A stretch of DNA of 64,000 nucleotides. Origin: Ruminococcus sp. GTDB taxonomy: Bacteria; Bacillota; Clostridia; Oscillospirales; Ruminococcaceae. The stretch lies in NCBI GenBank assembly GCA_021770655.1, contig JAETQO010000006.1, forward strand, positions 1-64,000, given 5' to 3'. Below the pieces are notes generated by a model, which saw only the letters and a list, made by a program, of their open reading frames with translations, searched no databases and was not told where the DNA came from. The translations under genes and the position numbers were made by a program. Within the stretch, counting starts at the first letter, position 1. Each line of letters opens with the position of its first letter. Below, in pieces: positions 1 through 64,000 of this stretch.

Positions 1-17
1 CGCAGGGCTTCCCCTCT

Positions 18-143
18 TTCAAAACAGTCCACCGGACTGTTTTGAAATTCACCCCTTTCGGAGCTCCTAAAGTAAGGGGATTTCGCTCCTGCGGGAGCGA
101 CGGGGGCTCTGCCCCTAAGTCTTGCAAGCTTGTCGAGCAAGAC
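18..143. repeat. Array of short perfect hairpins, no gene
   Basis: Gene-free stretch made of consecutive inverted repeats: a 13-bp stem at 18-46 (TTCAAAACAGTCC with a 3-nt loop), GCTCC/GGAGC at 85-98, GGGGC/GCCCC at 103-115 and GTCTTGC/GCAAGAC at 119-143. The ORF track's 86-residue ORF (42-302) runs straight through these and looks incidental. Such hairpin mosaics are often dispersed intergenic repeats; no other copy is in this window, so family status is inferred. Confidence 0.5.
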
Positions 144-228
144 TTTTCCTCGCAAGCGGCAATCGCGTCGCTTGACCCCGCTCTTTTTACCTCCTTGGCA
201 GTTATAAAAAGACTTTTTCGACAGGCTG

Positions 229-260
229 TATCGGGCGGCAGTAATGCCGTCCGATTTTTT
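229..260 (+). terminator. Intrinsic terminator, rightward
   Basis: TCGGGCGGCA, a GTAA loop, then TGCCGTCCGA and six T residues. It would stop transcription entering from the left of the window; the gene it serves is not visible. Confidence 0.6.
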
Positions 261-281
261 GTACAGCTAACCCATACAGTT

Positions 282-320
282 AAAAATACCGCCCGATCTT
301 GACTGTCGGACGGTATTTTT
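282..320 (-). terminator. Terminator after gltD (bidirectional)
   Basis: An inverted repeat with AAAAATACCG on one side and CGGTATTTTT on the other lies 11 nt downstream of the gltD stop codon. T-runs exist on both strands, so it can work in both directions. Confidence 0.7.
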
Positions 321-330
321 CTGTGTCATT

Positions 331-1815
331 TTACAGATTTGTATATTCCATAAGGCTCTTGTCTACCTCGCGGGCAACATCTCTGCCTTCTCGGATAGCC
401 CATACGACCAGCGACTGGCCGCGGCGCATATCACCTGCGGCAAATACGTTTTCAACATTGGTCTTATGACTCTCTCCGTTCGTTGCAACATTGGTTCTTC
501 CGTCAACTTCAACGCCGAAAGCCTTTGTAACGTAATTCTCCGAACCAAGGAAGCCTGCGGCAATAAGCACAAGCTCAACGTCTACCTTATATTCGCTGCC
601 CTCGACAGGCTTCATAACCGTTCTGCCTGTTTTCTTGTCCTTTTCGGGACTCAGCTTTACAAGTACGGCGCCCTTCAGATTTCCCTTTTTGTCCTTGAGA
701 AATTCCTTGACCGTAGTCTGATAAACTCTTGGATCGTGACCGAAAACTTCGATAGCTTCCTCCTGTCCGTAGTCGGTCTTGCAGACCATAGGCCACTGAG
801 GCCACGGATTATCCTCCGTCCGCTCATCGGGAAGTTTCGGCATCATTTCAAGCTGTAAAACGCTCTTTGCGCCGTGCCTTACGCTTGTTCCTACGCAGTC
901 GTTTCCAGTATCTCCTCCGCCGATAACCATTACATTCTTACCCTTTGCGGAAATATGGTTTTTCTCGGTAAGCCCGCCGCCGAGCAGAGCCTTTGTAGTG
1001 GATTTAAGAAAATCTACGGCAAAATAAATTCCGTTTGCATCTCTTCCCTCTGCCTTGATGTCTCTCGGATTGGACGCACCGCAACAGAGTATAACTCTGT
1101 CGTACTCTTTAAGAAGCTCAGCCGACTTGATGTCCTTGCCGATATTTACACCTGTGCGGAACTCAACGCCCTCCTGCTTCATAATGTCGATTTTTCTGTC
1201 GATTATATGCTTTTCAAGCTTCATATTCGGAATACCGTACATAAGCAGTCCGCCGATTCTGTCCTCTCTCTCGAAAACAGTTACGCTGTGACCTCTCTGA
1301 TTGAGCTGATCGGCGGCGGCAAGACCGGACGGTCCCGAACCGACAACGGCGATCTTCTTGCCCGTTCTCACCTGCGGTATTCTCGGGCCTGCATAGCCGT
1401 GATCGTAGGCGTTCTCAATAATTCCGTATTCGTTAGCCTTTGTGGTAACCGCGTCGCCGTTCGCTCCGCAGGTACAAGCCTTTTCGCAAAGGGCAGGACA
1501 AACTCTCGAAGTAAACTCCGGAAAATTATTGGTCATATGCAGTCTGTAATAAGCCTGCTCCCAATTTCCTTTGCAGATAAGATCGTTCCACTCGGGGATA
1601 AGATTGTTGAGCGGGCATCCCGAAAAGGCGTTTCCGATCTTCATTCCCGCCTGGCAGAAAGGCACTCCGCATTCCATACATCTTGCGCCTTGTTTTTCCT
1701 GCTCCTCCTTGGTAAGAGGAGTATGAAATTCATTGTAATTCTTTATACGCTCTTCAACGGGGAACGCCTGAGCGTCCTCACGTTTATAATCCATAAAACC
1801 TGTTGGCTTTCCCAT
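331..1815 (-). CDS. gltD: Glutamate synthase small subunit (GltD)
   Basis: NADPH-oxidising small subunit of glutamate synthase; it passes electrons to GltB to reduce 2-oxoglutarate plus glutamine to two glutamates in the cytoplasm. The 494-residue length fits the family. Visible features are N-terminal Fe-S cysteines (C46, C49, C54, C67 and the [10 protein letters not shown] stretch near 105-114), an FAD Rossmann motif [10 protein letters not shown] near residue 157 and a second nucleotide motif GGGDTG near 295. The start MGKPTGF matches the usual family N-terminus. It lies 131 nt after gltB in the same operon and ends at a terminator. The ribosome site is unusual (see the SD hairpin entry). 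Confidence 0.95.
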
Positions 1816-1855
1816 ATCTCAATTATACTTGCAAACGGCAAGTATATCCTCCTTT
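1816..1855 (-). promoter_or_regulatory. gltD ribosome site split from ATG by a hairpin
   Basis: The only strong Shine-Dalgarno (AAAGGAGG, 1848-1855) is 32 nt from the ATG, too far to work linearly. Between them sits a perfect 8-bp inverted repeat, ATACTTGC-cgttt-GCAAGTAT. Folding it leaves about 11 nt between SD and ATG. The ATG itself is supported by the conserved GltD N-terminus, and the TTG inside the hairpin is out of frame. Confidence 0.65.
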
Positions 1856-1946
1856 CGACGTTTTGGGTGGGTTGTCACAGCCGAATCTGAAACTTTAGTT
1901 TCAAAAACACAAAACCCGAAACTGAAATTCATTTCAGCCTGCATTT

Positions 1947-4900
1947 TTACTGCTTGCCGTTGATGATCTGATAGAACGCCTCTATCTGTGCCTGATCGTT
2001 GCTCATACCCTTTTCCTCCATTGAAGCGATAGCGATCATCATCTTCTTATAGTCATGAGGAATGATCTTTTTGAACTTAGGCAGATAATCGTCAAAGTTG
2101 TCAAGTATATCCTTACCCTTTACAGACCCTGTTTCCTTGACGTGTTCCTCGATAAGCTCTCTCAGCTCGATAATATCGTACTTCTCCTTGACCTCGGAGA
2201 AGAGTACCATTTCTTTGTTAAGTCTTGTGTAAAGATGTCTGTCTTCATCAAGAACATAGGCTACGCCGCCGGACATACCTGCGGCAAAGTTCTTACCCGT
2301 CTTTCCGATAACGACCACACATCCTCCCGTCATATACTCACAGCCGTGATCGCCGACGCCTTCGACTACCGCCACAGCTCCGGAATTCCTTACACAGAAT
2401 CTCTCGCCTGCAACACCGTTGATAAACGCCTTACCGCTTGTTGCACCGTAAAGAGCAACGTTTCCTATGATGATGTTCTCATCAGCCTTAAATGTGGACT
2501 GCTTAGGAGGATAAACCACAAGCTTTCCCCCCGAAAGACCCTTTCCGAAATAGTCGTTTGAATCGCCCACAAGCTCAAGAGTCAACCCTTTTGGAATAAA
2601 CGCTCCGAAGCTCTGTCCGCCTGAACCGTTGCAGACTATTCTGAATGTGTCGTCGTCAAGAGTGTTGTAATACTTCTTGGTGATCTCCGAGCCGAATATC
2701 GTACCGAAGGAACGGTCGGTATTCTTTACGTTCACGCTCACAGTCTTCTTGGTCTTTGTCTTGAGGTTCTTGTCAAATTCTTTAAGCAGGATCTTCTCGT
2801 CAAGAGTGTTTTCAAGCTTAAAGTCGTATTTTGATTTCTTGTTGTATTCGATCTTCTCGGAAACATAATCCGTATTGATGATATTGGAAAGATCGACCTC
2901 TGCGGCGGTACCGGTCAAACCGTCCTTCGGTTTGATAAGGTCTATTCTTCCGACCAGCTCGTCAACAGTTCTTACGCCAAGCAAAGACATATACTCTCTC
3001 AGCTCGGAGGCTACGAATATCATAAAGTTCATGACATATTCAGGCTTGCCCATAAACTTCTTTCTGAGTTCAGGATTCTGTGTTGCAACGCCGAAAGGAC
3101 AGGTGTCAAGGTTGCATACTCTCATCATTGCACAGCCCAGAGTTATCAGCGGAGCGGTAGCGAAACCGAATTCCTCTGCGCCGAGGATAGCGGCAACGGC
3201 TACGTCGCGGCCTGTCATAAGCTTACCGTCCGTTTCGATAACTACCTTGTTTCTAAGACCGTTCTTTATAAGGGTCTGGTGAGCCTCTGCAAGTCCAAGC
3301 TCCCAAGGCAGTCCCGCATTGTAAATGGAGTTTCTCGGGGCGGCGCCTGTACCGCCGTCATAGCCCGAAATGAGTATACAGCCTGCGCCGGCTTTTGCAA
3401 CGCCTGCGGCAACCGTGCCTACTCCGCACTCGGAAACCAGCTTAACGGAAATTCTTGCGTCCTTGTTTGCGTTTTTAAGGTCGTAGATAAGCTGTGCAAG
3501 ATCCTCGATAGAATAGATGTCATGATGAGGCGGAGGCGAAATAAGCGACACGCCCGGAGTTGAATGTCTTGTCTTAGCTATCCAAGGGTAGACCTTTTTG
3601 CCCGGAAGATGTCCGCCCTCTCCCGGCTTTGCGCCCTGTGCCATTTTGATCTGTATCTCATCAGCGGAGGTCAAATATCTGGAGGTTACGCCGAAACGTC
3701 CCGACGCTACCTGCTTGATAGCGGAGCATCTGTTTTCCGGCTGTCCCTTTGTGAGCAACCTTTCAAGGCTCTCTCCGCCCTCGCCGGAGTTGGATTTTCC
3801 GTGCAGTTTATTCATTGCGACAGCAAGCGCCTCGTGGGCCTCCTGTGAAATAGAGCCGTAGGACATCGCTCCCGTCTTGAATCTTCTTACGATAGAATCC
3901 ACGCTTTCCACTTCGTCAAGAGGAACGGGAGTTTCCGCATAATTAAAGTCCATAAGACCTCTGATATTTACAGGATCCATTTCCTCCGAGATAAGCTTTG
4001 AATACTTCTTGTAGGTTTCATAATCGCCTGTCCTCGACGCCTGCTGGAGCAGGTAAATGGACTGAGGATTATAAAGATGCTCCTCCTTGCCGCTCCTGAA
4101 CTTATGACTGCCTCTGGATTCAAGCTCAGTATTTGTTCCCAGTCCCAGCGGGTCGAACGCGGAGGTATGAAGTCTGTCAACATTCTTTTCAATATCGGAA
4201 ATGGTAATACCGCCTATTCTGCTTACAGTGCCTGTGAAGTATTTATTTATAACGTCCTCGCCGATACCGATAGCCTCAAATATCTGAGATCCTTGATACG
4301 ACTGGATAGTAGAAATGCCCATTTTTGAGGCGATCTTTACTATTCCGTGAAGAACGGCAGAGTTATAGTCGTCAACTGCGGCATAGTAGTCCTTATCGAG
4401 CAGATCGTCCGCAATAAGCTCGTGAATAGTTTCCTGTGCGAGGTACGGGTTGATCGCCGACGCACCATAGCCAAGCAGGGTCGCAAAGTGATGTACCTCT
4501 CTCGGCTCACCGCTTTCAAGAATAATAGCAAGCGAAGTTCTCTTCTTTGTTACGACAAGGTGCTGGTGAAGCGCCGAAACCGCCAGAAGCGACGGAATAG
4601 CAAGGTGATTCTCGTCAACTCCCCTGTCGGAAAGGATAAGAATGTTGGCGCCCTCGCTGAAAGCTTTGTCGGCCTCGATATAAAGTCTGTTGACAGCCTT
4701 TTCAAGTCTTGTGTTCTTATAGTAAAGAATTGGGATTACCGCCGCTTTAAAGCCGGGGATATGCATATTCTTTATCTTCAATATATCGGTTGAAGTAAGG
4801 ATAGGATTATGTACCTTAATGACCTTACAGTTTTCGGGTTTCTCTTCAAGAATGTTTCCGTCTTCGCCAATATAAATAGTAGTGGAAGTAACGACCTCTT

Positions 4901-6497
4901 CTCTGATAGCGTCGATCGGCGGATTTGTAACCTGCGCAAAGAGCTGTTTGAAATAATTGAACAGCGGCTGAGGCTCTTTGGAAAGAACTGCGATCGGGCT
5001 GTCCGTACCCATAGCGGCGATAGATTCCGCACCGTTTTTAGCCATAGGCAGGATAGAAGTCATAACGTCCTCATAGGTATAGCCGAAGGATTTCTGAAGT
5101 CTCTGTCTTTCCTCATATCCATGCTCTTCTACTTTGATGTTAGGTATCTTCAGATCTTTCAGTCTTACAAGATTGCTGTCCAGCCACTCGCCGTACGGCT
5201 GTTTTGAAGCGTAATATTCTTTAAGCTCGTCATCGTCGATAACTCTGCCCTGTACGGTATCTACAAGGAGCATTTTACCCGGACGAAGTCTTTCCTTGAC
5301 CACAATATTTTCAGCAGGAACAGGCAGTGCGCCTACCTCAGAAGAAAGGATAAGGTTTCCGTCATTTGTGATGTAATATCTTGACGGACGCAGACCGTTA
5401 CGGTCCAGCACAGCGCCCATCATATCGCCGTCGGAGAACAGAATGGACGCAGGGCCGTCCCAAGGCTCCATCATTGTTGCGTAATACTGATAGAAATCCT
5501 TTTTAGCCTGGCTCATTGTTCCGTTGTTATCCCACGGCTCAGGAATTGTTATCATAACTGCAAGAGGCAGATCCATTCCGCTCATTACAAGAAACTCAAG
5601 CGTATTGTCCAGCATTGCGGAGTCCGATCCCTCTGTATTTACAACGGGGATAACCTTATCAAGGTCGCCCTTAAGATGCTCAGATTTCATGGTTTCCTCG
5701 CGGGCAAGCATTTTATCCGCATTGCCTCTGATAGTATTTATCTCGCCGTTATGAACGATCATTCTGTTAGGATGCGCTCTCTGCCAGCTTGGATTCGTAT
5801 TTGTGGAAAATCTTGAATGAACCATTGCTATTGCCGACTCATAGTCCTTATCCTGCAGGTCGAGAAAAAACTGTCTGAGGTCCTGAACAAGGAACATTCC
5901 TTTATATACTATAGTTCTGCTGGAAAGCGATACCACATATGTATCCTCATTGGACTGCTCAAAAACCCGTCTTGCAACGTAAAGCTTACGGTCAAAGTCA
6001 AGACCTTTTTTTACTCCCTTCGGTCTTTTGATGAAGCACTGCATTATTGCAGGCATACACTCGACCGCTCTTGTTCCCAGTACCTCCGGCTTTGAAGGCA
6101 CGTTTCTCCAGCCGAGAACTTCAAGCCCCTCTTTTTCTGCAATGATCTCGAACATCTTTTTAGCCTGATTTCTGGCAAGCTCGTTCTGCGGGAAGAAGAA
6201 CATACCCACGGCATAATCTCTTTCCTCTCCAAGAGTAATGCCAAGCTCGCTTGATGCGATCTTTTTGAAAAATTTATGGGAAATCTGGAGAAGAATACCG
6301 ACGCCGTCTCCGGTCTTACCCTCCGCGTCCTTACCGGCACGGTGCTCCAGAGTTTCAACTATGGTAAGCGCATTAGCCACAGTATCGTGAGACTTTACGC
6401 CTTTAATGTTGACAACCGCTCCGATTCCGCAGTTATCGTGTTCAAACTTAGGGGAATACAGGCTTTTCACGTTTGTCATATTCTCCGTACGTTCCAT
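1947..6497 (-). CDS. gltB: Glutamate synthase large subunit (GltB)
   Basis: Glutamine-hydrolysing, FMN- and Fe-S-containing large subunit of glutamate synthase. At 1516 residues it is full length. An N-terminal class-II glutamine amidotransferase domain begins at the DNCGIG motif; Cys23 is the expected catalytic residue exposed after propeptide removal. The central and FMN-binding synthase domains include GEGGE and AKPGEGGHLPG; the 3Fe-4S region is CNLDTCPFGVATQ; the C-terminal third is the GltB beta-helix (GGxxG repeats). It is first in gltB-gltD and has a good SD (GGAAAGGG) before the ATG. A strong promoter lies about 220 nt upstream. Confidence 0.96.
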   Translation of the reverse strand: MERTENMTNVKSLYSPKFEHDNCGIGAVVNIKGVKSHDTVANALTIVETLEHRAGKDAEGKTGDGVGILLQISHKFFKKIASSELGITLGEERDYAVGMFFFPQNELARNQAKKMFEIIAEKEGLEVLGWRNVPSKPEVLGTRAVECMPAIMQCFIKRPKGVKKGLDFDRKLYVARRVFEQSNEDTYVVSLSSRTIVYKGMFLVQDLRQFFLDLQDKDYESAIAMVHSRFSTNTNPSWQRAHPNRMIVHNGEINTIRGNADKMLAREETMKSEHLKGDLDKVIPVVNTEGSDSAMLDNTLEFLVMSGMDLPLAVMITIPEPWDNNGTMSQAKKDFYQYYATMMEPWDGPASILFSDGDMMGAVLDRNGLRPSRYYITNDGNLILSSEVGALPVPAENIVVKERLRPGKMLLVDTVQGRVIDDDELKEYYASKQPYGEWLDSNLVRLKDLKIPNIKVEEHGYEERQRLQKSFGYTYEDVMTSILPMAKNGAESIAAMGTDSPIAVLSKEPQPLFNYFKQLFAQVTNPPIDAIREEVVTSTTIYIGEDGNILEEKPENCKVIKVHNPILTSTDILKIKNMHIPGFKAAVIPILYYKNTRLEKAVNRLYIEADKAFSEGANILILSDRGVDENHLAIPSLLAVSALHQHLVVTKKRTSLAIILESGEPREVHHFATLLGYGASAINPYLAQETIHELIADDLLDKDYYAAVDDYNSAVLHGIVKIASKMGISTIQSYQGSQIFEAIGIGEDVINKYFTGTVSRIGGITISDIEKNVDRLHTSAFDPLGLGTNTELESRGSHKFRSGKEEHLYNPQSIYLLQQASRTGDYETYKKYSKLISEEMDPVNIRGLMDFNYAETPVPLDEVESVDSIVRRFKTGAMSYGSISQEAHEALAVAMNKLHGKSNSGEGGESLERLLTKGQPENRCSAIKQVASGRFGVTSRYLTSADEIQIKMAQGAKPGEGGHLPGKKVYPWIAKTRHSTPGVSLISPPPHHDIYSIEDLAQLIYDLKNANKDARISVKLVSECGVGTVAAGVAKAGAGCILISGYDGGTGAAPRNSIYNAGLPWELGLAEAHQTLIKNGLRNKVVIETDGKLMTGRDVAVAAILGAEEFGFATAPLITLGCAMMRVCNLDTCPFGVATQNPELRKKFMGKPEYVMNFMIFVASELREYMSLLGVRTVDELVGRIDLIKPKDGLTGTAAEVDLSNIINTDYVSEKIEYNKKSKYDFKLENTLDEKILLKEFDKNLKTKTKKTVSVNVKNTDRSFGTIFGSEITKKYYNTLDDDTFRIVCNGSGGQSFGAFIPKGLTLELVGDSNDYFGKGLSGGKLVVYPPKQSTFKADENIIIGNVALYGATSGKAFINGVAGERFCVRNSGAVAVVEGVGDHGCEYMTGGCVVVIGKTGKNFAAGMSGGVAYVLDEDRHLYTRLNKEMVLFSEVKEKYDIIELRELIEEHVKETGSVKGKDILDNFDDYLPKFKKIIPHDYKKMMIAIASMEEKGMSNDQAQIEAFYQIINGKQ

Positions 6498-6718
6498 TGA
6501 TAATCACCCTTTCCTGCCAATACGCTTACAATCAAATTCTCCGCCTTGCGTTTGGACAAATAGTTTTGTGTTTAATTTTTGCAATGCCCGGATTTCCTTC
6601 AAACCGCAAAAAGAAAGTTTGAAATTCAAATCCTGCATTTATATAAATTGCAATTTCGCCGCACCGTTCATGAAAATCGCTTAAATCCTTTGTAAGACGA
6701 TTTCAATACAGCTTAATC

Positions 6719-6747
6719 ATTATAACACACTTCTCTCAAAAATGCAA
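6719..6747 (-). promoter_or_regulatory. Promoter of gltBD with long leader
   Basis: TTGCAT, a 17-nt spacer and TATAAT on the minus strand. Transcription would begin near 6711, leaving a leader of about 210 nt before gltB. I see a small TTTGAA/TTCAAA hairpin in the leader but recognise no riboswitch. Otherwise the 6498-6846 gap holds only this promoter and the next terminator. Confidence 0.75.
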
Positions 6748-6827
6748 GATGGTTTGGCTGTTCCTGCATAAATTCGTAATTAATTTTTTATTAAATGGTT
6801 TATATTATTTACTAAAATGTGCATTAT

Positions 6828-6864
6828 AATAAAAGCACGCGCCGGATCAGCGACCCAGCGCGTG
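6828..6864 (-). terminator. Terminator overlapping the M15 gene's end
   Basis: CACGCGC/GCGCGTG stem at 6836-6864, followed on the minus strand by CTTTTATTAT. The stop codon of the 6847-7485 gene lies in the loop, so the hairpin overlaps coding sequence. Confidence 0.55.
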
Positions 6865-7485
6865 TTTGATTTTTCTTATCACAGTTCTGAACGGATTCTT
6901 GCGTTGCTTATAAAAATGCTGATAATCCTTAGAATCAAGCCAATCTCCGCCCCACTTCCAACCGTGGCGAACAAAAACGTTATAGCATATATCGTCCCTG
7001 TCTATTTTGTGAGGAAAGCTTTTTGTCCGATCAGCATACTGCACACCATTGGCAGGCATCACCTTTTTGCCGACAATATAAGGATTAATAAGCGGATTGA
7101 TGTCTATAGCTCTGCCAAAGCTGTGCGCGGACAATATATCGGTATCCGCCACAACTCTGTAATTGAAAGCAGAAGAATTGTTATCCTCCATTGATTTTTC
7201 ATCATCAGCGTCATAATGATCCACAAGCCGTATCTTTTCTATCTCATACCCGGCTTCGTAAAGCTCGTAGAATATATCCAGCACCTCAGCCGCCAGCTTT
7301 TTATCAACTATAAGTTCGCCGTCCTGAATTTCGTGGTGAAAATCGTAATACCTCACTTTAAGATAAGCGAGATCAGAGAGGCTTACACGAGAATTTTCCT
7401 TATAAGATACGCCGCTTACAAAAGAAACAATATCCTCCGGTATTTCAGAGGCTGTAAAGCCCTCTCTGTAAAGAATCTTCTCCAA
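6847..7485 (-). CDS. M15-family D-Ala-D-Ala carboxypeptidase-like protein
   Basis: Predicted zinc metallopeptidase of the M15 (VanY/L-Ala-D-Glu peptidase-like) group acting on peptidoglycan peptides. Motifs are SAHSFGRAIDINP (zinc His and Asp), then GWKWGGDW and YQHFY (catalytic and third zinc ligand). The start is TTG at 7483-7485 with AAGGAG about 10 nt upstream. No signal peptide or membrane segment is visible in the first 90 residues, odd for a wall enzyme, so export route or an intracellular recycling role is open. It lies downstream of the L,D-transpeptidase with a terminator-like hairpin between them. Confidence 0.8.
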   Translation of the reverse strand: MEKILYREGFTASEIPEDIVSFVSGVSYKENSRVSLSDLAYLKVRYYDFHHEIQDGELIVDKKLAAEVLDIFYELYEAGYEIEKIRLVDHYDADDEKSMEDNNSSAFNYRVVADTDILSAHSFGRAIDINPLINPYIVGKKVMPANGVQYADRTKSFPHKIDRDDICYNVFVRHGWKWGGDWLDSKDYQHFYKQRKNPFRTVIRKIKHALGR

Positions 7486-7507
7486 TCAAAAACACTCCTT
7501 ATACAAA

Positions 7508-7549
7508 GAGAAAACAGACGGAAAACGCCGCTCTGCGCCGTATACCGTC
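7508..7549 (-). terminator. Terminator after the L,D-transpeptidase gene
   Basis: Imperfect stem (GACGG...ACGCCGC / GCGCCGT...CCGTC) with TGTTTTCTC on the minus strand. It lies between the L,D-transpeptidase stop and the M15 start, so read-through is possible. Confidence 0.5.
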
Positions 7550-7587
7550 CGTATTTCTCCGTTTATTTGCGCATTACTTGCAAAAGT

Positions 7588-9111
7588 CTACTCAGCAGAC
7601 TGATAGTACATTACAACAGGAGTACCGATCGGCACGTTATCGTACACATACTTTGCTCCGTCGTAAGACATATTTATACAGCCGTGAGAGCCGTTCCATT
7701 TATATATTTCTCCGCCCAGCGCATTTCCTCTCCAAGCGGAATCGTGAAGTCCTATTCCGCAGAGAGAAACGTTATTCCAGAAACTGCACTTTGTATCCCA
7801 CTCATCGCCGTCGGCGTTTCTGTCCTTCATACGCTTGTTTGTTTCCTTAGACCACAGCTTATAAACGCCCGGAAGAGTAGTTCTTGCCGCCGAGGTCGTC
7901 TGTCCCGAAACTATATCGCACTCATAATCTTTCTTTCCGTCCTTATAGTACCAAAGATGCTGAGCGCTGAGATCTATCTCGATATACGTCTTGCCAATAT
8001 CGTCGTCCTTACTTCTCGCAGACTCCACTCCCGTGAAATCAAAATATCCTGTACTGTAGTAGATCGGATCCACACTATTTACACTCGTACCCTCTTCAAG
8101 CATATCCACAAGCAGACTGCAGGTCTTTTCCTGATCTATCCACCAACCGTATTTTGCGTCTGAGCTTGTAGGCACGATTATATCTCCCTGCTTTGTGGCA
8201 TGGAACTTTCGCTTTGTATCATACGTATCATATTTCTTGGCAAGCTTTTCCACATACTTCATCGCCTTGCCTTCATCAACTGTATAACTGCCGTCGTCCT
8301 TGAGGTCTATGATATTCATAAGCTCCTCTCCGGTTAAGGTCTCGGTAGTATAGTCAAAATCAAATGTGATATACATCTGGAATATTTTATTTAGCTTTTC
8401 ACATTCTTCCGACAGATCTCCGCTCTTAACTTTAGGCGTAGAATAACAGCCTGTTTTCTCGGTAAGAGAAAGGCTCAGATTGCCCTGAGAAACATTTTTA
8501 TCAACGTACTCCTGAAGCTTTTTCATATCCGTTATCTTGTTGCCCTGAACCTCTGAGGTTATTTCATAAGCAGTCTTGTCCTCATTCAGTCCCATAACGG
8601 CGTCGGTAGTTTCAACATCACCCCAGCCCGCTTTTTCAAGCAGAGCGTTAAGCTTTTTCTTATTATAGGAAACAGCTTCATCATAGCTGTATGTAGCCTT
8701 ATGGGAAAGCGACATAAACCACAAGCCGCGGTCTACGCTTTCATATATTTTGCGGATCTCGTCCTTTCCGCTGAGCTTATAGTCAAAGTCGGAGGTTTCA
8801 AAATTAACAGGTGTATTATCTATTGTTTTTACAGTAAGCTGATAAGGATTATCATTTACGCCGAGAATATCGCACGCCTGCTCAAATGTTTTTCCGCTTA
8901 CGTCTACTCCGTTTATGGTTGTATTGCTTAAAAATTTATCGCTGTAATAGGCTCTTCCGGCAAGATAACCGCCTCCCGCCGTGCAGATTATTGCCGCAGC
9001 TGCCGCACCGCAGACTATACCGGCATTATTGCGCTTTTTCCTTTTGCGCTTTCCGCCCGAACCGGCTTTCGACTTTGATTTTATTTTACTGTTTTTGGTT
9101 TTGACCGACAT
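7588..9111 (-). CDS. L,D-transpeptidase (YkuD) with N-terminal membrane anchor
   Basis: Cross-links or modifies peptidoglycan at meso-DAP (3-3 cross-links). The C-terminal YkuD domain has GIGLHD and the catalytic SHGCINM motif. The middle holds repeats resembling the PG_binding_4 domain often found in these enzymes. The N-terminus is Lys-rich then hydrophobic (GIVCGAAAAAIICTAGGGYLAG), giving one membrane anchor with the enzyme outside. The ORF track starts at 9192, but that codon lacks an SD and lies upstream of the predicted transcription start. ATG 9109-9111 (MSVKTKN) has GGGAG 10 nt upstream, giving 507 residues. Confidence 0.9.
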   Translation of the reverse strand: MSVKTKNSKIKSKSKAGSGGKRKRKKRNNAGIVCGAAAAAIICTAGGGYLAGRAYYSDKFLSNTTINGVDVSGKTFEQACDILGVNDNPYQLTVKTIDNTPVNFETSDFDYKLSGKDEIRKIYESVDRGLWFMSLSHKATYSYDEAVSYNKKKLNALLEKAGWGDVETTDAVMGLNEDKTAYEITSEVQGNKITDMKKLQEYVDKNVSQGNLSLSLTEKTGCYSTPKVKSGDLSEECEKLNKIFQMYITFDFDYTTETLTGEELMNIIDLKDDGSYTVDEGKAMKYVEKLAKKYDTYDTKRKFHATKQGDIIVPTSSDAKYGWWIDQEKTCSLLVDMLEEGTSVNSVDPIYYSTGYFDFTGVESARSKDDDIGKTYIEIDLSAQHLWYYKDGKKDYECDIVSGQTTSAARTTLPGVYKLWSKETNKRMKDRNADGDEWDTKCSFWNNVSLCGIGLHDSAWRGNALGGEIYKWNGSHGCINMSYDGAKYVYDNVPIGTPVVMYYQSAE

Positions 9112-9175
9112 TAAAAATCCACTCCCGTGACAATATGACGCAGTCTGCCTTCCGAGTATACTGTATATCAAAATA

Positions 9176-9204
9176 ATTATATCATGAAACAAAGCTTTTG
9201 TCTA
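9176..9204 (-). promoter_or_regulatory. Promoter of the L,D-transpeptidase gene
   Basis: TAGACA, 17 nt, TATAAT on the minus strand. The transcript would start near 9169, which supports the 9111 start codon. Confidence 0.7.
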
Positions 9205-9385
9205 TAGCAAACTGAATAAATTTTCACGGAAGATTTTTCATACGAGTCCAAATAAACGTATTCCATTTACCGATAAAAATAAAAAGCCGAAGTCCTTTTT
9301 TCATCTCATTATTCAATACTGTTTCTCTTTCCTCCATAATAGTCTGCAAATTACCGCAAAAGGTTTAGAATCTCAGAAAACGAAA

Positions 9386-9439
9386 TTAAGGCAACACCGC
9401 ACAACTACCGCCTAACGGCTTTGCGCGGTGTTACCTTAA
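9386..9439. mobile_element. MITE-like element, copy A (46-bp core)
   Basis: Core 9390-9435 begins GGCAACACCGCACAACTACC and ends GCGCGGTGTTACC, flanked on both sides by TTAA. It matches both ends of the longer copies at 42901-43071 and 52989-53159 but has lost most of the interior. It sits about 30 bp past the dinB stop. Apart from this element and the ldt promoter, 9112-9468 holds nothing else I can support. Confidence 0.75.
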
Positions 9440-9468
9440 AATCTTTCATGCAATAAGTGATACGGGAG

Positions 9469-10713
9469 CTAATTTTCTGTAAATCCCACAGGGTGGACCT
9501 CATTCTGAATCCGCGCGTCAAAACGGAAAAATTCCTTATCTGCCGCCACAACCGCTCGGTTTATTGCGGAATAACCGTAACGTTCTCTTATTTTATCGAC
9601 TGCCCGATTAATACTTTCACGTTTTTCAATGCGCTTTGGAGACGTATAAAAGTCAAGCTGATAAGCGAATCTTTCGTCACAAAGTTCATAAGTACCCACG
9701 GTTATGGAGCGTATCGGTATACTCTGAGACCAATCATAGGACTTTTTATACAGTTCAAAGGCAGTCTGAGCTATCTTCACTCCGTCGCTGGTGGGAACAG
9801 AAAGCTTGCATTGCCTTGAAAAACATCTGAGTTTTGAATCTCTTATCCCGATCGACACGCCGAGAGCTTTAAGTCCATGCTTTCTGAGCCTTGACGCCAC
9901 GCTTTCGGCGAGAGCAAAGGTAAGAACCTTAACATCGCTGTCATTTTCCAGATCACGGTATGCGGTAGTTCCGTTTGACACAGACTTTATCACCTTTTCA
10001 TCGCCCTGAAGACTAACGGGCGTTTCGTCAAGACCGTTTGCATAGCGATAAAGATATATTCCCCATTTGCCAAGCCAGCACTCTAAAGATCCCGGCGGAG
10101 TCTGTGCCAGCTGTCCAATGGTCTTTATGCCCTTTGAAGCAAGCTTTCTTGCTGTGGAGCGTCCCACATAAAGCAGGTCGGACACAGGAAGACACCATAT
10201 TTTTTCCTTGAAATCATTACGTCCGATGACCGTCGTGCCGTCGGGCTTTTTCATATCCGAACCAAGCTTTGCAAATATCTTGTTAAAGCTTGCTCCCACC
10301 GATACGGTAATGCCAAGCTCCTTTTTGACGGTTTCTCTTATCTCATCAGCCACCTCTTTTATATTGCGCCGTGTACAAGTAACGTCCAGCCAGCACTCAT
10401 CGATACCGAAAGGTTCTATTCTGTCGGTATACCTGTCATAGATTTTATGAGCCGCCTGAGAAAATCTGAGATAAATGTCATCGTGGGGCGGAACTGTCAC
10501 CAGCTCAGGACATTTCAGCTTTGCCTGCCAGATAGTTTCCCCTGTTTTCACTCCCATTGCTTTTGCCGCTTCATTTTTTGCCAATATTATTCCGTGGCGT
10601 TCCTCTACATTTCCCGAAACCGCCACGCACTTGCCTTTTAGCGCAGGATTAAGCCTGCATTCGATCGACGCATAGCAATTATTTATATCCACATGAAGTA
10701 TACTGCGATCCAT
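9469..10713 (-). CDS. dinB: Y-family DNA polymerase IV
   Basis: Error-prone translesion polymerase. It opens with HVDINNCYASIE (palm, first catalytic Asp), continues through an AKNEAAKAMGV segment to GIDECWLDVT (catalytic Asp-Glu pair), and carries the family's little-finger region. ATG 10711-10713 is chosen over the ORF track's 10749 because GGAGGG lies 7 nt upstream and because the consensus promoter puts the transcript start near 10743. Length is 414 residues. Two LexA-type boxes overlap the promoter, so SOS induction is likely. Confidence 0.92.
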   Translation of the reverse strand: MDRSILHVDINNCYASIECRLNPALKGKCVAVSGNVEERHGIILAKNEAAKAMGVKTGETIWQAKLKCPELVTVPPHDDIYLRFSQAAHKIYDRYTDRIEPFGIDECWLDVTCTRRNIKEVADEIRETVKKELGITVSVGASFNKIFAKLGSDMKKPDGTTVIGRNDFKEKIWCLPVSDLLYVGRSTARKLASKGIKTIGQLAQTPPGSLECWLGKWGIYLYRYANGLDETPVSLQGDEKVIKSVSNGTTAYRDLENDSDVKVLTFALAESVASRLRKHGLKALGVSIGIRDSKLRCFSRQCKLSVPTSDGVKIAQTAFELYKKSYDWSQSIPIRSITVGTYELCDERFAYQLDFYTSPKRIEKRESINRAVDKIRERYGYSAINRAVVAADKEFFRFDARIQNEVHPVGFTEN

Positions 10714-10725
10714 TTCCTCACCCTC

Positions 10726-10778
10726 CGAACATTCGTTCTTGATAAACATATTATATCACCAAACAAATGTTCTGTCAA
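10726..10778 (-). promoter_or_regulatory. dinB promoter with two LexA (SOS) boxes
   Basis: A consensus promoter, TTGACA (10773-10778), 17 nt, TATAAT (10750-10755). One SOS-type box, GAACATTTGTTT (10761-10772), fills the spacer. A second, CGAACATTCGTTCT (10726-10739), covers the region just downstream of the start site. Both fit the Gram-positive GAAC-N4-GTTY pattern, so LexA binding would block transcription. Confidence 0.85.
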
Positions 10779-10850
10779 GAGGGTTTTTCAGACAATATAA
10801 AAAAGTTTAAGAACAGCACCTCCGACCTAATGATTGAATGTGCTTTATTA

Positions 10851-10879
10851 TTGACAAAAAGGATGCATTACTGTATAAT
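10851..10879 (+). promoter_or_regulatory. Consensus promoter for the 10943 gene
   Basis: TTGACA, 17 nt, TATAAT, a full match to the housekeeping consensus; the transcript would begin near 10886. Confidence 0.85.
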
Positions 10880-10942
10880 TGTTACTAAGATAAATCGAAA
10901 TTTATAAAATTACTAAAAAATGAACGAAGGTATAAAAATATA

Positions 10943-11845
10943 ATGGGAAATAATAATTTTAGCTATGAAAAAATTCAAAAGAATATAGAAAAATTATTTT
11001 TAAATGAGAAATACCGTAAAGAGAAGCATGACAGCTCACGTATAATCTTTAATCGTGAGATTTCACCGGTGCAGATGTATCAGAATCTGATGGACAACAC
11101 GGTGTTCACATATAAAAATAGAGTACCGGAAGAAGGCTCGAAGGTTATAACCAGCCTTAAAGGAATCAGGAGAAAAAGGATTATCGGTTCAATAATACAG
11201 TGGATAGGTGTCCTTCTGATTGTATTATTTGTATTACTTATTTTAAATTATAAGTCTATAGAATGGGACAACAGTATAAAACTGGCATCTTTACTTTCGA
11301 TGCCTGTTGGTATACTTGTATTTACCGTAGGAGGATTTATCAGGATTTCAGGAAGAAAGTTCATGGGGGAATATCTTGAAGTTTGGAATAAGTTAAGTAA
11401 CCTGAAAGGGCCTATAGAAATCAATTGTCTGAAAAATGGTCAGCTTGCTATAGTAAAATACCGGCATAGAGATAAAAGCTGTGGGGATTATTTAAGCGCT
11501 TTGAATCCCGACGGTACGATATGGCATGGAAATTTCTTTAATTGTATCAGGATTCCTACATACGTGGAATATATGTATATAATAGACAGCATAAAATCAT
11601 GTGCCAGAACAGAAAGCGGTCTGATGATAGAAAGCTCAGGCAAATACTATGGAAGAAGATGGGCATGGAACTCATATTATAGAAGCAGTAGACCAATACC
11701 GTTTTATGTATTTACGGAAACATATGTATCTTACAGAAAGGAGGAAATTCCTGTGATTTTTGATAATATGGATCAGCTTGAATCATCACTTATAAATTAT
11801 GGTTATTTTGAGACTGAAATAAATACATTTTCTCCATTTTATTAA
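10943..11845 (+). CDS. Unknown membrane protein, AT-rich
   Basis: I do not recognise this 300-residue protein. A charged N-terminal part (about 1-75) is followed by two adjacent membrane segments (about 80-102, IIGSIIQWIGVLLIVLFVLLILN, and about 112-133), then a soluble C-terminal domain rich in Tyr and Trp that is probably cytoplasmic. It has its own consensus promoter and terminator, so it is a single-gene unit, and it points opposite to its neighbours. Base composition is clearly more AT-rich than adjacent genes, which may mean recent acquisition. SD GAAGG lies 12 nt before the ATG. Confidence 0.75.
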   Translation: MGNNNFSYEKIQKNIEKLFLNEKYRKEKHDSSRIIFNREISPVQMYQNLMDNTVFTYKNRVPEEGSKVITSLKGIRRKRIIGSIIQWIGVLLIVLFVLLILNYKSIEWDNSIKLASLLSMPVGILVFTVGGFIRISGRKFMGEYLEVWNKLSNLKGPIEINCLKNGQLAIVKYRHRDKSCGDYLSALNPDGTIWHGNFFNCIRIPTYVEYMYIIDSIKSCARTESGLMIESSGKYYGRRWAWNSYYRSSRPIPFYVFTETYVSYRKEEIPVIFDNMDQLESSLINYGYFETEINTFSPFY

Positions 11846-11866
11846 AGATCTCTATATAGAAGTTTT

Positions 11867-11910
11867 AAGCCCGAAAGCGGTTTATTCAAACTGCTTTCGG
11901 GCTTGTTTTG
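11867..11910 (+). terminator. Terminator after the 10943 gene
   Basis: AAGCCCGAAAGC ... GCTTTCGGGCTT, a 12-bp perfect stem, followed by GTTTTGTT. Confidence 0.85.
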
Positions 11911-11995
11911 TTATTGTTACTCGTTTACATTAGAATTTATTCCAATGTAGACATCGCACTTATAACTCCTGTATGAAGTTCAAAAGAATATTTAA

Positions 11996-13123
11996 TCAGT
12001 TTTTGATGTACTTTCCCGCAACCTCATCATAGGTCTTGCAGAAACGGGCGTGAGAAATAAGTCCTCCCCAGCTCATATTGTCGTCAACCTGCGGATCCAT
12101 AACATAAACCTGTCCGTTGATCGTTACTTCGACCCACATATGATAGCCGTAGCCGCCTGCCGCCATTGCGGTCTTTCCGTCCACAGTTCTTGCGCTGAAT
12201 CCCAGATAGTTGAGCATTGCGGCATAAACGTAAGAATACTCCGTACAAGTACCGTAGCCCTCTTCAAGCACTGCCTGCACAGGCTTTGACCAGCCGCCGT
12301 AAGCGTAATAGGTATTCTTTATAAGATAATCATAGCAGGCAAGGGCTTTCTGATAACCCGTCATATCATCCGTAACTATCTTATCCAGATATTTTCTGAT
12401 TATCTTATCCTCATTTCCCGTAAGGCAGGCGTTAGGGGCAAGAACTGCGGAATTGAGCCTTGATTCTGGCGTAGTTCCGTTATCAACAGGCTTTGGCGCA
12501 GTAGTCGTCGTAGTCTTGGCAGTGGTAGTAGGTTTAGCAGTTATAGTTGTTTTGGAAGTAGTGGTCGCCTTAGTGACAGTAGTAGTTTTCTTAGCAGTTG
12601 TTTCCGGCGCTTTTTCAGTAGTCGTAGCAGTCGTATTAGGCTTAGCCTTTGTGGTCGTTGTTATCGCAGTGGTTGTAGTAGTAATCGCCGGAGATGTAGT
12701 TGTAGTAGTTTCCTCAGTGGTTTCCGGCTTAACTGTCGTAGTTGCGGCGGAAGTTTCCGACGTAGTCTCCTTGGTCACAACAGCTTCTGATGTTTCCGAT
12801 GACTGCGGCGCTGGCTGAGTTTCAGCGACAGTCTGCTTTGTAATATCGCTAACAGACACCTCGCCGGCAGGCTGTTCCGGAGCAGAGGTAACGACCTGAG
12901 AAACAGCAGTCACAGTACTTACAGTAGTAACGTCGCCCATTTTTTCCACGGACACCGTTGGAATTTCCTCCTGCTGAACCTCAGAGCTGTCGGGAGGAAG
13001 CACATCGCACGGTTTAATAACAGTTTTATCCAGCGCTGCAAATCCGACCGCAGAAGCCGTGATAACTCCGCAGGCGGAAAGAACTGCAACAGAACGGGAA
13101 AGTCCCGATTTCAGATAACCCAT
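11996..13123 (-). CDS. Secreted transglutaminase-like protein with Thr-rich linker
   Basis: N-terminal signal or anchor (SVAVLSACGVITASAVGFAAL), then roughly 150 residues of Thr/Ser/Pro/Glu low-complexity linker with TTT and TTTT runs, then a C-terminal transglutaminase/protease-like domain. The likely catalytic Cys is in EGYGTCTEYS, His in GYHMWVEV and Asp in VMDPQ. Substrate is unknown; such domains cleave or modify surface proteins or wall peptides. Two in-frame ATGs exist: the first (13129) is only 3 nt from AGGAG, while the second (13123) has 9-nt spacing and is preferred. An inverted repeat surrounds its promoter. The linker suggests a cell-surface role typical of ruminococci. Confidence 0.8.
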   Translation of the reverse strand: MGYLKSGLSRSVAVLSACGVITASAVGFAALDKTVIKPCDVLPPDSSEVQQEEIPTVSVEKMGDVTTVSTVTAVSQVVTSAPEQPAGEVSVSDITKQTVAETQPAPQSSETSEAVVTKETTSETSAATTTVKPETTEETTTTTSPAITTTTTAITTTTKAKPNTTATTTEKAPETTAKKTTTVTKATTTSKTTITAKPTTTAKTTTTTAPKPVDNGTTPESRLNSAVLAPNACLTGNEDKIIRKYLDKIVTDDMTGYQKALACYDYLIKNTYYAYGGWSKPVQAVLEEGYGTCTEYSYVYAAMLNYLGFSARTVDGKTAMAAGGYGYHMWVEVTINGQVYVMDPQVDDNMSWGGLISHARFCKTYDEVAGKYIKN

Positions 13124-13161
13124 TTTCATATGCTCCTTTCATTGATAGTAAGTTAATTATC

Positions 13162-13211
13162 ATTATAAACAATTCAATTACAAAAGTCAAGCGCGTTTGT
13201 AATTGAATTGT
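13162..13211 (-). promoter_or_regulatory. Transglutaminase promoter inside a 16-bp inverted repeat
   Basis: TTGACT (13185-13190), 17 nt, TATAAT (13162-13167). A perfect 16-bp inverted repeat (ACAATTCAATTACAAA, arms 13169-13184 and 13196-13211) fills the spacer and flanks the -35 box, as an operator for a dimeric regulator would. Confidence 0.75.
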
Positions 13212-13410
13212 AATTTTTAAGTTTAAAACAGCACTTTTTCAAGCCATTTATGAATCAATTGTTAATTAAAAATTACGTGAATTGTATATTTTGATTCCAT
13301 GACAGCAAAATATGAGGCTTTTTTCGACAAAATAAACAAATTTATTGAAACTTATATTAATAATACAAAAAACAGGACAGGCAATTCAAAAAATAACGTA
13401 AAAAGGAAGA

Positions 13411-13447
13411 AAACACAAAAAAGAACGCAGACCGAAGTCTGCGCACT
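13411..13447 (-). terminator. Orphan terminator-like hairpin
   Basis: CGCAGAC-loop-GTCTGCG with TTCTTTTTTG on the minus strand, inside the gene-poor 13212-13580 stretch. It may be a second stop signal behind the ferredoxin gene. The 75-residue plus-strand ORF across it (13299-13526) looks incidental. I see nothing else in this gap. Confidence 0.5.
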
Positions 13448-13580
13448 TTTGAAGTATATGAAGTATATATGGAGAAAAAGTATATGCATCAGGGACTTTT
13501 TCGGTGTCCCGCTAACCTTGATTTAATAATAACAGTTGTATGTGACAGTTTTATGACAGAATGTTGAAAACTCACAAAAT

Positions 13581-13614
13581 AAAAAACGCCCACCCAAAAG
13601 GACAGACGTTTTTA
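13581..13614 (-). terminator. Terminator after the ferredoxin gene
   Basis: On the minus strand ACGTCTGTCC, a TTTT loop and GGGTGGGCGT pair fully when G-U pairs are counted, followed by TTTTTT. Confidence 0.75.
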
Positions 13615-13626
13615 TACATAAGTAAA

Positions 13627-13797
13627 TTACTCAGCAGCAGGTGCGCCAACAGGGCAAGTGCCTGCGCAGGAACCGCAATCGATACATGTTGCCGCATCGA
13701 TAACGCACTTTCCGTCATTTTCAGAGATAGCTCCTACAGGACATGCGTCCATGCAAGCGCCGCATCCGATACACTCGTCACTAATCTTATAAGCCAT
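13627..13797 (-). CDS. 2[4Fe-4S] ferredoxin
   Basis: Small cytoplasmic electron carrier, 56 residues, with two classical clusters CIGCGACMDACPVGA and CIDCGSCAGTCPVGA. ATG 13795-13797 (MAYKISDE) is chosen over the ORF track start because AAGGAGG lies 9 nt upstream and family members start at this point. It lies just downstream of the iorAB-paaK operon but appears to have its own promoter and terminator. It is a plausible acceptor for electrons from indolepyruvate ferredoxin oxidoreductase, which is inferred from position. Confidence 0.95.
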   Translation of the reverse strand: MAYKISDECIGCGACMDACPVGAISENDGKCVIDAATCIDCGSCAGTCPVGAPAAE

Positions 13798-13874
13798 TTT
13801 TACAGACCTCCTTGCATAAATTCTAAAAGCACAGAGAGCTTGACTATACAAGTTCCTGAATACTTTATACTATA

Positions 13875-13902
13875 ATAATAACACATTTCAGAAAAAAATC
13901 AA
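13875..13902 (-). promoter_or_regulatory. Possible ferredoxin promoter
   Basis: TTGATT, 16 nt, TATTAT on the minus strand. Weaker than the other promoters in this window. Confidence 0.45.
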
Positions 13903-13953
13903 GTAGTTTGCGACATTTTATAAAAATTTCACATTGAACCGTAATTTTCCTTA

Positions 13954-14388
13954 TCAGATTCCGCTGAGTTCCTCCTGCGAGGTTAGGAAGAATCCTGCGT
14001 CGCTCAAAGCAACCTGGGCGGACGAAACATTCTCCACTCTGAGAATAAGATAAGCAGTGTTATCCTCAGTATTTATAAATGCGGAATACATATACTCCAC
14101 ACTGATATTGTCATCATAAAGAGCTTTCATCGCATCGGCAAGTCCGCCGGGACGGTCGTTGATCTTTACTGCAAGAACCTGCGTAGCTGTCACTGAAAAG
14201 CCGTTTTCCTTCAACGTAGCCGCCGCCTTTTCACAGTCGTCAACGATAAGTCTTAAAATTCCGAAATCTTTCGTGTCGGCAAGCGACATTGCTCTGATAT
14301 TTACCTGAGCGTCTCCCAGGATTCTTGTAACGGCAGAAAGTCTGCCCGGTCTGTTTTCAATAAAAACCGATAGCTGTTTAACCGTCAT
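13954..14388 (-). CDS. Tandem ACT-domain protein
   Basis: 144 residues containing two ACT-type repeats; the first opens KQLSVFIENRPGRLSAVTRIL, the second VLAVKINDRPGGLADAMKAL. ACT domains bind amino acids and regulate metabolic enzymes; no catalytic domain is present. It is last in the iorA-iorB-HD-paaK-ACT operon, 31 nt after paaK, so it probably senses an aromatic amino acid or product and modulates the pathway. The partner is unknown. SD AGGGGG lies about 9 nt before the ATG. Confidence 0.85.
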   Translation of the reverse strand: MTVKQLSVFIENRPGRLSAVTRILGDAQVNIRAMSLADTKDFGILRLIVDDCEKAAATLKENGFSVTATQVLAVKINDRPGGLADAMKALYDDNISVEYMYSAFINTEDNTAYLILRVENVSSAQVALSDAGFFLTSQEELSGI

Positions 14389-14419
14389 GTTTTTTACCCC
14401 CTTTTAGTTTTTCGCAAGC

Positions 14420-15727
14420 TTAGTGCAGTTTTCTGTTGTCGATAACTCTTACAGCCTTGCCCTCAGAACGAGGTATGCTCTTAGGCTCAACAAGTCTGAT
14501 CTTCGCCTTGATTCCAAGAATAGAATGAATATCGTTCGATATTTTCTTTTCAAGCTCTTCGATAGACTTAACGGTATCAGAAAGCATATCATCGTTAAGC
14601 TCGACTCTTATTTCAAAGGTATCGGCGTTGTTTACACGATCAACGATTATCTGATAATTCGGCGTAGCATTACTCATTTTAAGCAAAACGGATTCGATCT
14701 GTGACGGGAACACGTTTACGCCCTTGATGATCAGCATATCATCGCTTCTTCCCATAGGCTTGGTCATTTTCACCAGAGTTCTTCCGCAGGAACATTTTTC
14801 TCTCGAAAGAATGCAAATATCCCTTGTTCTGTATCTGAGCAGAGGAAACGCTTCCTTTGTAATGCTTGTGAACACAAGCTCGCCCTTTGAGCCTTCGGGG
14901 AGAACCTCTCCTGTATCGGGATCGATTATCTCGGCGATAAAGTTATCCTCGTTTATATGCATACCCGTCTGCTCCTCACACTCAAAAGCAACGCCCGGGC
15001 CGCTGGTTTCGGTAAGGCCGTAGATGTCATAGGCTTTAAGTCCCAATGACTTCTCGATCTCGCGTCTCATTTCCTCTGTCCATGGTTCCGCGCCGAAAAT
15101 ACCTGCCTTTAACTTCAGATCGTCCGGAGTAAGACCCATTTCTTTAACTGTTTCTCCGATATATGCGGCATAAGAAGGAGTACAGCAAATAATGGTCGAA
15201 CCGAGATCTCTCATGAACTGTATCTGTCTTTCGGTATTTCCGGAAGACATAGGCAGTGTAAGACAACCGACCTTATGCGAACCGCCGTTAAGTCCCGGTC
15301 CCCCCGTGAACAGACCGTAGCCGTAGCATACCTGACAAACGTCCTCATCGGTTCCGCCTGCCGCAGTGATAGCTCTTGCACAGCAATCTTCCCAAAGGTC
15401 AAGGTCGTGCTGAGTGTAAAATGCAACAACTCTTTTGCCGGTCGTTCCGCTTGTGGACTGAATCCTTACGCAGTCCTTCAACGGCGTTGCAAGAAGTCCG
15501 TATGGATAGCATTCTCTCAGATCGGCCTTTGTTAGGAAAGGAAGCTTATGCAGGTCCTCGATACCCTTGACATCATCGGGCGTCACGCCTTTTTCTTCCA
15601 TTTTCTTGCGATAATAAGGAACGTTATCCCAGACGTGTTTGACCTGCTTCACAAGTCTTTCGCTCTGAAGCTTTTTCATGTCCTCGCGGGACATACATTC
15701 AATTTCTTCGTTCCAGTACTTTCCCAT
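14420..15727 (-). CDS. paaK: Phenylacetate-CoA ligase
   Basis: AMP-forming ligase that interconverts arylacetate and arylacetyl-CoA. 435 residues, family-typical length. The P-loop-like adenylation motif STSGTTGKR is near residue 92, YGLTETSGPG near 240 and LLRYRTRD near 300. In this operon the enzyme most likely runs with IorAB, which makes arylacetyl-CoA from aryl pyruvates; running backwards it could release arylacetate and yield ATP. The ATG has GGAGG 9 nt upstream. Substrate specificity among phenyl-, hydroxyphenyl- and indoleacetate cannot be read from the sequence. Confidence 0.92.
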   Translation of the reverse strand: MGKYWNEEIECMSREDMKKLQSERLVKQVKHVWDNVPYYRKKMEEKGVTPDDVKGIEDLHKLPFLTKADLRECYPYGLLATPLKDCVRIQSTSGTTGKRVVAFYTQHDLDLWEDCCARAITAAGGTDEDVCQVCYGYGLFTGGPGLNGGSHKVGCLTLPMSSGNTERQIQFMRDLGSTIICCTPSYAAYIGETVKEMGLTPDDLKLKAGIFGAEPWTEEMRREIEKSLGLKAYDIYGLTETSGPGVAFECEEQTGMHINEDNFIAEIIDPDTGEVLPEGSKGELVFTSITKEAFPLLRYRTRDICILSREKCSCGRTLVKMTKPMGRSDDMLIIKGVNVFPSQIESVLLKMSNATPNYQIIVDRVNNADTFEIRVELNDDMLSDTVKSIEELEKKISNDIHSILGIKAKIRLVEPKSIPRSEGKAVRVIDNRKLH

Positions 15728-15766
15728 TGGAACATACCTCCTGTTATATTGATTTATAATATTCTA

Positions 15767-16264
15767 TCAGATACCGAACATATCGTTAAGCAGCTTTATA
15801 CCTGTGTCGGTTTTAAAGACCTTGTCACGAAATGTGACTATGCCCTCCCTTGAAAGCTCGTCCTCAAAGGCGTTTACAAGAAAATCAGCCTCAAGAAGTA
15901 TCTGCCAGTCTATACCCTCTACGTCCTCGTAGGTATGATGATGGGCGATCAGAAAGCATACCCTGTCGATGATATTTTCGTCAAAGTCAAGCTCCGTGAG
16001 CATTTTCCTTGCAGGCTCAGGGCCAAGCTCCTCCTGAAGCTTTCCGCCGCAATGACCCTTTCCGTACTTTCCCTCAGCAGGCTTTATGCCGATATCGTGA
16101 ACGACTGCCGCAGCATCAAGGCAATACATATCGTTTATGCTCAGACCCTCTGCCCTGCCTATAACGCGGGCAAAGGTATAAACCTTGATGAAGTGCTGTA
16201 TACGCCTGGGGTCACCCGCAAAGAACTCAGTCATTTTCAGAATAAGACTGCTGATCTCGTCCAT
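15767..16264 (-). CDS. HD-domain phosphohydrolase-like protein
   Basis: 165 residues with a complete HD signature: an N-terminal His in RRIQHFIKVY, VVHDIGI (the HD pair), AHHHT and a C-terminal Asp in LLEADFLVN. HD proteins are metal-dependent phosphohydrolases acting on nucleotides or related phosphates; the substrate here is unknown. It begins 1 nt after the iorB stop, with its SD inside iorB, so it is translationally linked to the oxidoreductase operon. Whether it has a metabolic or signalling role there is not evident. Confidence 0.85.
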   Translation of the reverse strand: MDEISSLILKMTEFFAGDPRRIQHFIKVYTFARVIGRAEGLSINDMYCLDAAAVVHDIGIKPAEGKYGKGHCGGKLQEELGPEPARKMLTELDFDENIIDRVCFLIAHHHTYEDVEGIDWQILLEADFLVNAFEDELSREGIVTFRDKVFKTDTGIKLLNDMFGI

Positions 16265-16265
16265 T

Positions 16266-16841
16266 TTATTTTACCTCTCTGCCAAGTGCGAAAGCCTTCT
16301 TGTTAAGTTCAAGGAACTTTGCAGGAACGCACTGCTCAAGAGCCTTCTGCCACACTTCTTCGTCAAAACTCATCTTTGTGGATACAACGCCCATAAGCAC
16401 GACATTTGAAGCCTTTGAAGTACCTGCCTGCTCTGCAAGCGAAAGCGCGTCAACAGCAATAACGTCAACGCCCATGGTTTCAAGCTTTCCGATGATATTT
16501 TCCGGATATTCAGCCGCGCCGGTTATTACAGGCATAGGGTCTATCTGCTGAGTCGAAGTAACGATATGTCCGCCCTTTTTAAGATAGGAAACATATCTTG
16601 CCGCCTCCAGCTGTTCAAAGCTGATGATAATATCCGCCTCGCCCTTTTCGACTACGGGAGAGCAGACCTCGTCGCCGTATTTTACATATGTAACTACAGA
16701 ACCGCCCCTCTGGCTCATACCATGAACCTCGCTCACCTTGACGTCAAAGCCCTGAGAAAGCAGAACGTTTCCGATTATCCTTGAGGCAAGCAGAGAACCC
16801 TGTCCGCCTACTCCTACTATCATAATTGATTTTGTTTCCAT
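16266..16841 (-). CDS. iorB: Indolepyruvate ferredoxin oxidoreductase, beta subunit
   Basis: Gamma-type subunit of the 2-oxoacid:ferredoxin oxidoreductase family (191 residues). It carries the MIVGVGGQGSLLASRIIG opening and the SEVHGMSQRGGSVV motif typical of IorB. It works with IorA to oxidatively decarboxylate aryl pyruvates, made by transamination of Trp, Phe or Tyr, to aryl acetyl-CoA with reduction of ferredoxin. It lies 58 nt after iorA. SD GAGGTG is 7 nt before the ATG. Confidence 0.94.
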   Translation of the reverse strand: METKSIMIVGVGGQGSLLASRIIGNVLLSQGFDVKVSEVHGMSQRGGSVVTYVKYGDEVCSPVVEKGEADIIISFEQLEAARYVSYLKKGGHIVTSTQQIDPMPVITGAAEYPENIIGKLETMGVDVIAVDALSLAEQAGTSKASNVVLMGVVSTKMSFDEEVWQKALEQCVPAKFLELNKKAFALGREVK

Positions 16842-16899
16842 TATTTACACCTCATATGCAGTTAATTTTCATTTAAGCAGTTTCATATATGGTTCGGTA

Positions 16900-18627
16900 T
16901 TATTCTGCAATAGCGCCAAGTCTGCACATTTCCTTGCATATTCCACAGCCTACGCACTGAGTATGGTCTATCACGCACTTGCCGTTATGTATGGAAATTG
17001 CTGGGCATCCGATCTTAAGACACTGTTTACAGCCGACGCACTTATCGCTGTTTACTTTCAGCGGAGGATTATGCTTTACATATTTAAGCAAAGCGCATGG
17101 ACGTCTTGAAATGATAACGCTCGGTTCTTCCTTTTCAAGCTCTTCTTTGATAACAGCCTCTGTTTCAGTCATATGGTAAGGATCAACAACTCTTACGCTG
17201 TTAATTCCCATAGCGTGACAAAGAGCCTCCAGGTCTACCGCATAAGCAGGGTCGCCCTTAAGGTTTTTACCTGTGGTAGGATTTTGCTGATGACCAGTCA
17301 TTCCCGTAATGGAGTTGTCAAGAATGATGACGGTGGAATTGGTAGCGTTGTATGCAACGTTTACAAGACCGGTCATACCGCTGTGCATAAAGGTCGAATC
17401 GCCTATTACCGCAACGGAATGTTTCTCTGCCTCAGCGCCTCTTGCCTTGTTGAATCCGTGAAGTCCGCTTATGGACGCTCCCATACATATGGTGGAATCC
17501 ATAGCGCAGAGCGGCGCAGTTGCGCCAAGCGTATAACAGCCTATATCGCCGGATACCATTACGCCCAGCTTATGCAGGCAATAAAACAGACCTCTGTGAG
17601 GACATCCTGCGCACATTACCGGCGGCCTTATCGGAACGTTATCCTCAAAGGTAAGATACTCAGCCTTCTTGCCGAGAATTTTTTCTGCAACTATCGTCTG
17701 AGATATCTCTCCCATAAGGCTGAAAAGCTCCTTGCCGATAACATCAATACCGTTCTTTTTGCAGTGAGTTTCAATAATGTCGTCAAGCTCCTCGATAACA
17801 TACACCTTGTCACACTTTGCGGCAAAGTCCTTTATTATCTGCACAGGCATCGGATTTACTATTCCGAGTTTCAGATATGAGGCGTTCTTGCCCAGAGCCT
17901 CCTTAGCGTACTGATATGAAATTCCGGCAGTGATAACTCCGATTTTTGTGTCGTTCATCTCAACCTTGTTAAGATTCGACGTCTCGGCATATTCAGCGAT
18001 AGCCTTCATTCTGTCCTCTACTATCGGATGACGACGGATAGCGTTTCCGGGCATCATTACATATTTCTGAGGTTTCTTTTCATAAGGAATGTTTTCCCTT
18101 GCAACTCTTTCGCAAAGCTCGACCGACGACTGAGAGTGGGAAACTCTTGTGGAAAGTCTTACGATAACGGGAACATCGAACTTCTCCGAAAGGTCGAACG
18201 CCGCCTTGGCAAACTCCTTGCACTCGGCTGAATCCGACGGCTCTATCATCATAGTTTTTGAAGCGATAGCGTGATGACGGGAATCCTGCTCGTTCTGAGA
18301 GGAATGCATACCCGGATCATCTGCAACGGCGATCACCATTCCGCCCGTAACGCCGGTATAGCCTGCGGTATAAAGAGGGTCTGCGGCAACGTTAAGTCCG
18401 ACGTGCTTCATTCCGCAGAATGAACGCGCGCCGCCTATGGACGCACCGAGAGCGACCTCCATAGCCACCTTTTCATTAGGCGCCCACTCGGCATAGATCT
18501 CATCATACTTAGCTGCCGCTTCCGTGATCTCGGTAGAGGGCGTTCCCGGATAAGAGGAAACGACCTTACAGCCGGCTTCATAAAGACCTCTTGCAAAGGC
18601 TTCGTTTCCAAGCATAAGTGTTTTCAT
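16900..18627 (-). CDS. iorA: Indolepyruvate ferredoxin oxidoreductase, alpha subunit
   Basis: TPP- and Fe-S-containing catalytic subunit, 575 residues. The N-terminal pyrimidine-binding part includes SSYPGTPSTEI. The TPP/Mg region has GDIGCYTLG, GDSTFMHSG and ILDNSITGMTG. The C-terminal ferredoxin domain has two clusters, CVGCKQCLKIGCP and CVGCGICKEMC. The ORF track starts at 18654; ATG 18627 (MKTLMLGNEA) has an AGGAAAG SD at 9 nt and matches the family start. First gene of the operon, with a good promoter 70-100 nt upstream. Confidence 0.95.
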   Translation of the reverse strand: MKTLMLGNEAFARGLYEAGCKVVSSYPGTPSTEITEAAAKYDEIYAEWAPNEKVAMEVALGASIGGARSFCGMKHVGLNVAADPLYTAGYTGVTGGMVIAVADDPGMHSSQNEQDSRHHAIASKTMMIEPSDSAECKEFAKAAFDLSEKFDVPVIVRLSTRVSHSQSSVELCERVARENIPYEKKPQKYVMMPGNAIRRHPIVEDRMKAIAEYAETSNLNKVEMNDTKIGVITAGISYQYAKEALGKNASYLKLGIVNPMPVQIIKDFAAKCDKVYVIEELDDIIETHCKKNGIDVIGKELFSLMGEISQTIVAEKILGKKAEYLTFEDNVPIRPPVMCAGCPHRGLFYCLHKLGVMVSGDIGCYTLGATAPLCAMDSTICMGASISGLHGFNKARGAEAEKHSVAVIGDSTFMHSGMTGLVNVAYNATNSTVIILDNSITGMTGHQQNPTTGKNLKGDPAYAVDLEALCHAMGINSVRVVDPYHMTETEAVIKEELEKEEPSVIISRRPCALLKYVKHNPPLKVNSDKCVGCKQCLKIGCPAISIHNGKCVIDHTQCVGCGICKEMCRLGAIAE

Positions 18628-18697
18628 ACAATAAATCTTTCCTTTCGTAAACAATTACATTTGGTATAATCAACAATAACTCAATTAAATACAATTA

Positions 18698-18726
18698 ATT
18701 ATACCATAAATATAGCCAAAATGCAA
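18698..18726 (-). promoter_or_regulatory. Promoter of the iorAB-HD-paaK-ACT operon
   Basis: TTGCAT, 17 nt, TATAAT on the minus strand. A GGTATAAT/ATTATACC inverted repeat (18663-18706) overlaps the -10 box and may be an operator. Confidence 0.7.
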
Positions 18727-18924
18727 CATAAATTTTTATTTTGCCTTATTTTAAGAAATTTTTTAGGAGAAAGGGCTGTTAAAACTTGACTAAATATGCT
18801 ATACTATTTAAAAAGCACTTCGCACGATGAGATATACAACAAAAAACATCTCCACAGGCGGTTTGCAGTAAATGAACAAAAGAGACAAAACAATCAAATA
18901 TGACTTGAAAAGGAGGCGGCTTTA

Positions 18925-20073
18925 TTGTATAATAAAATATATGATAAGATCAAGCACGCAGATTTTCTGCTTGTGATATTCTATACGCTTTGCTGTATAA
19001 CAGGGATTCTTCTGGTGCTTTCTCTAACGGTGAACAGCAGATACCAGACTATAACGGGCGGCGTTTCTTCCGCTCTTTGGAAAACCAAGATCGCCGCAAT
19101 ACTTATAGGCGGTGCGGCGTCGCTGGTGCTGGGAATAATAGGTGCGGAAAAGATATGCCGTTTCTGGATACCGATTTCTGCTTTCGGATTACTTCTAACC
19201 TGCCTTACCTTCACGCCTCTCGGAATCGGTCCGGAGGGTTCGGACGATGTTGCATGGCTTTCCGTTTTCGGAAGAACCATTCAGCCTACGGAGCTTTTAA
19301 AGCTTTGCTTTATTATCTCTTTTTCCGTCCATTTAAGTAAGGTTCGTGAAAAGATCAACAAACCGCTTGTATTGTTGGGACTTCTGGGACATATATCTAT
19401 ACCGGTGATCCTTTGCTTTTTGCAGAAGGATCAGGGAACTTCCGTCGTATTCATTTTCATAGGAGTCGTAATGCTTATCGGCGCGGGACTTCACCGCGGA
19501 TACATCATAGGCGCTTTGGCACTGTCGCCCGCAGTGCTGTACGCTATCTGGAATTTCGGTCTGGCGCAGTATCAGAAAGACAGGATACTTGTGCTGTTCA
19601 ATCCCGAATATGATCCTTTCGGAGTAGGTTATCAGCAGATCTGCGGAATGAACGCCCTGCGTTCGGGCGGGCTTTTCGGAAAAGGACTTTTCTCGGCGGA
19701 CAAAACCGAATTTATATACGTTGCCGAGGCGCAGAATGATTTTATCTTTTCCTATGCGGGGCAAACCATGGGTTTTGTCGGCTGTGCTCTGACAGTTATT
19801 CTTCTTGCCGCCGTGTGCATAAGACTTATCATTGACAGCAGAAAATGTGAACCGCTGGGCGCAGATATATGTATCGGTGTGTTTGCACTGATATTTTCCC
19901 ACACATTAATAAATATAGGTATGGTACTGGGGTTTATGCCTGTTATCGGCGTACCCCTGCCGTTCATTTCAGCCGGAGGTACGGCAATGGTTTCCATGCT
20001 TACTGCTATGGGACTTGTCCACGCCGCGCTGAAAAAGCCTGAAACAAAAAATAATGACACCTTGACATTATAA
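18925..20073 (+). CDS. rodA: SEDS-family peptidoglycan polymerase (RodA/FtsW)
   Basis: Polytopic membrane protein of 382 residues with about ten hydrophobic segments. SEDS glycosyltransferases polymerise lipid II in elongation or division. Recognisable motifs are FLQKDQGTSVVFIFIG, AQNDFIFSYAGQTMGF and the C-terminal NIGMVLGFMPVIGVPLPFIS, closer to RodA than FtsW by my reading. Start is TTG with AGGAGG 8 nt upstream. It heads a rightward run with galK, an unknown gene, trmB-like and another unknown; the partner transpeptidase is not in the window. Confidence 0.85.
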   Translation: MYNKIYDKIKHADFLLVIFYTLCCITGILLVLSLTVNSRYQTITGGVSSALWKTKIAAILIGGAASLVLGIIGAEKICRFWIPISAFGLLLTCLTFTPLGIGPEGSDDVAWLSVFGRTIQPTELLKLCFIISFSVHLSKVREKINKPLVLLGLLGHISIPVILCFLQKDQGTSVVFIFIGVVMLIGAGLHRGYIIGALALSPAVLYAIWNFGLAQYQKDRILVLFNPEYDPFGVGYQQICGMNALRSGGLFGKGLFSADKTEFIYVAEAQNDFIFSYAGQTMGFVGCALTVILLAAVCIRLIIDSRKCEPLGADICIGVFALIFSHTLINIGMVLGFMPVIGVPLPFISAGGTAMVSMLTAMGLVHAALKKPETKNNDTLTL

Positions 20074-20094
20074 TTTTTTACGGAGGAAAACATA

Positions 20095-21336
20095 ATGAAA
20101 ACTTATACCCTTGAAGAGATCTACTCATCGGATATGCTGGATTTTCAGAAAGCAAGATACTTAAAGACAGCAAAAGAATTTGAGGCGCTTTACGGAGAAA
20201 AGCCCACAGCTTTCTTTTCCGCTCCCGGCAGAACTGAAGTAGGCGGAAATCATACAGATCACAATTTCGGCTGTGTTCTTGCGGCGGGGGTTTCCCTCGA
20301 CGTTATCGCCGCCGTTGCCCCCGACGCAGAGGAAAATATCATAACTGTAAAATCGGAAGGTTTCCCTATGGACACCGTAAACGCTGACGATAACGAGATC
20401 TATGAGGAACAGAAAAACACATCCGCCTCGCTTATAAGAGGCATGACAGCAGGTTTCATAAAGAACGGTCACAAGGTCGGCGGTTTCAAGGCGTATACCA
20501 CATCAAACGTACTTAAAGGCTCGGGACTTTCCTCCTCTGCCGCGTTCGAGGTACTTATCGGAGCTATTCTCAACGGGCTTTTCAACGGCGGCAAGGTTTC
20601 AGACGTAGAGATCGCTCAGCTTGCACAGTTCGCTGAAAACGTTTATTTCGGAAAGCCTTCGGGACTTATGGATCAGATGGCTTCCTCTGTCGGAAGCTTC
20701 ATCACAATAGATTTTGCGGACGAAAAGAATCCTGTCATAAAATCTGTAAAATTTGACTTTACAAAAAGCGGTCACGCACTCTGCATTGTGGATACAAAGG
20801 GCAATCATGCGGATCTCACTCCCGAATATGCGGCTATTCCTGCCGAAATGAAATCAGTTGCGGCATTTTTCGGCAAAAACGTTCTCAGAGAGATAACCAA
20901 GGAACAGCTTCTTGACAACATCTCCGCTGTTCGTGAAAAATGCAGTGACAGAGCCGTTCTGAGAGCGCTTCACTTCTTTGACGACAACGAAAGAGTTGGT
21001 AAAGAAGCAGATGCGCTGAACAGCGGCAATTTCAGTGAATTTCTCAGGCTCATCAACGAATCGGGCGATTCTTCATTCAGGTATTTGCAGAATATTTTTG
21101 CGTCCTCCGCTCCCGAAGAACAGGGTCTTTCCCTTGCCCTTTACCTTGCAAAGCAGATATTGAACGGCGAGGGCGCTTGCAGAGTTCACGGCGGCGGTTT
21201 TGCCGGCACTATTCAGGCATTCGTTCCGGTACATAAGCTTACGGAGTTCAAAAGCGAAATGGAAAAAGTTTTCGGCGAAGGCTCTTGCTATGTGCTTTCA
21301 ATACGCCCCGTAGGCGGTGCGCAGGTAGTATTGTAA
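20095..21336 (+). CDS. galK: Galactokinase
   Basis: Phosphorylates galactose to galactose 1-phosphate in the Leloir pathway. 413 residues with the GHMP signatures: APGRTEVGGNHTDHN (substrate binding), LKGSGLSSSAAFEV (ATP loop) and CRVHGGGFAGTIQAFV near the C-terminus. ATG with GGAGG upstream, 21 nt after rodA, with no galactose genes adjacent, so co-regulation with sugar use is not indicated by context. Confidence 0.94.
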   Translation: MKTYTLEEIYSSDMLDFQKARYLKTAKEFEALYGEKPTAFFSAPGRTEVGGNHTDHNFGCVLAAGVSLDVIAAVAPDAEENIITVKSEGFPMDTVNADDNEIYEEQKNTSASLIRGMTAGFIKNGHKVGGFKAYTTSNVLKGSGLSSSAAFEVLIGAILNGLFNGGKVSDVEIAQLAQFAENVYFGKPSGLMDQMASSVGSFITIDFADEKNPVIKSVKFDFTKSGHALCIVDTKGNHADLTPEYAAIPAEMKSVAAFFGKNVLREITKEQLLDNISAVREKCSDRAVLRALHFFDDNERVGKEADALNSGNFSEFLRLINESGDSSFRYLQNIFASSAPEEQGLSLALYLAKQILNGEGACRVHGGGFAGTIQAFVPVHKLTEFKSEMEKVFGEGSCYVLSIRPVGGAQVVL

Positions 21337-21346
21337 GGAGAGGGAT

Positions 21347-21889
21347 ATGTTCAAAGGATTTTCCAAAAAGCAGGTAAAGCTTCAATTTTCCACTTGCGGC
21401 GAGATAATGATAGACAGCCTTCCCTTTGCTTTCGGAGTCGAGAGCATAGGCAAGACTTCCGATAAGGGACTTTGCGTATCCGTTTCCGGCGATGCAGTAG
21501 ACGACGGCAGAGTTACCTTTTCCGATCTCGAATATTATGAAAACCACAGCGGCTCTGTCACTGTAGTGAAACACGGTATAAAGCTTGTCACAAAAAGCGA
21601 CGGTAAGAAAATTTATCAGGCAAAGTTTTCAAGAATACCCATTGCAGAAAAGGACACTTCGTCATTTTTCCATAAGGTCACCGAGGAGGACGTCATTCAG
21701 CGTATCAACTGCGAAATAGCCTTCAAAGTCACTCCTCATTACAGCGGAGATGATACGCCGGAGGTCATGCTTACTGTCTATCCTTATGAAAATCCGTTGA
21801 CCGGCTCGGCAGTGGAATGGATCAAGGTTACATCCGACAAAGACTATTTTCTGCACAAATTTTCAAAGGGAGAGAAAAACCGCAAATGA
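21347..21889 (+). CDS. Unknown protein between galK and trmB
   Basis: 180 residues, no recognised family. No signal peptide or membrane segment is evident, and the sequence alternates short beta-prone and charged stretches (for example KQVKLQFSTCGEIMI, GSVTVVKHGIKLVTKS). It starts 10 nt after galK with a GGAGAGGG SD, and its stop overlaps the trmB-like start (ATGA), so the two are co-translated. Function not assigned. Confidence 0.75.
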   Translation: MFKGFSKKQVKLQFSTCGEIMIDSLPFAFGVESIGKTSDKGLCVSVSGDAVDDGRVTFSDLEYYENHSGSVTVVKHGIKLVTKSDGKKIYQAKFSRIPIAEKDTSSFFHKVTEEDVIQRINCEIAFKVTPHYSGDDTPEVMLTVYPYENPLTGSAVEWIKVTSDKDYFLHKFSKGEKNRK

Positions 21890-22560
21890 GAATGAGAAGA
21901 AAGAAAAACCTTGAAGCAAGGCTTGAAGCCTGCGGGAATTACATAGTCTACCTTGACCGCGACGTGAAGAATTTTCAGGACAAGTCCAACAAGGCGCTTA
22001 TTGATTTTGAAAAGCTGTTCGGCAACAAAAATCCCCTTGCTCTTGAAATAGGCTGCGGAAAAGGTCAATTTGTGAGAGAGATAGCTAAAAGAAACCCCAA
22101 CATAAATTATCTTGCCGTCGAAAAAAGCAGCAATGTTATCGTTGACGCGGCGGATAAGGCTATAGAGGAGGGTATTCCAAATCTGCGCTTTGCAAGGGGC
22201 GACTCAGAATATCTCGACTGCTTTATTCCCGAAAAATCAGTTGAGTGCATATATCTTAATTTCAGCTGTCCATATCCCAAAAACACCTATGCGCGGCACA
22301 GGCTCACATACCGAGGGTTTCTTGAAATTTACAGAAGAATACTGAAATCAGGCGGAGAAATATACCAGAAAACGGACAATATGCACTTTTTTGAGTTTTC
22401 TATCGAAGAATTTTCATCTGCGAACTACGGTTTGAAAAATATTTCTCTTGATCTGCACAACAGTAATTTTGAAGGTAATATCGTCACCGAATACGAACAA
22501 AGATTTTCCGATATGGGTATGCCGATATACAGATTGGAGGCGTTTTTAAAAGATGAATGA
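21886..22560 (+). CDS. trmB: tRNA (guanine-N7-)-methyltransferase, divergent motif
   Basis: SAM-dependent methyltransferase expected to make m7G46 in tRNA. SAM motif LEIGCGKGQFV is near residue 61; the later TEYEQRFSDMGMPIYR is a TrmB hallmark. The family motif usually written NFSDPWPK reads NFSCPYPKN here, replacing the Asp of the signature. The ORF track starts upstream at 21817, but ATG 21886 overlaps the previous stop (ATGA) and gives 225 residues, typical for TrmB. Activity may be altered; the fold assignment is firm. Confidence 0.85.
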   Translation: MRMRRKKNLEARLEACGNYIVYLDRDVKNFQDKSNKALIDFEKLFGNKNPLALEIGCGKGQFVREIAKRNPNINYLAVEKSSNVIVDAADKAIEEGIPNLRFARGDSEYLDCFIPEKSVECIYLNFSCPYPKNTYARHRLTYRGFLEIYRRILKSGGEIYQKTDNMHFFEFSIEEFSSANYGLKNISLDLHNSNFEGNIVTEYEQRFSDMGMPIYRLEAFLKDE

Positions 22561-23071
22561 ACATACAACTCCTGTAATACCGGACGAAAAGGAAAGCGAG
22601 TTACAGCAGACCCCAAAACGCAGCAGTTCGTGGTGGTCTGCAAGAAGAAAGCTGAAACTGCTTATCTGGATCATTATTATAATAGTAGTAGCGCTTGGTT
22701 TCTGGCATCAGCATCATGTACGCAGCGATAAATACATAAAGTCCTCATTCGAGAATAATAAGGAAACTTTTCAGGTCGTAGCGGATTACATAAGCTTAAA
22801 TACCATATGTGAAACGCCAACTTTGAAACGTGGAAAACTCTCAATAAGAACGCTTTGCTCCGATGACGCCTGCAAAGATATAAAGCCGCAGTTGGAGGAG
22901 CTGGAAAGAAGAAATATCGCATATATCAGCTGTGACACAACAACCGTTACCTTTTACACCATATACGATTACAATTATGTTTACTATACGCCTCTCAGCT
23001 CACTCTATCCCGTCAGCGAAGATACTTCGCTTGGAAACGGTTGGATGTATGTAAAAATAAGCAAAAGCTGA
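22553..23071 (+). CDS. Unknown single-pass membrane protein
   Basis: 172 residues. A polar, basic N-terminal tail of about 40 residues is followed by one membrane helix (LLIWIIIIIVVALGFW) and an external domain of about 110 residues with four Cys (TICETPT, LCSDDACKD, ISCDTTT). No family recognised. It overlaps the trmB end by 8 nt, so it is in the same operon, and is followed by a hairpin (about 23091-23115) and the shared terminator. Confidence 0.7.
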   Translation: MNEHTTPVIPDEKESELQQTPKRSSSWWSARRKLKLLIWIIIIIVVALGFWHQHHVRSDKYIKSSFENNKETFQVVADYISLNTICETPTLKRGKLSIRTLCSDDACKDIKPQLEELERRNIAYISCDTTTVTFYTIYDYNYVYYTPLSSLYPVSEDTSLGNGWMYVKISKS

Positions 23072-23142
23072 GAAAACTACAGACAAAAAATTCGACGGTA
23101 TGCTCTTACCGCCGAATACAATCAGATCATAACAACACAAAA

Positions 23143-23169
23143 CCCCGACCTGCATTTTGCAAGTCGGGG
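23143..23169. terminator. Bidirectional terminator between convergent operons
   Basis: CCCCGACCTGC / GCAAGTCGGGG with one mismatch. T-rich sequence follows on both strands (GGGGTTTTGTTG for ilvC on minus, TAATTTTT on plus). Confidence 0.75.
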
Positions 23170-23204
23170 TAATTTTTATGTACAGAATGTCATCAACAGA
23201 ACAA

Positions 23205-24287
<1,083 letters not shown>

Positions 24288-24302
24288 CTATATAATCTTA
24301 AA

Positions 24303-24800
24303 TTATTTCTTTGCGTTGAACGTTTCCGCGCCCTTTTCTATAGCGATAGTTCCCGTTCTTACCATTTCGATTATTCCATACGGCTCGATGACCTCTTCAA
24401 ATCTGCAAAGATGAGCGTATGTATCACAAAGCTCCAATGTCATTGTAGTAAGCGTTATATCCATTACCTTTGCACCGGTGACATCTGCAATGGTCATTAT
24501 CTCACTGCGCTTATTTGCCGTCGCCGAAACCTTAACGATCATAAGCTCTCTTGCAAGATACTCGTCCCTGCCAAACGTTTTTACCTTTATGACCTCGATA
24601 AGCTTGTTTAGCTGTTTCTCGATCTGCTCGACAGTATGCTCGTCGCCGTCTGCAACTATGGTAATTCTTGAAACCGCCGGGTCGTGTGTCGGACCCACCG
24701 CAAGGCTTTCAATATTGAAGCCTCTTCTTGAAAACAGTCCCGAAATTCTCGAAAGAACGCCGCTGTGGTTCTCCACAAGAACCGAAATCGTATGCTTCAT
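24303..24800 (-). CDS. ilvN: Acetolactate synthase small (regulatory) subunit
   Basis: 165 residues. An N-terminal ACT domain (HTISVLVENHSGVLSRISGLFSRRG) binds valine for feedback inhibition, and a C-terminal ALS_ss domain follows. It activates and regulates IlvB. SD GGAGG lies 8 nt before the ATG, and an imperfect hairpin (GTAGGGAT/ATCCTAC) sits just upstream of it. Confidence 0.96.
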   Translation of the reverse strand: MKHTISVLVENHSGVLSRISGLFSRRGFNIESLAVGPTHDPAVSRITIVADGDEHTVEQIEKQLNKLIEVIKVKTFGRDEYLARELMIVKVSATANKRSEIMTIADVTGAKVMDITLTTMTLELCDTYAHLCRFEEVIEPYGIIEMVRTGTIAIEKGAETFNAKK

Positions 24801-24907
24801 AAGCTAAACCTCCAGGTAGGATAAAAATCCCTACATTTTTTTATTATATCAGTAATTTATTAATATTTCTTGAACTCAATAGCTATATACTGTTAAAGCA
24901 CCGCCGT

Positions 24908-26533
24908 TCAAAGAGTCGGCATATCCTTATCGACAACGACTTCCGCAAGGCATATGCCCTTATGATTGGCAAGCATATCGATCGCCTTATCCATAGACCC
25001 GTCGTCACACGCCCTTACCGCAGGTATTCCGTAAGCCTCAGCCAGCTTGATGAAGTCGGGAGAGCCGTCAAGGAAAACGTTGGTCTGTCTGTCGTGATAA
25101 CCGTTAGTCTGAAGTTCTCTTACCATGCCAAGTCGGTTATTGGTCATAACGACCACCTTAATGTCAACGCCGAACTGCACCGCAGTTGCAAGCTCCATAA
25201 ACGACATCTGGAACGCACCGTCACCGCAGACAGCTACGGTAGGTCTGCTTTCGTCCGCAAGCTTTGCGCCGATCGCCGCAGGAACGGAATAACCCATAGT
25301 ACCCATTCCGCCGGAAGTAAGCAGTCTGCCGCCCTTTCGGAATTTATATCCGTTGCAGGTCCAGATCTGATTTTGTCCGACGTCCGCCACGATATTGGTA
25401 TTATCGGGCATTTTCGCCGCAAGTCTGTCTATGAACACCTTTGGATTTACAGTACCGGCAGGAGCTTCGATCGGCGCTTTCGCACCTTCCAGCCCTTTAA
25501 GATGTTCTATCCAATCATCATGTTTCATAGGTTTTGCAAGCTCAAGCATCTGTCCTAAAACGATCTTTGCGTCGCCCACAAGAGGATAATCCGCGCCGAT
25601 GTTTTTACCGATCTCGGCAGGATCTATATCAATATGTAATATCTTAGTTGTTTTTTCCAGTGCTAACGGAGTTTTGACCGCTCTGTCGCCGACTCTTGCG
25701 CCCACAAGAAAAAGCACATCGCATTCATTGACAGCCTTATTCGCTCTTTTTATACCGTGGGTTCCGATCATTCCGCAGAAAAGCGGATTATCGTTCGGAA
25801 AAACCGATATACCCATCATTGTAGTAATAACAGGTATCTGCATAAGCTCTGCAAGTCTGGTTATCTCCTCCTGAGCGTTGGAGGCAAATACTCCGCCGCC
25901 GATACAGATAAGTGGCTTTTCAGCCGTCTCAAGCGCACCGAGAACTCTTTTTACCTGTAGATAATTTCCCTTTGTCGTAGGCTTATAGCTTCTTATTTCG
26001 CACTTATCGGGATATTCAAAATCTATTTCAGCTTTCTGAACATCCATAGGAATATCTATAAGCACCGGACCCGGTCTGCCCGTTCCTGCAATATAAAACG
26101 CTTCCTTGAAAACTCTTGCCAGATCATCAGGCTCTTTTAACAGATAGCTGTGCTTCACAAAAGGCTCAGCCGCACCGGTTATATCAGCCTCCTGAAAAAC
26201 ATCAGAACCGATCTGGTCGGTATTGACCTGTCCTGTAATACATACGATAGGAACAGAATCGGCATAAGCCGTGGCAATAGCCGTAATAAGGTTTGTTGCG
26301 CCCGGACCGGAAGTAGCAATACATACCGCAGGTTTTCCCGATATTCTCGCATAGCCGTTTGCGGCATGACCTCCGTTTGCCTCCTGTCTCACGAGCACCT
26401 GTCTGATGTCGTTTTCAGCGTCCAGCAGAGCGTCGTAAAATGGGCATATCGCGGCGCCGGGGTAGCCGAAGACGACCTTAACGTTCTCAGCTTTCAAACA
26501 TTCAACCATAGCTTGACTAACGGACATTTTCAT
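24908..26533 (-). CDS. ilvB: Acetolactate synthase large subunit
   Basis: TPP- and FAD-dependent catalytic subunit, 541 residues, first step of branched-chain amino acid synthesis. FGYPGAAICPFYDAL and the catalytic Glu region VRQEANGGHAANGYAR are near the N-terminus; the TPP motif GDGAFQMSFMELATAVQ and TNNRLGMVRE are near 410-450. The ORF track start at 26605 lies upstream of the predicted transcript start; ATG 26533 (MKMSVSQAMVE) has GGAGG at 9 nt. First gene of ilvBNC. Confidence 0.96.
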   Translation of the reverse strand: MKMSVSQAMVECLKAENVKVVFGYPGAAICPFYDALLDAENDIRQVLVRQEANGGHAANGYARISGKPAVCIATSGPGATNLITAIATAYADSVPIVCITGQVNTDQIGSDVFQEADITGAAEPFVKHSYLLKEPDDLARVFKEAFYIAGTGRPGPVLIDIPMDVQKAEIDFEYPDKCEIRSYKPTTKGNYLQVKRVLGALETAEKPLICIGGGVFASNAQEEITRLAELMQIPVITTMMGISVFPNDNPLFCGMIGTHGIKRANKAVNECDVLFLVGARVGDRAVKTPLALEKTTKILHIDIDPAEIGKNIGADYPLVGDAKIVLGQMLELAKPMKHDDWIEHLKGLEGAKAPIEAPAGTVNPKVFIDRLAAKMPDNTNIVADVGQNQIWTCNGYKFRKGGRLLTSGGMGTMGYSVPAAIGAKLADESRPTVAVCGDGAFQMSFMELATAVQFGVDIKVVVMTNNRLGMVRELQTNGYHDRQTNVFLDGSPDFIKLAEAYGIPAVRACDDGSMDKAIDMLANHKGICLAEVVVDKDMPTL

Positions 26534-26593
26534 AACAAGTCGCCTCCATAAAAAAATTATTTCAGTTATGCGAACAAAATCTGAAATTAATTC

Positions 26594-26622
26594 ATTATAC
26601 CACATTTTCAGCCGCTCGTCAA
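26594..26622 (-). promoter_or_regulatory. Promoter of ilvBNC
   Basis: TTGACG, 17 nt, TATAAT on the minus strand. The leader to ilvB is only about 54 nt, so there is no room for a T-box. Confidence 0.8.
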
Positions 26623-26654
26623 GTACGAAAATCCCCCTTTGAGAAAAATCAGAG

Positions 26655-26696
26655 CAAAAAGAAAAACCTGCAAATGCCGTTCATAACATTTGCAGG
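26655..26696 (-). terminator. Terminator after pncB
   Basis: Perfect 10-bp stem CCTGCAAATG/CATTTGCAGG with TTTTTCTTTTT on the minus strand. Confidence 0.85.
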
Positions 26697-26715
26697 GATC
26701 TTAAGAACTAAACTA

Positions 26716-28158
26716 TTACTTGTTATTTTGTGAAAGCAGATAATTTTTTACATTCCAGAGCTTTTGCGAAAGATCCACATAATAAGTATGCGGATTTTCA
26801 AATCTGGTTATCTCGTCCCAAAGCGTTTCTATCTCGCTCTGAGCATAGCTTACTGTCTCATCATAGGCAGGCTTGTGATATACGCACTTTCCGTCCTTGA
26901 ATATCTGCACCTGAAGTTCCCTCACCGTAAAGTCTTTTATCTCTTTTTTCTTCCATGTATACTGCGGATCAAAAAGAGTAAGCGGACGGCTCTCGTCTAT
27001 CTTTTCATCGTAAACGCAAAGCAGGTCTGCGACCGCCTTGCGGTTTTCCTTGTCGTAAATGCGATATATCTTCTTGAAATGCGGCGTAGTGATCTTCGCC
27101 ACATTTTCGGAAATTTTTATTTTGGGGATTATCTCTCCCTTTTCATTTTCCACTGCCGCAAGCTTATAAACTCCGCCGAACACCGGCTCGCTCTTGGCTG
27201 TTATAAGACGCTCGCCGACTCCGAAAAGATCCACCTTTGCACCCTGATATATCATATCCCTTATAAGATATTCGTCCAAAGCGTTTGACGCACAGATCTT
27301 GCAGTCCGGATAGCCTGCGTCGTCAAGCATTTTCCTTGCCTTTTTTGACAGATAAGTTATATCGCCCGAGTCGATCCTTATGCCCACAGGACGACAGCCT
27401 CTTGGTTTCAGTACCTCGTCAAAAGCTTTTATCGCATTAGGCACTCCGCTTTTCAGCACATTGTAGGTATCTACCAATAACACCGCTCCGTCGGGATAAC
27501 ACTCGCAGTAGATTTTGAAAGCCTCATACTCATCGTCAAACATCTGCACCCACGAATGAGCCATCGTTCCGGTTGCTTTGAATCCGTAAAGCTGATCCGT
27601 GATCGTACAGGCTGTTCCCGAACAGCCGCCGATACCCGCCGCTCTTGCGCCGAGTATCGCCGCATCAGCCCCGTGAGCTCGCCTTGAACCAAATTCGGAC
27701 ACCGCTCTTCCTTGAGCAGCCCTAACGATGCGGTTAGCCTTTGTTGCGATAAGCGTCTGATGATTTATGCAGAGCAAGAGGTAGGTTTCAACAAGCTGGG
27801 CCTCTATCGCAGGAGCTCTTACAGTTATTATCGGCTCGTTCGGGAAAACCACCGTACCCTCCGGCACAGCAAAAATATCTCCGGAAAAATGAAAGGTCTT
27901 AAGATAATCAAGAAAGCTTTTATCAAAAATGTTCTTTGAACGCAGAAACTCAATATCCTCATCATCGAAATGCAGATTTTCAATGTAGTCTATGACCTGT
28001 TCAAGACCACAGGCAATTGCAAAACCTCCTCCGTCGGGTATCTGCCTGAAAAACAGATCGAAATATGAAATTCTGTCCTTCATTCCGCTTACGAAATAAC
28101 CGTTTCCCATAGTCAACTCATAAAAGTCGCAAAGCATTGTGTAATTAAACTTATCCAT
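26716..28158 (-). CDS. pncB: Nicotinate phosphoribosyltransferase
   Basis: NAD salvage: joins nicotinate and PRPP to nicotinate mononucleotide with ATP. 480 residues. The N-terminus MLCDFYELTMGNGYF is characteristic; the central FGSRRAHGADAAILGARAA segment carries the phosphorylated His and phosphate-binding residues; IRIDSGDITYLSKKAR and FGVGERLITAKSEP complete the active site. SD AAGGAG lies 9 nt before ATG. Only 47 nt, mostly a hairpin, separate it from the phosphate transporter gene upstream. Confidence 0.95.
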   Translation of the reverse strand: MDKFNYTMLCDFYELTMGNGYFVSGMKDRISYFDLFFRQIPDGGGFAIACGLEQVIDYIENLHFDDEDIEFLRSKNIFDKSFLDYLKTFHFSGDIFAVPEGTVVFPNEPIITVRAPAIEAQLVETYLLLCINHQTLIATKANRIVRAAQGRAVSEFGSRRAHGADAAILGARAAGIGGCSGTACTITDQLYGFKATGTMAHSWVQMFDDEYEAFKIYCECYPDGAVLLVDTYNVLKSGVPNAIKAFDEVLKPRGCRPVGIRIDSGDITYLSKKARKMLDDAGYPDCKICASNALDEYLIRDMIYQGAKVDLFGVGERLITAKSEPVFGGVYKLAAVENEKGEIIPKIKISENVAKITTPHFKKIYRIYDKENRKAVADLLCVYDEKIDESRPLTLFDPQYTWKKKEIKDFTVRELQVQIFKDGKCVYHKPAYDETVSYAQSEIETLWDEITRFENPHTYYVDLSQKLWNVKNYLLSQNNK

Positions 28159-28175
28159 ATTCTTATCTCCTTATA

Positions 28176-28203
28176 AAAATGCAGGGAACAAAGTCCCCTG
28201 CAA
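28176..28203 (-). terminator. Terminator between the Na/Pi transporter and pncB
   Basis: GCAGGGGAC-ttt-GTTCCCTGC followed by ATTTTT. It lies inside a 47-nt gap, so pncB must use read-through or a promoter within the transporter gene. Confidence 0.75.
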
Positions 28204-28205
28204 AA

Positions 28206-29984
28206 TCACAGTGCATATCTTGCTGAATATTCAGCTATCTTTTCCTCATAATAATCCGGTCCGTTCTTGTGCAGTTTGTCAAGATATTCGTGCTTTTTAA
28301 GGCTGGTATACTGAGGCTGGTTAGCGATAAGATAAACCGCAATATTAGAGCAGTGGTCGGATATTCTTTCCACATTGGTGAGGATATCCAGGAAATTTAC
28401 TCCCACCTCAATATTGCAAAGTCCGTTCTTTGCACGGTCGATATGAACAGCCTTCAGCTCCTCCACAAGTCTGTCAACTACTTCCTCCAGAGGCTCAATT
28501 TGCGTAAGTACTTCCATGCTTCCTGTTTTCGTAGCCTCGATAGCCAGTCTGATTATCTCCTTGATAGCGTTGCAGACAACGTCAAGCTCATGCTTAGCCT
28601 GATCGGAAAATTCCGCTTCCGTTTCATAAAGCACATCGGCAGTTTCGTAAATATTAATAGTATAGTCGCCGATTCTTTCATACTCGGAGATAAGATGAAA
28701 AAGCGTCGTTACTGTTCTGGATTCGTCTTCGTTGAGCCCGCAGTCGTTAAGCTTTATAAGATAGGAGCCTACCCTGTCCTCTAGCCTGTCGATAAGCTCT
28801 TCCCTTTCCTTTATCTTATCGATCGCTTTCAGATCGTACTTATCAAAAAGCTCCCTTACAAAAACAAAATTCTTATGCGCCAGTACGCCCATCTGCACTA
28901 CAGCCTCTGTTGCCTGAGCGATTGCAACGTTTGGAGTAACAAGAAATCTGTCGTCGAGAAGATCCTCTTTTGTAAAGGAATCATCGTCATCGGTATTTTT
29001 CTTGTCTCTTATTGTGATCTCAGCAAGCTTTTCAAGAACGGTATAGAACGGCAAGAAGAAAATGGTTATAGCCACATTGAAAATCGTATGGAAATTTGCA
29101 ATACTTCCGGTATCGAAATTACTGTTCCAGAAAGACAGTCCTATGGTATATTGCAGGATATAAACCACAATAAGGAATACTATCGTACCTATAAGATTAA
29201 AGTAAAAATGTATCATTGCCGATCTTTTTGCATTTTTGGAAGCGCCGATGCTGGAAATAAGCGGAGTAGCGCAGGTTCCGATATTCGTACCCATAATTAT
29301 AGGGAACGCCGCCGCAAAGGTTATTGCGCCGGATGTGGAAAGCGCCTGCAAAATTCCGATAGAAGCTGCCGATGACTGGATTATCGCTGTAAAAATAGCG
29401 CCTACAAGCACACCCAAAACGGGATTTTTAAGTGCGGCAAAAATTTGCTCAAACTGAGGCATATCCGCCAGCGGAGCGATTTTCTCCTGCATTAAAATCA
29501 TTCCCGTAAAAAGTATTCCTATACCCATCATAATTTCGCCGACGGTTTTTGTCTTATTTTTCTTACCCGTCATAATAATTATAAGACCTATAACTATAAG
29601 TATTGAGGAAAAATTTGACGGCTTGCAAAGCTGTAACAGAAACGGTCCTCCGCTTTCGCCCTCAAGATTTGTAAGACGCAATATCTGCGTGGTCATAGTC
29701 GTGCCGATATTTGCGCCCATGATTATTCCTACTGCGCCTTTAAGCTTAAGCAGACCCGCATTTACAAGACCTACCACGATTACTGTAGTCGCGGAAGATG
29801 ACTGAACTGCCGCCGTCACCAATGCTCCGAAAAGTATTCCTGAAAATACGTTGCCGGTCATCTTTGCCAGCACCTTTTCCATAAGTCCTCCGGAAGCCTT
29901 TTCAAGTCCCGAACTCAGAATTGTCATTCCGTACAAGAACAGACCCAGACCGCCTGCCATCCCCACTAAATTAAATATGCTCAA
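28206..29984 (-). CDS. Na+/phosphate cotransporter with PhoU-like domain
   Basis: 592 residues. The N-terminal half is a Na/Pi cotransporter with the inverted repeat carrying AAVQSSSATTVIVVGL and AIIQSSAASIGILQAL, each near a GANIGT or GTNIGT loop; about eight membrane segments. The C-terminal 200 residues are a helical PhoU-like domain (ERIGDYTINIYETAD, ERISDHCSNIAVYLI). It imports phosphate with sodium. TTG start (29982-29984) with AAGGA upstream; a nearby ATG is out of frame. Confidence 0.92.
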   Translation of the reverse strand: MSIFNLVGMAGGLGLFLYGMTILSSGLEKASGGLMEKVLAKMTGNVFSGILFGALVTAAVQSSSATTVIVVGLVNAGLLKLKGAVGIIMGANIGTTMTTQILRLTNLEGESGGPFLLQLCKPSNFSSILIVIGLIIIMTGKKNKTKTVGEIMMGIGILFTGMILMQEKIAPLADMPQFEQIFAALKNPVLGVLVGAIFTAIIQSSAASIGILQALSTSGAITFAAAFPIIMGTNIGTCATPLISSIGASKNAKRSAMIHFYFNLIGTIVFLIVVYILQYTIGLSFWNSNFDTGSIANFHTIFNVAITIFFLPFYTVLEKLAEITIRDKKNTDDDDSFTKEDLLDDRFLVTPNVAIAQATEAVVQMGVLAHKNFVFVRELFDKYDLKAIDKIKEREELIDRLEDRVGSYLIKLNDCGLNEDESRTVTTLFHLISEYERIGDYTINIYETADVLYETEAEFSDQAKHELDVVCNAIKEIIRLAIEATKTGSMEVLTQIEPLEEVVDRLVEELKAVHIDRAKNGLCNIEVGVNFLDILTNVERISDHCSNIAVYLIANQPQYTSLKKHEYLDKLHKNGPDYYEEKIAEYSARYAL

Positions 29985-30097
29985 TATACTTCATTCCTTT
30001 TCTTTCATTCAAAACGCTGATACCGCAGCGTCTGTTACTATCCTTACCCAACGGCGTTACGCCGCAAAACAAAATACAGCTTCCCTATTGCCGTACA

Positions 30098-30140
30098 AAT
30101 AAAACAAGCCAAAGCCTCCATAAAATACTATGAGGCTTTG
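30098..30140 (-). terminator. Terminator of the ATP synthase operon
   Basis: CAAAGCCTC/GAGGCTTTG perfect 9-bp stem, with TTGTTTTATTTG on the minus strand, just after atpC. Confidence 0.75.
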
Positions 30141-30151
30141 ACTCTGAAAAC

Positions 30152-30553
30152 TTATTTTTTTCCGGCGACCACAAGTCTGTTCATTGCGCGCCGAAGTTTC
30201 TGCTCAGCCCTGTCGAACTCTTTCCGGCTGGCATTTTCCTTGAGCTTCTGCTCGGCCAAGGCCTTTGCTCTTTCGGCTCTCGCCACATCGATCTCGTCCG
30301 CCCATTCGATAGCGGAGGTCACCACCACAACTTCCTGCTGCGAAACCTTCATAAGTCCGCCCGAAATAGCCGCAGTCCTGAACTCGCCGTCAATCATGAT
30401 ACGGAAAGGAGAAGATACAATATTCGCCACATACGGTGAATGACCTGCAAGAATACCTACGTTTCCGGAGGTAGTTTTTGCAACAATCTGTTCTGTACTT
30501 CCGTCAAAAAAGGTTTTCTCCGGAGTAATGATTTTAAGATCAAAAGGTGTCAT
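30152..30553 (-). CDS. atpC: ATP synthase epsilon subunit
   Basis: 133 residues: N-terminal beta-sandwich (FDLKIITPEKTFFDGSTEQIV, GILAGHSPYVA) and a C-terminal helical hairpin (RAERAKALAEQKL). It couples rotation and can inhibit ATP hydrolysis. Last gene of the operon, 24 nt after atpD, followed by a terminator. Confidence 0.95.
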   Translation of the reverse strand: MTPFDLKIITPEKTFFDGSTEQIVAKTTSGNVGILAGHSPYVANIVSSPFRIMIDGEFRTAAISGGLMKVSQQEVVVVTSAIEWADEIDVARAERAKALAEQKLKENASRKEFDRAEQKLRRAMNRLVVAGKK

Positions 30554-30577
30554 AATATCTCTCCACTGTTACATAGA

Positions 30578-31984
<1,407 letters not shown>

Positions 31985-32011
31985 TTATTTACCACCTTTC
32001 AGTAAAAAGGA

Positions 32012-32875
32012 CTATTTATTTATAGAAGCCGAGCTGATCTCCGTCAGCTCCTGAGTGATCTGAGCCTGTCTTGCTCTGTTATAAAGAAGCGACAGATTAT
32101 CGATCATTTCACCCGCATTGTCCGACGCAGACTCCATAGCGGTTCTTCTGGCCGCCTGTTCCGAGGCGTAGGAATCAACGATAGCTGAATATATCATTCC
32201 GCTGATATACTGAGGTATCATTCCATCAAAAACCTCTTCCGGAGACGGGTCGTAAATTGTGGCGGGATGCTTTCTTCCTCCAAGGTTTTCAAGGTTTTCC
32301 ACCGGCAGTATCTGAAGCTCGCACGGCTCCTGAGTCAGCGCCGAAACGAATGTGGTATACACGAGATCCACCTTGTCGAAATCCCTGTTCCTGAATCTTG
32401 TTATAATATCCTCCGCAATATCCATTACCTGATCGGAGGTAAGTCCCTCCGCTATCTGCGGATATTTATCGGTTAGGTTATAATCTCTCTTTTCAAAATA
32501 CTCCACTGCTTTTTTGCCGATAGCCATTACCCTCAGCTCTCCTCCTGAGGCAAGAATAGCGTCCGCCTTTGCCTGTGCGGTTTTAAGAACATTGGAGTTG
32601 AACCCGCCTGCAAGACCTCTGTCACCGGCAACGACTATAAGCAGAGTGGAATTAAGAAATTTCTTCTTTGTAAAAACGGACGTAAAAGCATAGTCGCAGG
32701 AAATATCGCACATAGTTTTAAAAAGCGTCTCAAAAAACGGCTGAACAGCCACAGCCCTTTCTTTTGCTCTTCTGAGCTTTGAAGCGGCTACAAGCTGCAT
32801 TGCCTTTGTTATCTGCATAGTGCTTTCAACGCTTTTTATACGCCTTTTGACGTCCTTCATATTAGCTGTTGCCAT
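32012..32875 (-). CDS. atpG: ATP synthase gamma subunit
   Basis: Central stalk subunit, 287 residues. Typical N-terminal coiled helix (MKDVKRRIKSVESTMQITKAMQLVAASKLRRA) and C-terminal helix with ESASDNAGEMIDNLSLLYNRARQAQITQELTEI family features; VVAGDRGLAGGFN lies between. Canonical operon position between atpA and atpD. Confidence 0.97.
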   Translation of the reverse strand: MATANMKDVKRRIKSVESTMQITKAMQLVAASKLRRAKERAVAVQPFFETLFKTMCDISCDYAFTSVFTKKKFLNSTLLIVVAGDRGLAGGFNSNVLKTAQAKADAILASGGELRVMAIGKKAVEYFEKRDYNLTDKYPQIAEGLTSDQVMDIAEDIITRFRNRDFDKVDLVYTTFVSALTQEPCELQILPVENLENLGGRKHPATIYDPSPEEVFDGMIPQYISGMIYSAIVDSYASEQAARRTAMESASDNAGEMIDNLSLLYNRARQAQITQELTEISSASINK

Positions 32876-32889
32876 AGCCCTAGCGCTCC

Positions 32890-34425
<1,536 letters not shown>

Positions 34426-34461
34426 TTAGTTTTCGGCTCCCGCCGACCGCAGAGCAGCGCC

Positions 34462-35010
34462 CTACGCAATTACACTGTCGATCTGAGATCTGATCTGATC
34501 GAGCTTGGTCCTAACGCTCGAATCGATCTCAGTATTTGAATACCTAAGCACGATTCCGCCCAGCAGTGATTCGTCAAGCTTTTCAATAAGAACGATTTTA
34601 TTTCCCGAAACACGCTCCAGCTTTTCCGCAAGCTTTATGCGAAGTCTGTCGCTCAGCGGTTTCGCCGTAATTGCAGTGACTTCGAGAATATTATTCCGCT
34701 CATTATACATTTCCTTGAAACGACCATATATCCGTGGAAGAAATCTTATCCTGCCCTTTTCGCTTACAAGACAAAGGAAATCAAGCGTAAGGGCGCTTAT
34801 CTTATCCGCAAAAACGCCGTCAAGGGCTTTCGCCTTATCCTCCGCCGAAACCAGCGGCGAAGCCAGCAGTTCCACAAATTCTTTCTGATCCTCGGAAAAA
34901 AGTATATCATTTATTTCCGTAAGTTCAGAAAAGACCGTATCCATAACGCCCTCTTCTTCACAAAGCTGAAAAAGAGCCGTGCCGTATACATTTTCAACGC
35001 TGTCAGCCAT
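34462..35010 (-). CDS. atpH: ATP synthase delta subunit
   Basis: Peripheral stalk connector (OSCP-like), 182 residues, with the N-terminal helical bundle (YGTALFQLCEEEGVMD) and C-terminal LLGGIVLRYSNTEIDSSVRTKLDQI motif. Its ATG overlaps the atpF stop (TAATG), showing translational coupling. Confidence 0.95.
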   Translation of the reverse strand: MADSVENVYGTALFQLCEEEGVMDTVFSELTEINDILFSEDQKEFVELLASPLVSAEDKAKALDGVFADKISALTLDFLCLVSEKGRIRFLPRIYGRFKEMYNERNNILEVTAITAKPLSDRLRIKLAEKLERVSGNKIVLIEKLDESLLGGIVLRYSNTEIDSSVRTKLDQIRSQIDSVIA

Positions 35011-35525
35011 TACATTTCACCCACATTGTCAATGAACTTTTCGATCAGCCTTTCGTTATCATCACTGGTCATATCCTTTTCAACAACTGCCGCAGCCGCG
35101 GAAAAAGCAATGTCCGTGATCTCGTCCTTGATCTGATTAACAGTAATTTTCTTTTCTCTTTCGATCTCTCTCGAAGCGTTTTCCACAAGGCCCTTTGCCT
35201 CTGCACGAGCCTCGCCGATGATCTCGTCGGATCTTTGCTGAGCCTTTTTGGTCGCCGTCTGAATGATCTGCGCCGACTCCTCCTTAGCGCCGCTGAGCCT
35301 GCTGTCATACTCGGCCTCAAGCTTCATAGCATTTTCTTTTGCCTCGTCCGCCTGCTTATAGGTTTCGGCAACCTCGTTTTGTCTGTCCTCTATGACCTTA
35401 TTGACCTTATCGAACAGAAAGTGCTTCAGAACGAGAAAAAGTATCAGCGTATTAAGCAGGGTGGCTATTATTGTAGTGGTGTTAACGGAAAGAAAAGCCG
35501 TTACATCTCCTGCGGCTAATACCAT
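35010..35525 (-). CDS. atpF: ATP synthase b subunit
   Basis: Stator stalk: one N-terminal membrane helix (IIATLLNTLILFLVLKHFLF) followed by a long charged amphipathic helix (KVIEDRQNEVAETYKQADEAKENAMKLE). 171 residues, family-typical. Overlaps atpH by one base. Confidence 0.95.
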   Translation of the reverse strand: MVLAAGDVTAFLSVNTTTIIATLLNTLILFLVLKHFLFDKVNKVIEDRQNEVAETYKQADEAKENAMKLEAEYDSRLSGAKEESAQIIQTATKKAQQRSDEIIGEARAEAKGLVENASREIEREKKITVNQIKDEITDIAFSAAAAVVEKDMTSDDNERLIEKFIDNVGEM

Positions 35526-35636
35526 TTATCTGACCTCCCATCTCCGCGAAGCGCGGAGTCAAATTTTATACCGATCTCCGATCCTGCAAAAGCAGAGCCT
35601 CACCGCCTTTATTCAGACGGCTTATGAAAATCAATA

Positions 35637-35912
<276 letters not shown>

Positions 35913-35957
35913 TCAATTATATTTTCAAGCCTCAGAAGAGGCGCTTTTTACATTTTA

Positions 35958-36695
35958 TCAGTCGTCAGTCTCTGCGGCCGAACCTACATAGACCATTGTA
36001 AGCATAGAGAAGATGTACGCTTGTATGCAGCCGGAAAACAGATCGAAATATACCGACAGCACGGCAGGTATACCGACCTGGAATACGCTGAATCCAAAAG
36101 AACCCATCTCGAAGCTGAGACCCAACGCGCTTGACAGCGACCCGAGAGCGCCGTAAAGCAGGCCTGTTATTACCATACCGCCCGCAACGTTACCGAAAAG
36201 ACGGAATGCCATAGACGCAGGCGTAGCAATCTCGCTGATGATATTCAGCGGGAAGATAAAAGCCACAGGCTTAGCAAAGCTCTTGAAATAACCGGGAACG
36301 CCGTTCGCCCTGATCTTATGATAAGTTATAAGGATAAAGGTCATTACCGCCCAGGTCGCCGTCACGTTTATATCCGCCGTCATGGAACGCAGACCTATCA
36401 GACTGATAAGCGCGCCCAGCACAGCGTAAACAAGAAGCGTTGCGATATAAGGAGCATATCTTATCAAATTAGGCCCCATTGTTTCCTTTACCATGCCGTT
36501 TACAAATTTAACGAACATTTCCGCAACAACCTGCCGCTTTTTCTCCGGGACTTTTTTCATTCCGTGAGTCAGCCACAAACACAATATAAGCACAGCAACA
36601 ATAATGAGCCAGCCCATTACCACGGTCTCGGTAAATTGCAGACCGCCGATTTCAAATACGACCTTAGGGCCGTTTCCAATATCGTTCATCAGCAT
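35958..36695 (-). CDS. atpB: ATP synthase a subunit
   Basis: Membrane stator subunit, 245 residues, five or six hydrophobic segments. The essential Arg is in ATPASMAFRLFGNVAGG. It forms the ion half-channels against the c-ring. Its start overlaps the atpI stop by 7 nt. Confidence 0.96.
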   Translation of the reverse strand: MLMNDIGNGPKVVFEIGGLQFTETVVMGWLIIVAVLILCLWLTHGMKKVPEKKRQVVAEMFVKFVNGMVKETMGPNLIRYAPYIATLLVYAVLGALISLIGLRSMTADINVTATWAVMTFILITYHKIRANGVPGYFKSFAKPVAFIFPLNIISEIATPASMAFRLFGNVAGGMVITGLLYGALGSLSSALGLSFEMGSFGFSVFQVGIPAVLSVYFDLFSGCIQAYIFSMLTMVYVGSAAETDD

Positions 36696-37075
36696 TTATC
36701 CTTTCTTTCGCAAAACTGCATCAAGCTCAGCGCTATCCTCGGAAAGAACTGAGGAACAAGCACACAAACACCGCTAACCGCTCCGGTAAGCATTGCTGCG
36801 GCGCACAGTGCAAAAAGCCCCGCATACCGCAAAATATAACAGACAAGCATAGATTTTTTTGCTTTTTTCTCATCAAGCTCCACAGCTTTCTCACAGGTTC
36901 TCCCCAGATAACTCATGCACAGGCACATATAGCCGTACCCGATCATAAAGCCCAGAAGGTTTCCGAGCCGGAAACCCCATATGAGAGTAACGCACCACGC
37001 CGCGGCAGTCATAACTGCACTACGGGAATATATTTTACGAAGAAGCCGCTGGATTTCGGATTTCTCGGTTTTCAT
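36689..37075 (-). CDS. atpI: ATP synthase I-like subunit
   Basis: 128 residues with four hydrophobic segments, first in the atp operon, 7-nt overlap with atpB. AtpI-type proteins help assemble the c-ring or handle ions; they diverge strongly and this call rests mainly on position, length and topology. SD GGAG lies 8-9 nt before the ATG. Confidence 0.75.
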   Translation of the reverse strand: MKTEKSEIQRLLRKIYSRSAVMTAAAWCVTLIWGFRLGNLLGFMIGYGYMCLCMSYLGRTCEKAVELDEKKAKKSMLVCYILRYAGLFALCAAAMLTGAVSGVCVLVPQFFPRIALSLMQFCERKDKC

Positions 37076-37131
37076 CAGACCGCTCCATTCCGACTGTTAT
37101 TAACCATTGATCATTTAATATCACATAAGAC

Positions 37132-37160
37132 ATTATAGCACACCCCTCCGAATTTTTAAA
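37132..37160 (-). promoter_or_regulatory. Promoter of the atp operon
   Basis: TTTAAA, 17 nt, TATAAT on the minus strand, about 50 nt upstream of the atpI start. Confidence 0.65.
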
Positions 37161-37337
37161 GTGCCACGCCTCACATTAAATACTTTTTTTACATTGAGTT
37201 TACAATTTATTAACCAAAATCAGCAACAATTGTTAAACATAAAAAGCAGCGTAATAATTTATCAATAATCAATTGTTGATTTTAGGCATTTATATGTTTT
37301 TTCAAAAAACCTACCGGCATTGCGGGGCTTTCAAAGA

Positions 37338-37437
37338 GTAAAAGAGACTACCGCATACATCGAAACCGCAGCTTCGGCAGACGAAATCCGTCCGCCCGTT
37401 TCAGTGCGGTATCCTGTAATGCAGCAGCCTCTTTTAC
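37338..37437. repeat. 100-nt nested palindromic element
   Basis: Outer arms GTAAAAGAG/CTCTTTTAC (37338-37346, 37429-37437), then TACCGCA/TGCGGTA, GAAAC/GTTTC and an inner GGC-GACG/CGTC-GCC hairpin all nest in one fold. The first 19 nt of each strand agree at 15 positions, so the ends form an imperfect terminal inverted repeat. It lies in the gap between the atpI promoter and the 37454 lipoprotein gene. It may be a small non-autonomous element or a structured RNA; no second copy is in this window. Confidence 0.6.
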
Positions 37438-37453
37438 GGCTATGTGTCATTTA

Positions 37454-37738
37454 TTATCTGAGAATATCGTCCACAACGTCCTCAGCGGTGCTTACGGTAT
37501 CTCCGATAATTTCCGCTCCGCCGCTAACCGTATCCTTAACGCCGTCTTCAACTCTGCTGATAAGAGTATCACTGTCGTCTCTGTGTTTTTCGCTCGTAAC
37601 AGACGAAGCCTTGGTGGTCGTTGTCTTGGTAGTTGCTGCGTTGTCGTTTCCGCTGGAATTGTCGTTGTTTCTCGAACAGCCAGCAAATATTGTACCGCAG
37701 GCAGCGATACACATGATCATAGCAATTAACTTTTTCAT
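37454..37738 (-). CDS. Small lipoprotein of unknown function
   Basis: 94 residues from ATG 37738 (AAAGGA SD at about 9 nt; the ORF track start lacks one). The signal peptide MKKLIAMIMCIAACGTIFAGC ends in a lipobox with acylated Cys21. The mature part is a Ser/Asn/Thr-rich linker followed by a short acidic amphipathic segment (SRVEDGVKDTVSGGAEIIGDTV) with a repeating VxDxV pattern. Anchored outside the membrane; function unknown. Confidence 0.75.
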   Translation of the reverse strand: MKKLIAMIMCIAACGTIFAGCSRNNDNSSGNDNAATTKTTTTKASSVTSEKHRDDSDTLISRVEDGVKDTVSGGAEIIGDTVSTAEDVVDDILR

Positions 37739-37854
37739 AGCTTTATATCCTTTCGGTTTAAAATTTGCCAACTCGGTTGACTAAAGCTATTATTTCACCT
37801 GCTTGCCGTAATATTCATAATTTTTTACACATAATCGCTCTAAAACGCATAAAA

Positions 37855-37887
37855 AGCAAAAAACAGCCGTGCAAAGCACACGGCTGT
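37855..37887 (-). terminator. Terminator after the 37902 gene
   Basis: ACAGCCGTG/CACGGCTGT perfect 9-bp stem followed by TTTTTTG on the minus strand. Confidence 0.85.
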
Positions 37888-37901
37888 CGAAAAAATTCAA
37901 T

Positions 37902-38879
37902 TTAATAGAACCTGTTCTTTCTCTTTTTGATGAAGATGAAAACAACTGCCGCAAGACCAACGACTACTACGGCTACAACTATTATTATCGCAACGTTCGG
38001 ACCGGAATTGCTTTCCGCCGAAGAAGAATCTGAGCTTAGTCCGTTAGATCTGGGAGCGACCGTCAGACCCTGAACGATCTCCTGAGCCTTGGCATTCTCA
38101 TTATATCCGTCAATGTTTGCAACCTGCATATCGACGCCGCCCTCCTGTTCCGGAGTGCTGATAACAATATTGTCGATATAAAGTACATCTGTCTTTTCCA
38201 TTTTCTTAATAACCGGTACTTCAAAAACGAATTTAGTCGCGCCGCATTTATCCGGAACAGAAATTATTGCATTAGCGTACTGAGTAACGTTATTGCTGTC
38301 AGTGGTATTGATCTTCAGCTGAACGGCCGTGCTTGTAACCTTTTCATAATCATCGGTACAAGGAAAAGCAAATACGGAATCACCCATAAGTTTGCCCTCG
38401 GCCTCTTGATTTATACGGTACTTAAAAGTTATCATACATCCGTCAAAGCAGTTAAGTCCGAAATCTCCCGGATGAAGCTCGACGCCCATTGTAAGATACT
38501 CGGCATCCTCATCATCAGAATTAGGATAAACCAGATTTCCGTCCGAATCTCTGATAAGAGATGAATATGTACACATATCATCAATATCCTTTGACTGAGA
38601 AGCCGTAATTTTCAGAGTAGCGCCCTGATAAGCATAGGTTTTTTCCTGTGCGACCTGCAAATCAAGCAGCGAACCGTCCGGAGTAATATAGACATGATTT
38701 TTCCACTCCGTCATATCAAAGGACATAGACGGTGCGGACGTATCGGTAGTAAGCATGCTTCTGTCCGCATAAAAATCCGGAACAGACTCTTCCTCCTCGT
38801 CTGCGGATACAGAAAACACGGTGCATGCGCCAAGCATCATAACTGCAGAAACTATGCTCAGCAATCTTTTTAATCTCAT
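37902..38879 (-). CDS. Unknown surface protein with C-terminal membrane anchor
   Basis: 325 residues. A signal peptide (LLSIVSAVMMLGACTVFSVSADE) leads to an acidic extracellular domain of about 230 residues with predicted beta-strand character and paired Cys (MCTYSS, LNCFDGCM). A Ser-rich linker, one helix (VAIIIVVAVVVVGLAAVVFIFI) and a basic tail KKRKNRFY follow, so it is anchored at both synthesis and C-terminus like a type I membrane protein. The middle domain resembles a carbohydrate-binding beta-sandwich in layout, but I cannot name it. SD GGAGG, own promoter and terminator. Confidence 0.75.
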   Translation of the reverse strand: MRLKRLLSIVSAVMMLGACTVFSVSADEEEESVPDFYADRSMLTTDTSAPSMSFDMTEWKNHVYITPDGSLLDLQVAQEKTYAYQGATLKITASQSKDIDDMCTYSSLIRDSDGNLVYPNSDDEDAEYLTMGVELHPGDFGLNCFDGCMITFKYRINQEAEGKLMGDSVFAFPCTDDYEKVTSTAVQLKINTTDSNNVTQYANAIISVPDKCGATKFVFEVPVIKKMEKTDVLYIDNIVISTPEQEGGVDMQVANIDGYNENAKAQEIVQGLTVAPRSNGLSSDSSSAESNSGPNVAIIIVVAVVVVGLAAVVFIFIKKRKNRFY

Positions 38880-38918
38880 TAATGATTTCCTCCCAACACA
38901 TGAAGTATACTATTAATT

Positions 38919-38947
38919 AGTTTACACCTTTTTCACAAAAATGTCAA
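38919..38947 (-). promoter_or_regulatory. Promoter of the 37902 gene
   Basis: TTGACA, 17 nt, TAAACT on the minus strand. Confidence 0.7.
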
Positions 38948-39020
38948 GTGTAATCCTTACCAATTGAGCATTGTAACTAAATTGTAATTAAAAATCAATA
39001 TTTTGCGACGAATTACGCAA

Positions 39021-39049
39021 CGCCCGACTCATATCATATTCGTCGGGCG
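39021..39049 (-). terminator. Hairpin after the 39060 gene
   Basis: Perfect CGCCCGAC/GTCGGGCG stem 11 nt past the stop codon; the T-run is poor, so termination strength is uncertain. Confidence 0.5.
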
Positions 39050-39059
39050 CAGAACAGCC

Positions 39060-39911
39060 TTATTCTATTCCAATAAACTGGAGATACTGCTTATCAGGCA
39101 TTGTTGTAACTGAAGTAGATCTAAGATCATCAGCCTCCGACAATCTGTACTGTACCTTGAGGATACCGTCCTCTTCTACCCAGCCTACGTCCGGCACAGT
39201 GCCTCTTATTCCCTTATTGGAAATGGTTTTCTTGATTCCCTTCTGTTTCAAAGTGAAGAATTTCAGCTCTATATCCTGATTGTAAGGAACAACGCAGATC
39301 TTAACGCCGCCCTTATCGTTATCCTTTACGTCGTAGAGGATTATCTGATACTCTCCGTCCGGAGAGATAGTGTTCTGGTCGGACGTGACCTCCGTAAGCT
39401 TTTGGAAATTATCCCTGTACATGGAATAAACGCTTGAACCCGTGTCCAGATCCGAATTGAGCACAGTCTCGACGGTCGTTCCGCCGAACAGAATGTTAAG
39501 CACGAAATATGCAACGATACCCAACACATAAAGGAGAAGATAAATAGTACCCATTATTACCTTAACGGTCTCGTTGGTGCCTGCCGCAAAGAACATTATT
39601 ATCGCCACAACAAACGGCGGGATTATCAATATCCAGTCGCCCATATTGAACAGTATCATAAAGAACACCAAAGGAAGCATAAGAACGCCTAAAAGCTTGG
39701 TCACAAATTCATTTCTTGTGAAAAGCATAAGCCCCAGGAACACCACGTTCGCCACAACGTAAACGGTGAAAAACGACCGTTCTCTGCCCGGTGCAAATTC
39801 CAGATCGTAAAGAAACGTTGCATAGGTCAACAGAAATATTACAGCAAAGTATGCGATATTGAAAACGGAAACCGCTCTCTTTACCCATACGTTAGAAAGA
39901 AAATCCTTCAT
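39060..39911 (-). CDS. Unknown polytopic membrane protein
   Basis: 283 residues. The N-terminal half carries about five hydrophobic segments (for example FNIAYFAVIFLLTYATFLY, YVVANVVFLGLMLF, GTIYLLLYVLGIVAYFVLNILF). The C-terminal 120 residues form a soluble domain containing SPDGEYQIILYDV, a motif also seen in the 43574 gene product (DPSGEHTVLLERD), so the two may share a domain type. SD GGGAGG lies upstream of the ATG. No function assigned. Confidence 0.7.
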   Translation of the reverse strand: MKDFLSNVWVKRAVSVFNIAYFAVIFLLTYATFLYDLEFAPGRERSFFTVYVVANVVFLGLMLFTRNEFVTKLLGVLMLPLVFFMILFNMGDWILIIPPFVVAIIMFFAAGTNETVKVIMGTIYLLLYVLGIVAYFVLNILFGGTTVETVLNSDLDTGSSVYSMYRDNFQKLTEVTSDQNTISPDGEYQIILYDVKDNDKGGVKICVVPYNQDIELKFFTLKQKGIKKTISNKGIRGTVPDVGWVEEDGILKVQYRLSEADDLRSTSVTTMPDKQYLQFIGIE

Positions 39912-40053
39912 TTTACAAATCCTCCCTTAGAGTAAAACACATCTATTCTTTTATTTTATACGAAAACAGTCAAAAAATCAAGAGCTTTTATATTTTTCAC
40001 GCCTCTTAATATTTAATAATTTGTAAACGTTAGCCAAAGCATTATATATCCGA

Positions 40054-41043
40054 TCAGTTAAGTATGATCTCCTCTCCCCCTGAAAGGCCCGAAAGGATCT
40101 CAACCTTATCGTTATCCTCGATGCCAAGCTCAACGTCCTGCTCCACCTTTACTCCGTCCACCAGCAAATTGACATAATTTCTGTCTGCCAGCGACTTCAC
40201 CGCTTTTTTAGGAACTATTACCGTATCCAGCCGTGAATAAACATCGAACACGACCTCGATCCCGCCGAAATCAAAAAGCTCATCATTTTTGTCGGGAGCA
40301 ATGACATATATGTACGACGAAAAATCTCCGTTTTCGGAGAAGATAATGTCCGTTACAGTTCCGCTCGAAGAATTAGCGCCTTGTTCTATTCTAACGGTCG
40401 TACCGAAATTCACATTGTTCAGAGGATTATCGTATACCGACACGCAAAGATACTGCTGTGACTTGTCTGAGGCATATCCGAGAACCTCGCCTTTATTTAC
40501 GGGAGTGTTCACATTCAGAGGCTCTCCATGCCTGTCCAACGTAACAAACTCTCCGTCGCAGGGCGCATATACCTTATAGTCCTCCAACGACTCGTTAAGC
40601 CTGTCGTATTTGAGCTGTTCTATCTCCAGATCGTACTGAGCAAGCTGTATCTCGCCGTAATCTGCACCGTTCGACTGTAAAGTTGCCACAGTAGACTCAG
40701 CCTGATTCAGCCGTATCTCTTCCTCCTCTATCTGCTCCTCCACGTCGTCGGAATAAAGCGTACAGAGCAGATCGCCTTTTTTCACATCGCAGGGAGATTC
40801 CACCTCTATGGACTTTATCCTGCCGCCCGCCTTAAAGGTCACTGTCTCGCTGTAGGGATAAGCGTATATCCCCTCCTGATGATATTCTTCTGAAATATCA
40901 CCTATCTCCGCCTTGCAGGTCTTATATGTAATATCCTTTGTTTCAAGAATAGGAACGGCGATCTCATCACCCTTCTTTTCCTTGCCGCAGGAACAAAGAC
41001 TGAGCGCCATAACAACGGACAGCGCAATAGCAATTCTTTTCAT
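40054..41043 (-). CDS. HlyD/RND-type membrane fusion lipoprotein
   Basis: 329 residues. Signal peptide with lipobox (LSLCSC), then a barrel-sandwich hybrid half-motif (FKAGGRIKSIEVESPCDVKKGDLLCTLYSDD), a short coiled-coil hairpin, the second lipoyl-like half (VYAPCDGEFVTL) and a C-terminal beta-barrel region (VPKKAVKSLADRNYV). These proteins link MacB-type or other ABC exporters to the envelope. No transporter gene is adjacent, so its partner is elsewhere or it acts alone. Confidence 0.8.
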   Translation of the reverse strand: MKRIAIALSVVMALSLCSCGKEKKGDEIAVPILETKDITYKTCKAEIGDISEEYHQEGIYAYPYSETVTFKAGGRIKSIEVESPCDVKKGDLLCTLYSDDVEEQIEEEEIRLNQAESTVATLQSNGADYGEIQLAQYDLEIEQLKYDRLNESLEDYKVYAPCDGEFVTLDRHGEPLNVNTPVNKGEVLGYASDKSQQYLCVSVYDNPLNNVNFGTTVRIEQGANSSSGTVTDIIFSENGDFSSYIYVIAPDKNDELFDFGGIEVVFDVYSRLDTVIVPKKAVKSLADRNYVNLLVDGVKVEQDVELGIEDNDKVEILSGLSGGEEIILN

Positions 41044-41113
41044 ATATCTGTCCTTTCAAAAAAGGTCACCGCAACCCACAGAATTTCCGCAGTGCCGCCT
41101 TAATATAACTTAT

Positions 41114-41142
41114 ATTTTAACATTTTTCCGTTGATTTTTCAA
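41114..41142 (-). promoter_or_regulatory. Promoter of the membrane fusion protein gene
   Basis: TTGAAA, 17 nt, TAAAAT on the minus strand. Confidence 0.65.
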
Positions 41143-41226
41143 GAATGCTCGCCGCATATTGTATAACTGCACAACAAACAAACGCCGTATTTAGACAGAT
41201 TAACCACAGCAGCGGCAATCCGAGGT

Positions 41227-42330
41227 TTAAACGTCCAGCATTTCTGCGATTATAGCGTTTGACGCCAGAAATCCTGCGGGCGTAAGCCTGAGCCTATCAC
41301 CGTCAAAACTGCAAAGACCGCTCTTTCCGAAAAGCTCCGCCTTTCGTCTTATATTTCCGATAAGCTTTTCACCGCCCATCGCCTTTATTTTTTCAAGACT
41401 TATCCCCTCGGTCAGCCGCAGACCAAGCATTATATATTCTTCTACCCTGTCGGGGGCTTCCTCCAGCACCAGTTTTTCCTGCCGTTCGTCTGCAATAAAA
41501 GCTTTCATATCCGCAGGACAGCAGAACCGTTTGCCCTCGAAAAAAGAATGTGCCGCCGCGCCGAAGCCTATATACTCCTCGCCGTGCCAGTATTTCAGAT
41601 TGTGACGCGATTCTCCGCCCGGCTTTGCAAAATTTGAGATCTCATACTGCATAAATCCCCTGTCGTTCAGCTGAGCGACCGTCTGCAAGTACATATCGCA
41701 CAGCAGATCTTCGTCTGCCACAGAGTCTTTGACTTCATCGCAGTCAAAGGGAGTTCCCTCCTCGATTTTCAGCATATAGGCAGAAATATGATTTATAGGC
41801 AAACTGCAAAGCTTATCCGCCGTTGAATAAAGCCCCTCAAGGGTTTGTCCCTTAAGTCCCAGCATTATGTCGCAGGAAATGTTTTCAAAGCCCGTTTCCG
41901 CCGCAGTGCAGACAGCCCGCTTTGCAGTCTCAAAATCGTGGAGTCTTCCCAGAAATTTCAGTTCTTCATCTTCCGCAGACTGCACTCCGAAAGATATTCT
42001 GTTCACGCCTGCCGAACGATAACCCTCAAGCTTTTGTTTATCAACAGTGCAGGGATTCGCCTCCAGAGTTATCTCCGGAGAGGACAATGAGAAACATTCC
42101 GACACTGCTCCGATGACCCGCCCGATCTGCGCCGCCGACAAAAGCGAGGGCGTTCCTCCGCCGAAATATACCGTATCGGCTTTTATTCCCCGTCCTTTGT
42201 AAAACATAATGTTTCTGCAAAGGGCTTTTACATATTCTCCTATCGTTTTCCCGTCCGCACAGACAGAATAAAAATCGCAGTAAGGGCATTTTCTTCTGCA
42301 AAAGGGAATGTGGATATATATTCCGATCAT
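41227..42330 (-). CDS. hemW: HemW-type radical SAM protein
   Basis: 367 residues. The N-terminus MIGIYIHIPFCRRKCPYCDF has the radical SAM CxxxCxxC cluster. YFGGGTPSLL, the ENISCDIMLGLKGQT segment and HNLKYWHGEEYIGFGAAAHSF are HemW-like. HemW is a heme chaperone, often annotated as oxygen-independent coproporphyrinogen oxidase. It overlaps the preceding small membrane-protein gene (ATGA) and lies in the lepA neighbourhood, a common arrangement in Firmicutes. Confidence 0.92.
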   Translation of the reverse strand: MIGIYIHIPFCRRKCPYCDFYSVCADGKTIGEYVKALCRNIMFYKGRGIKADTVYFGGGTPSLLSAAQIGRVIGAVSECFSLSSPEITLEANPCTVDKQKLEGYRSAGVNRISFGVQSAEDEELKFLGRLHDFETAKRAVCTAAETGFENISCDIMLGLKGQTLEGLYSTADKLCSLPINHISAYMLKIEEGTPFDCDEVKDSVADEDLLCDMYLQTVAQLNDRGFMQYEISNFAKPGGESRHNLKYWHGEEYIGFGAAAHSFFEGKRFCCPADMKAFIADERQEKLVLEEAPDRVEEYIMLGLRLTEGISLEKIKAMGGEKLIGNIRRKAELFGKSGLCSFDGDRLRLTPAGFLASNAIIAEMLDV

Positions 42331-42803
42331 AAATCTTCTCCGTGACTGTCGTCAAAAGCATTGTCGATGTATTCTCCGGTTTTTTCACGGTTGCTCCTGA
42401 AACGCTCCAGCGCCTTTGTCAACCCGAAACGCACTGCCCATATAATATACATACACAGAAAGATCAGCGCCAGATATAATGCGAAATACGCCTGCTCTTT
42501 CAGCGAAAGCTGAAAATAAACCGAACGTTCGGCAAGCACAGCAACGATCCTCGGATGAACAAGCACATAGCATATCACGCCCAATATACCCGTATAAGCA
42601 AGACAGCAGGTCACGCCCACAAAAGCCTCCCTGAAACTCAGCGCGGAGAATTTTATTCCGACGAAGATCACCCAGACGGCGGCAAGAAAAAGCCCTATCG
42701 TGCGAGATATGTTTGCATATGTTTCATAAAGCAAAGATACAAGAACCGCTCCCGCCAAGCCGTATATAAGCGACAGCTTCATAGCCTTCTTCAGATCAAC
42801 CAT
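42327..42803 (-). CDS. Unknown four-helix membrane protein
   Basis: 158 residues from ATG 42803, which has AAAGGA 7 nt upstream; the ORF track's earlier ATG has no SD. Four hydrophobic segments (LIYGLAGAVLVSLLY, TIGLFLAAVWVIFVG, GVTCCLAYTGILGVICYVLV, YFALYLALIFLCMYIIWAVRF) and a basic then acidic cytoplasmic tail. It is translationally coupled to hemW (4-nt overlap). No family recognised. Confidence 0.7.
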   Translation of the reverse strand: MVDLKKAMKLSLIYGLAGAVLVSLLYETYANISRTIGLFLAAVWVIFVGIKFSALSFREAFVGVTCCLAYTGILGVICYVLVHPRIVAVLAERSVYFQLSLKEQAYFALYLALIFLCMYIIWAVRFGLTKALERFRSNREKTGEYIDNAFDDSHGEDL

Positions 42804-42896
42804 AATTTGTCCTTTCATAGTCTATAGCAAGTCATTTTTTCAGACAACACCGAGCAACCATTGTCGGACATATGCACAGTGCTGTCCTTATGTAAT

Positions 42897-43075
42897 TATA
42901 GGCAACACCGCACAACTACCGCCTAACGGCTTTGTGTACTTCTAACTTGCCAATTCTCCGTTATCTTGCACAGAAACTCCTTGAAAGACACGAGTATTCC
43001 TGCGTCGTTTCTATACAATCTAACGAAAAATTTTCTGCGTTATCCGCACACAATAGTTGTGCGGTGTTGCCTATA
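42897..43075. mobile_element. MITE-like element, copy B (171-bp core)
   Basis: Core 42901-43071 starts GGCAACACCGCACAACTA and ends TAGTTGTGCGGTGTTGCC, an 18-bp perfect terminal inverted repeat. It is flanked by TATA on both sides, unlike the TTAA around copies A, C and D, which argues that the four flanking bases are a target duplication. Nearly identical to copy C. No reading frame for a transposase. It separates the lepA-side genes from the hemW-side genes. Confidence 0.85.
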
Positions 43076-43092
43076 TCCTCTGATTCTGCGTT

Positions 43093-43539
43093 CTATACGC
43101 CTATCACGGTAAGAGTGAACAGTATCATCATTACCGCCGAGCCTCCGCCCAGAACAAGACCTGCAACCGTACAGCAAACCGCATTGAGATCAAAAACCTC
43201 GCCGTGCCTCCTGTCGAACCGCACCGTATATTCCTTGCCGTGACGGTAAAGCTTTGAGCGCATAACTATCTCGCAGGGATAAACATTAGGATATTCCTCA
43301 GAACCGATATTGTAAAAAGCTCTGCTGAAATTATCCTTTCCCTTTTGACCAATACGGCTGAAAAAAGCTCTTTTTTTCTCCGTCCGCAAAAGTCTAACGG
43401 CGCAGACAGCGAAAAAAAAGAATATAAAGATCAGCACAGCGGTCATTATAACCATTAGCATGATCGGCACAATTGCAAGATCCGCGCCAAGACACAGAGC
43501 AAGAACTATCACGATCGCCGCAGTTACTATCATTTCCAT
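43093..43539 (-). CDS. Unknown membrane protein (lepA-hemW interval)
   Basis: 148 residues from ATG 43539 (GGAGG SD at 9 nt; the ORF track start is upstream of it). Two long hydrophobic segments at the N-terminus, a basic cytoplasmic region and one at the C-terminus (VCCTVAGLVLGGGSAVMMILFTLTVIGV). No family recognised. Its stop is 17 bp from MITE copy B. Confidence 0.65.
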   Translation of the reverse strand: MEMIVTAAIVIVLALCLGADLAIVPIMLMVIMTAVLIFIFFFFAVCAVRLLRTEKKRAFFSRIGQKGKDNFSRAFYNIGSEEYPNVYPCEIVMRSKLYRHGKEYTVRFDRRHGEVFDLNAVCCTVAGLVLGGGSAVMMILFTLTVIGV

Positions 43540-43573
43540 ATTTTCACTCCTCCGAACCGCCCTGCCGTCCATA

Positions 43574-44104
43574 TCAGTATTCTATGATTATATTCTCAAA
43601 TGACGAATCAGTTCTCGTAGGCCTTAATATCACAGACGTTTCCTTCCACTCAGCCTTAACGTCGTAAATATAATCCTTCGTATCTGCGTCTACACGCTTG
43701 AAAATAACGCTGTTCTGATTTATATATACGTTTTTCAGCATATCTCCGTCACGTTCAAGTAAAACGGTATGCTCTCCGCTCGGATCGCTCACCGCCGAAT
43801 ATGCAGGAGCCGACATTGCTGCTCCAAAAAAGATGATCATCCCCGCAGGGATAAATATGAGAGTGGTTATTACAGCCGCTGTCGGACTTGCAATATCACG
43901 GAAATGCTTTCGGTATATAAGAAACGGCAACATAATAAATATTATAACCAGTATAGCGGTAAGAAGTATCCTGAATGTTCTTGGACTGAAAAAGCTTGTA
44001 TATAACACAAAGCCGGCTTTCTTGACAAATCCTGTAATAATCAGGAATATTACCGCAATCAAAACTACCAGGACCGCAATCCTTTTGTTCCTTGTATCAC
44101 CCAT
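43574..44104 (-). CDS. Unknown membrane protein (lepA-hemW interval)
   Basis: 176 residues: three hydrophobic segments (RIAVLVVLIAVIFLIITGFV, ILLTAILVIIFIMLPFLIY, AAVITTLIFIPAGMIIFFGAAM) and a soluble C-terminal domain with DPSGEHTVLLERD, similar in style to the 39060 protein. Tight spacing with both neighbours (15 and 34 nt) suggests one operon. Function unknown. Confidence 0.65.
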   Translation of the reverse strand: MGDTRNKRIAVLVVLIAVIFLIITGFVKKAGFVLYTSFFSPRTFRILLTAILVIIFIMLPFLIYRKHFRDIASPTAAVITTLIFIPAGMIIFFGAAMSAPAYSAVSDPSGEHTVLLERDGDMLKNVYINQNSVIFKRVDADTKDYIYDVKAEWKETSVILRPTRTDSSFENIIIEY

Positions 44105-44119
44105 AACAGCGCACCCCCA

Positions 44120-44632
44120 TCATTTTTTGTTATAAGTATGCTTTCTTATCCAGCCGCTGTTTGAGCCGCTCATTTTCGCATAGCAGACAAACGCTCCGAA
44201 AAGATTGAGCGCAATGAGCGTTACCACAAGGTTGCGGAACTGGGACATAGCGTAAAGTTCGGGACTTCCGTACATTGCCGTTGCATACGCCCAGAACATA
44301 GAATATTTGTCCTCAACAGTAATGTAGACAGTAAAGTAATTGTCTATCCACAGCTTTGCCCCGACGCAGAACGCCGCAGACGGTATGAAGAATTTCAGCA
44401 TATGCGCCACAACTCCGTTTATATCGTTAGCCGCAGAGGAGAAAAGAACTATCAGCTCAAAGATTATATAGCAGACAAACTCTATCCACTCCTCATAGCG
44501 GTTAAGAAACATATAATCCTCTGCGATAAAGTATACATACGCCCACAGCAAAACATAGCCGCCCGCCGTAAGTACGGCTACGGGTATTGACAGACGCTGA
44601 AACAGATTTTTGTCTTTATACAGTACAGCCAC
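44120..44632 (-). CDS. Unknown four-helix membrane protein (lepA-hemW interval)
   Basis: 170 residues with four hydrophobic segments (IPVAVLTAGGYVLLWAYVYFIA, FVCYIIFELIVLFSSAA, LKFFIPSAAFCVGAKLW, LVVTLIALNLFGAFVCYA) and a basic tail. It follows lepA by 33 nt, so it is probably read from the lepA promoter. No family recognised. Confidence 0.65.
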   Translation of the reverse strand: MAVLYKDKNLFQRLSIPVAVLTAGGYVLLWAYVYFIAEDYMFLNRYEEWIEFVCYIIFELIVLFSSAANDINGVVAHMLKFFIPSAAFCVGAKLWIDNYFTVYITVEDKYSMFWAYATAMYGSPELYAMSQFRNLVVTLIALNLFGAFVCYAKMSGSNSGWIRKHTYNKK

Positions 44633-44665
44633 GTTATCACCCCTATTTTTATTTTTTCCCTGTAA

Positions 44666-46468
44666 CTACTCGTCAAGCTTGAGTACAGACATAAACGTCT
44701 CCTGCGGAACGGACACCGAACCGAGCTGTCTCATTCGCTTTTTGCCTTCCTTCTGCTTTTCAAGCAGTTTTTTCTTTCTTGTAATATCTCCGCCGTAGCA
44801 CTTCGCAAGAACGTCCTTTCTCATAGCCTTTATGGTCTCTCTTGCAATTATCTTTCCTCCTATCGCCGCCTGAACAGGCACTTCAAAAAGCTGTCTCGGA
44901 ATATTCTCCTTCAGCTTCTCTGTAAGCCTTCTGCCTCTTGCATAAGCTTTGTCCTCGTGAACGATAAACGACAGCGCGTCTACTACCTCGCCGTTTAACA
45001 GAACGTCAAGCTTAACAAGCTTGGACGGCGCATAGCCCATCATCTCGTAATCAAATGACGCATAGCCCTTTGTGCGTGATTTGAGCGCGTCAAAAAAGTC
45101 GTAGACTATCTCGTTGAGCGGCAGCTGATAATGCAGGTCAACTCTGGTCTCGTCGATATACTTCATATCCTTGTAAATACCCCGTCTGTCCTGGCAAAGC
45201 TCCATTATATTTCCCACATATTCCGAGGGAGTATAGATATGAGCGTTCACCATCGGTTCTTCCGCCGAGGCGATAAGCCCCGGATCGGGATAGTTGGTCG
45301 GATTGTCTATATAGACCGTTTCTCCGTTTGTAAGATTTACCTTATATATAACGGAGGGAGCGGTGGTGATAAGGTCAAGATTGTATTCTCTTTCCAGTCT
45401 TTCCTGAATTATCTCCATGTGGAGAAGTCCCAGAAAACCACAGCGAAAACCAAACCCCAGCGCTATTGACGTTTCAGGCTCAAAGGAGAGCGAAGCGTCG
45501 TTGAGCATAAGCTTTTCAAGAGCGTCTCTCAGGTCGGGATATTTTGCTCCGTCGGCAGGATAAATTCCGCAATAAACCATAGGATTTACCTTTTTATAGC
45601 CCGGCAAAGCCTCTTCGCAGGGATTTTCGGCATTTGTCACCGTATCGCCCACACGAGTGTCTCCGATATCCTTGATAGAGGCGGCGATATAGCCGACCTC
45701 TCCGGCGTGAAGCTCGCCCACAGGCACAAGCTCCGTTGCGCCCATATAACCAATCTCCACCGTCTGGAACTCTGCGCCGGTAGCCACAAGACGAATGGTA
45801 TCGCCGGCTTTGATATGACCTTCCTTTACACGGCAGTAGATTATTACGCCCTTATACTGGTCGTAATAGCTGTCGAAAATAAGCGCTTTGAGCGGCGCGT
45901 TCTCGTTACCCTTCGGCGCCGGTATATCCGTAACTACCCTTTCGAGAACTTCCTTTATATTAGTACCCATTTTTGCGGATATTCTCGGTGCGTCCATTGC
46001 GGGTATACCGATGACATTCTCCACCTCCGCACAGGCACGTTCTGGGTCTGCCGAGGGTAAGTCTATTTTATTGATGACAGGAACGACCTCCAGATCGTGT
46101 TCTATAGCAAGATAGGTATTTGCAAGGGTCTGCGCCTCGATACCCTGAGATGCGTCAACAATAAGGATAGCCCCCTCGCAGGCGGCAAGAGAACGTGATA
46201 CCTCGTAGTTAAAGTCAACGTGACCCGGAGTGTCGATAAGATTGAAAACATAGTCCTCGCCGTTGTCGGCATGATAATTAAGACGCACCGCTCTCGCCTT
46301 GATAGTTATGCCTCTTTCACGCTCGATATCCATATTATCGAGCAGCTGATTTTCCATATCTCTCAGCTTAACGGTTTCGGTAAGCTCAAGGATCCTGTCC
46401 GCAAGGGTGGATTTTCCGTGGTCTATATGCGCTATAATGCAGAAATTTCTGATGTTTTTTTCGTTCAT
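44666..46468 (-). CDS. lepA: Elongation factor 4 (LepA)
   Basis: Ribosome-associated translational GTPase, 600 residues. GTPase motifs are [13 protein letters not shown] (G1), DTPGHVDF (G3) and NKIDLPSA (G4); the LepA-specific C-terminal domain ends [33 protein letters not shown]. Own consensus promoter upstream. It heads a run that continues with three small membrane proteins. Confidence 0.98.
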
Positions 46469-46515
46469 TTACTGATTTTCCTCTCTCAGACAAGTATACT
46501 TTTCCATAATACTTT

Positions 46516-46544
46516 ATTATAACACGGTTTAGACGGGTTGTCAA
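46516..46544 (-). promoter_or_regulatory. Consensus promoter of lepA
   Basis: TTGACA, 17 nt, TATAAT on the minus strand; an exact match to consensus. Confidence 0.85.
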
Positions 46545-46549
46545 TTTTC

Positions 46550-46587
46550 GGGCACAAAAAAAGCGGCGAACAAAGTCGCCGCTTTTG
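46550..46587 (-). terminator. Terminator after the zinc-ribbon gene
   Basis: AAAAGCGGCGA/TCGCCGCTTTT perfect stem with TTTTTTTG on the minus strand, immediately upstream of the lepA promoter. Confidence 0.85.
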
Positions 46588-46634
46588 CGAATAAATCCAT
46601 TTGGATTTATTAGTTTTTATACCTGTTAATTTTA

Positions 46635-48167
46635 TTACAGATTCGCACTAACCTCAACGAGTTTCTTATCAATTCGCATCATTACTTCCGTATAATATGC
46701 CGCGTCCGCCACAGACAACTCATCTTCGTTTATCTCATTTAGCTTTTCCATTGTTTCCGCATATTTTGTCATAAAGTTACTATAATCTTCTAACATTTCA
46801 AGCGTATTGTCCGACTCAGAATATTTTTTCATAAACTCAACATATTCATCAAAAAATTCTTCGTAACTGTCCATAGTTTCTTTAAATTCCGGAGTTACGT
46901 CCATACTTATGGTATCATTATCTGATTTTTCTTTTGAGGTCGTCTGTGCATTCTTTTCTTCCTTTGAAGTTGTTTGCATCTTTTCTTCTTGTTTTGAAGT
47001 ATTTACGCTTTCGGTTTCTTTTCCTGCTTTTTCATCATTATTTTCCTTTGGTGCATGAACTGAAATATGTATTGTATTAAAACCTTCATATTCTATTCTA
47101 AGAGTATAACCTTTTTCGTTATCAGCCTCGTAATATTTCTCACCCTTATTGTAATCAATATTAAATCCATTGTCTGAACAAGCTTTTACATAATCATTAT
47201 AATTATCAAATGATATTTCACCAACATATGCTTCAAACGAATCCGACTTATCAGTTAAAATATTACCCACATTAGAGTTCGGAACAGGTAATAACTTTGC
47301 AATTTCACTGGTAGGCATCTCAAATTTTCCCATTTCAATTGGAGCACTAAGATCAATATGTAGTTCCTCATCACTTTTGATATAAAGTAACTCTAATCTA
47401 TATCCCGATTCGTTAAATGCATTATAACTTAATTCACCTTTTTCGCCCTCTACCACAAATCCCATTTTTTCACATTCAGACAAATAATCGTTATATCCAT
47501 CTTTATCGGTTTTATAAACATATAACATAAGATTTTCTTCAGAATCTATAAGTATTTTTCCGACATTTGATCCAGGCTCCGGCAAAATATCACATAGTTC
47601 ACAATCAGACCATTTTATTTTTTCGGATTCATTTTTTCTGTTACTGTTATATAAGTTAAAATAAGGAACAATAAGTACAAAAGCAAAAATAGCCGCGATA
47701 ACACGAATACCCTTCTTTTTCTCTTTAAATATATGAAGTCCCATAAGAAAAGAAATTAAAAACAAAATCACCATTATTACCGCAATAATACCAGCTAAAA
47801 CCTTACCATCTGAAAATGCAAATACGCATAATAGAACTGATATTATTGAAAATACTATTAAAACCTTACTGAATTTACTCTTCTTAAAACTGTCAACACT
47901 ATCTTTATCTTCTTGCTTTTTTTCTTTTTCGATTTCATGTTTTAAACGTTCCATCTCTATTTGTTGTTTTCCGCTTTCTACATCTTTATATGCTTGTGAT
48001 TTGATTTTTTCTATTCTTACAGAATCGCTTTCATTTAATAAATCAGGAACCGAATATCCAGCACCGCAAAAAGGACAGTTAACCAAATCTTCTTTATTGC
48101 TAAATTCAATTTTTCCTCCACAATTTAAGCATACAGCAGTAAGCAAATCTTTATTTGTATCATTCAT
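46635..48167 (-). CDS. Zinc-ribbon membrane protein with duplicated domain
   Basis: 510 residues, AT-rich. An N-terminal zinc ribbon (CLNCGG...CPFCGAG) is followed by a charged coiled coil, three hydrophobic segments (about 110-185) and two tandem copies of an external domain of about 85 residues; each carries LLPxPxSNVGxIL and YNDYxxxCxxxGF. A Lys/Ser/Thr linker and a helical C-terminal part (ETMDSYEEFFDEYVEFMKKY) complete it. Function unknown. ATG 48167 has GGAGG at 8 nt; the ORF track's TTG start overlaps that SD. It is divergent from the XRE gene and has an operator in its promoter. Confidence 0.75.
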   Translation of the reverse strand: MNDTNKDLLTAVCLNCGGKIEFSNKEDLVNCPFCGAGYSVPDLLNESDSVRIEKIKSQAYKDVESGKQQIEMERLKHEIEKEKKQEDKDSVDSFKKSKFSKVLIVFSIISVLLCVFAFSDGKVLAGIIAVIMVILFLISFLMGLHIFKEKKKGIRVIAAIFAFVLIVPYFNLYNSNRKNESEKIKWSDCELCDILPEPGSNVGKILIDSEENLMLYVYKTDKDGYNDYLSECEKMGFVVEGEKGELSYNAFNESGYRLELLYIKSDEELHIDLSAPIEMGKFEMPTSEIAKLLPVPNSNVGNILTDKSDSFEAYVGEISFDNYNDYVKACSDNGFNIDYNKGEKYYEADNEKGYTLRIEYEGFNTIHISVHAPKENNDEKAGKETESVNTSKQEEKMQTTSKEEKNAQTTSKEKSDNDTISMDVTPEFKETMDSYEEFFDEYVEFMKKYSESDNTLEMLEDYSNFMTKYAETMEKLNEINEDELSVADAAYYTEVMMRIDKKLVEVSANL

Positions 48168-48199
48168 TGTAAATTCCTCCAAATTTTAAGATATTTATT

Positions 48200-48228
48200 A
48201 TTATACAACAATTTGTTGTATAATGCAA
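48200..48228 (-). promoter_or_regulatory. Zinc-ribbon gene promoter with XRE-type operator
   Basis: TTGCAT (48223-48228), 17 nt, TATAAT (48200-48205). The palindrome ACAACAATTTGTTGT (48205-48219; 11 bp per arm if extended to 48201-48223) fills the spacer and touches the -10. It matches the two palindromes near the XRE gene. Confidence 0.8.
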
Positions 48229-48288
48229 TATAATCAACCAATTTTAGCAGATCTTTGTAAAATCTATACAAATGCCAAAGGTGAAATT

Positions 48289-48327
48289 ACAACATAATGT
48301 AGTAAGAATATCACAACATAATGTTGT
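48289..48327 (+). promoter_or_regulatory. Two operator palindromes upstream of the XRE gene
   Basis: ACAACATAATGTAGT (48289-48303) and ACAACATAATGTTGT (48313-48327), 24 bp apart centre to centre. With the 48205 site they define ACAACAWWWTGTTGT, allowing one mismatch. The second abuts a likely -10 (TATGAT, 48328-48333), so autoregulation is inferred. Confidence 0.75.
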
Positions 48328-48384
48328 ATGATATATTAAATATATACTTAAACGCATAAACGCAAGAAAGGAAAAGAGAGTGAA

Positions 48385-48606
48385 ATGGTTTTTCAGAGAA
48401 TCCGCGACCTGCGGGAAGACGCAGATTTAAAACAAAACGATATGGCAAAGATTCTCCACTGCTCACAGCAGGCTTACAGCAACTACGAACTCGGACAGCG
48501 TGATATACCGACGGACATTCTTATCGCTCTTGCAGAATATCATAAAACCAACATCGATTATATTCTTGGATTAACCAAAAACAAGACCTATTACAAAAAG
48601 CTATAG
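48385..48606 (+). CDS. XRE-family transcriptional regulator
   Basis: 73 residues, almost entirely a Cro/C1-type helix-turn-helix (RDLREDADLKQNDMAKILHCSQQAYSNYELGQRDIPTDILIALAEYHKTNIDYILGLT). No sensing domain, so it probably acts as a simple dimeric repressor. It lies divergently from the zinc-ribbon membrane protein gene, with three matching palindromes between the two starts. SD AAAGG is upstream of the ATG; a hairpin terminator follows. Confidence 0.9.
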   Translation: MVFQRIRDLREDADLKQNDMAKILHCSQQAYSNYELGQRDIPTDILIALAEYHKTNIDYILGLTKNKTYYKKL

Positions 48607-48615
48607 ACAAAACAA

Positions 48616-48657
48616 AAAGCGGAAAGAGAAAGCTCTCTTCCCGCCGTAATTTTTTAT
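48616..48657 (+). terminator. Terminator after the XRE gene
   Basis: Imperfect stem AAGCGG..AGAG/CTCT..CCGC followed by TAATTTTTTA. Confidence 0.5.
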
Positions 48658-48673
48658 GGAACAATATCCGTGA

Positions 48674-48961
48674 TTATTCTTTGTCAACGTCCTCAACAGG
48701 CTCTTCGATAGAATCGAGCTGAACCTCAACGTCAACGTCCTCGCCGGCTTCTTCGGCAGCCTCCTCAGCCGCTTCCTCTACAGCCGCCTCTTCCTCAGCA
48801 GCCTCTGCGCACTCGTCGCAGCCGCAGCAATCGTCGAAATCCTCGTCCAGATCCTCATAATCATAATTCTCAAGCTCTTTGTGCTTTTTAAATGCAAAAA
48901 TAGCAGCAGCACCGGCAGCGATCGCTCCGATAGCGGCAAAAACCTTAAATCCACTTGCCAT
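48674..48961 (-). CDS. Small anchored acidic protein with Cys cluster
   Basis: 95 residues from ATG 48961 (AAGGAG at 9 nt; the ORF track start is upstream). One N-terminal membrane helix (VFAAIGAIAAGAAAIFAF), a KKHK basic stop, then a very acidic tail with CCGCDEC and Ala/Glu repeats (EAAEEEAAVEEAAEEAAEEAGE). The Cys cluster could bind metal. No family recognised. Confidence 0.7.
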   Translation of the reverse strand: MASGFKVFAAIGAIAAGAAAIFAFKKHKELENYDYEDLDEDFDDCCGCDECAEAAEEEAAVEEAAEEAAEEAGEDVDVEVQLDSIEEPVEDVDKE

Positions 48962-49022
48962 TTCAAACAACTCCTTTTCTTTCAATGTTACGTCTAATGC
49001 TGAAACCGATTAGATTATAGAT

Positions 49023-49051
49023 AGTATACCATATTTGTTATCAAAAATCAA
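49023..49051 (-). promoter_or_regulatory. Promoter of the acidic anchored protein gene
   Basis: TTGATT, 17 nt, TATACT on the minus strand. A TCTAAT/ATTAGA inverted repeat lies in the leader. Confidence 0.65.
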
Positions 49052-49118
49052 GACGTTTACAAAAAATACGAATATTTTGGACATTTTGCTCAAAAAAATC
49101 TTTGTCGTTTTGTCAATA

Positions 49119-49838
49119 CTACATATTACCTGTTAGATTCATTATTATGCTTAATGCGGCTATCGGCGCAGTCTCACAGCGCAGTATCCTGTTTCCCAAC
49201 CCCACGAGCCTTATCCCCTCATCGGCGCATCTTCCAGCCTCATCGGGTTCAAAGCCGCCCTCGCTCCCGATAAAAAGCCCTATGCTTTTTCCACTTTCAA
49301 TTTCTGCTTCCCTCAGATTTATCCCGCCGTTTTCATAGCACATGAGACCGATGTCACAGGCTTTCAGTCTTTCAACGCACTCATTGAAACTTATCATCTC
49401 CGTCACTTTCGGTACAACGCCCCTGCCGCATTGCTTAGCCGCCTCCAGCGCTATCTTGTTGAGCCTTTCCAGTTTTTTTCTGAAACTCTTTTCATCAGGT
49501 CTTGACACGCACCTTGCCGTCAAGACAGGGCATATCTCCGCAGCACCAAGCTCCACCGCCTTCTGCACGATAAACTCCAGCTTATCTGATTTCGGCATCG
49601 CCTGAAAGAGGGTGAGCCTTACGTTCGGCTCGCATTTGCTTTTCCCGCATGACAGCACTCTGCACATGACCCCGCTGTCGGATATTGTAAGTATCTCCGA
49701 ACGGTACTCCATACCTTTACAGCAGATAATTATCTCGTCTCCCAGCCTCATTCTGAGACTTCTTCCTATATGAACAGCGTCCGGTCCGCTTATGATTATT
49801 TCATCGCCCGATACATCTTCAACAAAAAATCTCGGCAT
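49119..49838 (-). CDS. rsmE: 16S rRNA m3U1498 methyltransferase (RsmE)
   Basis: SPOUT-class RNA methyltransferase, 239 residues. N-terminal PUA-like part (ISGPDAVHIGRSLRMRLGDEI), then the C-terminal trefoil-knot motifs IGLFIGSEGGFEPDEA and LGNRILRCETAPIAALSIIM. It methylates U1498 of 16S rRNA. SD GGAGG lies 6 nt before the ATG. Confidence 0.95.
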   Translation of the reverse strand: MPRFFVEDVSGDEIIISGPDAVHIGRSLRMRLGDEIIICCKGMEYRSEILTISDSGVMCRVLSCGKSKCEPNVRLTLFQAMPKSDKLEFIVQKAVELGAAEICPVLTARCVSRPDEKSFRKKLERLNKIALEAAKQCGRGVVPKVTEMISFNECVERLKACDIGLMCYENGGINLREAEIESGKSIGLFIGSEGGFEPDEAGRCADEGIRLVGLGNRILRCETAPIAALSIIMNLTGNM

Positions 49839-49911
49839 AATGTTCCTCCGTTTTCAAATAAAATACAGACGATAAGGCCTATAATTAAATGATAGTTTAT
49901 ATTATAAAAAC

Positions 49912-49940
49912 AGTATACCATAACTTCAAAAAATGTTCAA
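49912..49940 (-). promoter_or_regulatory. Promoter of rsmE
   Basis: TTGAAC, 17 nt, TATACT on the minus strand. Confidence 0.65.
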
Positions 49941-50010
49941 TAAATTTCATACTAAATACAATAAGTTTTCACACGAAGAACACATTGACGGGTTATTATA
50001 TATATGTTGC

Positions 50011-50168
50011 AGGGAGATAGAGGCTCCTGAGCGGACAAATCATTTCGGTATGTTGGCTTTTACCCCAAGCCTTCATATATACAGCTTGTAGATTATTTTT
50101 CTACTAGCTTCTCCCCTATAATTTTTTATTTTTTGGCTCCCACAGCTCTTGCTGTGGGAGTTTTTTTG
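50011..50168 (+). ncRNA. Candidate structured RNA ending in a strong terminator
   Basis: No gene on the plus strand feeds the strong terminator CTCCCACAGC-tctt-GCTGTGGGAG-T7 (50137-50167), and abfA has its own promoter downstream. Just before it, GGGAGA (50012-50017) pairs with TCTCCC (50110-50115), enclosing GGCTT/AAGCC and AGCT-GTAG/CTAC-AGCT hairpins: a closed multi-branch fold. CTCCC of the terminator could also pair with the 5' GGGAG, as in a switch. A TTGACG lies at 49985 but no good -10. I recognise no known RNA family. Confidence 0.5.
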
Positions 50169-50199
50169 TCCCGGTGCATAAAATTATACTCGTCCGCTA

Positions 50200-50228
50200 T
50201 TGCAAAAAGCTTTTTTATACAGTATAAT
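50200..50228 (+). promoter_or_regulatory. Promoter of abfA
   Basis: TTGCAA, 17 nt, TATAAT, located after the upstream terminator, so abfA is transcribed independently. Confidence 0.75.
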
Positions 50229-50277
50229 GATTATATTCAAAACAACTAGAAAAAAATCATAGAAACGAGGCGTAATT

Positions 50278-51753
50278 ATGAAAGACATTATTCTGAATAT
50301 CGACCCGCAAAAAAGAAAGAGCCACATCAATCCCGAAATATACGGTCACTTTTCGGAACATCTGGGCAGATGTATATATAACGGTATGTTCGTAGGAGAA
50401 AATTCTGAGATACCCAACACGGGCGGAGTAAGAAATGACGTTATCGCCACTCTGAAACACATAAGGATACCCGTACTGCGCTGGCCGGGCGGCTGTTTTG
50501 CCGACGAGTACCACTGGAAAGACGGCATCGGAAAAAAAGAAAGCCGCAGAAAAATGATAAACACAAACTGGGGCGGCGTCGTAGAGGACAACAGCTTCGG
50601 TACTCACGAATTTATGGACCTCTGCGAAAAACTTGAATGCGAACCATACATTTCAGGAAACCTTGGCAGCGGAACGGTACAGGAGCTTTCCGAGTGGGTA
50701 GAATATATAACCTTTGACGGAGTATCTCCCATGACCGAAGAAAGACGCAGAAACGGCAGGGAAAAGCCGTGGAAGCTGAAATATCTGGGTATTGGGAACG
50801 AAAGCTGGGGATGCGGAGGCAGTATGCGTCCCGAATATTACTGTGATCTTTACAGACAGTATCAGACTTTCTGCCGCAACTACAGCGGCAACGAGCTTTT
50901 CAAAATAGCCTGCGGACCGAACTCCGATGACTACGACTGGACTGAAACGCTTATGACAAATCTGAACGAATGGAATACGAAAGCGATATCTCTGCATTAC
51001 TACACAGTGCCTACAGGCGACTGGTCTCACAAAGGCTCAGCAACGGAATTCTCCGATGAGGAGTATTACTCCACTATTACTAAAACCTTGCATATGGAAG
51101 AGCTTGTGACAAAACACAGCGAAATAATGGACAAGCACGACCCCGAACACAAGATTGGTCTTATCGTGGACGAATGGGGTTGTTGGTACGACGTTGAGCC
51201 GGGAACAAATCCGGGATTTTTATATCAGCAGAACACAATGAGAGACGCAATAATAGCGGCTATAAACCTTAATATTTTCAACGAGCATTCCGACAGAGTA
51301 ATTATGTCGAATATCGCACAAGTGGTAAATGTTTTGCAGGCTGTTATTCTTACCGAAGGAGAGAAGATGATACTCACTCCCACTTATCATGTTTTTGACC
51401 TTTACAAAGATCATCAGAACAGTGAGCTTGTGGAGTCGTCATTACAGGGCTTTGAAACAAACGGCGTTCCGGCAATAACAAAGTCGGTTTCCGTTGACGT
51501 GAAGGGGAACCTGCTCATAACCATGTCAAACTGCTCGCTTACGGAAAGTGCAAAAATCTCCGCTAATCTTTGCGGATTTGCCCCCGCAAAAGCCGAAGGA
51601 CAGATTCTCTGCGCCGATAAACAGGCTCACAACACCTTTGACGAACCCGAAAACGTAATACCGAAAGAGATCGGAGAAATAGAAATTAACAGCGACAGCG
51701 TATCATTTGAATTGCCCGCCTGCTCCGTCGTATCGGTGAAGCTTTACAAATAA
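50278..51753 (+). CDS. abfA: Alpha-L-arabinofuranosidase, GH51
   Basis: 491 residues, no signal peptide, so it acts in the cytoplasm on imported arabino-oligosaccharides. A (beta/alpha)8 barrel with catalytic acid/base E175 ([11 protein letters not shown]) and nucleophile E299 (VDEWGCWYD), plus [13 protein letters not shown], then a C-terminal beta-sandwich. Spacing of the two Glu fits GH51. SD GAGGCG lies upstream of ATG. It stands alone without transporter genes; a small Cys-rich gene follows by 1 nt. Confidence 0.95.
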
Positions 51754-51754
51754 T

Positions 51755-52006
51755 ATGAGAAAACCGTGCAGAAAATGCCTTTTAGCCGACATGGATATTG
51801 ACGAATACACTCAGAATATTCTTGAATACATAAAAAACGTATCTGCCGAAAACCGAGCGGACGAAGAAGTTTACCTCCGCAGACTTGAAATATGCCGTAG
51901 CTGTGAAGAACTGTCAAACGGAATATGCGCTAAATGCGGCTGTTTTGTGGAGCTCCGCGCGTTAAACCCCAAGGCGTACTGTGCAAGCGAAAAAAAGTTA
52001 TGGTAA
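51755..52006 (+). CDS. Small Cys-rich protein (DUF6171-like)
   Basis: 83 residues with Cys pairs CRKC, CRSC and CAKCGCF, which may bind zinc or a cluster. The pattern CRKCLLADMD...Y..RLEICRSC...GICAKCGCFVELRA resembles a family I recall as DUF6171; the recall is not checked. It begins 1 nt after the abfA stop and must be translationally coupled. Function unknown. Confidence 0.7.
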   Translation: MRKPCRKCLLADMDIDEYTQNILEYIKNVSAENRADEEVYLRRLEICRSCEELSNGICAKCGCFVELRALNPKAYCASEKKLW

Positions 52007-52039
52007 GACAATCGTGTTTACTCTGAATCTATCGGTATA

Positions 52040-52095
52040 ACAAAGCGCTCCGCCGTACCGACCCTGAGAGGTCGGTACGGCGGAGCGCTTTGTTG
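52040..52095. terminator. 25-bp perfect hairpin between convergent genes
   Basis: Perfect 25-bp inverted repeat with a 6-nt loop (CTGAGA), arms starting AACAAAGCGCTCCGCC. T-rich ends (TTTGTT) exist on both strands, so it probably serves as a bidirectional terminator for the 51755 gene and the carD-like gene. Confidence 0.8.
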
Positions 52096-52116
52096 TACAG
52101 CTAATTATTATAAAAT

Positions 52117-52626
52117 TTAACAGTTTTCCTCTGCAAGCTTTTTCTCTATAAAGTCCACGACCTCTTCAGGACCAATCCCAAGCACGGCGGCAAATTCTTC
52201 AAAAAGAAGCTTTTCTGCATTCCTGAAAAAATGCTCGTCGGCGGCGTGAAGCTTTCTGCCTATTTCCTGTTGCTTTTTCTGATGAATATAGAGCGTTCTT
52301 ACAAGCCTTGCAAGCTGATGTCTGTCGCCGCCCGAGATTATGTTTGAAAACAGCTCGGCGCGCTCGCTGTCATTGTCTGCCCACAAAGGCTCATCACCCG
52401 GCATCTCCCTGATAAGCTCGTTTATTTCCTCTCCGGTCATAAGGCTTTTTATCCGCTCTGTAAGCGTTTCGTTTTCGACAGGAACGTAAACTGTGGAATT
52501 TTCCTGATAAACCGGCTTCAGAACGATATAGTTTTTATTTTCACCCTTCACGTTCTGAACGCATTCTCCGATAACTCTGCACACTCCCGTCGTACCGTAA
52601 GACACAATATCTCCATTATTATACAT
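52117..52626 (-). CDS. CarD-like transcriptional regulator
   Basis: About 169 residues. The N-terminal CarD/CdnL/TRCF RNA polymerase-binding domain begins MYNNGDIVSYGTTGVCRVIGE and includes NYIVLKPVYQENSTVYVPV; the C-terminal part is helical (HQLARLVRTLYIHQKKQQE). Such proteins bind RNA polymerase beta and modulate open complexes. Two ATGs are possible; the second (52626) has AAGGA at about 10 nt, whereas the first (52635) overlaps the previous stop. It is paired with the 52632 gene. Confidence 0.85.
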   Translation of the reverse strand: MYNNGDIVSYGTTGVCRVIGECVQNVKGENKNYIVLKPVYQENSTVYVPVENETLTERIKSLMTGEEINELIREMPGDEPLWADNDSERAELFSNIISGGDRHQLARLVRTLYIHQKKQQEIGRKLHAADEHFFRNAEKLLFEEFAAVLGIGPEEVVDFIEKKLAEENC

Positions 52627-52631
52627 AAACG

Positions 52632-52934
52632 TCATATCCTTTCCTTATTAGTTTCCTGCTGCGGTATCTTTCCGCCCCAATATTTATCGGCGATTCTCTT
52701 CTGCTCCGCCCCGTCAAGCGTCATGATCCTTGCTTTCCATTTATCGGACGACCGCTTTGCCTCGTCTGCGGTCTGTCTGAACGAACATTTCTCGCCTATG
52801 CACTCCTTTACGTTAAGCACATCGCATCTGAAATACGCCGTAAGGTGTATGCACCGGGTAAACTCTGTGCTGTTATCAGTACCGGAACTCAAAAAGAACT
52901 TCCCCTTTTCCAAAACTCTTCCGTCCTTTTGCAA
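52632..52934 (-). CDS. Unknown small Cys-containing protein
   Basis: Up to 100 residues. Cys at TRCIHLTAYFRCDVLNVKECIGEKCSF may bind metal. No hydrophobic segment. The start is unclear: TTG 52934 lacks an SD, while TTG 52913 has AAAAGGA about 11 nt upstream. Its stop overlaps the CarD-like start region (ATGA), so they form a pair. No family recognised. Confidence 0.55.
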   Translation of the reverse strand: MQKDGRVLEKGKFFLSSGTDNSTEFTRCIHLTAYFRCDVLNVKECIGEKCSFRQTADEAKRSSDKWKARIMTLDGAEQKRIADKYWGGKIPQQETNKERI

Positions 52935-52984
52935 AGACTAAAAAGAACAGCTTGTTGCTTATACAAGCTGTTCCTCGACATATA

Positions 52985-53163
52985 TTAAGGCAGCACCGCA
53001 CAACTACCGCCTAACGGCTTTGTGTACGTCTAACTTGCCAATTTTCCGTTATCTTGCAGAGAAACGCCTTGAAAGACACAAGTATTTCTGCGTCGTTTCT
53101 ATACAATCTAACGAAAAATTTTCTGCGTTATCCGTACACAATAGTTGTGCGGTGTTGCCTTAA
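52985..53163. mobile_element. MITE-like element, copy C (171-bp core)
   Basis: Core 52989-53159, same length as copy B and nearly the same sequence, with TTAA on both sides. The ends are GGCAGCACCGCACAAC and GTTGTGCGGTGTTGCC. It lies about 140 bp past the HPr stop. No coding capacity. Nothing else is seen between 52935 and the HPr terminator. Confidence 0.85.
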
Positions 53164-53240
53164 TTATAACGCATTTTCGGAAAAATTGTCATAGGCATTT
53201 TAAACAAAATTTCACTGCTTTTTATGCGGCAGAACGCAAA

Positions 53241-53268
53241 AAGCGGAACGTCCAAAAACGCTCCGCTT
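53241..53268 (-). terminator. Terminator after the HPr gene
   Basis: AAGCGGA..CGT/ACG..TCCGCTT stem followed by TTTTTG on the minus strand. Confidence 0.75.
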
Positions 53269-53301
53269 CTCATATTATCGTATTAAAATATGCTGAAGGG
53301 C

Positions 53302-53574
53302 TTATCTTGCGCCCTCTGCAAAGCCGCTGTCAACCAGATCAACAAGACCCATAACGGCAGCTTCCTCGTCCGGACCGTCAGCGATGATCCTGATAGTGGT
53401 TCCGCCTACAATGCCGAGAGAAAGAATACCGAGAAGGCTCTTAGCGTTTACTCTTCTCTCTTCCTTTTCAACCCAGATAGACGACTTGAATTCGTTAGCC
53501 TTCTGGATAAAAAATGTTGCCGGACGGGCATGAAGTCCAACCTGATTCTGAACAACTACGTCTTTTACGAACAT
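53302..53574 (-). CDS. ptsH: HPr phosphocarrier protein
   Basis: 90 residues from ATG 53574 (SD GGGAGAG). The catalytic site is VGLHARPATFF with His15, and the regulatory site NAKSLLGILSL has Ser46, the HPr kinase target in Firmicutes. It carries phosphate from enzyme I to sugar EIIs and, when Ser-phosphorylated, signals carbon catabolite repression. His15 rules out the Crh paralogue. Own promoter and terminator. Confidence 0.95.
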   Translation of the reverse strand: MFVKDVVVQNQVGLHARPATFFIQKANEFKSSIWVEKEERRVNAKSLLGILSLGIVGGTTIRIIADGPDEEAAVMGLVDLVDSGFAEGAR

Positions 53575-53650
53575 ACTAATCTCTCCCATTCATAATAATG
53601 TTTACTAAAACTCCATTAATCTAGGTGCCAATGCTTGTTTTGATACACTT

Positions 53651-53679
53651 ATTATACTCGACAAACTTTGCTTAGTCAA
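53651..53679 (-). promoter_or_regulatory. Promoter of ptsH
   Basis: TTGACT, 17 nt, TATAAT on the minus strand. I see nothing else in 53680-53850. Confidence 0.8.
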
Positions 53680-53850
53680 CGCAAATTTTAAACAAACAAG
53701 AAATTCGACCAAGATTTTCGTGACTTTGCTCAAAATTAAGCAACTATAATCATAATGCTTATGCTTTTTGCACAATGCCGTTTCATTTGCTGTACCACTT
53801 TATACAAATTTTTTTAACATTTATGTGGAAAGTGTTGAAAACTCAGGGAT

Positions 53851-54594
53851 TTATTTTTCCTCATTATCAGCAAATTTGTGTATAATAGCCAAATCTTTTT
53901 CGGAAAGCGGGCATTTTTCAAGAAGCTCCGGTCGTTTTCTGTATGTTGAAATAACCGCCTGTTCACGCCTCCATTCGGCAATTTTAGCGTGATTGCCCGA
54001 AAGAAGCACAGTCGGGACCTGTCTGCCGTCCCACACCTCCGGACGGGTATACTGAGGATATTCCAGAAATCCGCTGTAATGACTTTCGTCCTCATAGCAG
54101 TCTGTCTGCGACAGCGTGCCCTCCAGCATTCTCACAACGCAGTCCACAAGCACCAGCGCAGGAAGTTCTCCTCCCGTAAGAACATAATCGCCAATAGAGA
54201 TCTCCTCGTCCACTATCTTGTCGATTATTCTGTCGTCCACGCCCTCATAGTGCCCGCATAATATAAATATGCTGTCAAGCCGTGAAAGTTCCTTGGCTCT
54301 TTTTTGTGTAAGCGTTTTTCCCTGCGGCGACATATAAATAACGTGGGGCTTGGGTTTTCCATCGGTAACAGCCTTGTAGCAGTTGTAAATGGGCTGGCAC
54401 TGCATAAGCATTCCCTGTCGCTCACTGTAGGGAGTATCGTCAACGCGTCGGTGCTTATCTTCAGTATAGTCCCTAATATTATGACATTTTACCGTAAAAA
54501 TATTCTTCGCCCTCGCTCGTCCCACAACACTTTCGGAAAGATAATTTTCCAGCATTTCAGGAAACAAAGTAGCAATATCTATATTCATAAGCAT
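53851..54594 (-). CDS. trmD: tRNA (guanine-N1-)-methyltransferase
   Basis: Makes m1G37 in tRNA, preventing frameshifts. About 247 residues. N-terminal DIATLFPEMLENYLSESVVGRA; the SAM-binding trefoil knot IFILCGHYEGVDDRI and SIGDYVLTGGELPALVLVD; the C-terminal GFLEYPQYTRPEVWDGRQVPTVLLSGNHAKI. Alternative start at Met3 (54588). A strong SD lies 21 nt upstream with a hairpin between (see next entry). Confidence 0.96.
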   Translation of the reverse strand: MLMNIDIATLFPEMLENYLSESVVGRARAKNIFTVKCHNIRDYTEDKHRRVDDTPYSERQGMLMQCQPIYNCYKAVTDGKPKPHVIYMSPQGKTLTQKRAKELSRLDSIFILCGHYEGVDDRIIDKIVDEEISIGDYVLTGGELPALVLVDCVVRMLEGTLSQTDCYEDESHYSGFLEYPQYTRPEVWDGRQVPTVLLSGNHAKIAEWRREQAVISTYRKRPELLEKCPLSEKDLAIIHKFADNEEK

Positions 54595-54621
54595 TGTCCC
54601 GATATTACGGGCTTTCCTCCT
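54595..54621 (-). promoter_or_regulatory. trmD ribosome site with intervening hairpin
   Basis: AGGAGG (54616-54621) lies in the end of the preceding gene, 21 nt from the trmD ATG. Between them is CCCG-taatat-CGGG, whose loop holds the upstream stop codon. Folding would shorten the spacing to about 7 nt. Shorter than the gltD hairpin, so less certain. Confidence 0.4.
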
Positions 54622-55105
54622 CTATCATAAATGTTTTTGCAGAAACCATACTGTTCAGCTTTTCCTGAACCGACGCCCCGTCGGTTTCATAATGTTTTAT
54701 CCCGACCCAGACCCCTGCGGCGATAATTACTGCCAATACCAGCACAACAGCCAGAGTTATCATATCAGACCTTCTCTTCTTCGGCTTGTTGCCCTCGTCC
54801 TTATGATAAACTCTCAGGCTTGTCAACATAAAATCCAGCTCCATAGGCGAAAGGCCTCCGCCGCTGAAAGTATTTGCAAGACGGTTAAAGCCGCTGTGCT
54901 TTCTCAGTCTCCGTACAAGCCACTTCTGCTCAGCCCTTTCAGACTTCAGCCGCGGACTTTCGTCAATGTAATCCGTAAAAACCCGTTCAATACAATCCAA
55001 TGATCTTTTTCGGTTCTGAAGCTTGGGATATATAAGACAGAACATACTTCCGCTGTATTTGCGCACAAGCTTTTCAACGTCCTCAAAAGCGCAGAATCTT
55101 ATCAT
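54605..55105 (-). CDS. Unknown membrane protein with sigma-region-2-like domain
   Basis: 166 residues between rimM and trmD, overlapping rimM by 4 nt. Residues 1-75 (LVRKYSGSMFCLIYPKLQNRKRSLDCIERVFTDYI...KWLVRRLRKHSG) look like a degenerate ECF sigma region 2. No region 4 follows; instead there is a linker, a membrane helix (MITLAVVLVLAVIIAAGVWVGI) and a short external tail. This could be a decayed or repurposed sigma fold, or only a chance resemblance. Function unknown. Confidence 0.65.
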   Translation of the reverse strand: MIRFCAFEDVEKLVRKYSGSMFCLIYPKLQNRKRSLDCIERVFTDYIDESPRLKSERAEQKWLVRRLRKHSGFNRLANTFSGGGLSPMELDFMLTSLRVYHKDEGNKPKKRRSDMITLAVVLVLAVIIAAGVWVGIKHYETDGASVQEKLNSMVSAKTFMIEEESP

Positions 55106-55608
55106 TCAAACAAGCCCTCGAGCGGCGTGATCTTCATTACTCCGTTTTCAATGTCCGTTTCGGCAACCACATCAGGAATAGCGGGTATAAGGCGAACCTC
55201 GCCCTTTTCATTTTTGATGTGATAAACGTCGTTCGCCCCCGTTTCGGTCACGTCGGCTATCTCTCCGTAAACCTCGCCGCTGTCTGCGTCCTCCACTCTC
55301 AGACCGATAAGATCCTGTACAAAGTAACAGCCTTCCTCAAGCTCAACGTCATTCCTGTCGATATAAAGCACTCTGTTTCTGAGTTTCTGCGCCTCCTCAA
55401 CGGTGTCTACGCCCTTTACTTTCATCACTACTATATTTTTTGCGACTCTCGCGCGTTCGATCTCCACCGGCGTTCCGCTCTTATAATAAAGCGTGTCAAA
55501 GCCGCATAGAAAATCAGGACTGTCGCACCACGGCTGAACCTTTATCTCGCCCTTTATTCCGAATACGGACACGATCTTACCCGCTTCAAGATATTTTTTC
55601 AGTTCCAT
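55102..55608 (-). CDS. rimM: 16S rRNA processing protein RimM
   Basis: 30S maturation factor, 168 residues: N-terminal beta-barrel (EAGKIVSVFGIKGEIKVQPWCDSP) and C-terminal PRC-barrel (CYFVQDLIGLRVEDADSGEVYGEIADV). It starts an operon with the sigma-like membrane protein and trmD; rpsP and rplS, usual neighbours, are absent here. SD GGAGG before the ATG. Confidence 0.95.
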   Translation of the reverse strand: MELKKYLEAGKIVSVFGIKGEIKVQPWCDSPDFLCGFDTLYYKSGTPVEIERARVAKNIVVMKVKGVDTVEEAQKLRNRVLYIDRNDVELEEGCYFVQDLIGLRVEDADSGEVYGEIADVTETGANDVYHIKNEKGEVRLIPAIPDVVAETDIENGVMKITPLEGLFE

Positions 55609-55663
55609 TTTTTACCTCCGGATATATTCTGATTTCAGAAATTGCCTAAAAAGTCTTACGGAT

Positions 55664-55692
55664 ATTGTAACATATTTTCTTTTTCATTGCAA
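55664..55692 (-). promoter_or_regulatory. Promoter of rimM
   Basis: TTGCAA, 17 nt, TACAAT on the minus strand. Confidence 0.65.
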
Positions 55693-55939
55693 CCGCATTC
55701 AAACCGCCTTTTTTGTGCGTTTTGCCGTATTTACAAAAAGTTTATTAATTACAATTTGGTTACTCTTAAACGAAATTTGACCCAATATTTTGTACAAAAT
55801 AACTATCAAATTTTGTGATTTAACAGAAAATTCACACATTGCAGTCCGAAATGTGTTACAATTTGTAATATGTTGAACCGTAGGCTTGGGTTTGGCTGTG
55901 CGGTAAAAAACTTTTTTGCATATTTTCACTATAAAACAC
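55693..55939. other. AT-rich intergenic stretch, nothing supported
   Basis: Divergent spacer between rimM and the CdaR-like gene. Short minus- and plus-strand ORFs cross it, but none has an SD or family features, and I see no structured element. Confidence 0.5.
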
Positions 55940-55968
55940 TTGCAAAATCAATCAATTTTTGTTATAAT
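55940..55968 (+). promoter_or_regulatory. Promoter of the CdaR-like gene
   Basis: TTGCAA, 17 nt, TATAAT; leader of about 90 nt. Confidence 0.75.
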
Positions 55969-56064
55969 AACAGTAAGCGGACTTTCTGCATTTACATATG
56001 GGATCACTGTGTCCTGCGCGGAAAAAACCAGTCTGAAAATTTTGCAAGTAGAGGGGAATAACTT

Positions 56065-57150
56065 ATGTCAAACAGATTATTTCAAAGCGTAGTTCATCAG
56101 ATGCGCGACACTATCGACTGCGTGATCGGCGTTATCGATGAAACCGCAACAATTATTGCCTGCTCCGAGCTTTCACAGGTTGGCACTACCAACGAGTTCG
56201 TATCTTTGGATCTGGGCGATTCACACGACATTTTTGTTAGAGACGGTTATACCTATAAGCCCTTCGGCGCTCATATGAAGCCGGACTATGCTGTTTTTGT
56301 CGAGGGGACCGACGAAGTTGCCGCTAAATATGCAAGCATTCTCGCAATCACCCTTTCAAGCATAAAGCAGTATTACGATGAGAAATATGACAGAAACAAT
56401 TTTATAAAGAACGTGGTTCTTGACAACGTCCTCCCCGGCGACATTCACGTTAAAGCAAGAGAACTTCATTTCAGCTCCGACGTTTCAAGGGTTGTACTTC
56501 TTATCAGAATCCTTTCATCTAACGATGTTTCGGCATACGACGTAATCCAGAACCTTTTCCCCGACAAGAACAAGGATTTTGTGTTCAACATAACCGAGTC
56601 GGACATCGTGCTTGTCAAAGAGGTCGCTAACGGCGTTGAGTCCAAGGATCTTGAAAAGCTTGCACGTTCTATTTCCGATACCCTTTCAAGCGAGTTCTAT
56701 ACCAGAGTAAACGTTGGTATAGGAACTGTTGTCGAAGGCGTCAAGGATCTGGCAAGAAGCTTCAAGGAGGCGCAGATCGCCCTTGAAGTCGGAAAGGTTT
56801 TCGATACCGACAAAAATATCGTTTCATACGACAATCTGGGCATTGCGAGACTTATCTATCATCTGCCCACGACTCTTTGTGAAACGTTTCTGAAAGAAGT
56901 GTTCAAGAAAGGCTCTATCGAGTCGCTCGATCACGAAACCCTGTTCACTATACAGAAGTTTTTTGAAAACAACCTGAACGTTTCGGAAACTTCAAGAAAA
57001 TTGTTCGTACACAGAAATACGCTTGTGTACAGACTTGAAAAAATCAAAAAACTTACGGGACTCGATCTCAGAGAGTTCGACCATGCGATCATCTTCAAGA
57101 TAGCTCTTATGGTCAAGAAGTATCTGTCCGCTAATCCGGTTAAATTCTAA
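56065..57150 (+). CDS. CdaR/PucR-type transcriptional regulator
   Basis: 361 residues. The C-terminal HTH of the PucR/CdaR class (FENNLNVSETSRKLFVHRNTLVYRLEKIKKLTGLDLREF) follows a GGDEF-like CdaR domain (about 180-270, VNVGIGTVVEGVKDLARSFKEAQIALEVG) and an N-terminal sensor region. Relatives respond to small metabolites such as sugar acids, but this one sits 55 nt upstream of ftsE-ftsX, so it may control the envelope cluster. The ligand is unknown. SD GAGGGG lies before the ATG. Confidence 0.85.
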   Translation: MSNRLFQSVVHQMRDTIDCVIGVIDETATIIACSELSQVGTTNEFVSLDLGDSHDIFVRDGYTYKPFGAHMKPDYAVFVEGTDEVAAKYASILAITLSSIKQYYDEKYDRNNFIKNVVLDNVLPGDIHVKARELHFSSDVSRVVLLIRILSSNDVSAYDVIQNLFPDKNKDFVFNITESDIVLVKEVANGVESKDLEKLARSISDTLSSEFYTRVNVGIGTVVEGVKDLARSFKEAQIALEVGKVFDTDKNIVSYDNLGIARLIYHLPTTLCETFLKEVFKKGSIESLDHETLFTIQKFFENNLNVSETSRKLFVHRNTLVYRLEKIKKLTGLDLREFDHAIIFKIALMVKKYLSANPVKF

Positions 57151-57205
57151 GAGTACCCTTAAGTATGCGGGAACTGTGTTCCCTATAACTAAGGCGGTGT
57201 AAATT

Positions 57206-57892
57206 TTGGTAGAGTTTAAAGATGTGTCCGTGACCTATTCAAGCGGCGTGGACGCTCTGAACAAAGTTAATCTTAAAATCAACGACGGCGATTTCGCTTT
57301 CGTTGTCGGTCCGTCGGGTGCCGGAAAATCCACCCTGATAAAGCTCGTGCTTAAAGAAATAGACGCAACGAGCGGAACCGTAATGGTAAACGGCTTTAAT
57401 CTCAAAAAGCTGAGAAGAAGAAAGATCCCTGCACTTCGCCGCACCATCGGCGTCGTTTTTCAGGATTTCAGACTTATACCCACAATGACGGTGTATGAAA
57501 ACGTAGCTTTCGTGCTGAGAGTTATCGACGCACCTGCAAAATACATAAGAAGCAGAGTTCCCTACGTTATCAGCCTTGTGGGACTTTCCGAAAAAGCAAA
57601 ATCGTACCCTACCGAGCTTTCGGGCGGCGAACAGCAGCGTGTAGCGCTTGCAAGAGCTCTCGTCAACGATCCGCAGCTTATTATTGCGGACGAGCCTACG
57701 GGTAATATCGACCCTGCGCTTTCATATGAAATAGTGGAACTTTTAAAGGGAATAAACGAGTGCGGCACTACCATACTTATGGTTACCCACGAGCATGACC
57801 TTGTCCGCTACTTCGGAGGCAGAATTATCAACATCAACAAAGGCTCTATCGCCTTTGACGAAGTGATAGGAGGCTCCAATGAAAGTAAGTAG
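57206..57892 (+). CDS. ftsE: Cell-division ABC ATPase FtsE
   Basis: 228 residues. Walker A GPSGAGKSTL, Q-loop GVVFQDFRL, signature LSGGEQQRVALARAL, Walker B LIIADEPTGN, H-loop VTHEHDL. It powers FtsX to activate peptidoglycan hydrolases at the division site or sidewall. TTG start with a modest SD (GGCGGTG). Overlaps ftsX by 14 nt. Confidence 0.96.
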   Translation: MVEFKDVSVTYSSGVDALNKVNLKINDGDFAFVVGPSGAGKSTLIKLVLKEIDATSGTVMVNGFNLKKLRRRKIPALRRTIGVVFQDFRLIPTMTVYENVAFVLRVIDAPAKYIRSRVPYVISLVGLSEKAKSYPTELSGGEQQRVALARALVNDPQLIIADEPTGNIDPALSYEIVELLKGINECGTTILMVTHEHDLVRYFGGRIININKGSIAFDEVIGGSNESK

Positions 57893-58784
57893 TTTCAGAT
57901 ACCTTGTAAATCAAGGATTCAAAGGAATTTGGAAAAACAGAATGATGACCTTTGCTTCTTTCTGTATCCTGCTCGTTTCCCTGCTTATGGTCGGCACATC
58001 AGTGCTGGTGTCCATGAACCTTACGAGAATAATCGGCGGAATCGAGGATAAGAGCGAGGTTATCGTTATTGTAAAAGACGGTACAAGCCAGGCTGATATG
58101 CAAAAGCTTGAGCAACAGCTCAACGAAGTCGGAAATATCAATACCGTAAGCCTTTATTCAAAAGACGAGGCTTGGAAGAATATGCTTGACGATATGACAG
58201 ACGAGGAAAAGGAATTTTTCCAGTATGCCGACGACAATCCTCTGCCGGATACATACAAGGTAACCATTAAGGATATTGAGAAAATGGCCGAAACCACAAC
58301 TCAGGTAGAAACCTTTGATAATGTGGACTCAACCAAGTCTCCGACAGCGTTTGCGGATATACTTATCAGTATAAGACGGATATTTACGATCGTTGCTTTC
58401 GCTATTGTACTTGCATTGGTAATAGTATGTCTTATTATTATTTCCAATACGACCAGAGCAAGCGTTTTTGCAAGACGTAAAGAAATAAATATCATGAAAT
58501 ATGTAGGAGCGACCAACAGCTTTATCAGAATCCCGTTCTTTATCGAGGGTATGATTGTAGGTCTGCTGGCGGCGGCAGGCGCGCTTCTGCTTACTAAATT
58601 CGCTTATGAGGGAGTTTACAACATCTTTAACGATGATTTCAAACTATGGAGTATTCTCGGAGTTCAAAATCTTTATTCCTTTGACTCTCTACTCCTGCCT
58701 GTAGCGGCGTCCTATCTTATTGCCGGAGCGCTTATCGGAGCGATCGGTACTTCTATAAGCACCGGCAAGCATCTTAAAGTATAG
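57879..58784 (+). CDS. ftsX: Cell-division permease FtsX
   Basis: 301 residues: an N-terminal membrane helix, an external domain of about 130 residues (DKSEVIVIVKDGTSQADMQKLEQQL...) and three C-terminal helices, the FtsX layout. The cytoplasmic coupling region is SVFARRKEINIMKYVGATNSFIRIPFFIEG. Its SD (GGAGG) lies inside ftsE. The external domain would bind the coiled-coil M23 proteins encoded next. Confidence 0.95.
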   Translation: MKVSSFRYLVNQGFKGIWKNRMMTFASFCILLVSLLMVGTSVLVSMNLTRIIGGIEDKSEVIVIVKDGTSQADMQKLEQQLNEVGNINTVSLYSKDEAWKNMLDDMTDEEKEFFQYADDNPLPDTYKVTIKDIEKMAETTTQVETFDNVDSTKSPTAFADILISIRRIFTIVAFAIVLALVIVCLIIISNTTRASVFARRKEINIMKYVGATNSFIRIPFFIEGMIVGLLAAAGALLLTKFAYEGVYNIFNDDFKLWSILGVQNLYSFDSLLLPVAASYLIAGALIGAIGTSISTGKHLKV

Positions 58785-58814
58785 TAAGAGCATTTATATT
58801 GCCGAAAGAAACAG

Positions 58815-58860
58815 AGGCAGACTAAACGAATCTACACGGGGTTCTTTAGGCTGCCTTTCT
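58815..58860 (+). terminator. Hairpin between ftsX and the M23 genes
   Basis: AGGCAG-a-CTAAA / TTTAG-g-CTGCCT with a TTCT tail; a partial terminator that may lower M23 expression relative to ftsEX. Confidence 0.35.
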
Positions 58861-58949
58861 CATAACAGACATACGGTCAACTCCAAAAAGACAAAATATA
58901 AAAACAACAGGTGTAAAAATTTTAACGCAAATATGCGACGGAGGAAAAA

Positions 58950-60398
58950 ATGAAAACAGGGACAGTTACTATGAAACGTATTCTTGCCTTTTCTATCGCC
59001 GTCATAACTTCAATGACGGTACTTGCAGGAGGCGCTAAACCCGTTCTGAATCAACAGCCGGCTTCGGCGGAAAGCCAGGAGATCAAAGAGAACAAGAACA
59101 AAATCTCCAGCGCCAAAAGTAAAATCAGCGAGCTTGAAGAAAAACAGGCGGAGCTTGACAAAAAAATCAGCAGCACCAAAGACGATATAAACAAAGAAGA
59201 AGAAAATCAGGCCGCGATCCAAGAGCAGATCGAAACCGTTCAGGAAACTATCCTTACGCTTGAGGACTCTATCTCTGATCTTGAAAATGAGATCGCAGGT
59301 CTTGAAGAGGATATAGCTAAGAGCGAGATCAAAATCAAGAACAAAAAAGCCGAGATCGATGAGGGCGTAGACGATTTCAAACAGCGCATGAGAGCAATGT
59401 ACATATCCGGAAGCAGTTCATATTCCGATATTCTGATCGGCGCTACCGATTTTTATGATATGCTTATGAAGATCGAGCTTGTCAAGAGAGTCGCAGACCA
59501 CGATAACACTATGATAGACGGATTGGTGGAACTGAAAGACCAGTACGAGGTTCAGGAGGCGGAACTTGAAAACAGCAAGGCAGAGCTTGAGACCAATAAA
59601 ACCGATCTTGAAGAGCAGAAAACCTATCATCAGGAGCAGAAAGCCAAGCTTGATGAGCTTTATGAGCAAAGTCAAGCCGTTATAGATCAGCTTGAAGCGG
59701 ATAAGCAAGCCTACGAGGAAAACAAGGCTCAGATAGACAAGGAGCAGGCGGACTTTGAAGCCCAGCTGCAAAAGCTTTATAAAGAGCAGGAGGCTATCAA
59801 GGCAAAGGAAGCCGAGGCTGCCAGAAAAGCCGAAGAGGAAAGGCAACGGAAACTGCAGGAGCAACAGCAGCAGCAACAGCAAAGTTCAAACGGCAATTCC
59901 ACTTCCTCCAACGCCGGCGGAAACACTTCCGGCAGCGGTCAAAGTTCAACAAACAACGGCGATTACGGCTATCAGAACAAGAGCCAGTTCACCTGGCCTG
60001 TTCCGGGATATTATCATATTTCCTACGGCGTCGGCTGGCGCTGGGGCGCTTACCATAAGGGTATCGACATATGGTCTCCGGGAATAAGGGGAGCAAAGAT
60101 ATGCGCTTCCGCACCCGGCACAGTCATCCAGGTGAGCAATACCTGCCCGCACGACTACGGAAAGAATTATTCCTGCGGCTGCGGCGGCGGATACGGCAAT
60201 TACTGCATTATCGACCACGGCAACGGCTACTGGACGCTTTACGGACATTCGCAGCATATGAACGTTTCAGTAGGACAGCATGTAGAACAGGGCGAGGTGC
60301 TGGGACTTATCGGCTCGACCGGTCATTCAACCGGCGATCATCTGCATTTTGAGGTGCGTCTGAACGGAGTGGCTCAGAACCCGTCCAATTATGTTTAA
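58950..60398 (+). CDS. Secreted coiled-coil M23 peptidoglycan hydrolase (first copy)
   Basis: 482 residues. A signal peptide (RILAFSIAVITSMTVLAGG) is followed by a long coiled coil (about 40-290), a Gln-rich then Ser/Asn/Gly linker and a C-terminal LytM/M23 domain. Zinc ligands are H369 and D373 (YHKGIDIW) and H466 (GDHLHFE, with H464). An insert CPHDYGKNYSCGCGGGYGN sits inside the M23 fold. The layout matches EnvC/PcsB-like FtsEX partners. The stop codon TAA comes from the TTAA edge of MITE copy D. Confidence 0.9.
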   Translation: MKTGTVTMKRILAFSIAVITSMTVLAGGAKPVLNQQPASAESQEIKENKNKISSAKSKISELEEKQAELDKKISSTKDDINKEEENQAAIQEQIETVQETILTLEDSISDLENEIAGLEEDIAKSEIKIKNKKAEIDEGVDDFKQRMRAMYISGSSSYSDILIGATDFYDMLMKIELVKRVADHDNTMIDGLVELKDQYEVQEAELENSKAELETNKTDLEEQKTYHQEQKAKLDELYEQSQAVIDQLEADKQAYEENKAQIDKEQADFEAQLQKLYKEQEAIKAKEAEAARKAEEERQRKLQEQQQQQQQSSNGNSTSSNAGGNTSGSGQSSTNNGDYGYQNKSQFTWPVPGYYHISYGVGWRWGAYHKGIDIWSPGIRGAKICASAPGTVIQVSNTCPHDYGKNYSCGCGGGYGNYCIIDHGNGYWTLYGHSQHMNVSVGQHVEQGEVLGLIGSTGHSTGDHLHFEVRLNGVAQNPSNYV

Positions 60399-60487
60399 GG
60401 TAACACCGCACAACTATTGTGTGCGGAAAATTGGCAAGTTAGACGTACATAAAGCCGTTAGGCGGTAGTTGTGCGGTGCTGCCTTAA
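60395..60487. mobile_element. MITE-like element, copy D (85-bp core, inverted)
   Basis: Core 60399-60483 with TTAA on both sides. Reverse-complemented, it matches the left part of copies B and C up to AACTTGCCAATTTTCCG, then jumps to the CACACAATAGTTGTGC end, so about 86 bp of interior is missing. It abuts the first M23 gene and provides its stop codon. Confidence 0.85.
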
Positions 60488-60506
60488 TACAGCTACGACT
60501 GTATAA

Positions 60507-60560
60507 GGCAACATCACCTTTTTCCGCATATCTGCACGGCAAAGGTCATGCAATATTGCC
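60507..60560. repeat. Possible degenerate relative of the MITE family
   Basis: Short element with ends GGCAACATCACC and CAATATTGCC, bounded by AT-rich sequence, only 23 bp from copy D. The ends partly match the MITE termini but the interior does not, and the flanking bases are not a clear duplication. Confidence 0.35.
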
Positions 60561-60591
60561 TTAATAAAACCCAAAGGAGTCTTTTATTTCT

Positions 60592-62034
60592 ATGAATAAG
60601 CTTTACAGCTTTAAAAGGATCTGTACTTGTATATTGGCTTTCGCTGTTACTGCCGGTATTGCCGGCAGCAGCCTGAATACGGCTAATATAACTACGGCGG
60701 AAACCGAAAATCAGTCCTATGCTGAGAACGACGGTTCGGATCAGACTGCTCAGGAGAGCGGCGAGCCTTCGCAAAGCGACGAATCTTCGGCGGACGAAAC
60801 ACAGCAGGAGGAGCAATCCACAGGCTTTGACATAACTCAGTATGCCGAACAGCTGAGAGAAATCTCAAAAAAACAGCAGGAGATAAACGAAAAGCTTGAC
60901 GAATATCAGAAAGACATAGAATCAAAAGAAAAAGAACAGAAGCTCATCAGAGAGAAAATCAACTCTGTAAACGAAGAGATCAAAGTGCTTAACACCTATA
61001 TGACTGCATTGGAATTACAGATAAGCACAAACAAAAGAAATATTGAGAAAAAGCAGCAGGAAATAAGCGAAAGCGTAGAAAGCTTTAAAAAGCGCCTGAG
61101 AACTATGTATATCGCAGGCACAGACAGTTATACCACTGTCTTGCTCGAATCCAACAGCTTCTACGATATACTTATGAGAATGGAGCTTATCAAAAGAGTT
61201 GCGGAACACGACGACTCTATGATAGACGGTCTTGTAAAGCTTAAATCGGAGTATGAGGATCTCCAGAAAGAGCTTGACGAACAGCAGGCCGAATATGATA
61301 AGCAGTATGAACAGTACACCAATCAGAAAGAAGCCCTCAGCAAGCTTTACCGCTCAAGTACCGAGGCTCAGATGGAGCTGAAGGCTCAGCAGAACGAACT
61401 TAAAAAGCAAAATGAGGCATATGAAGCCGAAAGAGAATCCTTTGAAGGCAGTCTTTCAGGAATACTGAAAACCTCGAGCTCAGGAGGAACGGCCAGAGAT
61501 GACGAGGTCGCGGCGACTATGGCGCTGGCAGACGTAAAGCTGGACGAGCTTCACAAGAGCATAAACGATCGCATTGAAAACGGTGACGAGCTTGGAGAAT
61601 ATGAAGCGGATTATTACTTCGCTTGGCCTGTTCCCGGCGCTTACAGCGTTTCTTCGGGAGTCGGTCCGCGCTGGGGGTCTTATCACTCAGGACTTGACAT
61701 TCTCGCCGCTCACGGTACTCCTATTCACGCAAGCTGCAGCGGAACGGTCATAAGAACGAACACTACCTGTACTCACGATTACGGCAAAGAGGGTTCCTGC
61801 GGATGCGGGGGCGGCTACGGCAACTATATAATAATCGACCACGGCAACGAATTTATCACCCTTTACGGACACCTTACCGAAGTCGACGTTGAGATCGGCG
61901 ATCAGGTCAAAAAAGGCGACGTTATCGGAAAAATGGGAAGCACCGGCTTCTCGACGGGCGATCATCTCCACATAGAGATACGTTATCAGGGCTATATCCT
62001 GAACCCTGCTTTCTATCTTGACGTTACGCAGTAA
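60592..62034 (+). CDS. Secreted coiled-coil M23 peptidoglycan hydrolase (second copy)
   Basis: 480 residues, paralogue of the previous gene: signal peptide, Ser/Glu/Asp-rich linker (about 40-80), coiled coil (about 85-290) and M23 domain. Zinc ligands are H365, D369 (YHSGLDIL) and H460 (GDHLHIE, with H458). The same insert is present (CTHDYGKEGSCGCGGGYGN). The coiled coils share MYIAG..SY, FYDILMRMELIKRVAEHD and SMIDGLV. SD GGAG lies about 12 nt before ATG; a strong terminator follows. Confidence 0.9.
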   Translation: MNKLYSFKRICTCILAFAVTAGIAGSSLNTANITTAETENQSYAENDGSDQTAQESGEPSQSDESSADETQQEEQSTGFDITQYAEQLREISKKQQEINEKLDEYQKDIESKEKEQKLIREKINSVNEEIKVLNTYMTALELQISTNKRNIEKKQQEISESVESFKKRLRTMYIAGTDSYTTVLLESNSFYDILMRMELIKRVAEHDDSMIDGLVKLKSEYEDLQKELDEQQAEYDKQYEQYTNQKEALSKLYRSSTEAQMELKAQQNELKKQNEAYEAERESFEGSLSGILKTSSSGGTARDDEVAATMALADVKLDELHKSINDRIENGDELGEYEADYYFAWPVPGAYSVSSGVGPRWGSYHSGLDILAAHGTPIHASCSGTVIRTNTTCTHDYGKEGSCGCGGGYGNYIIIDHGNEFITLYGHLTEVDVEIGDQVKKGDVIGKMGSTGFSTGDHLHIEIRYQGYILNPAFYLDVTQ

Positions 62035-62053
62035 CAAACATAACAAAGATTCG

Positions 62054-62085
62054 GCAGAACAGCGGCTTTGCTGTTCTGCTTTTTT
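62054..62085 (+). terminator. Terminator after the second M23 gene
   Basis: GCAGAACAGC-ggcttt-GCTGTTCTGC followed by TTTTTT. Confidence 0.92.
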
Positions 62086-62176
62086 GTGTTGATTTATTAT
62101 GTGATTCGTTCATGGAAATCAACTTTCAAAATATATCACCAAAATCACTATGATTTATTAAAAACAGCATATGCTT

Positions 62177-62213
62177 GTAGTCTTTCCCCCGCCTACGGCG
62201 GGGGAAAGACTAC
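62177..62213. repeat. Isolated 17-bp perfect GC-rich palindrome
   Basis: GTAGTCTTTCCCCCGCC, a 3-nt loop, then the exact reverse complement. It has no T-run, so it is not an ordinary terminator. Together with the terminator and the pepF promoter it is all I see in 62035-62379. Confidence 0.7.
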
Positions 62214-62306
62214 TTAAACTTCTGTATTCTATGCCAAAATGCCATTTAGCCTTAAAGGGAATATTTAACCATGAAAATTGATTTTCGATAATCCGACCTG
62301 TTCCTC

Positions 62307-62335
62307 TTTACATTACTTGAATTTTGGGGTATAAT
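62307..62335 (+). promoter_or_regulatory. Promoter of pepF
   Basis: TTTACA, 17 nt, TATAAT; the transcript would start near 62342. Confidence 0.7.
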
Positions 62336-62379
62336 AAAAATGTAATTTTCCAACCAAGAAATGAAAAGAGGTCACAGTA

Positions 62380-64000
62380 ATGAGCGAAGAAAGAATCCCT
62401 AAAAGAAATGAAGTTCCCGAAGAATATAAATGGGCGCTGGAAGATATTTACCCTACCGACGAAAAGTGGCTGGACGATCTTGAAAAGCTTAAAACTATGC
62501 CTGAAAAGATAGCTGCTTTTAAAGGACGTCTTAGCGAAAGCGCAGACGTATTGTTTGATTTTATGAAACTGTCCGAGGAAATCTCCCTGCTTTGCGACAG
62601 TCTCGGCAACTACGCGCAGAGACGCTCCGACGAGGACACAGCGAATCCAAAATATCAGGGCTTTATAGGACAGCTTATGAACGTGTATGTAGCGATAAAT
62701 TCCGCAGGAAGCTTTGAAACTCCCGAAATGATTGCAATTCCGGAGGAGAATCTTGAAAAATTTTATGAGGATAAGCCGGAGCTGAAGCTGTATAAAAGGC
62801 AGTTCGACAAGCTCCGCCGCAAGAAAGCGCATATTCTTTCCGAAGCGGAGGAAAAGATACTTGCCCTTACGGGAGAAATGGGACAGTCGCCTGAGAACAT
62901 CTATTCAATGTTTTCCGACGCAGATCTGCGCTTTCCCGATGCTGTTGACAAGGACGGCAAGGCTCATCAGGTAACTCACGGAAGCTATATCCCCCTTGTA
63001 CAGAGCGGAGACAGAACGCTAAGAAAATCAGCCTTTGAATCTATGTATCACACCTACGACAAATTCAGAAACACCTGCGCCGCCACACTTTCGGCTCAGA
63101 TAAAGGCTGTAAATTTCTATGCCAAAGCAAGAAAATACGATTCCAGCCTTGAAGCCGCTCTTGACAGTACAGAGGTGCCTGTTTCTGTTTATACCAACCT
63201 TATCGACGCCGTACACGACAATATGCACTATATGTACGATTACGTTGCACTGAGGAAAAAGCTTCTTGGCGTTGACGAGCTTCATTTCTACGATCTGTAT
63301 ACTCCCGTAGTTCCCGACGCGGATATGAAGATCACATTTGAAGAAGCCAAGGAAACGGTGCTTAAAGCGCTTGCGCCTATGGGAGAAGACTATCTTGCTA
63401 TAATGAAAGAGGGCTTTGAAAACCGCTGGATAGACGTTTATGAAAACGAGGGCAAGACCAGCGGCGCATATTCGGCAGGCGCAAGAGTTCATCCTTATGT
63501 TTTGCTCAATCACAAGGATACGCTCAACTGTATGTTCACTCTTGCCCACGAAATGGGTCACGCTATCCATTCCTACCTTTCCAACAAGTATCAGCCCGTC
63601 GTATATTCCGACTATGTGATCTTTGTTGCCGAGGTAGCTTCGACCTGCAACGAGGCTCTGCTTATGCAGTACCTGCTGAAAACTACCGAGGACAAAAAGC
63701 AAAGAGCATATCTTATCAACTATTTCCTTGAACAGTTCCGCACCACCCTTTACAGACAGACTATGTTTGCCGAGTTCGAGCTTAAGATCAATGAAATGGT
63801 GGCAAGAGGCGAAAGCCTTACTGCGGAAAACCTCAATGACCTTTACGGCGAGCTTAACAAGCTGTATTTCGGTGACGGCATCGTGCTTGATGATGAAATA
63901 AAGCTTGAATGGGCAAGGATACCGCATTTCTATTACGACTATTACGTTTACCAGTATGCAACAGGCTATTCCGCCGCAATTGCCCTCTCTCAAAAAATTT
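62380..64000 (+). CDS. pepF: Oligoendopeptidase F (M3), truncated by window end
   Basis: Cytoplasmic zinc metallopeptidase that degrades short peptides. Not in the ORF track because it runs off the right edge; 540 codons are visible and no stop. The N-terminus reads MSEERIPKRNEVPEEYKWALEDIYP, typical of PepF, and the zinc motif AHEMGHAIHSYLS is at about residues 389-401. Family length is about 600, so some 60 residues are missing. SD AGAGG lies before the ATG. Two minus-strand ORFs in the track (62308-62832, 63028-63993) are shadows of it. Confidence 0.95.
   Translation, partial: MSEERIPKRNEVPEEYKWALEDIYPTDEKWLDDLEKLKTMPEKIAAFKGRLSESADVLFDFMKLSEEISLLCDSLGNYAQRRSDEDTANPKYQGFIGQLMNVYVAINSAGSFETPEMIAIPEENLEKFYEDKPELKLYKRQFDKLRRKKAHILSEAEEKILALTGEMGQSPENIYSMFSDADLRFPDAVDKDGKAHQVTHGSYIPLVQSGDRTLRKSAFESMYHTYDKFRNTCAATLSAQIKAVNFYAKARKYDSSLEAALDSTEVPVSVYTNLIDAVHDNMHYMYDYVALRKKLLGVDELHFYDLYTPVVPDADMKITFEEAKETVLKALAPMGEDYLAIMKEGFENRWIDVYENEGKTSGAYSAGARVHPYVLLNHKDTLNCMFTLAHEMGHAIHSYLSNKYQPVVYSDYVIFVAEVASTCNEALLMQYLLKTTEDKKQRAYLINYFLEQFRTTLYRQTMFAEFELKINEMVARGESLTAENLNDLYGELNKLYFGDGIVLDDEIKLEWARIPHFYYDYYVYQYATGYSAAIALSQKI

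Follow-up and report, generated by a model that had tools for sequence, protein, structure and literature searches.

Strong computational evidence, for both existence and fold, points to a real and previously uncatalogued small RNA (sRNA) family of a known kind, one member of which lies between rsmE and abfA in the 64,000-nt stretch of Ruminococcus DNA analyzed here (the window). From sequence, it is best read as a UCCC-type sRNA within a CssR/LisR-like envelope- or secretion-stress regulon. We consider it fairly probable that the RNA is a free, trans-acting molecule of ~160 nt, controlled by an OmpR-family regulator together with ftsH, htrA and an ABC transporter, and that its C-rich strands pair with ribosome-binding sites.

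Structure and distribution of the RNA

The features of the locus are collected in Table 1. An earlier note on this DNA had proposed a structured RNA on the plus strand followed by a poly-U terminator, and both are recovered: the 190-nt segment delimited there folds well (z = -4.47), as does the predicted 163-nt transcript (z = -5.85, with 0 of 200 shuffles as stable), and a 12-pair terminator stem precedes a U run. Covariation among homologues, a check set beforehand, was likewise found. In an alignment of 26 sequences, standard pairs occupy 93.6% of paired cells and 10 of 27 pairs show compensatory changes. The covariation score is 0.230; shuffles give 0.131, with 0 of 500 reaching the observed value, and slid controls do not exceed 0.057. 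Changes on both sides occur at 6 of 10 pairs in hairpin H3, and compensatory ones at 4 of 8 pairs in the terminator; H2 is almost invariant, and covariation thus says little about it.

Table 1. Features of the sRNA locus (window coordinates)
Feature	Position	Strand	Basis or remark
rsmE, divergent upstream neighbor	49119-49838	-	Synteny
Half-site-like element TTTCATA	49945-49951	+	Sequence reading; may add a regulator contact; 22 bp 5' of TTCACA
Activator box TTTCACACGAAGAACACA	49967-49984	+	Direct repeat, 11-bp period; pattern matches
Predicted -10 element TATTAT	49994-49999	+	Within pattern match 49968-49999
Predicted sRNA transcript	50006-50168	+	From -10 and terminator; both ends approximate
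Variable 5' hairpin H1, GGGAG/CTCCT core	50005-50037	+	Local fold; competes with GGGAGA/UCUCCC closing stem
Hairpin H2, loop UUUUACCCCA	50048-50078	+	Near-invariant
Hairpin H3	50083-50109	+	Pairing kept, sequence variable
C-rich strand UCUCCCCUAU, putative seed	50110-50119	+	Invariant, predicted unpaired
U/A-rich single strand 5' of terminator	50120-50134	+	Composition kept, length variable
Intrinsic terminator and U run	50135-50167	+	12 pairs at 50135-50162
abfA, downstream gene only in the window's genome	50278-51753	+	Synteny; outside the sRNA system

Two C-rich segments are conserved as predicted single strands. The strand UCUCCCCUAU that follows H3 is invariant in the 26 sequences, and its CUCCCC is predicted to be mostly unpaired in 35 of 39 homologues, while the UACCCC of the H2 loop is likewise invariant and predicted unpaired in all 39. 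At the 5' end, the H1 region is occupied in homologues by unrelated sequences, often hairpins too. As read from these comparisons, the constant elements of the RNA are two hairpins and an unpaired C-rich strand. The earlier note had instead placed the hairpins within a GGGAGA/TCTCCC closing stem, which is indeed predicted in the window's sequence (50012-50017 with 50110-50115, mean probability 0.83) and does not hold as a defining architecture: of 39 sequences, just 4, the window's among them, give it a predicted probability above 0.5, some of these cases draw on DNA probably upstream of the transcript, and a GGGAG-type 5' strand occurs in 5 of the 39. Because so few sequences are predicted to form it, the closing stem is, on these folding models, either a private feature of the window's sequence or a folding artefact; in that sequence itself, GGGAGA may mask UCUCCC.

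Within the genus, to which Ruminococcus albus belongs, a blastn search with the segment recovered homologues from 27 of 29 genomes, and the remaining two are just 70% and 76% complete. When a covariance model built on the core was run over 398 genomes of the family, 37 reached E < 1e-6; these span eight genera, of which the seven other than Ruminococcus are the gain, the genus members being the model's own sequences and matching by construction. Across the order (394 genomes), only chance-level scores were obtained outside these eight genera (E >= 0.006). A scan against Rfam 15 at gathering and relaxed thresholds, including RsaE, LhrC and 6S, gave nothing credible and no score at the gathering threshold, and the locus hence matches no family there; searches of the open literature found no small RNA of Ruminococcus. 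Most genomes carry a single copy. Genome G008 has two (L007; G008:C3:132160-132273), one of them at a contig end, which may reflect a duplication or else stem from the assembly.

Promoter box and candidate regulator

Just upstream of the -10 element, the sRNA promoter features an 11-bp direct repeat, TTCACA-N5-WWCACA, present with at most one mismatch at 33 of 44 distinct sRNA loci versus a mean of 0.4 (maximum 3) for shuffled controls. As judged by eye, the spacing of the upstream TTTCATA to this box is repeated in many homologues. A strict pattern combining the box with a -10-like hexamer 7-14 nt away yielded 38 matches in the 29 genus genomes, orthologues included and hence not independent events, versus 0 for the reversed pattern. 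Twelve of the places matched lie upstream of the sRNA. Others precede ftsH in five genomes (L170, L176, L179, L183, L199), a NatA-like ABC transporter in two (L175, L191), an HtrA-family protease in one (L169; the htrA box is clear in the R. albus clade and weak elsewhere), and a conserved membrane-anchored protein in six, one of these by promoter similarity only. A looser pattern also retrieves an Hsp20-like gene (L159).

The genes sharing this promoter box in Ruminococcus form a proteostasis and envelope set. The membrane-anchored protein under the box (beginning MIKNKVLTPVLAGVLG; L174, L181, L185, L186, L202) gave no Pfam match in the one member tested (L181). In a subclade (L005, L006, L008, L009, L010, L016, L023) the sRNA is kept with a degenerate box of the TTAATA-N5-TTCATA type, which suggests that its control has changed there, and two further sRNA loci are without a box.

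The box and -10 also stand before apparently noncoding units. Those at L193 (G028:C8:34948-35198, minus strand, two tandem copies) and L173 (G007:C12:74690-74721 onward) feature long hairpins, a terminator and the common strand AAAUCCCUUUCAUAAUUCYAUAG, and are candidates for a second UCCC sRNA under the same control. At L177 (G028:C1:8102-8133 and downstream, minus strand), the box and -10 are followed by a short unit that a strong terminator closes ahead of the next gene, possibly a third sRNA without the C-rich motif.

The candidate regulator is a response regulator, assigned to the OmpR family by Pfam. All 29 genus genomes have a single close orthologue of it, and an overlapping histidine-kinase gene follows its own. 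A box with at most one mismatch lies upstream of this gene in 12 of the 29 genomes, versus a shuffled mean of 0.06; the window's own genome, where the response regulator is encoded at G000:C5:33235-33906 on the minus strand, carries a one-mismatch copy, TTCACTTTATTAACACA, upstream of the operon, and in R. albus genomes an HtrA homologue adjoins the operon in convergent orientation. The placement of the box suggests that this response regulator binds it. Together, these patterns are good evidence, from sequence, for the sRNA belonging to a stress-type two-component regulon.

The RNA could alternatively be a free sRNA whose box belongs to a different OmpR-family regulator, with another stress as inducer. 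Direct 11-bp repeats are typical for many OmpR-family regulators, no NCBIfam equivalog scored above cut-off for the response regulator (the best, PhoB, reaching 226.6 of 296.2), and the box is absent upstream of about a third of its operons. Against this, the only response-regulator genes among the strict box matches, in two genomes, are this very orthologue, and the operon in the window's genome has its one-mismatch box; we regard a different regulator as unlikely. A Pho-regulon reading of the 11-bp repeat was rejected, the Pho regulon being unlikely because pstC, above cut-off in 4 of the 29 genus genomes, is missing from 25, and pst genes are thus absent from most of the genus.

In the scheme we propose, the response regulator, bound to the direct-repeat box of the sRNA promoter and with its own kinase-containing operon carrying the box in most species, would also control ftsH, an htrA and an ABC transporter, and the sRNA would be expressed when the envelope, secretion or protein folding is under stress.

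Mode of action

Antisense pairing is the likeliest mechanism by analogy, because UCUCCCC and UACCCC, both exposed, look like the UCCC seeds with which LhrC, RsaE, FsrA and SprD are documented to contact ribosome-binding sites (PMC4132741). By pairing with ribosome-binding sites rich in G, the two C-rich strands would reduce translation of their targets, which probably include secreted or envelope proteins. Complements resembling ribosome-binding sites number 41 versus 27 for a reversed control; the pattern revealed no mRNA target conserved across the genus, and extended complementarity was found only in isolated, nonconserved cases. A HAD-family hydrolase gene is a candidate target, with AUAGGGGAGA at its ribosome-binding site offering a 10-nt match to UCUCCCCUAU in four related species (L275, L278, L280, L287), and single cases concern L273, a methyltransferase, and L279, a lipoprotein. 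These complements hint weakly at antisense targets of the sRNA.

The same C-rich motifs are exceptionally invariant, which, together with the lack of a conserved mRNA complement, would also fit a free RNA that does not work as an antisense and instead binds a protein, be it RNA polymerase, a translation factor or a C-rich-binding protein. We consider such a protein-binding RNA improbable, as its shape is not 6S-like, it has no Rfam match, and antisense sRNAs in Firmicutes usually pair through an exposed UCCC seed.

The earlier note had left the choice between a free small RNA and a riboswitch-like leader of abfA, and the comparison of loci decides for the former. The RNA does lie directly 5' of abfA in the window, and its 5' GGGAG can pair with UCUCCC there, both in favor of a cis-acting riboswitch or attenuator. 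Among 50 oriented loci (a few duplicates included), however, abfA lies downstream in the window only and in none of the 49 others, where different genes follow, often in antisense orientation, while rsmE is the upstream neighbor in 41 of the 50. As the note had said, no plus-strand gene precedes the RNA, rsmE being divergent, and a promoter-like site for abfA (50200-50228) follows the sRNA terminator. The alternative stem is not conserved, and the proposed switch between GGGAG and the terminator's CTCCC finds no support because GGGAG itself is not conserved. By synteny and for want of a conserved 5' strand, an abfA leader is rejected as highly improbable. With abfA downstream only here and rsmE the usual upstream neighbor, the RNA is, on comparative grounds, a stand-alone small RNA: its conserved box and -10, terminator, covariation and independence of the downstream gene favor the proposed free transcript of ~160 nt, and computationally it forms an independent transcription unit, with its own promoter and intrinsic terminator and no dependence on neighboring genes.

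Less credible still is a short mRNA encoding a micropeptide from the AUG in H2 (MLAFTPSLHI...), rejected here because, for all that the AUG and ~10 codons are kept as nucleotides in most homologues, two species have UAG directly after the AUG, the reading frame is not maintained, the predicted peptides range from 1 to 39 aa and lack a common C terminus, and the AUG sits in a stem.

Implications and relation to known systems

More tentatively, and with somewhat less than even confidence, we envisage that one two-component stress system in Ruminococcus and its relatives drives several unrelated UCCC sRNAs, the present RNA and the L193/L173 candidate among them, beside ftsH and htrA. If true, this would amount to a Gram-positive, sigma-E-like response in which proteases clear the envelope and a noncoding arm curbs the production of secreted proteins. 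Ruminococcus species are major fiber degraders of the rumen and gut and secrete many hydrolases. If an sRNA in these anaerobes answers to a proteostasis two-component system, control of secretion at the post-transcriptional level would become directly testable in them, and envelope-stress systems with an RNA arm would extend to Clostridia. The family as described is Rfam-ready and comes with a defined promoter box and a candidate for its regulator.

The closest parallel for the promoter is the CssRS secretion-stress regulon of Bacillus subtilis, whose canonical CssR box, TTTTCACA, the sRNA box resembles (PMC6749698). Direct repeats like TTTTCACA are present upstream of the -10 at the sRNA promoter, and, as in CssRS, the box in Ruminococcus occurs both at the two-component operon itself and at a protease gene of the htrA type. 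Unlike in CssRS, ftsH, an ABC transporter and the sRNA are added; the response regulator is at most a candidate orthologue of CssR, and no CssRS-controlled sRNA was found in the literature searched.

Among sRNAs, LhrC1-5 of Listeria monocytogenes are controlled by LisRK and have several exposed UCCC motifs with their own promoter and terminator (PMC4132741). The Ruminococcus sRNA shares the exposed C-rich motifs, the separate promoter and terminator and a putative envelope-stress two-component control, and differs in having no Rfam match, a single copy in most genomes, other hairpins and possibly a regulator box and targets unrelated to those of LhrC. The conserved exposed UCCC or C-rich motif that marks UCCC-type Firmicutes sRNAs is predicted here as UCUCCCCUAU and UACCCC, exposed in single strand and loop as in RsaE/RoxS, FsrA and SprD, from which the family differs in having no counterpart in Rfam, in being confined to one Clostridia family and in its pairing being putative. 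In enterobacteria, the sigma-E- and Cpx-dependent sRNAs RybB, MicA and CpxQ form the noncoding arm of the envelope-stress response beside proteases and chaperones. Although the Ruminococcus sRNA has no homology to these, belongs to a Gram-positive organism and has only putative pairing and protein partners, it would by analogy work in the same way, as the noncoding arm of an envelope-stress response.
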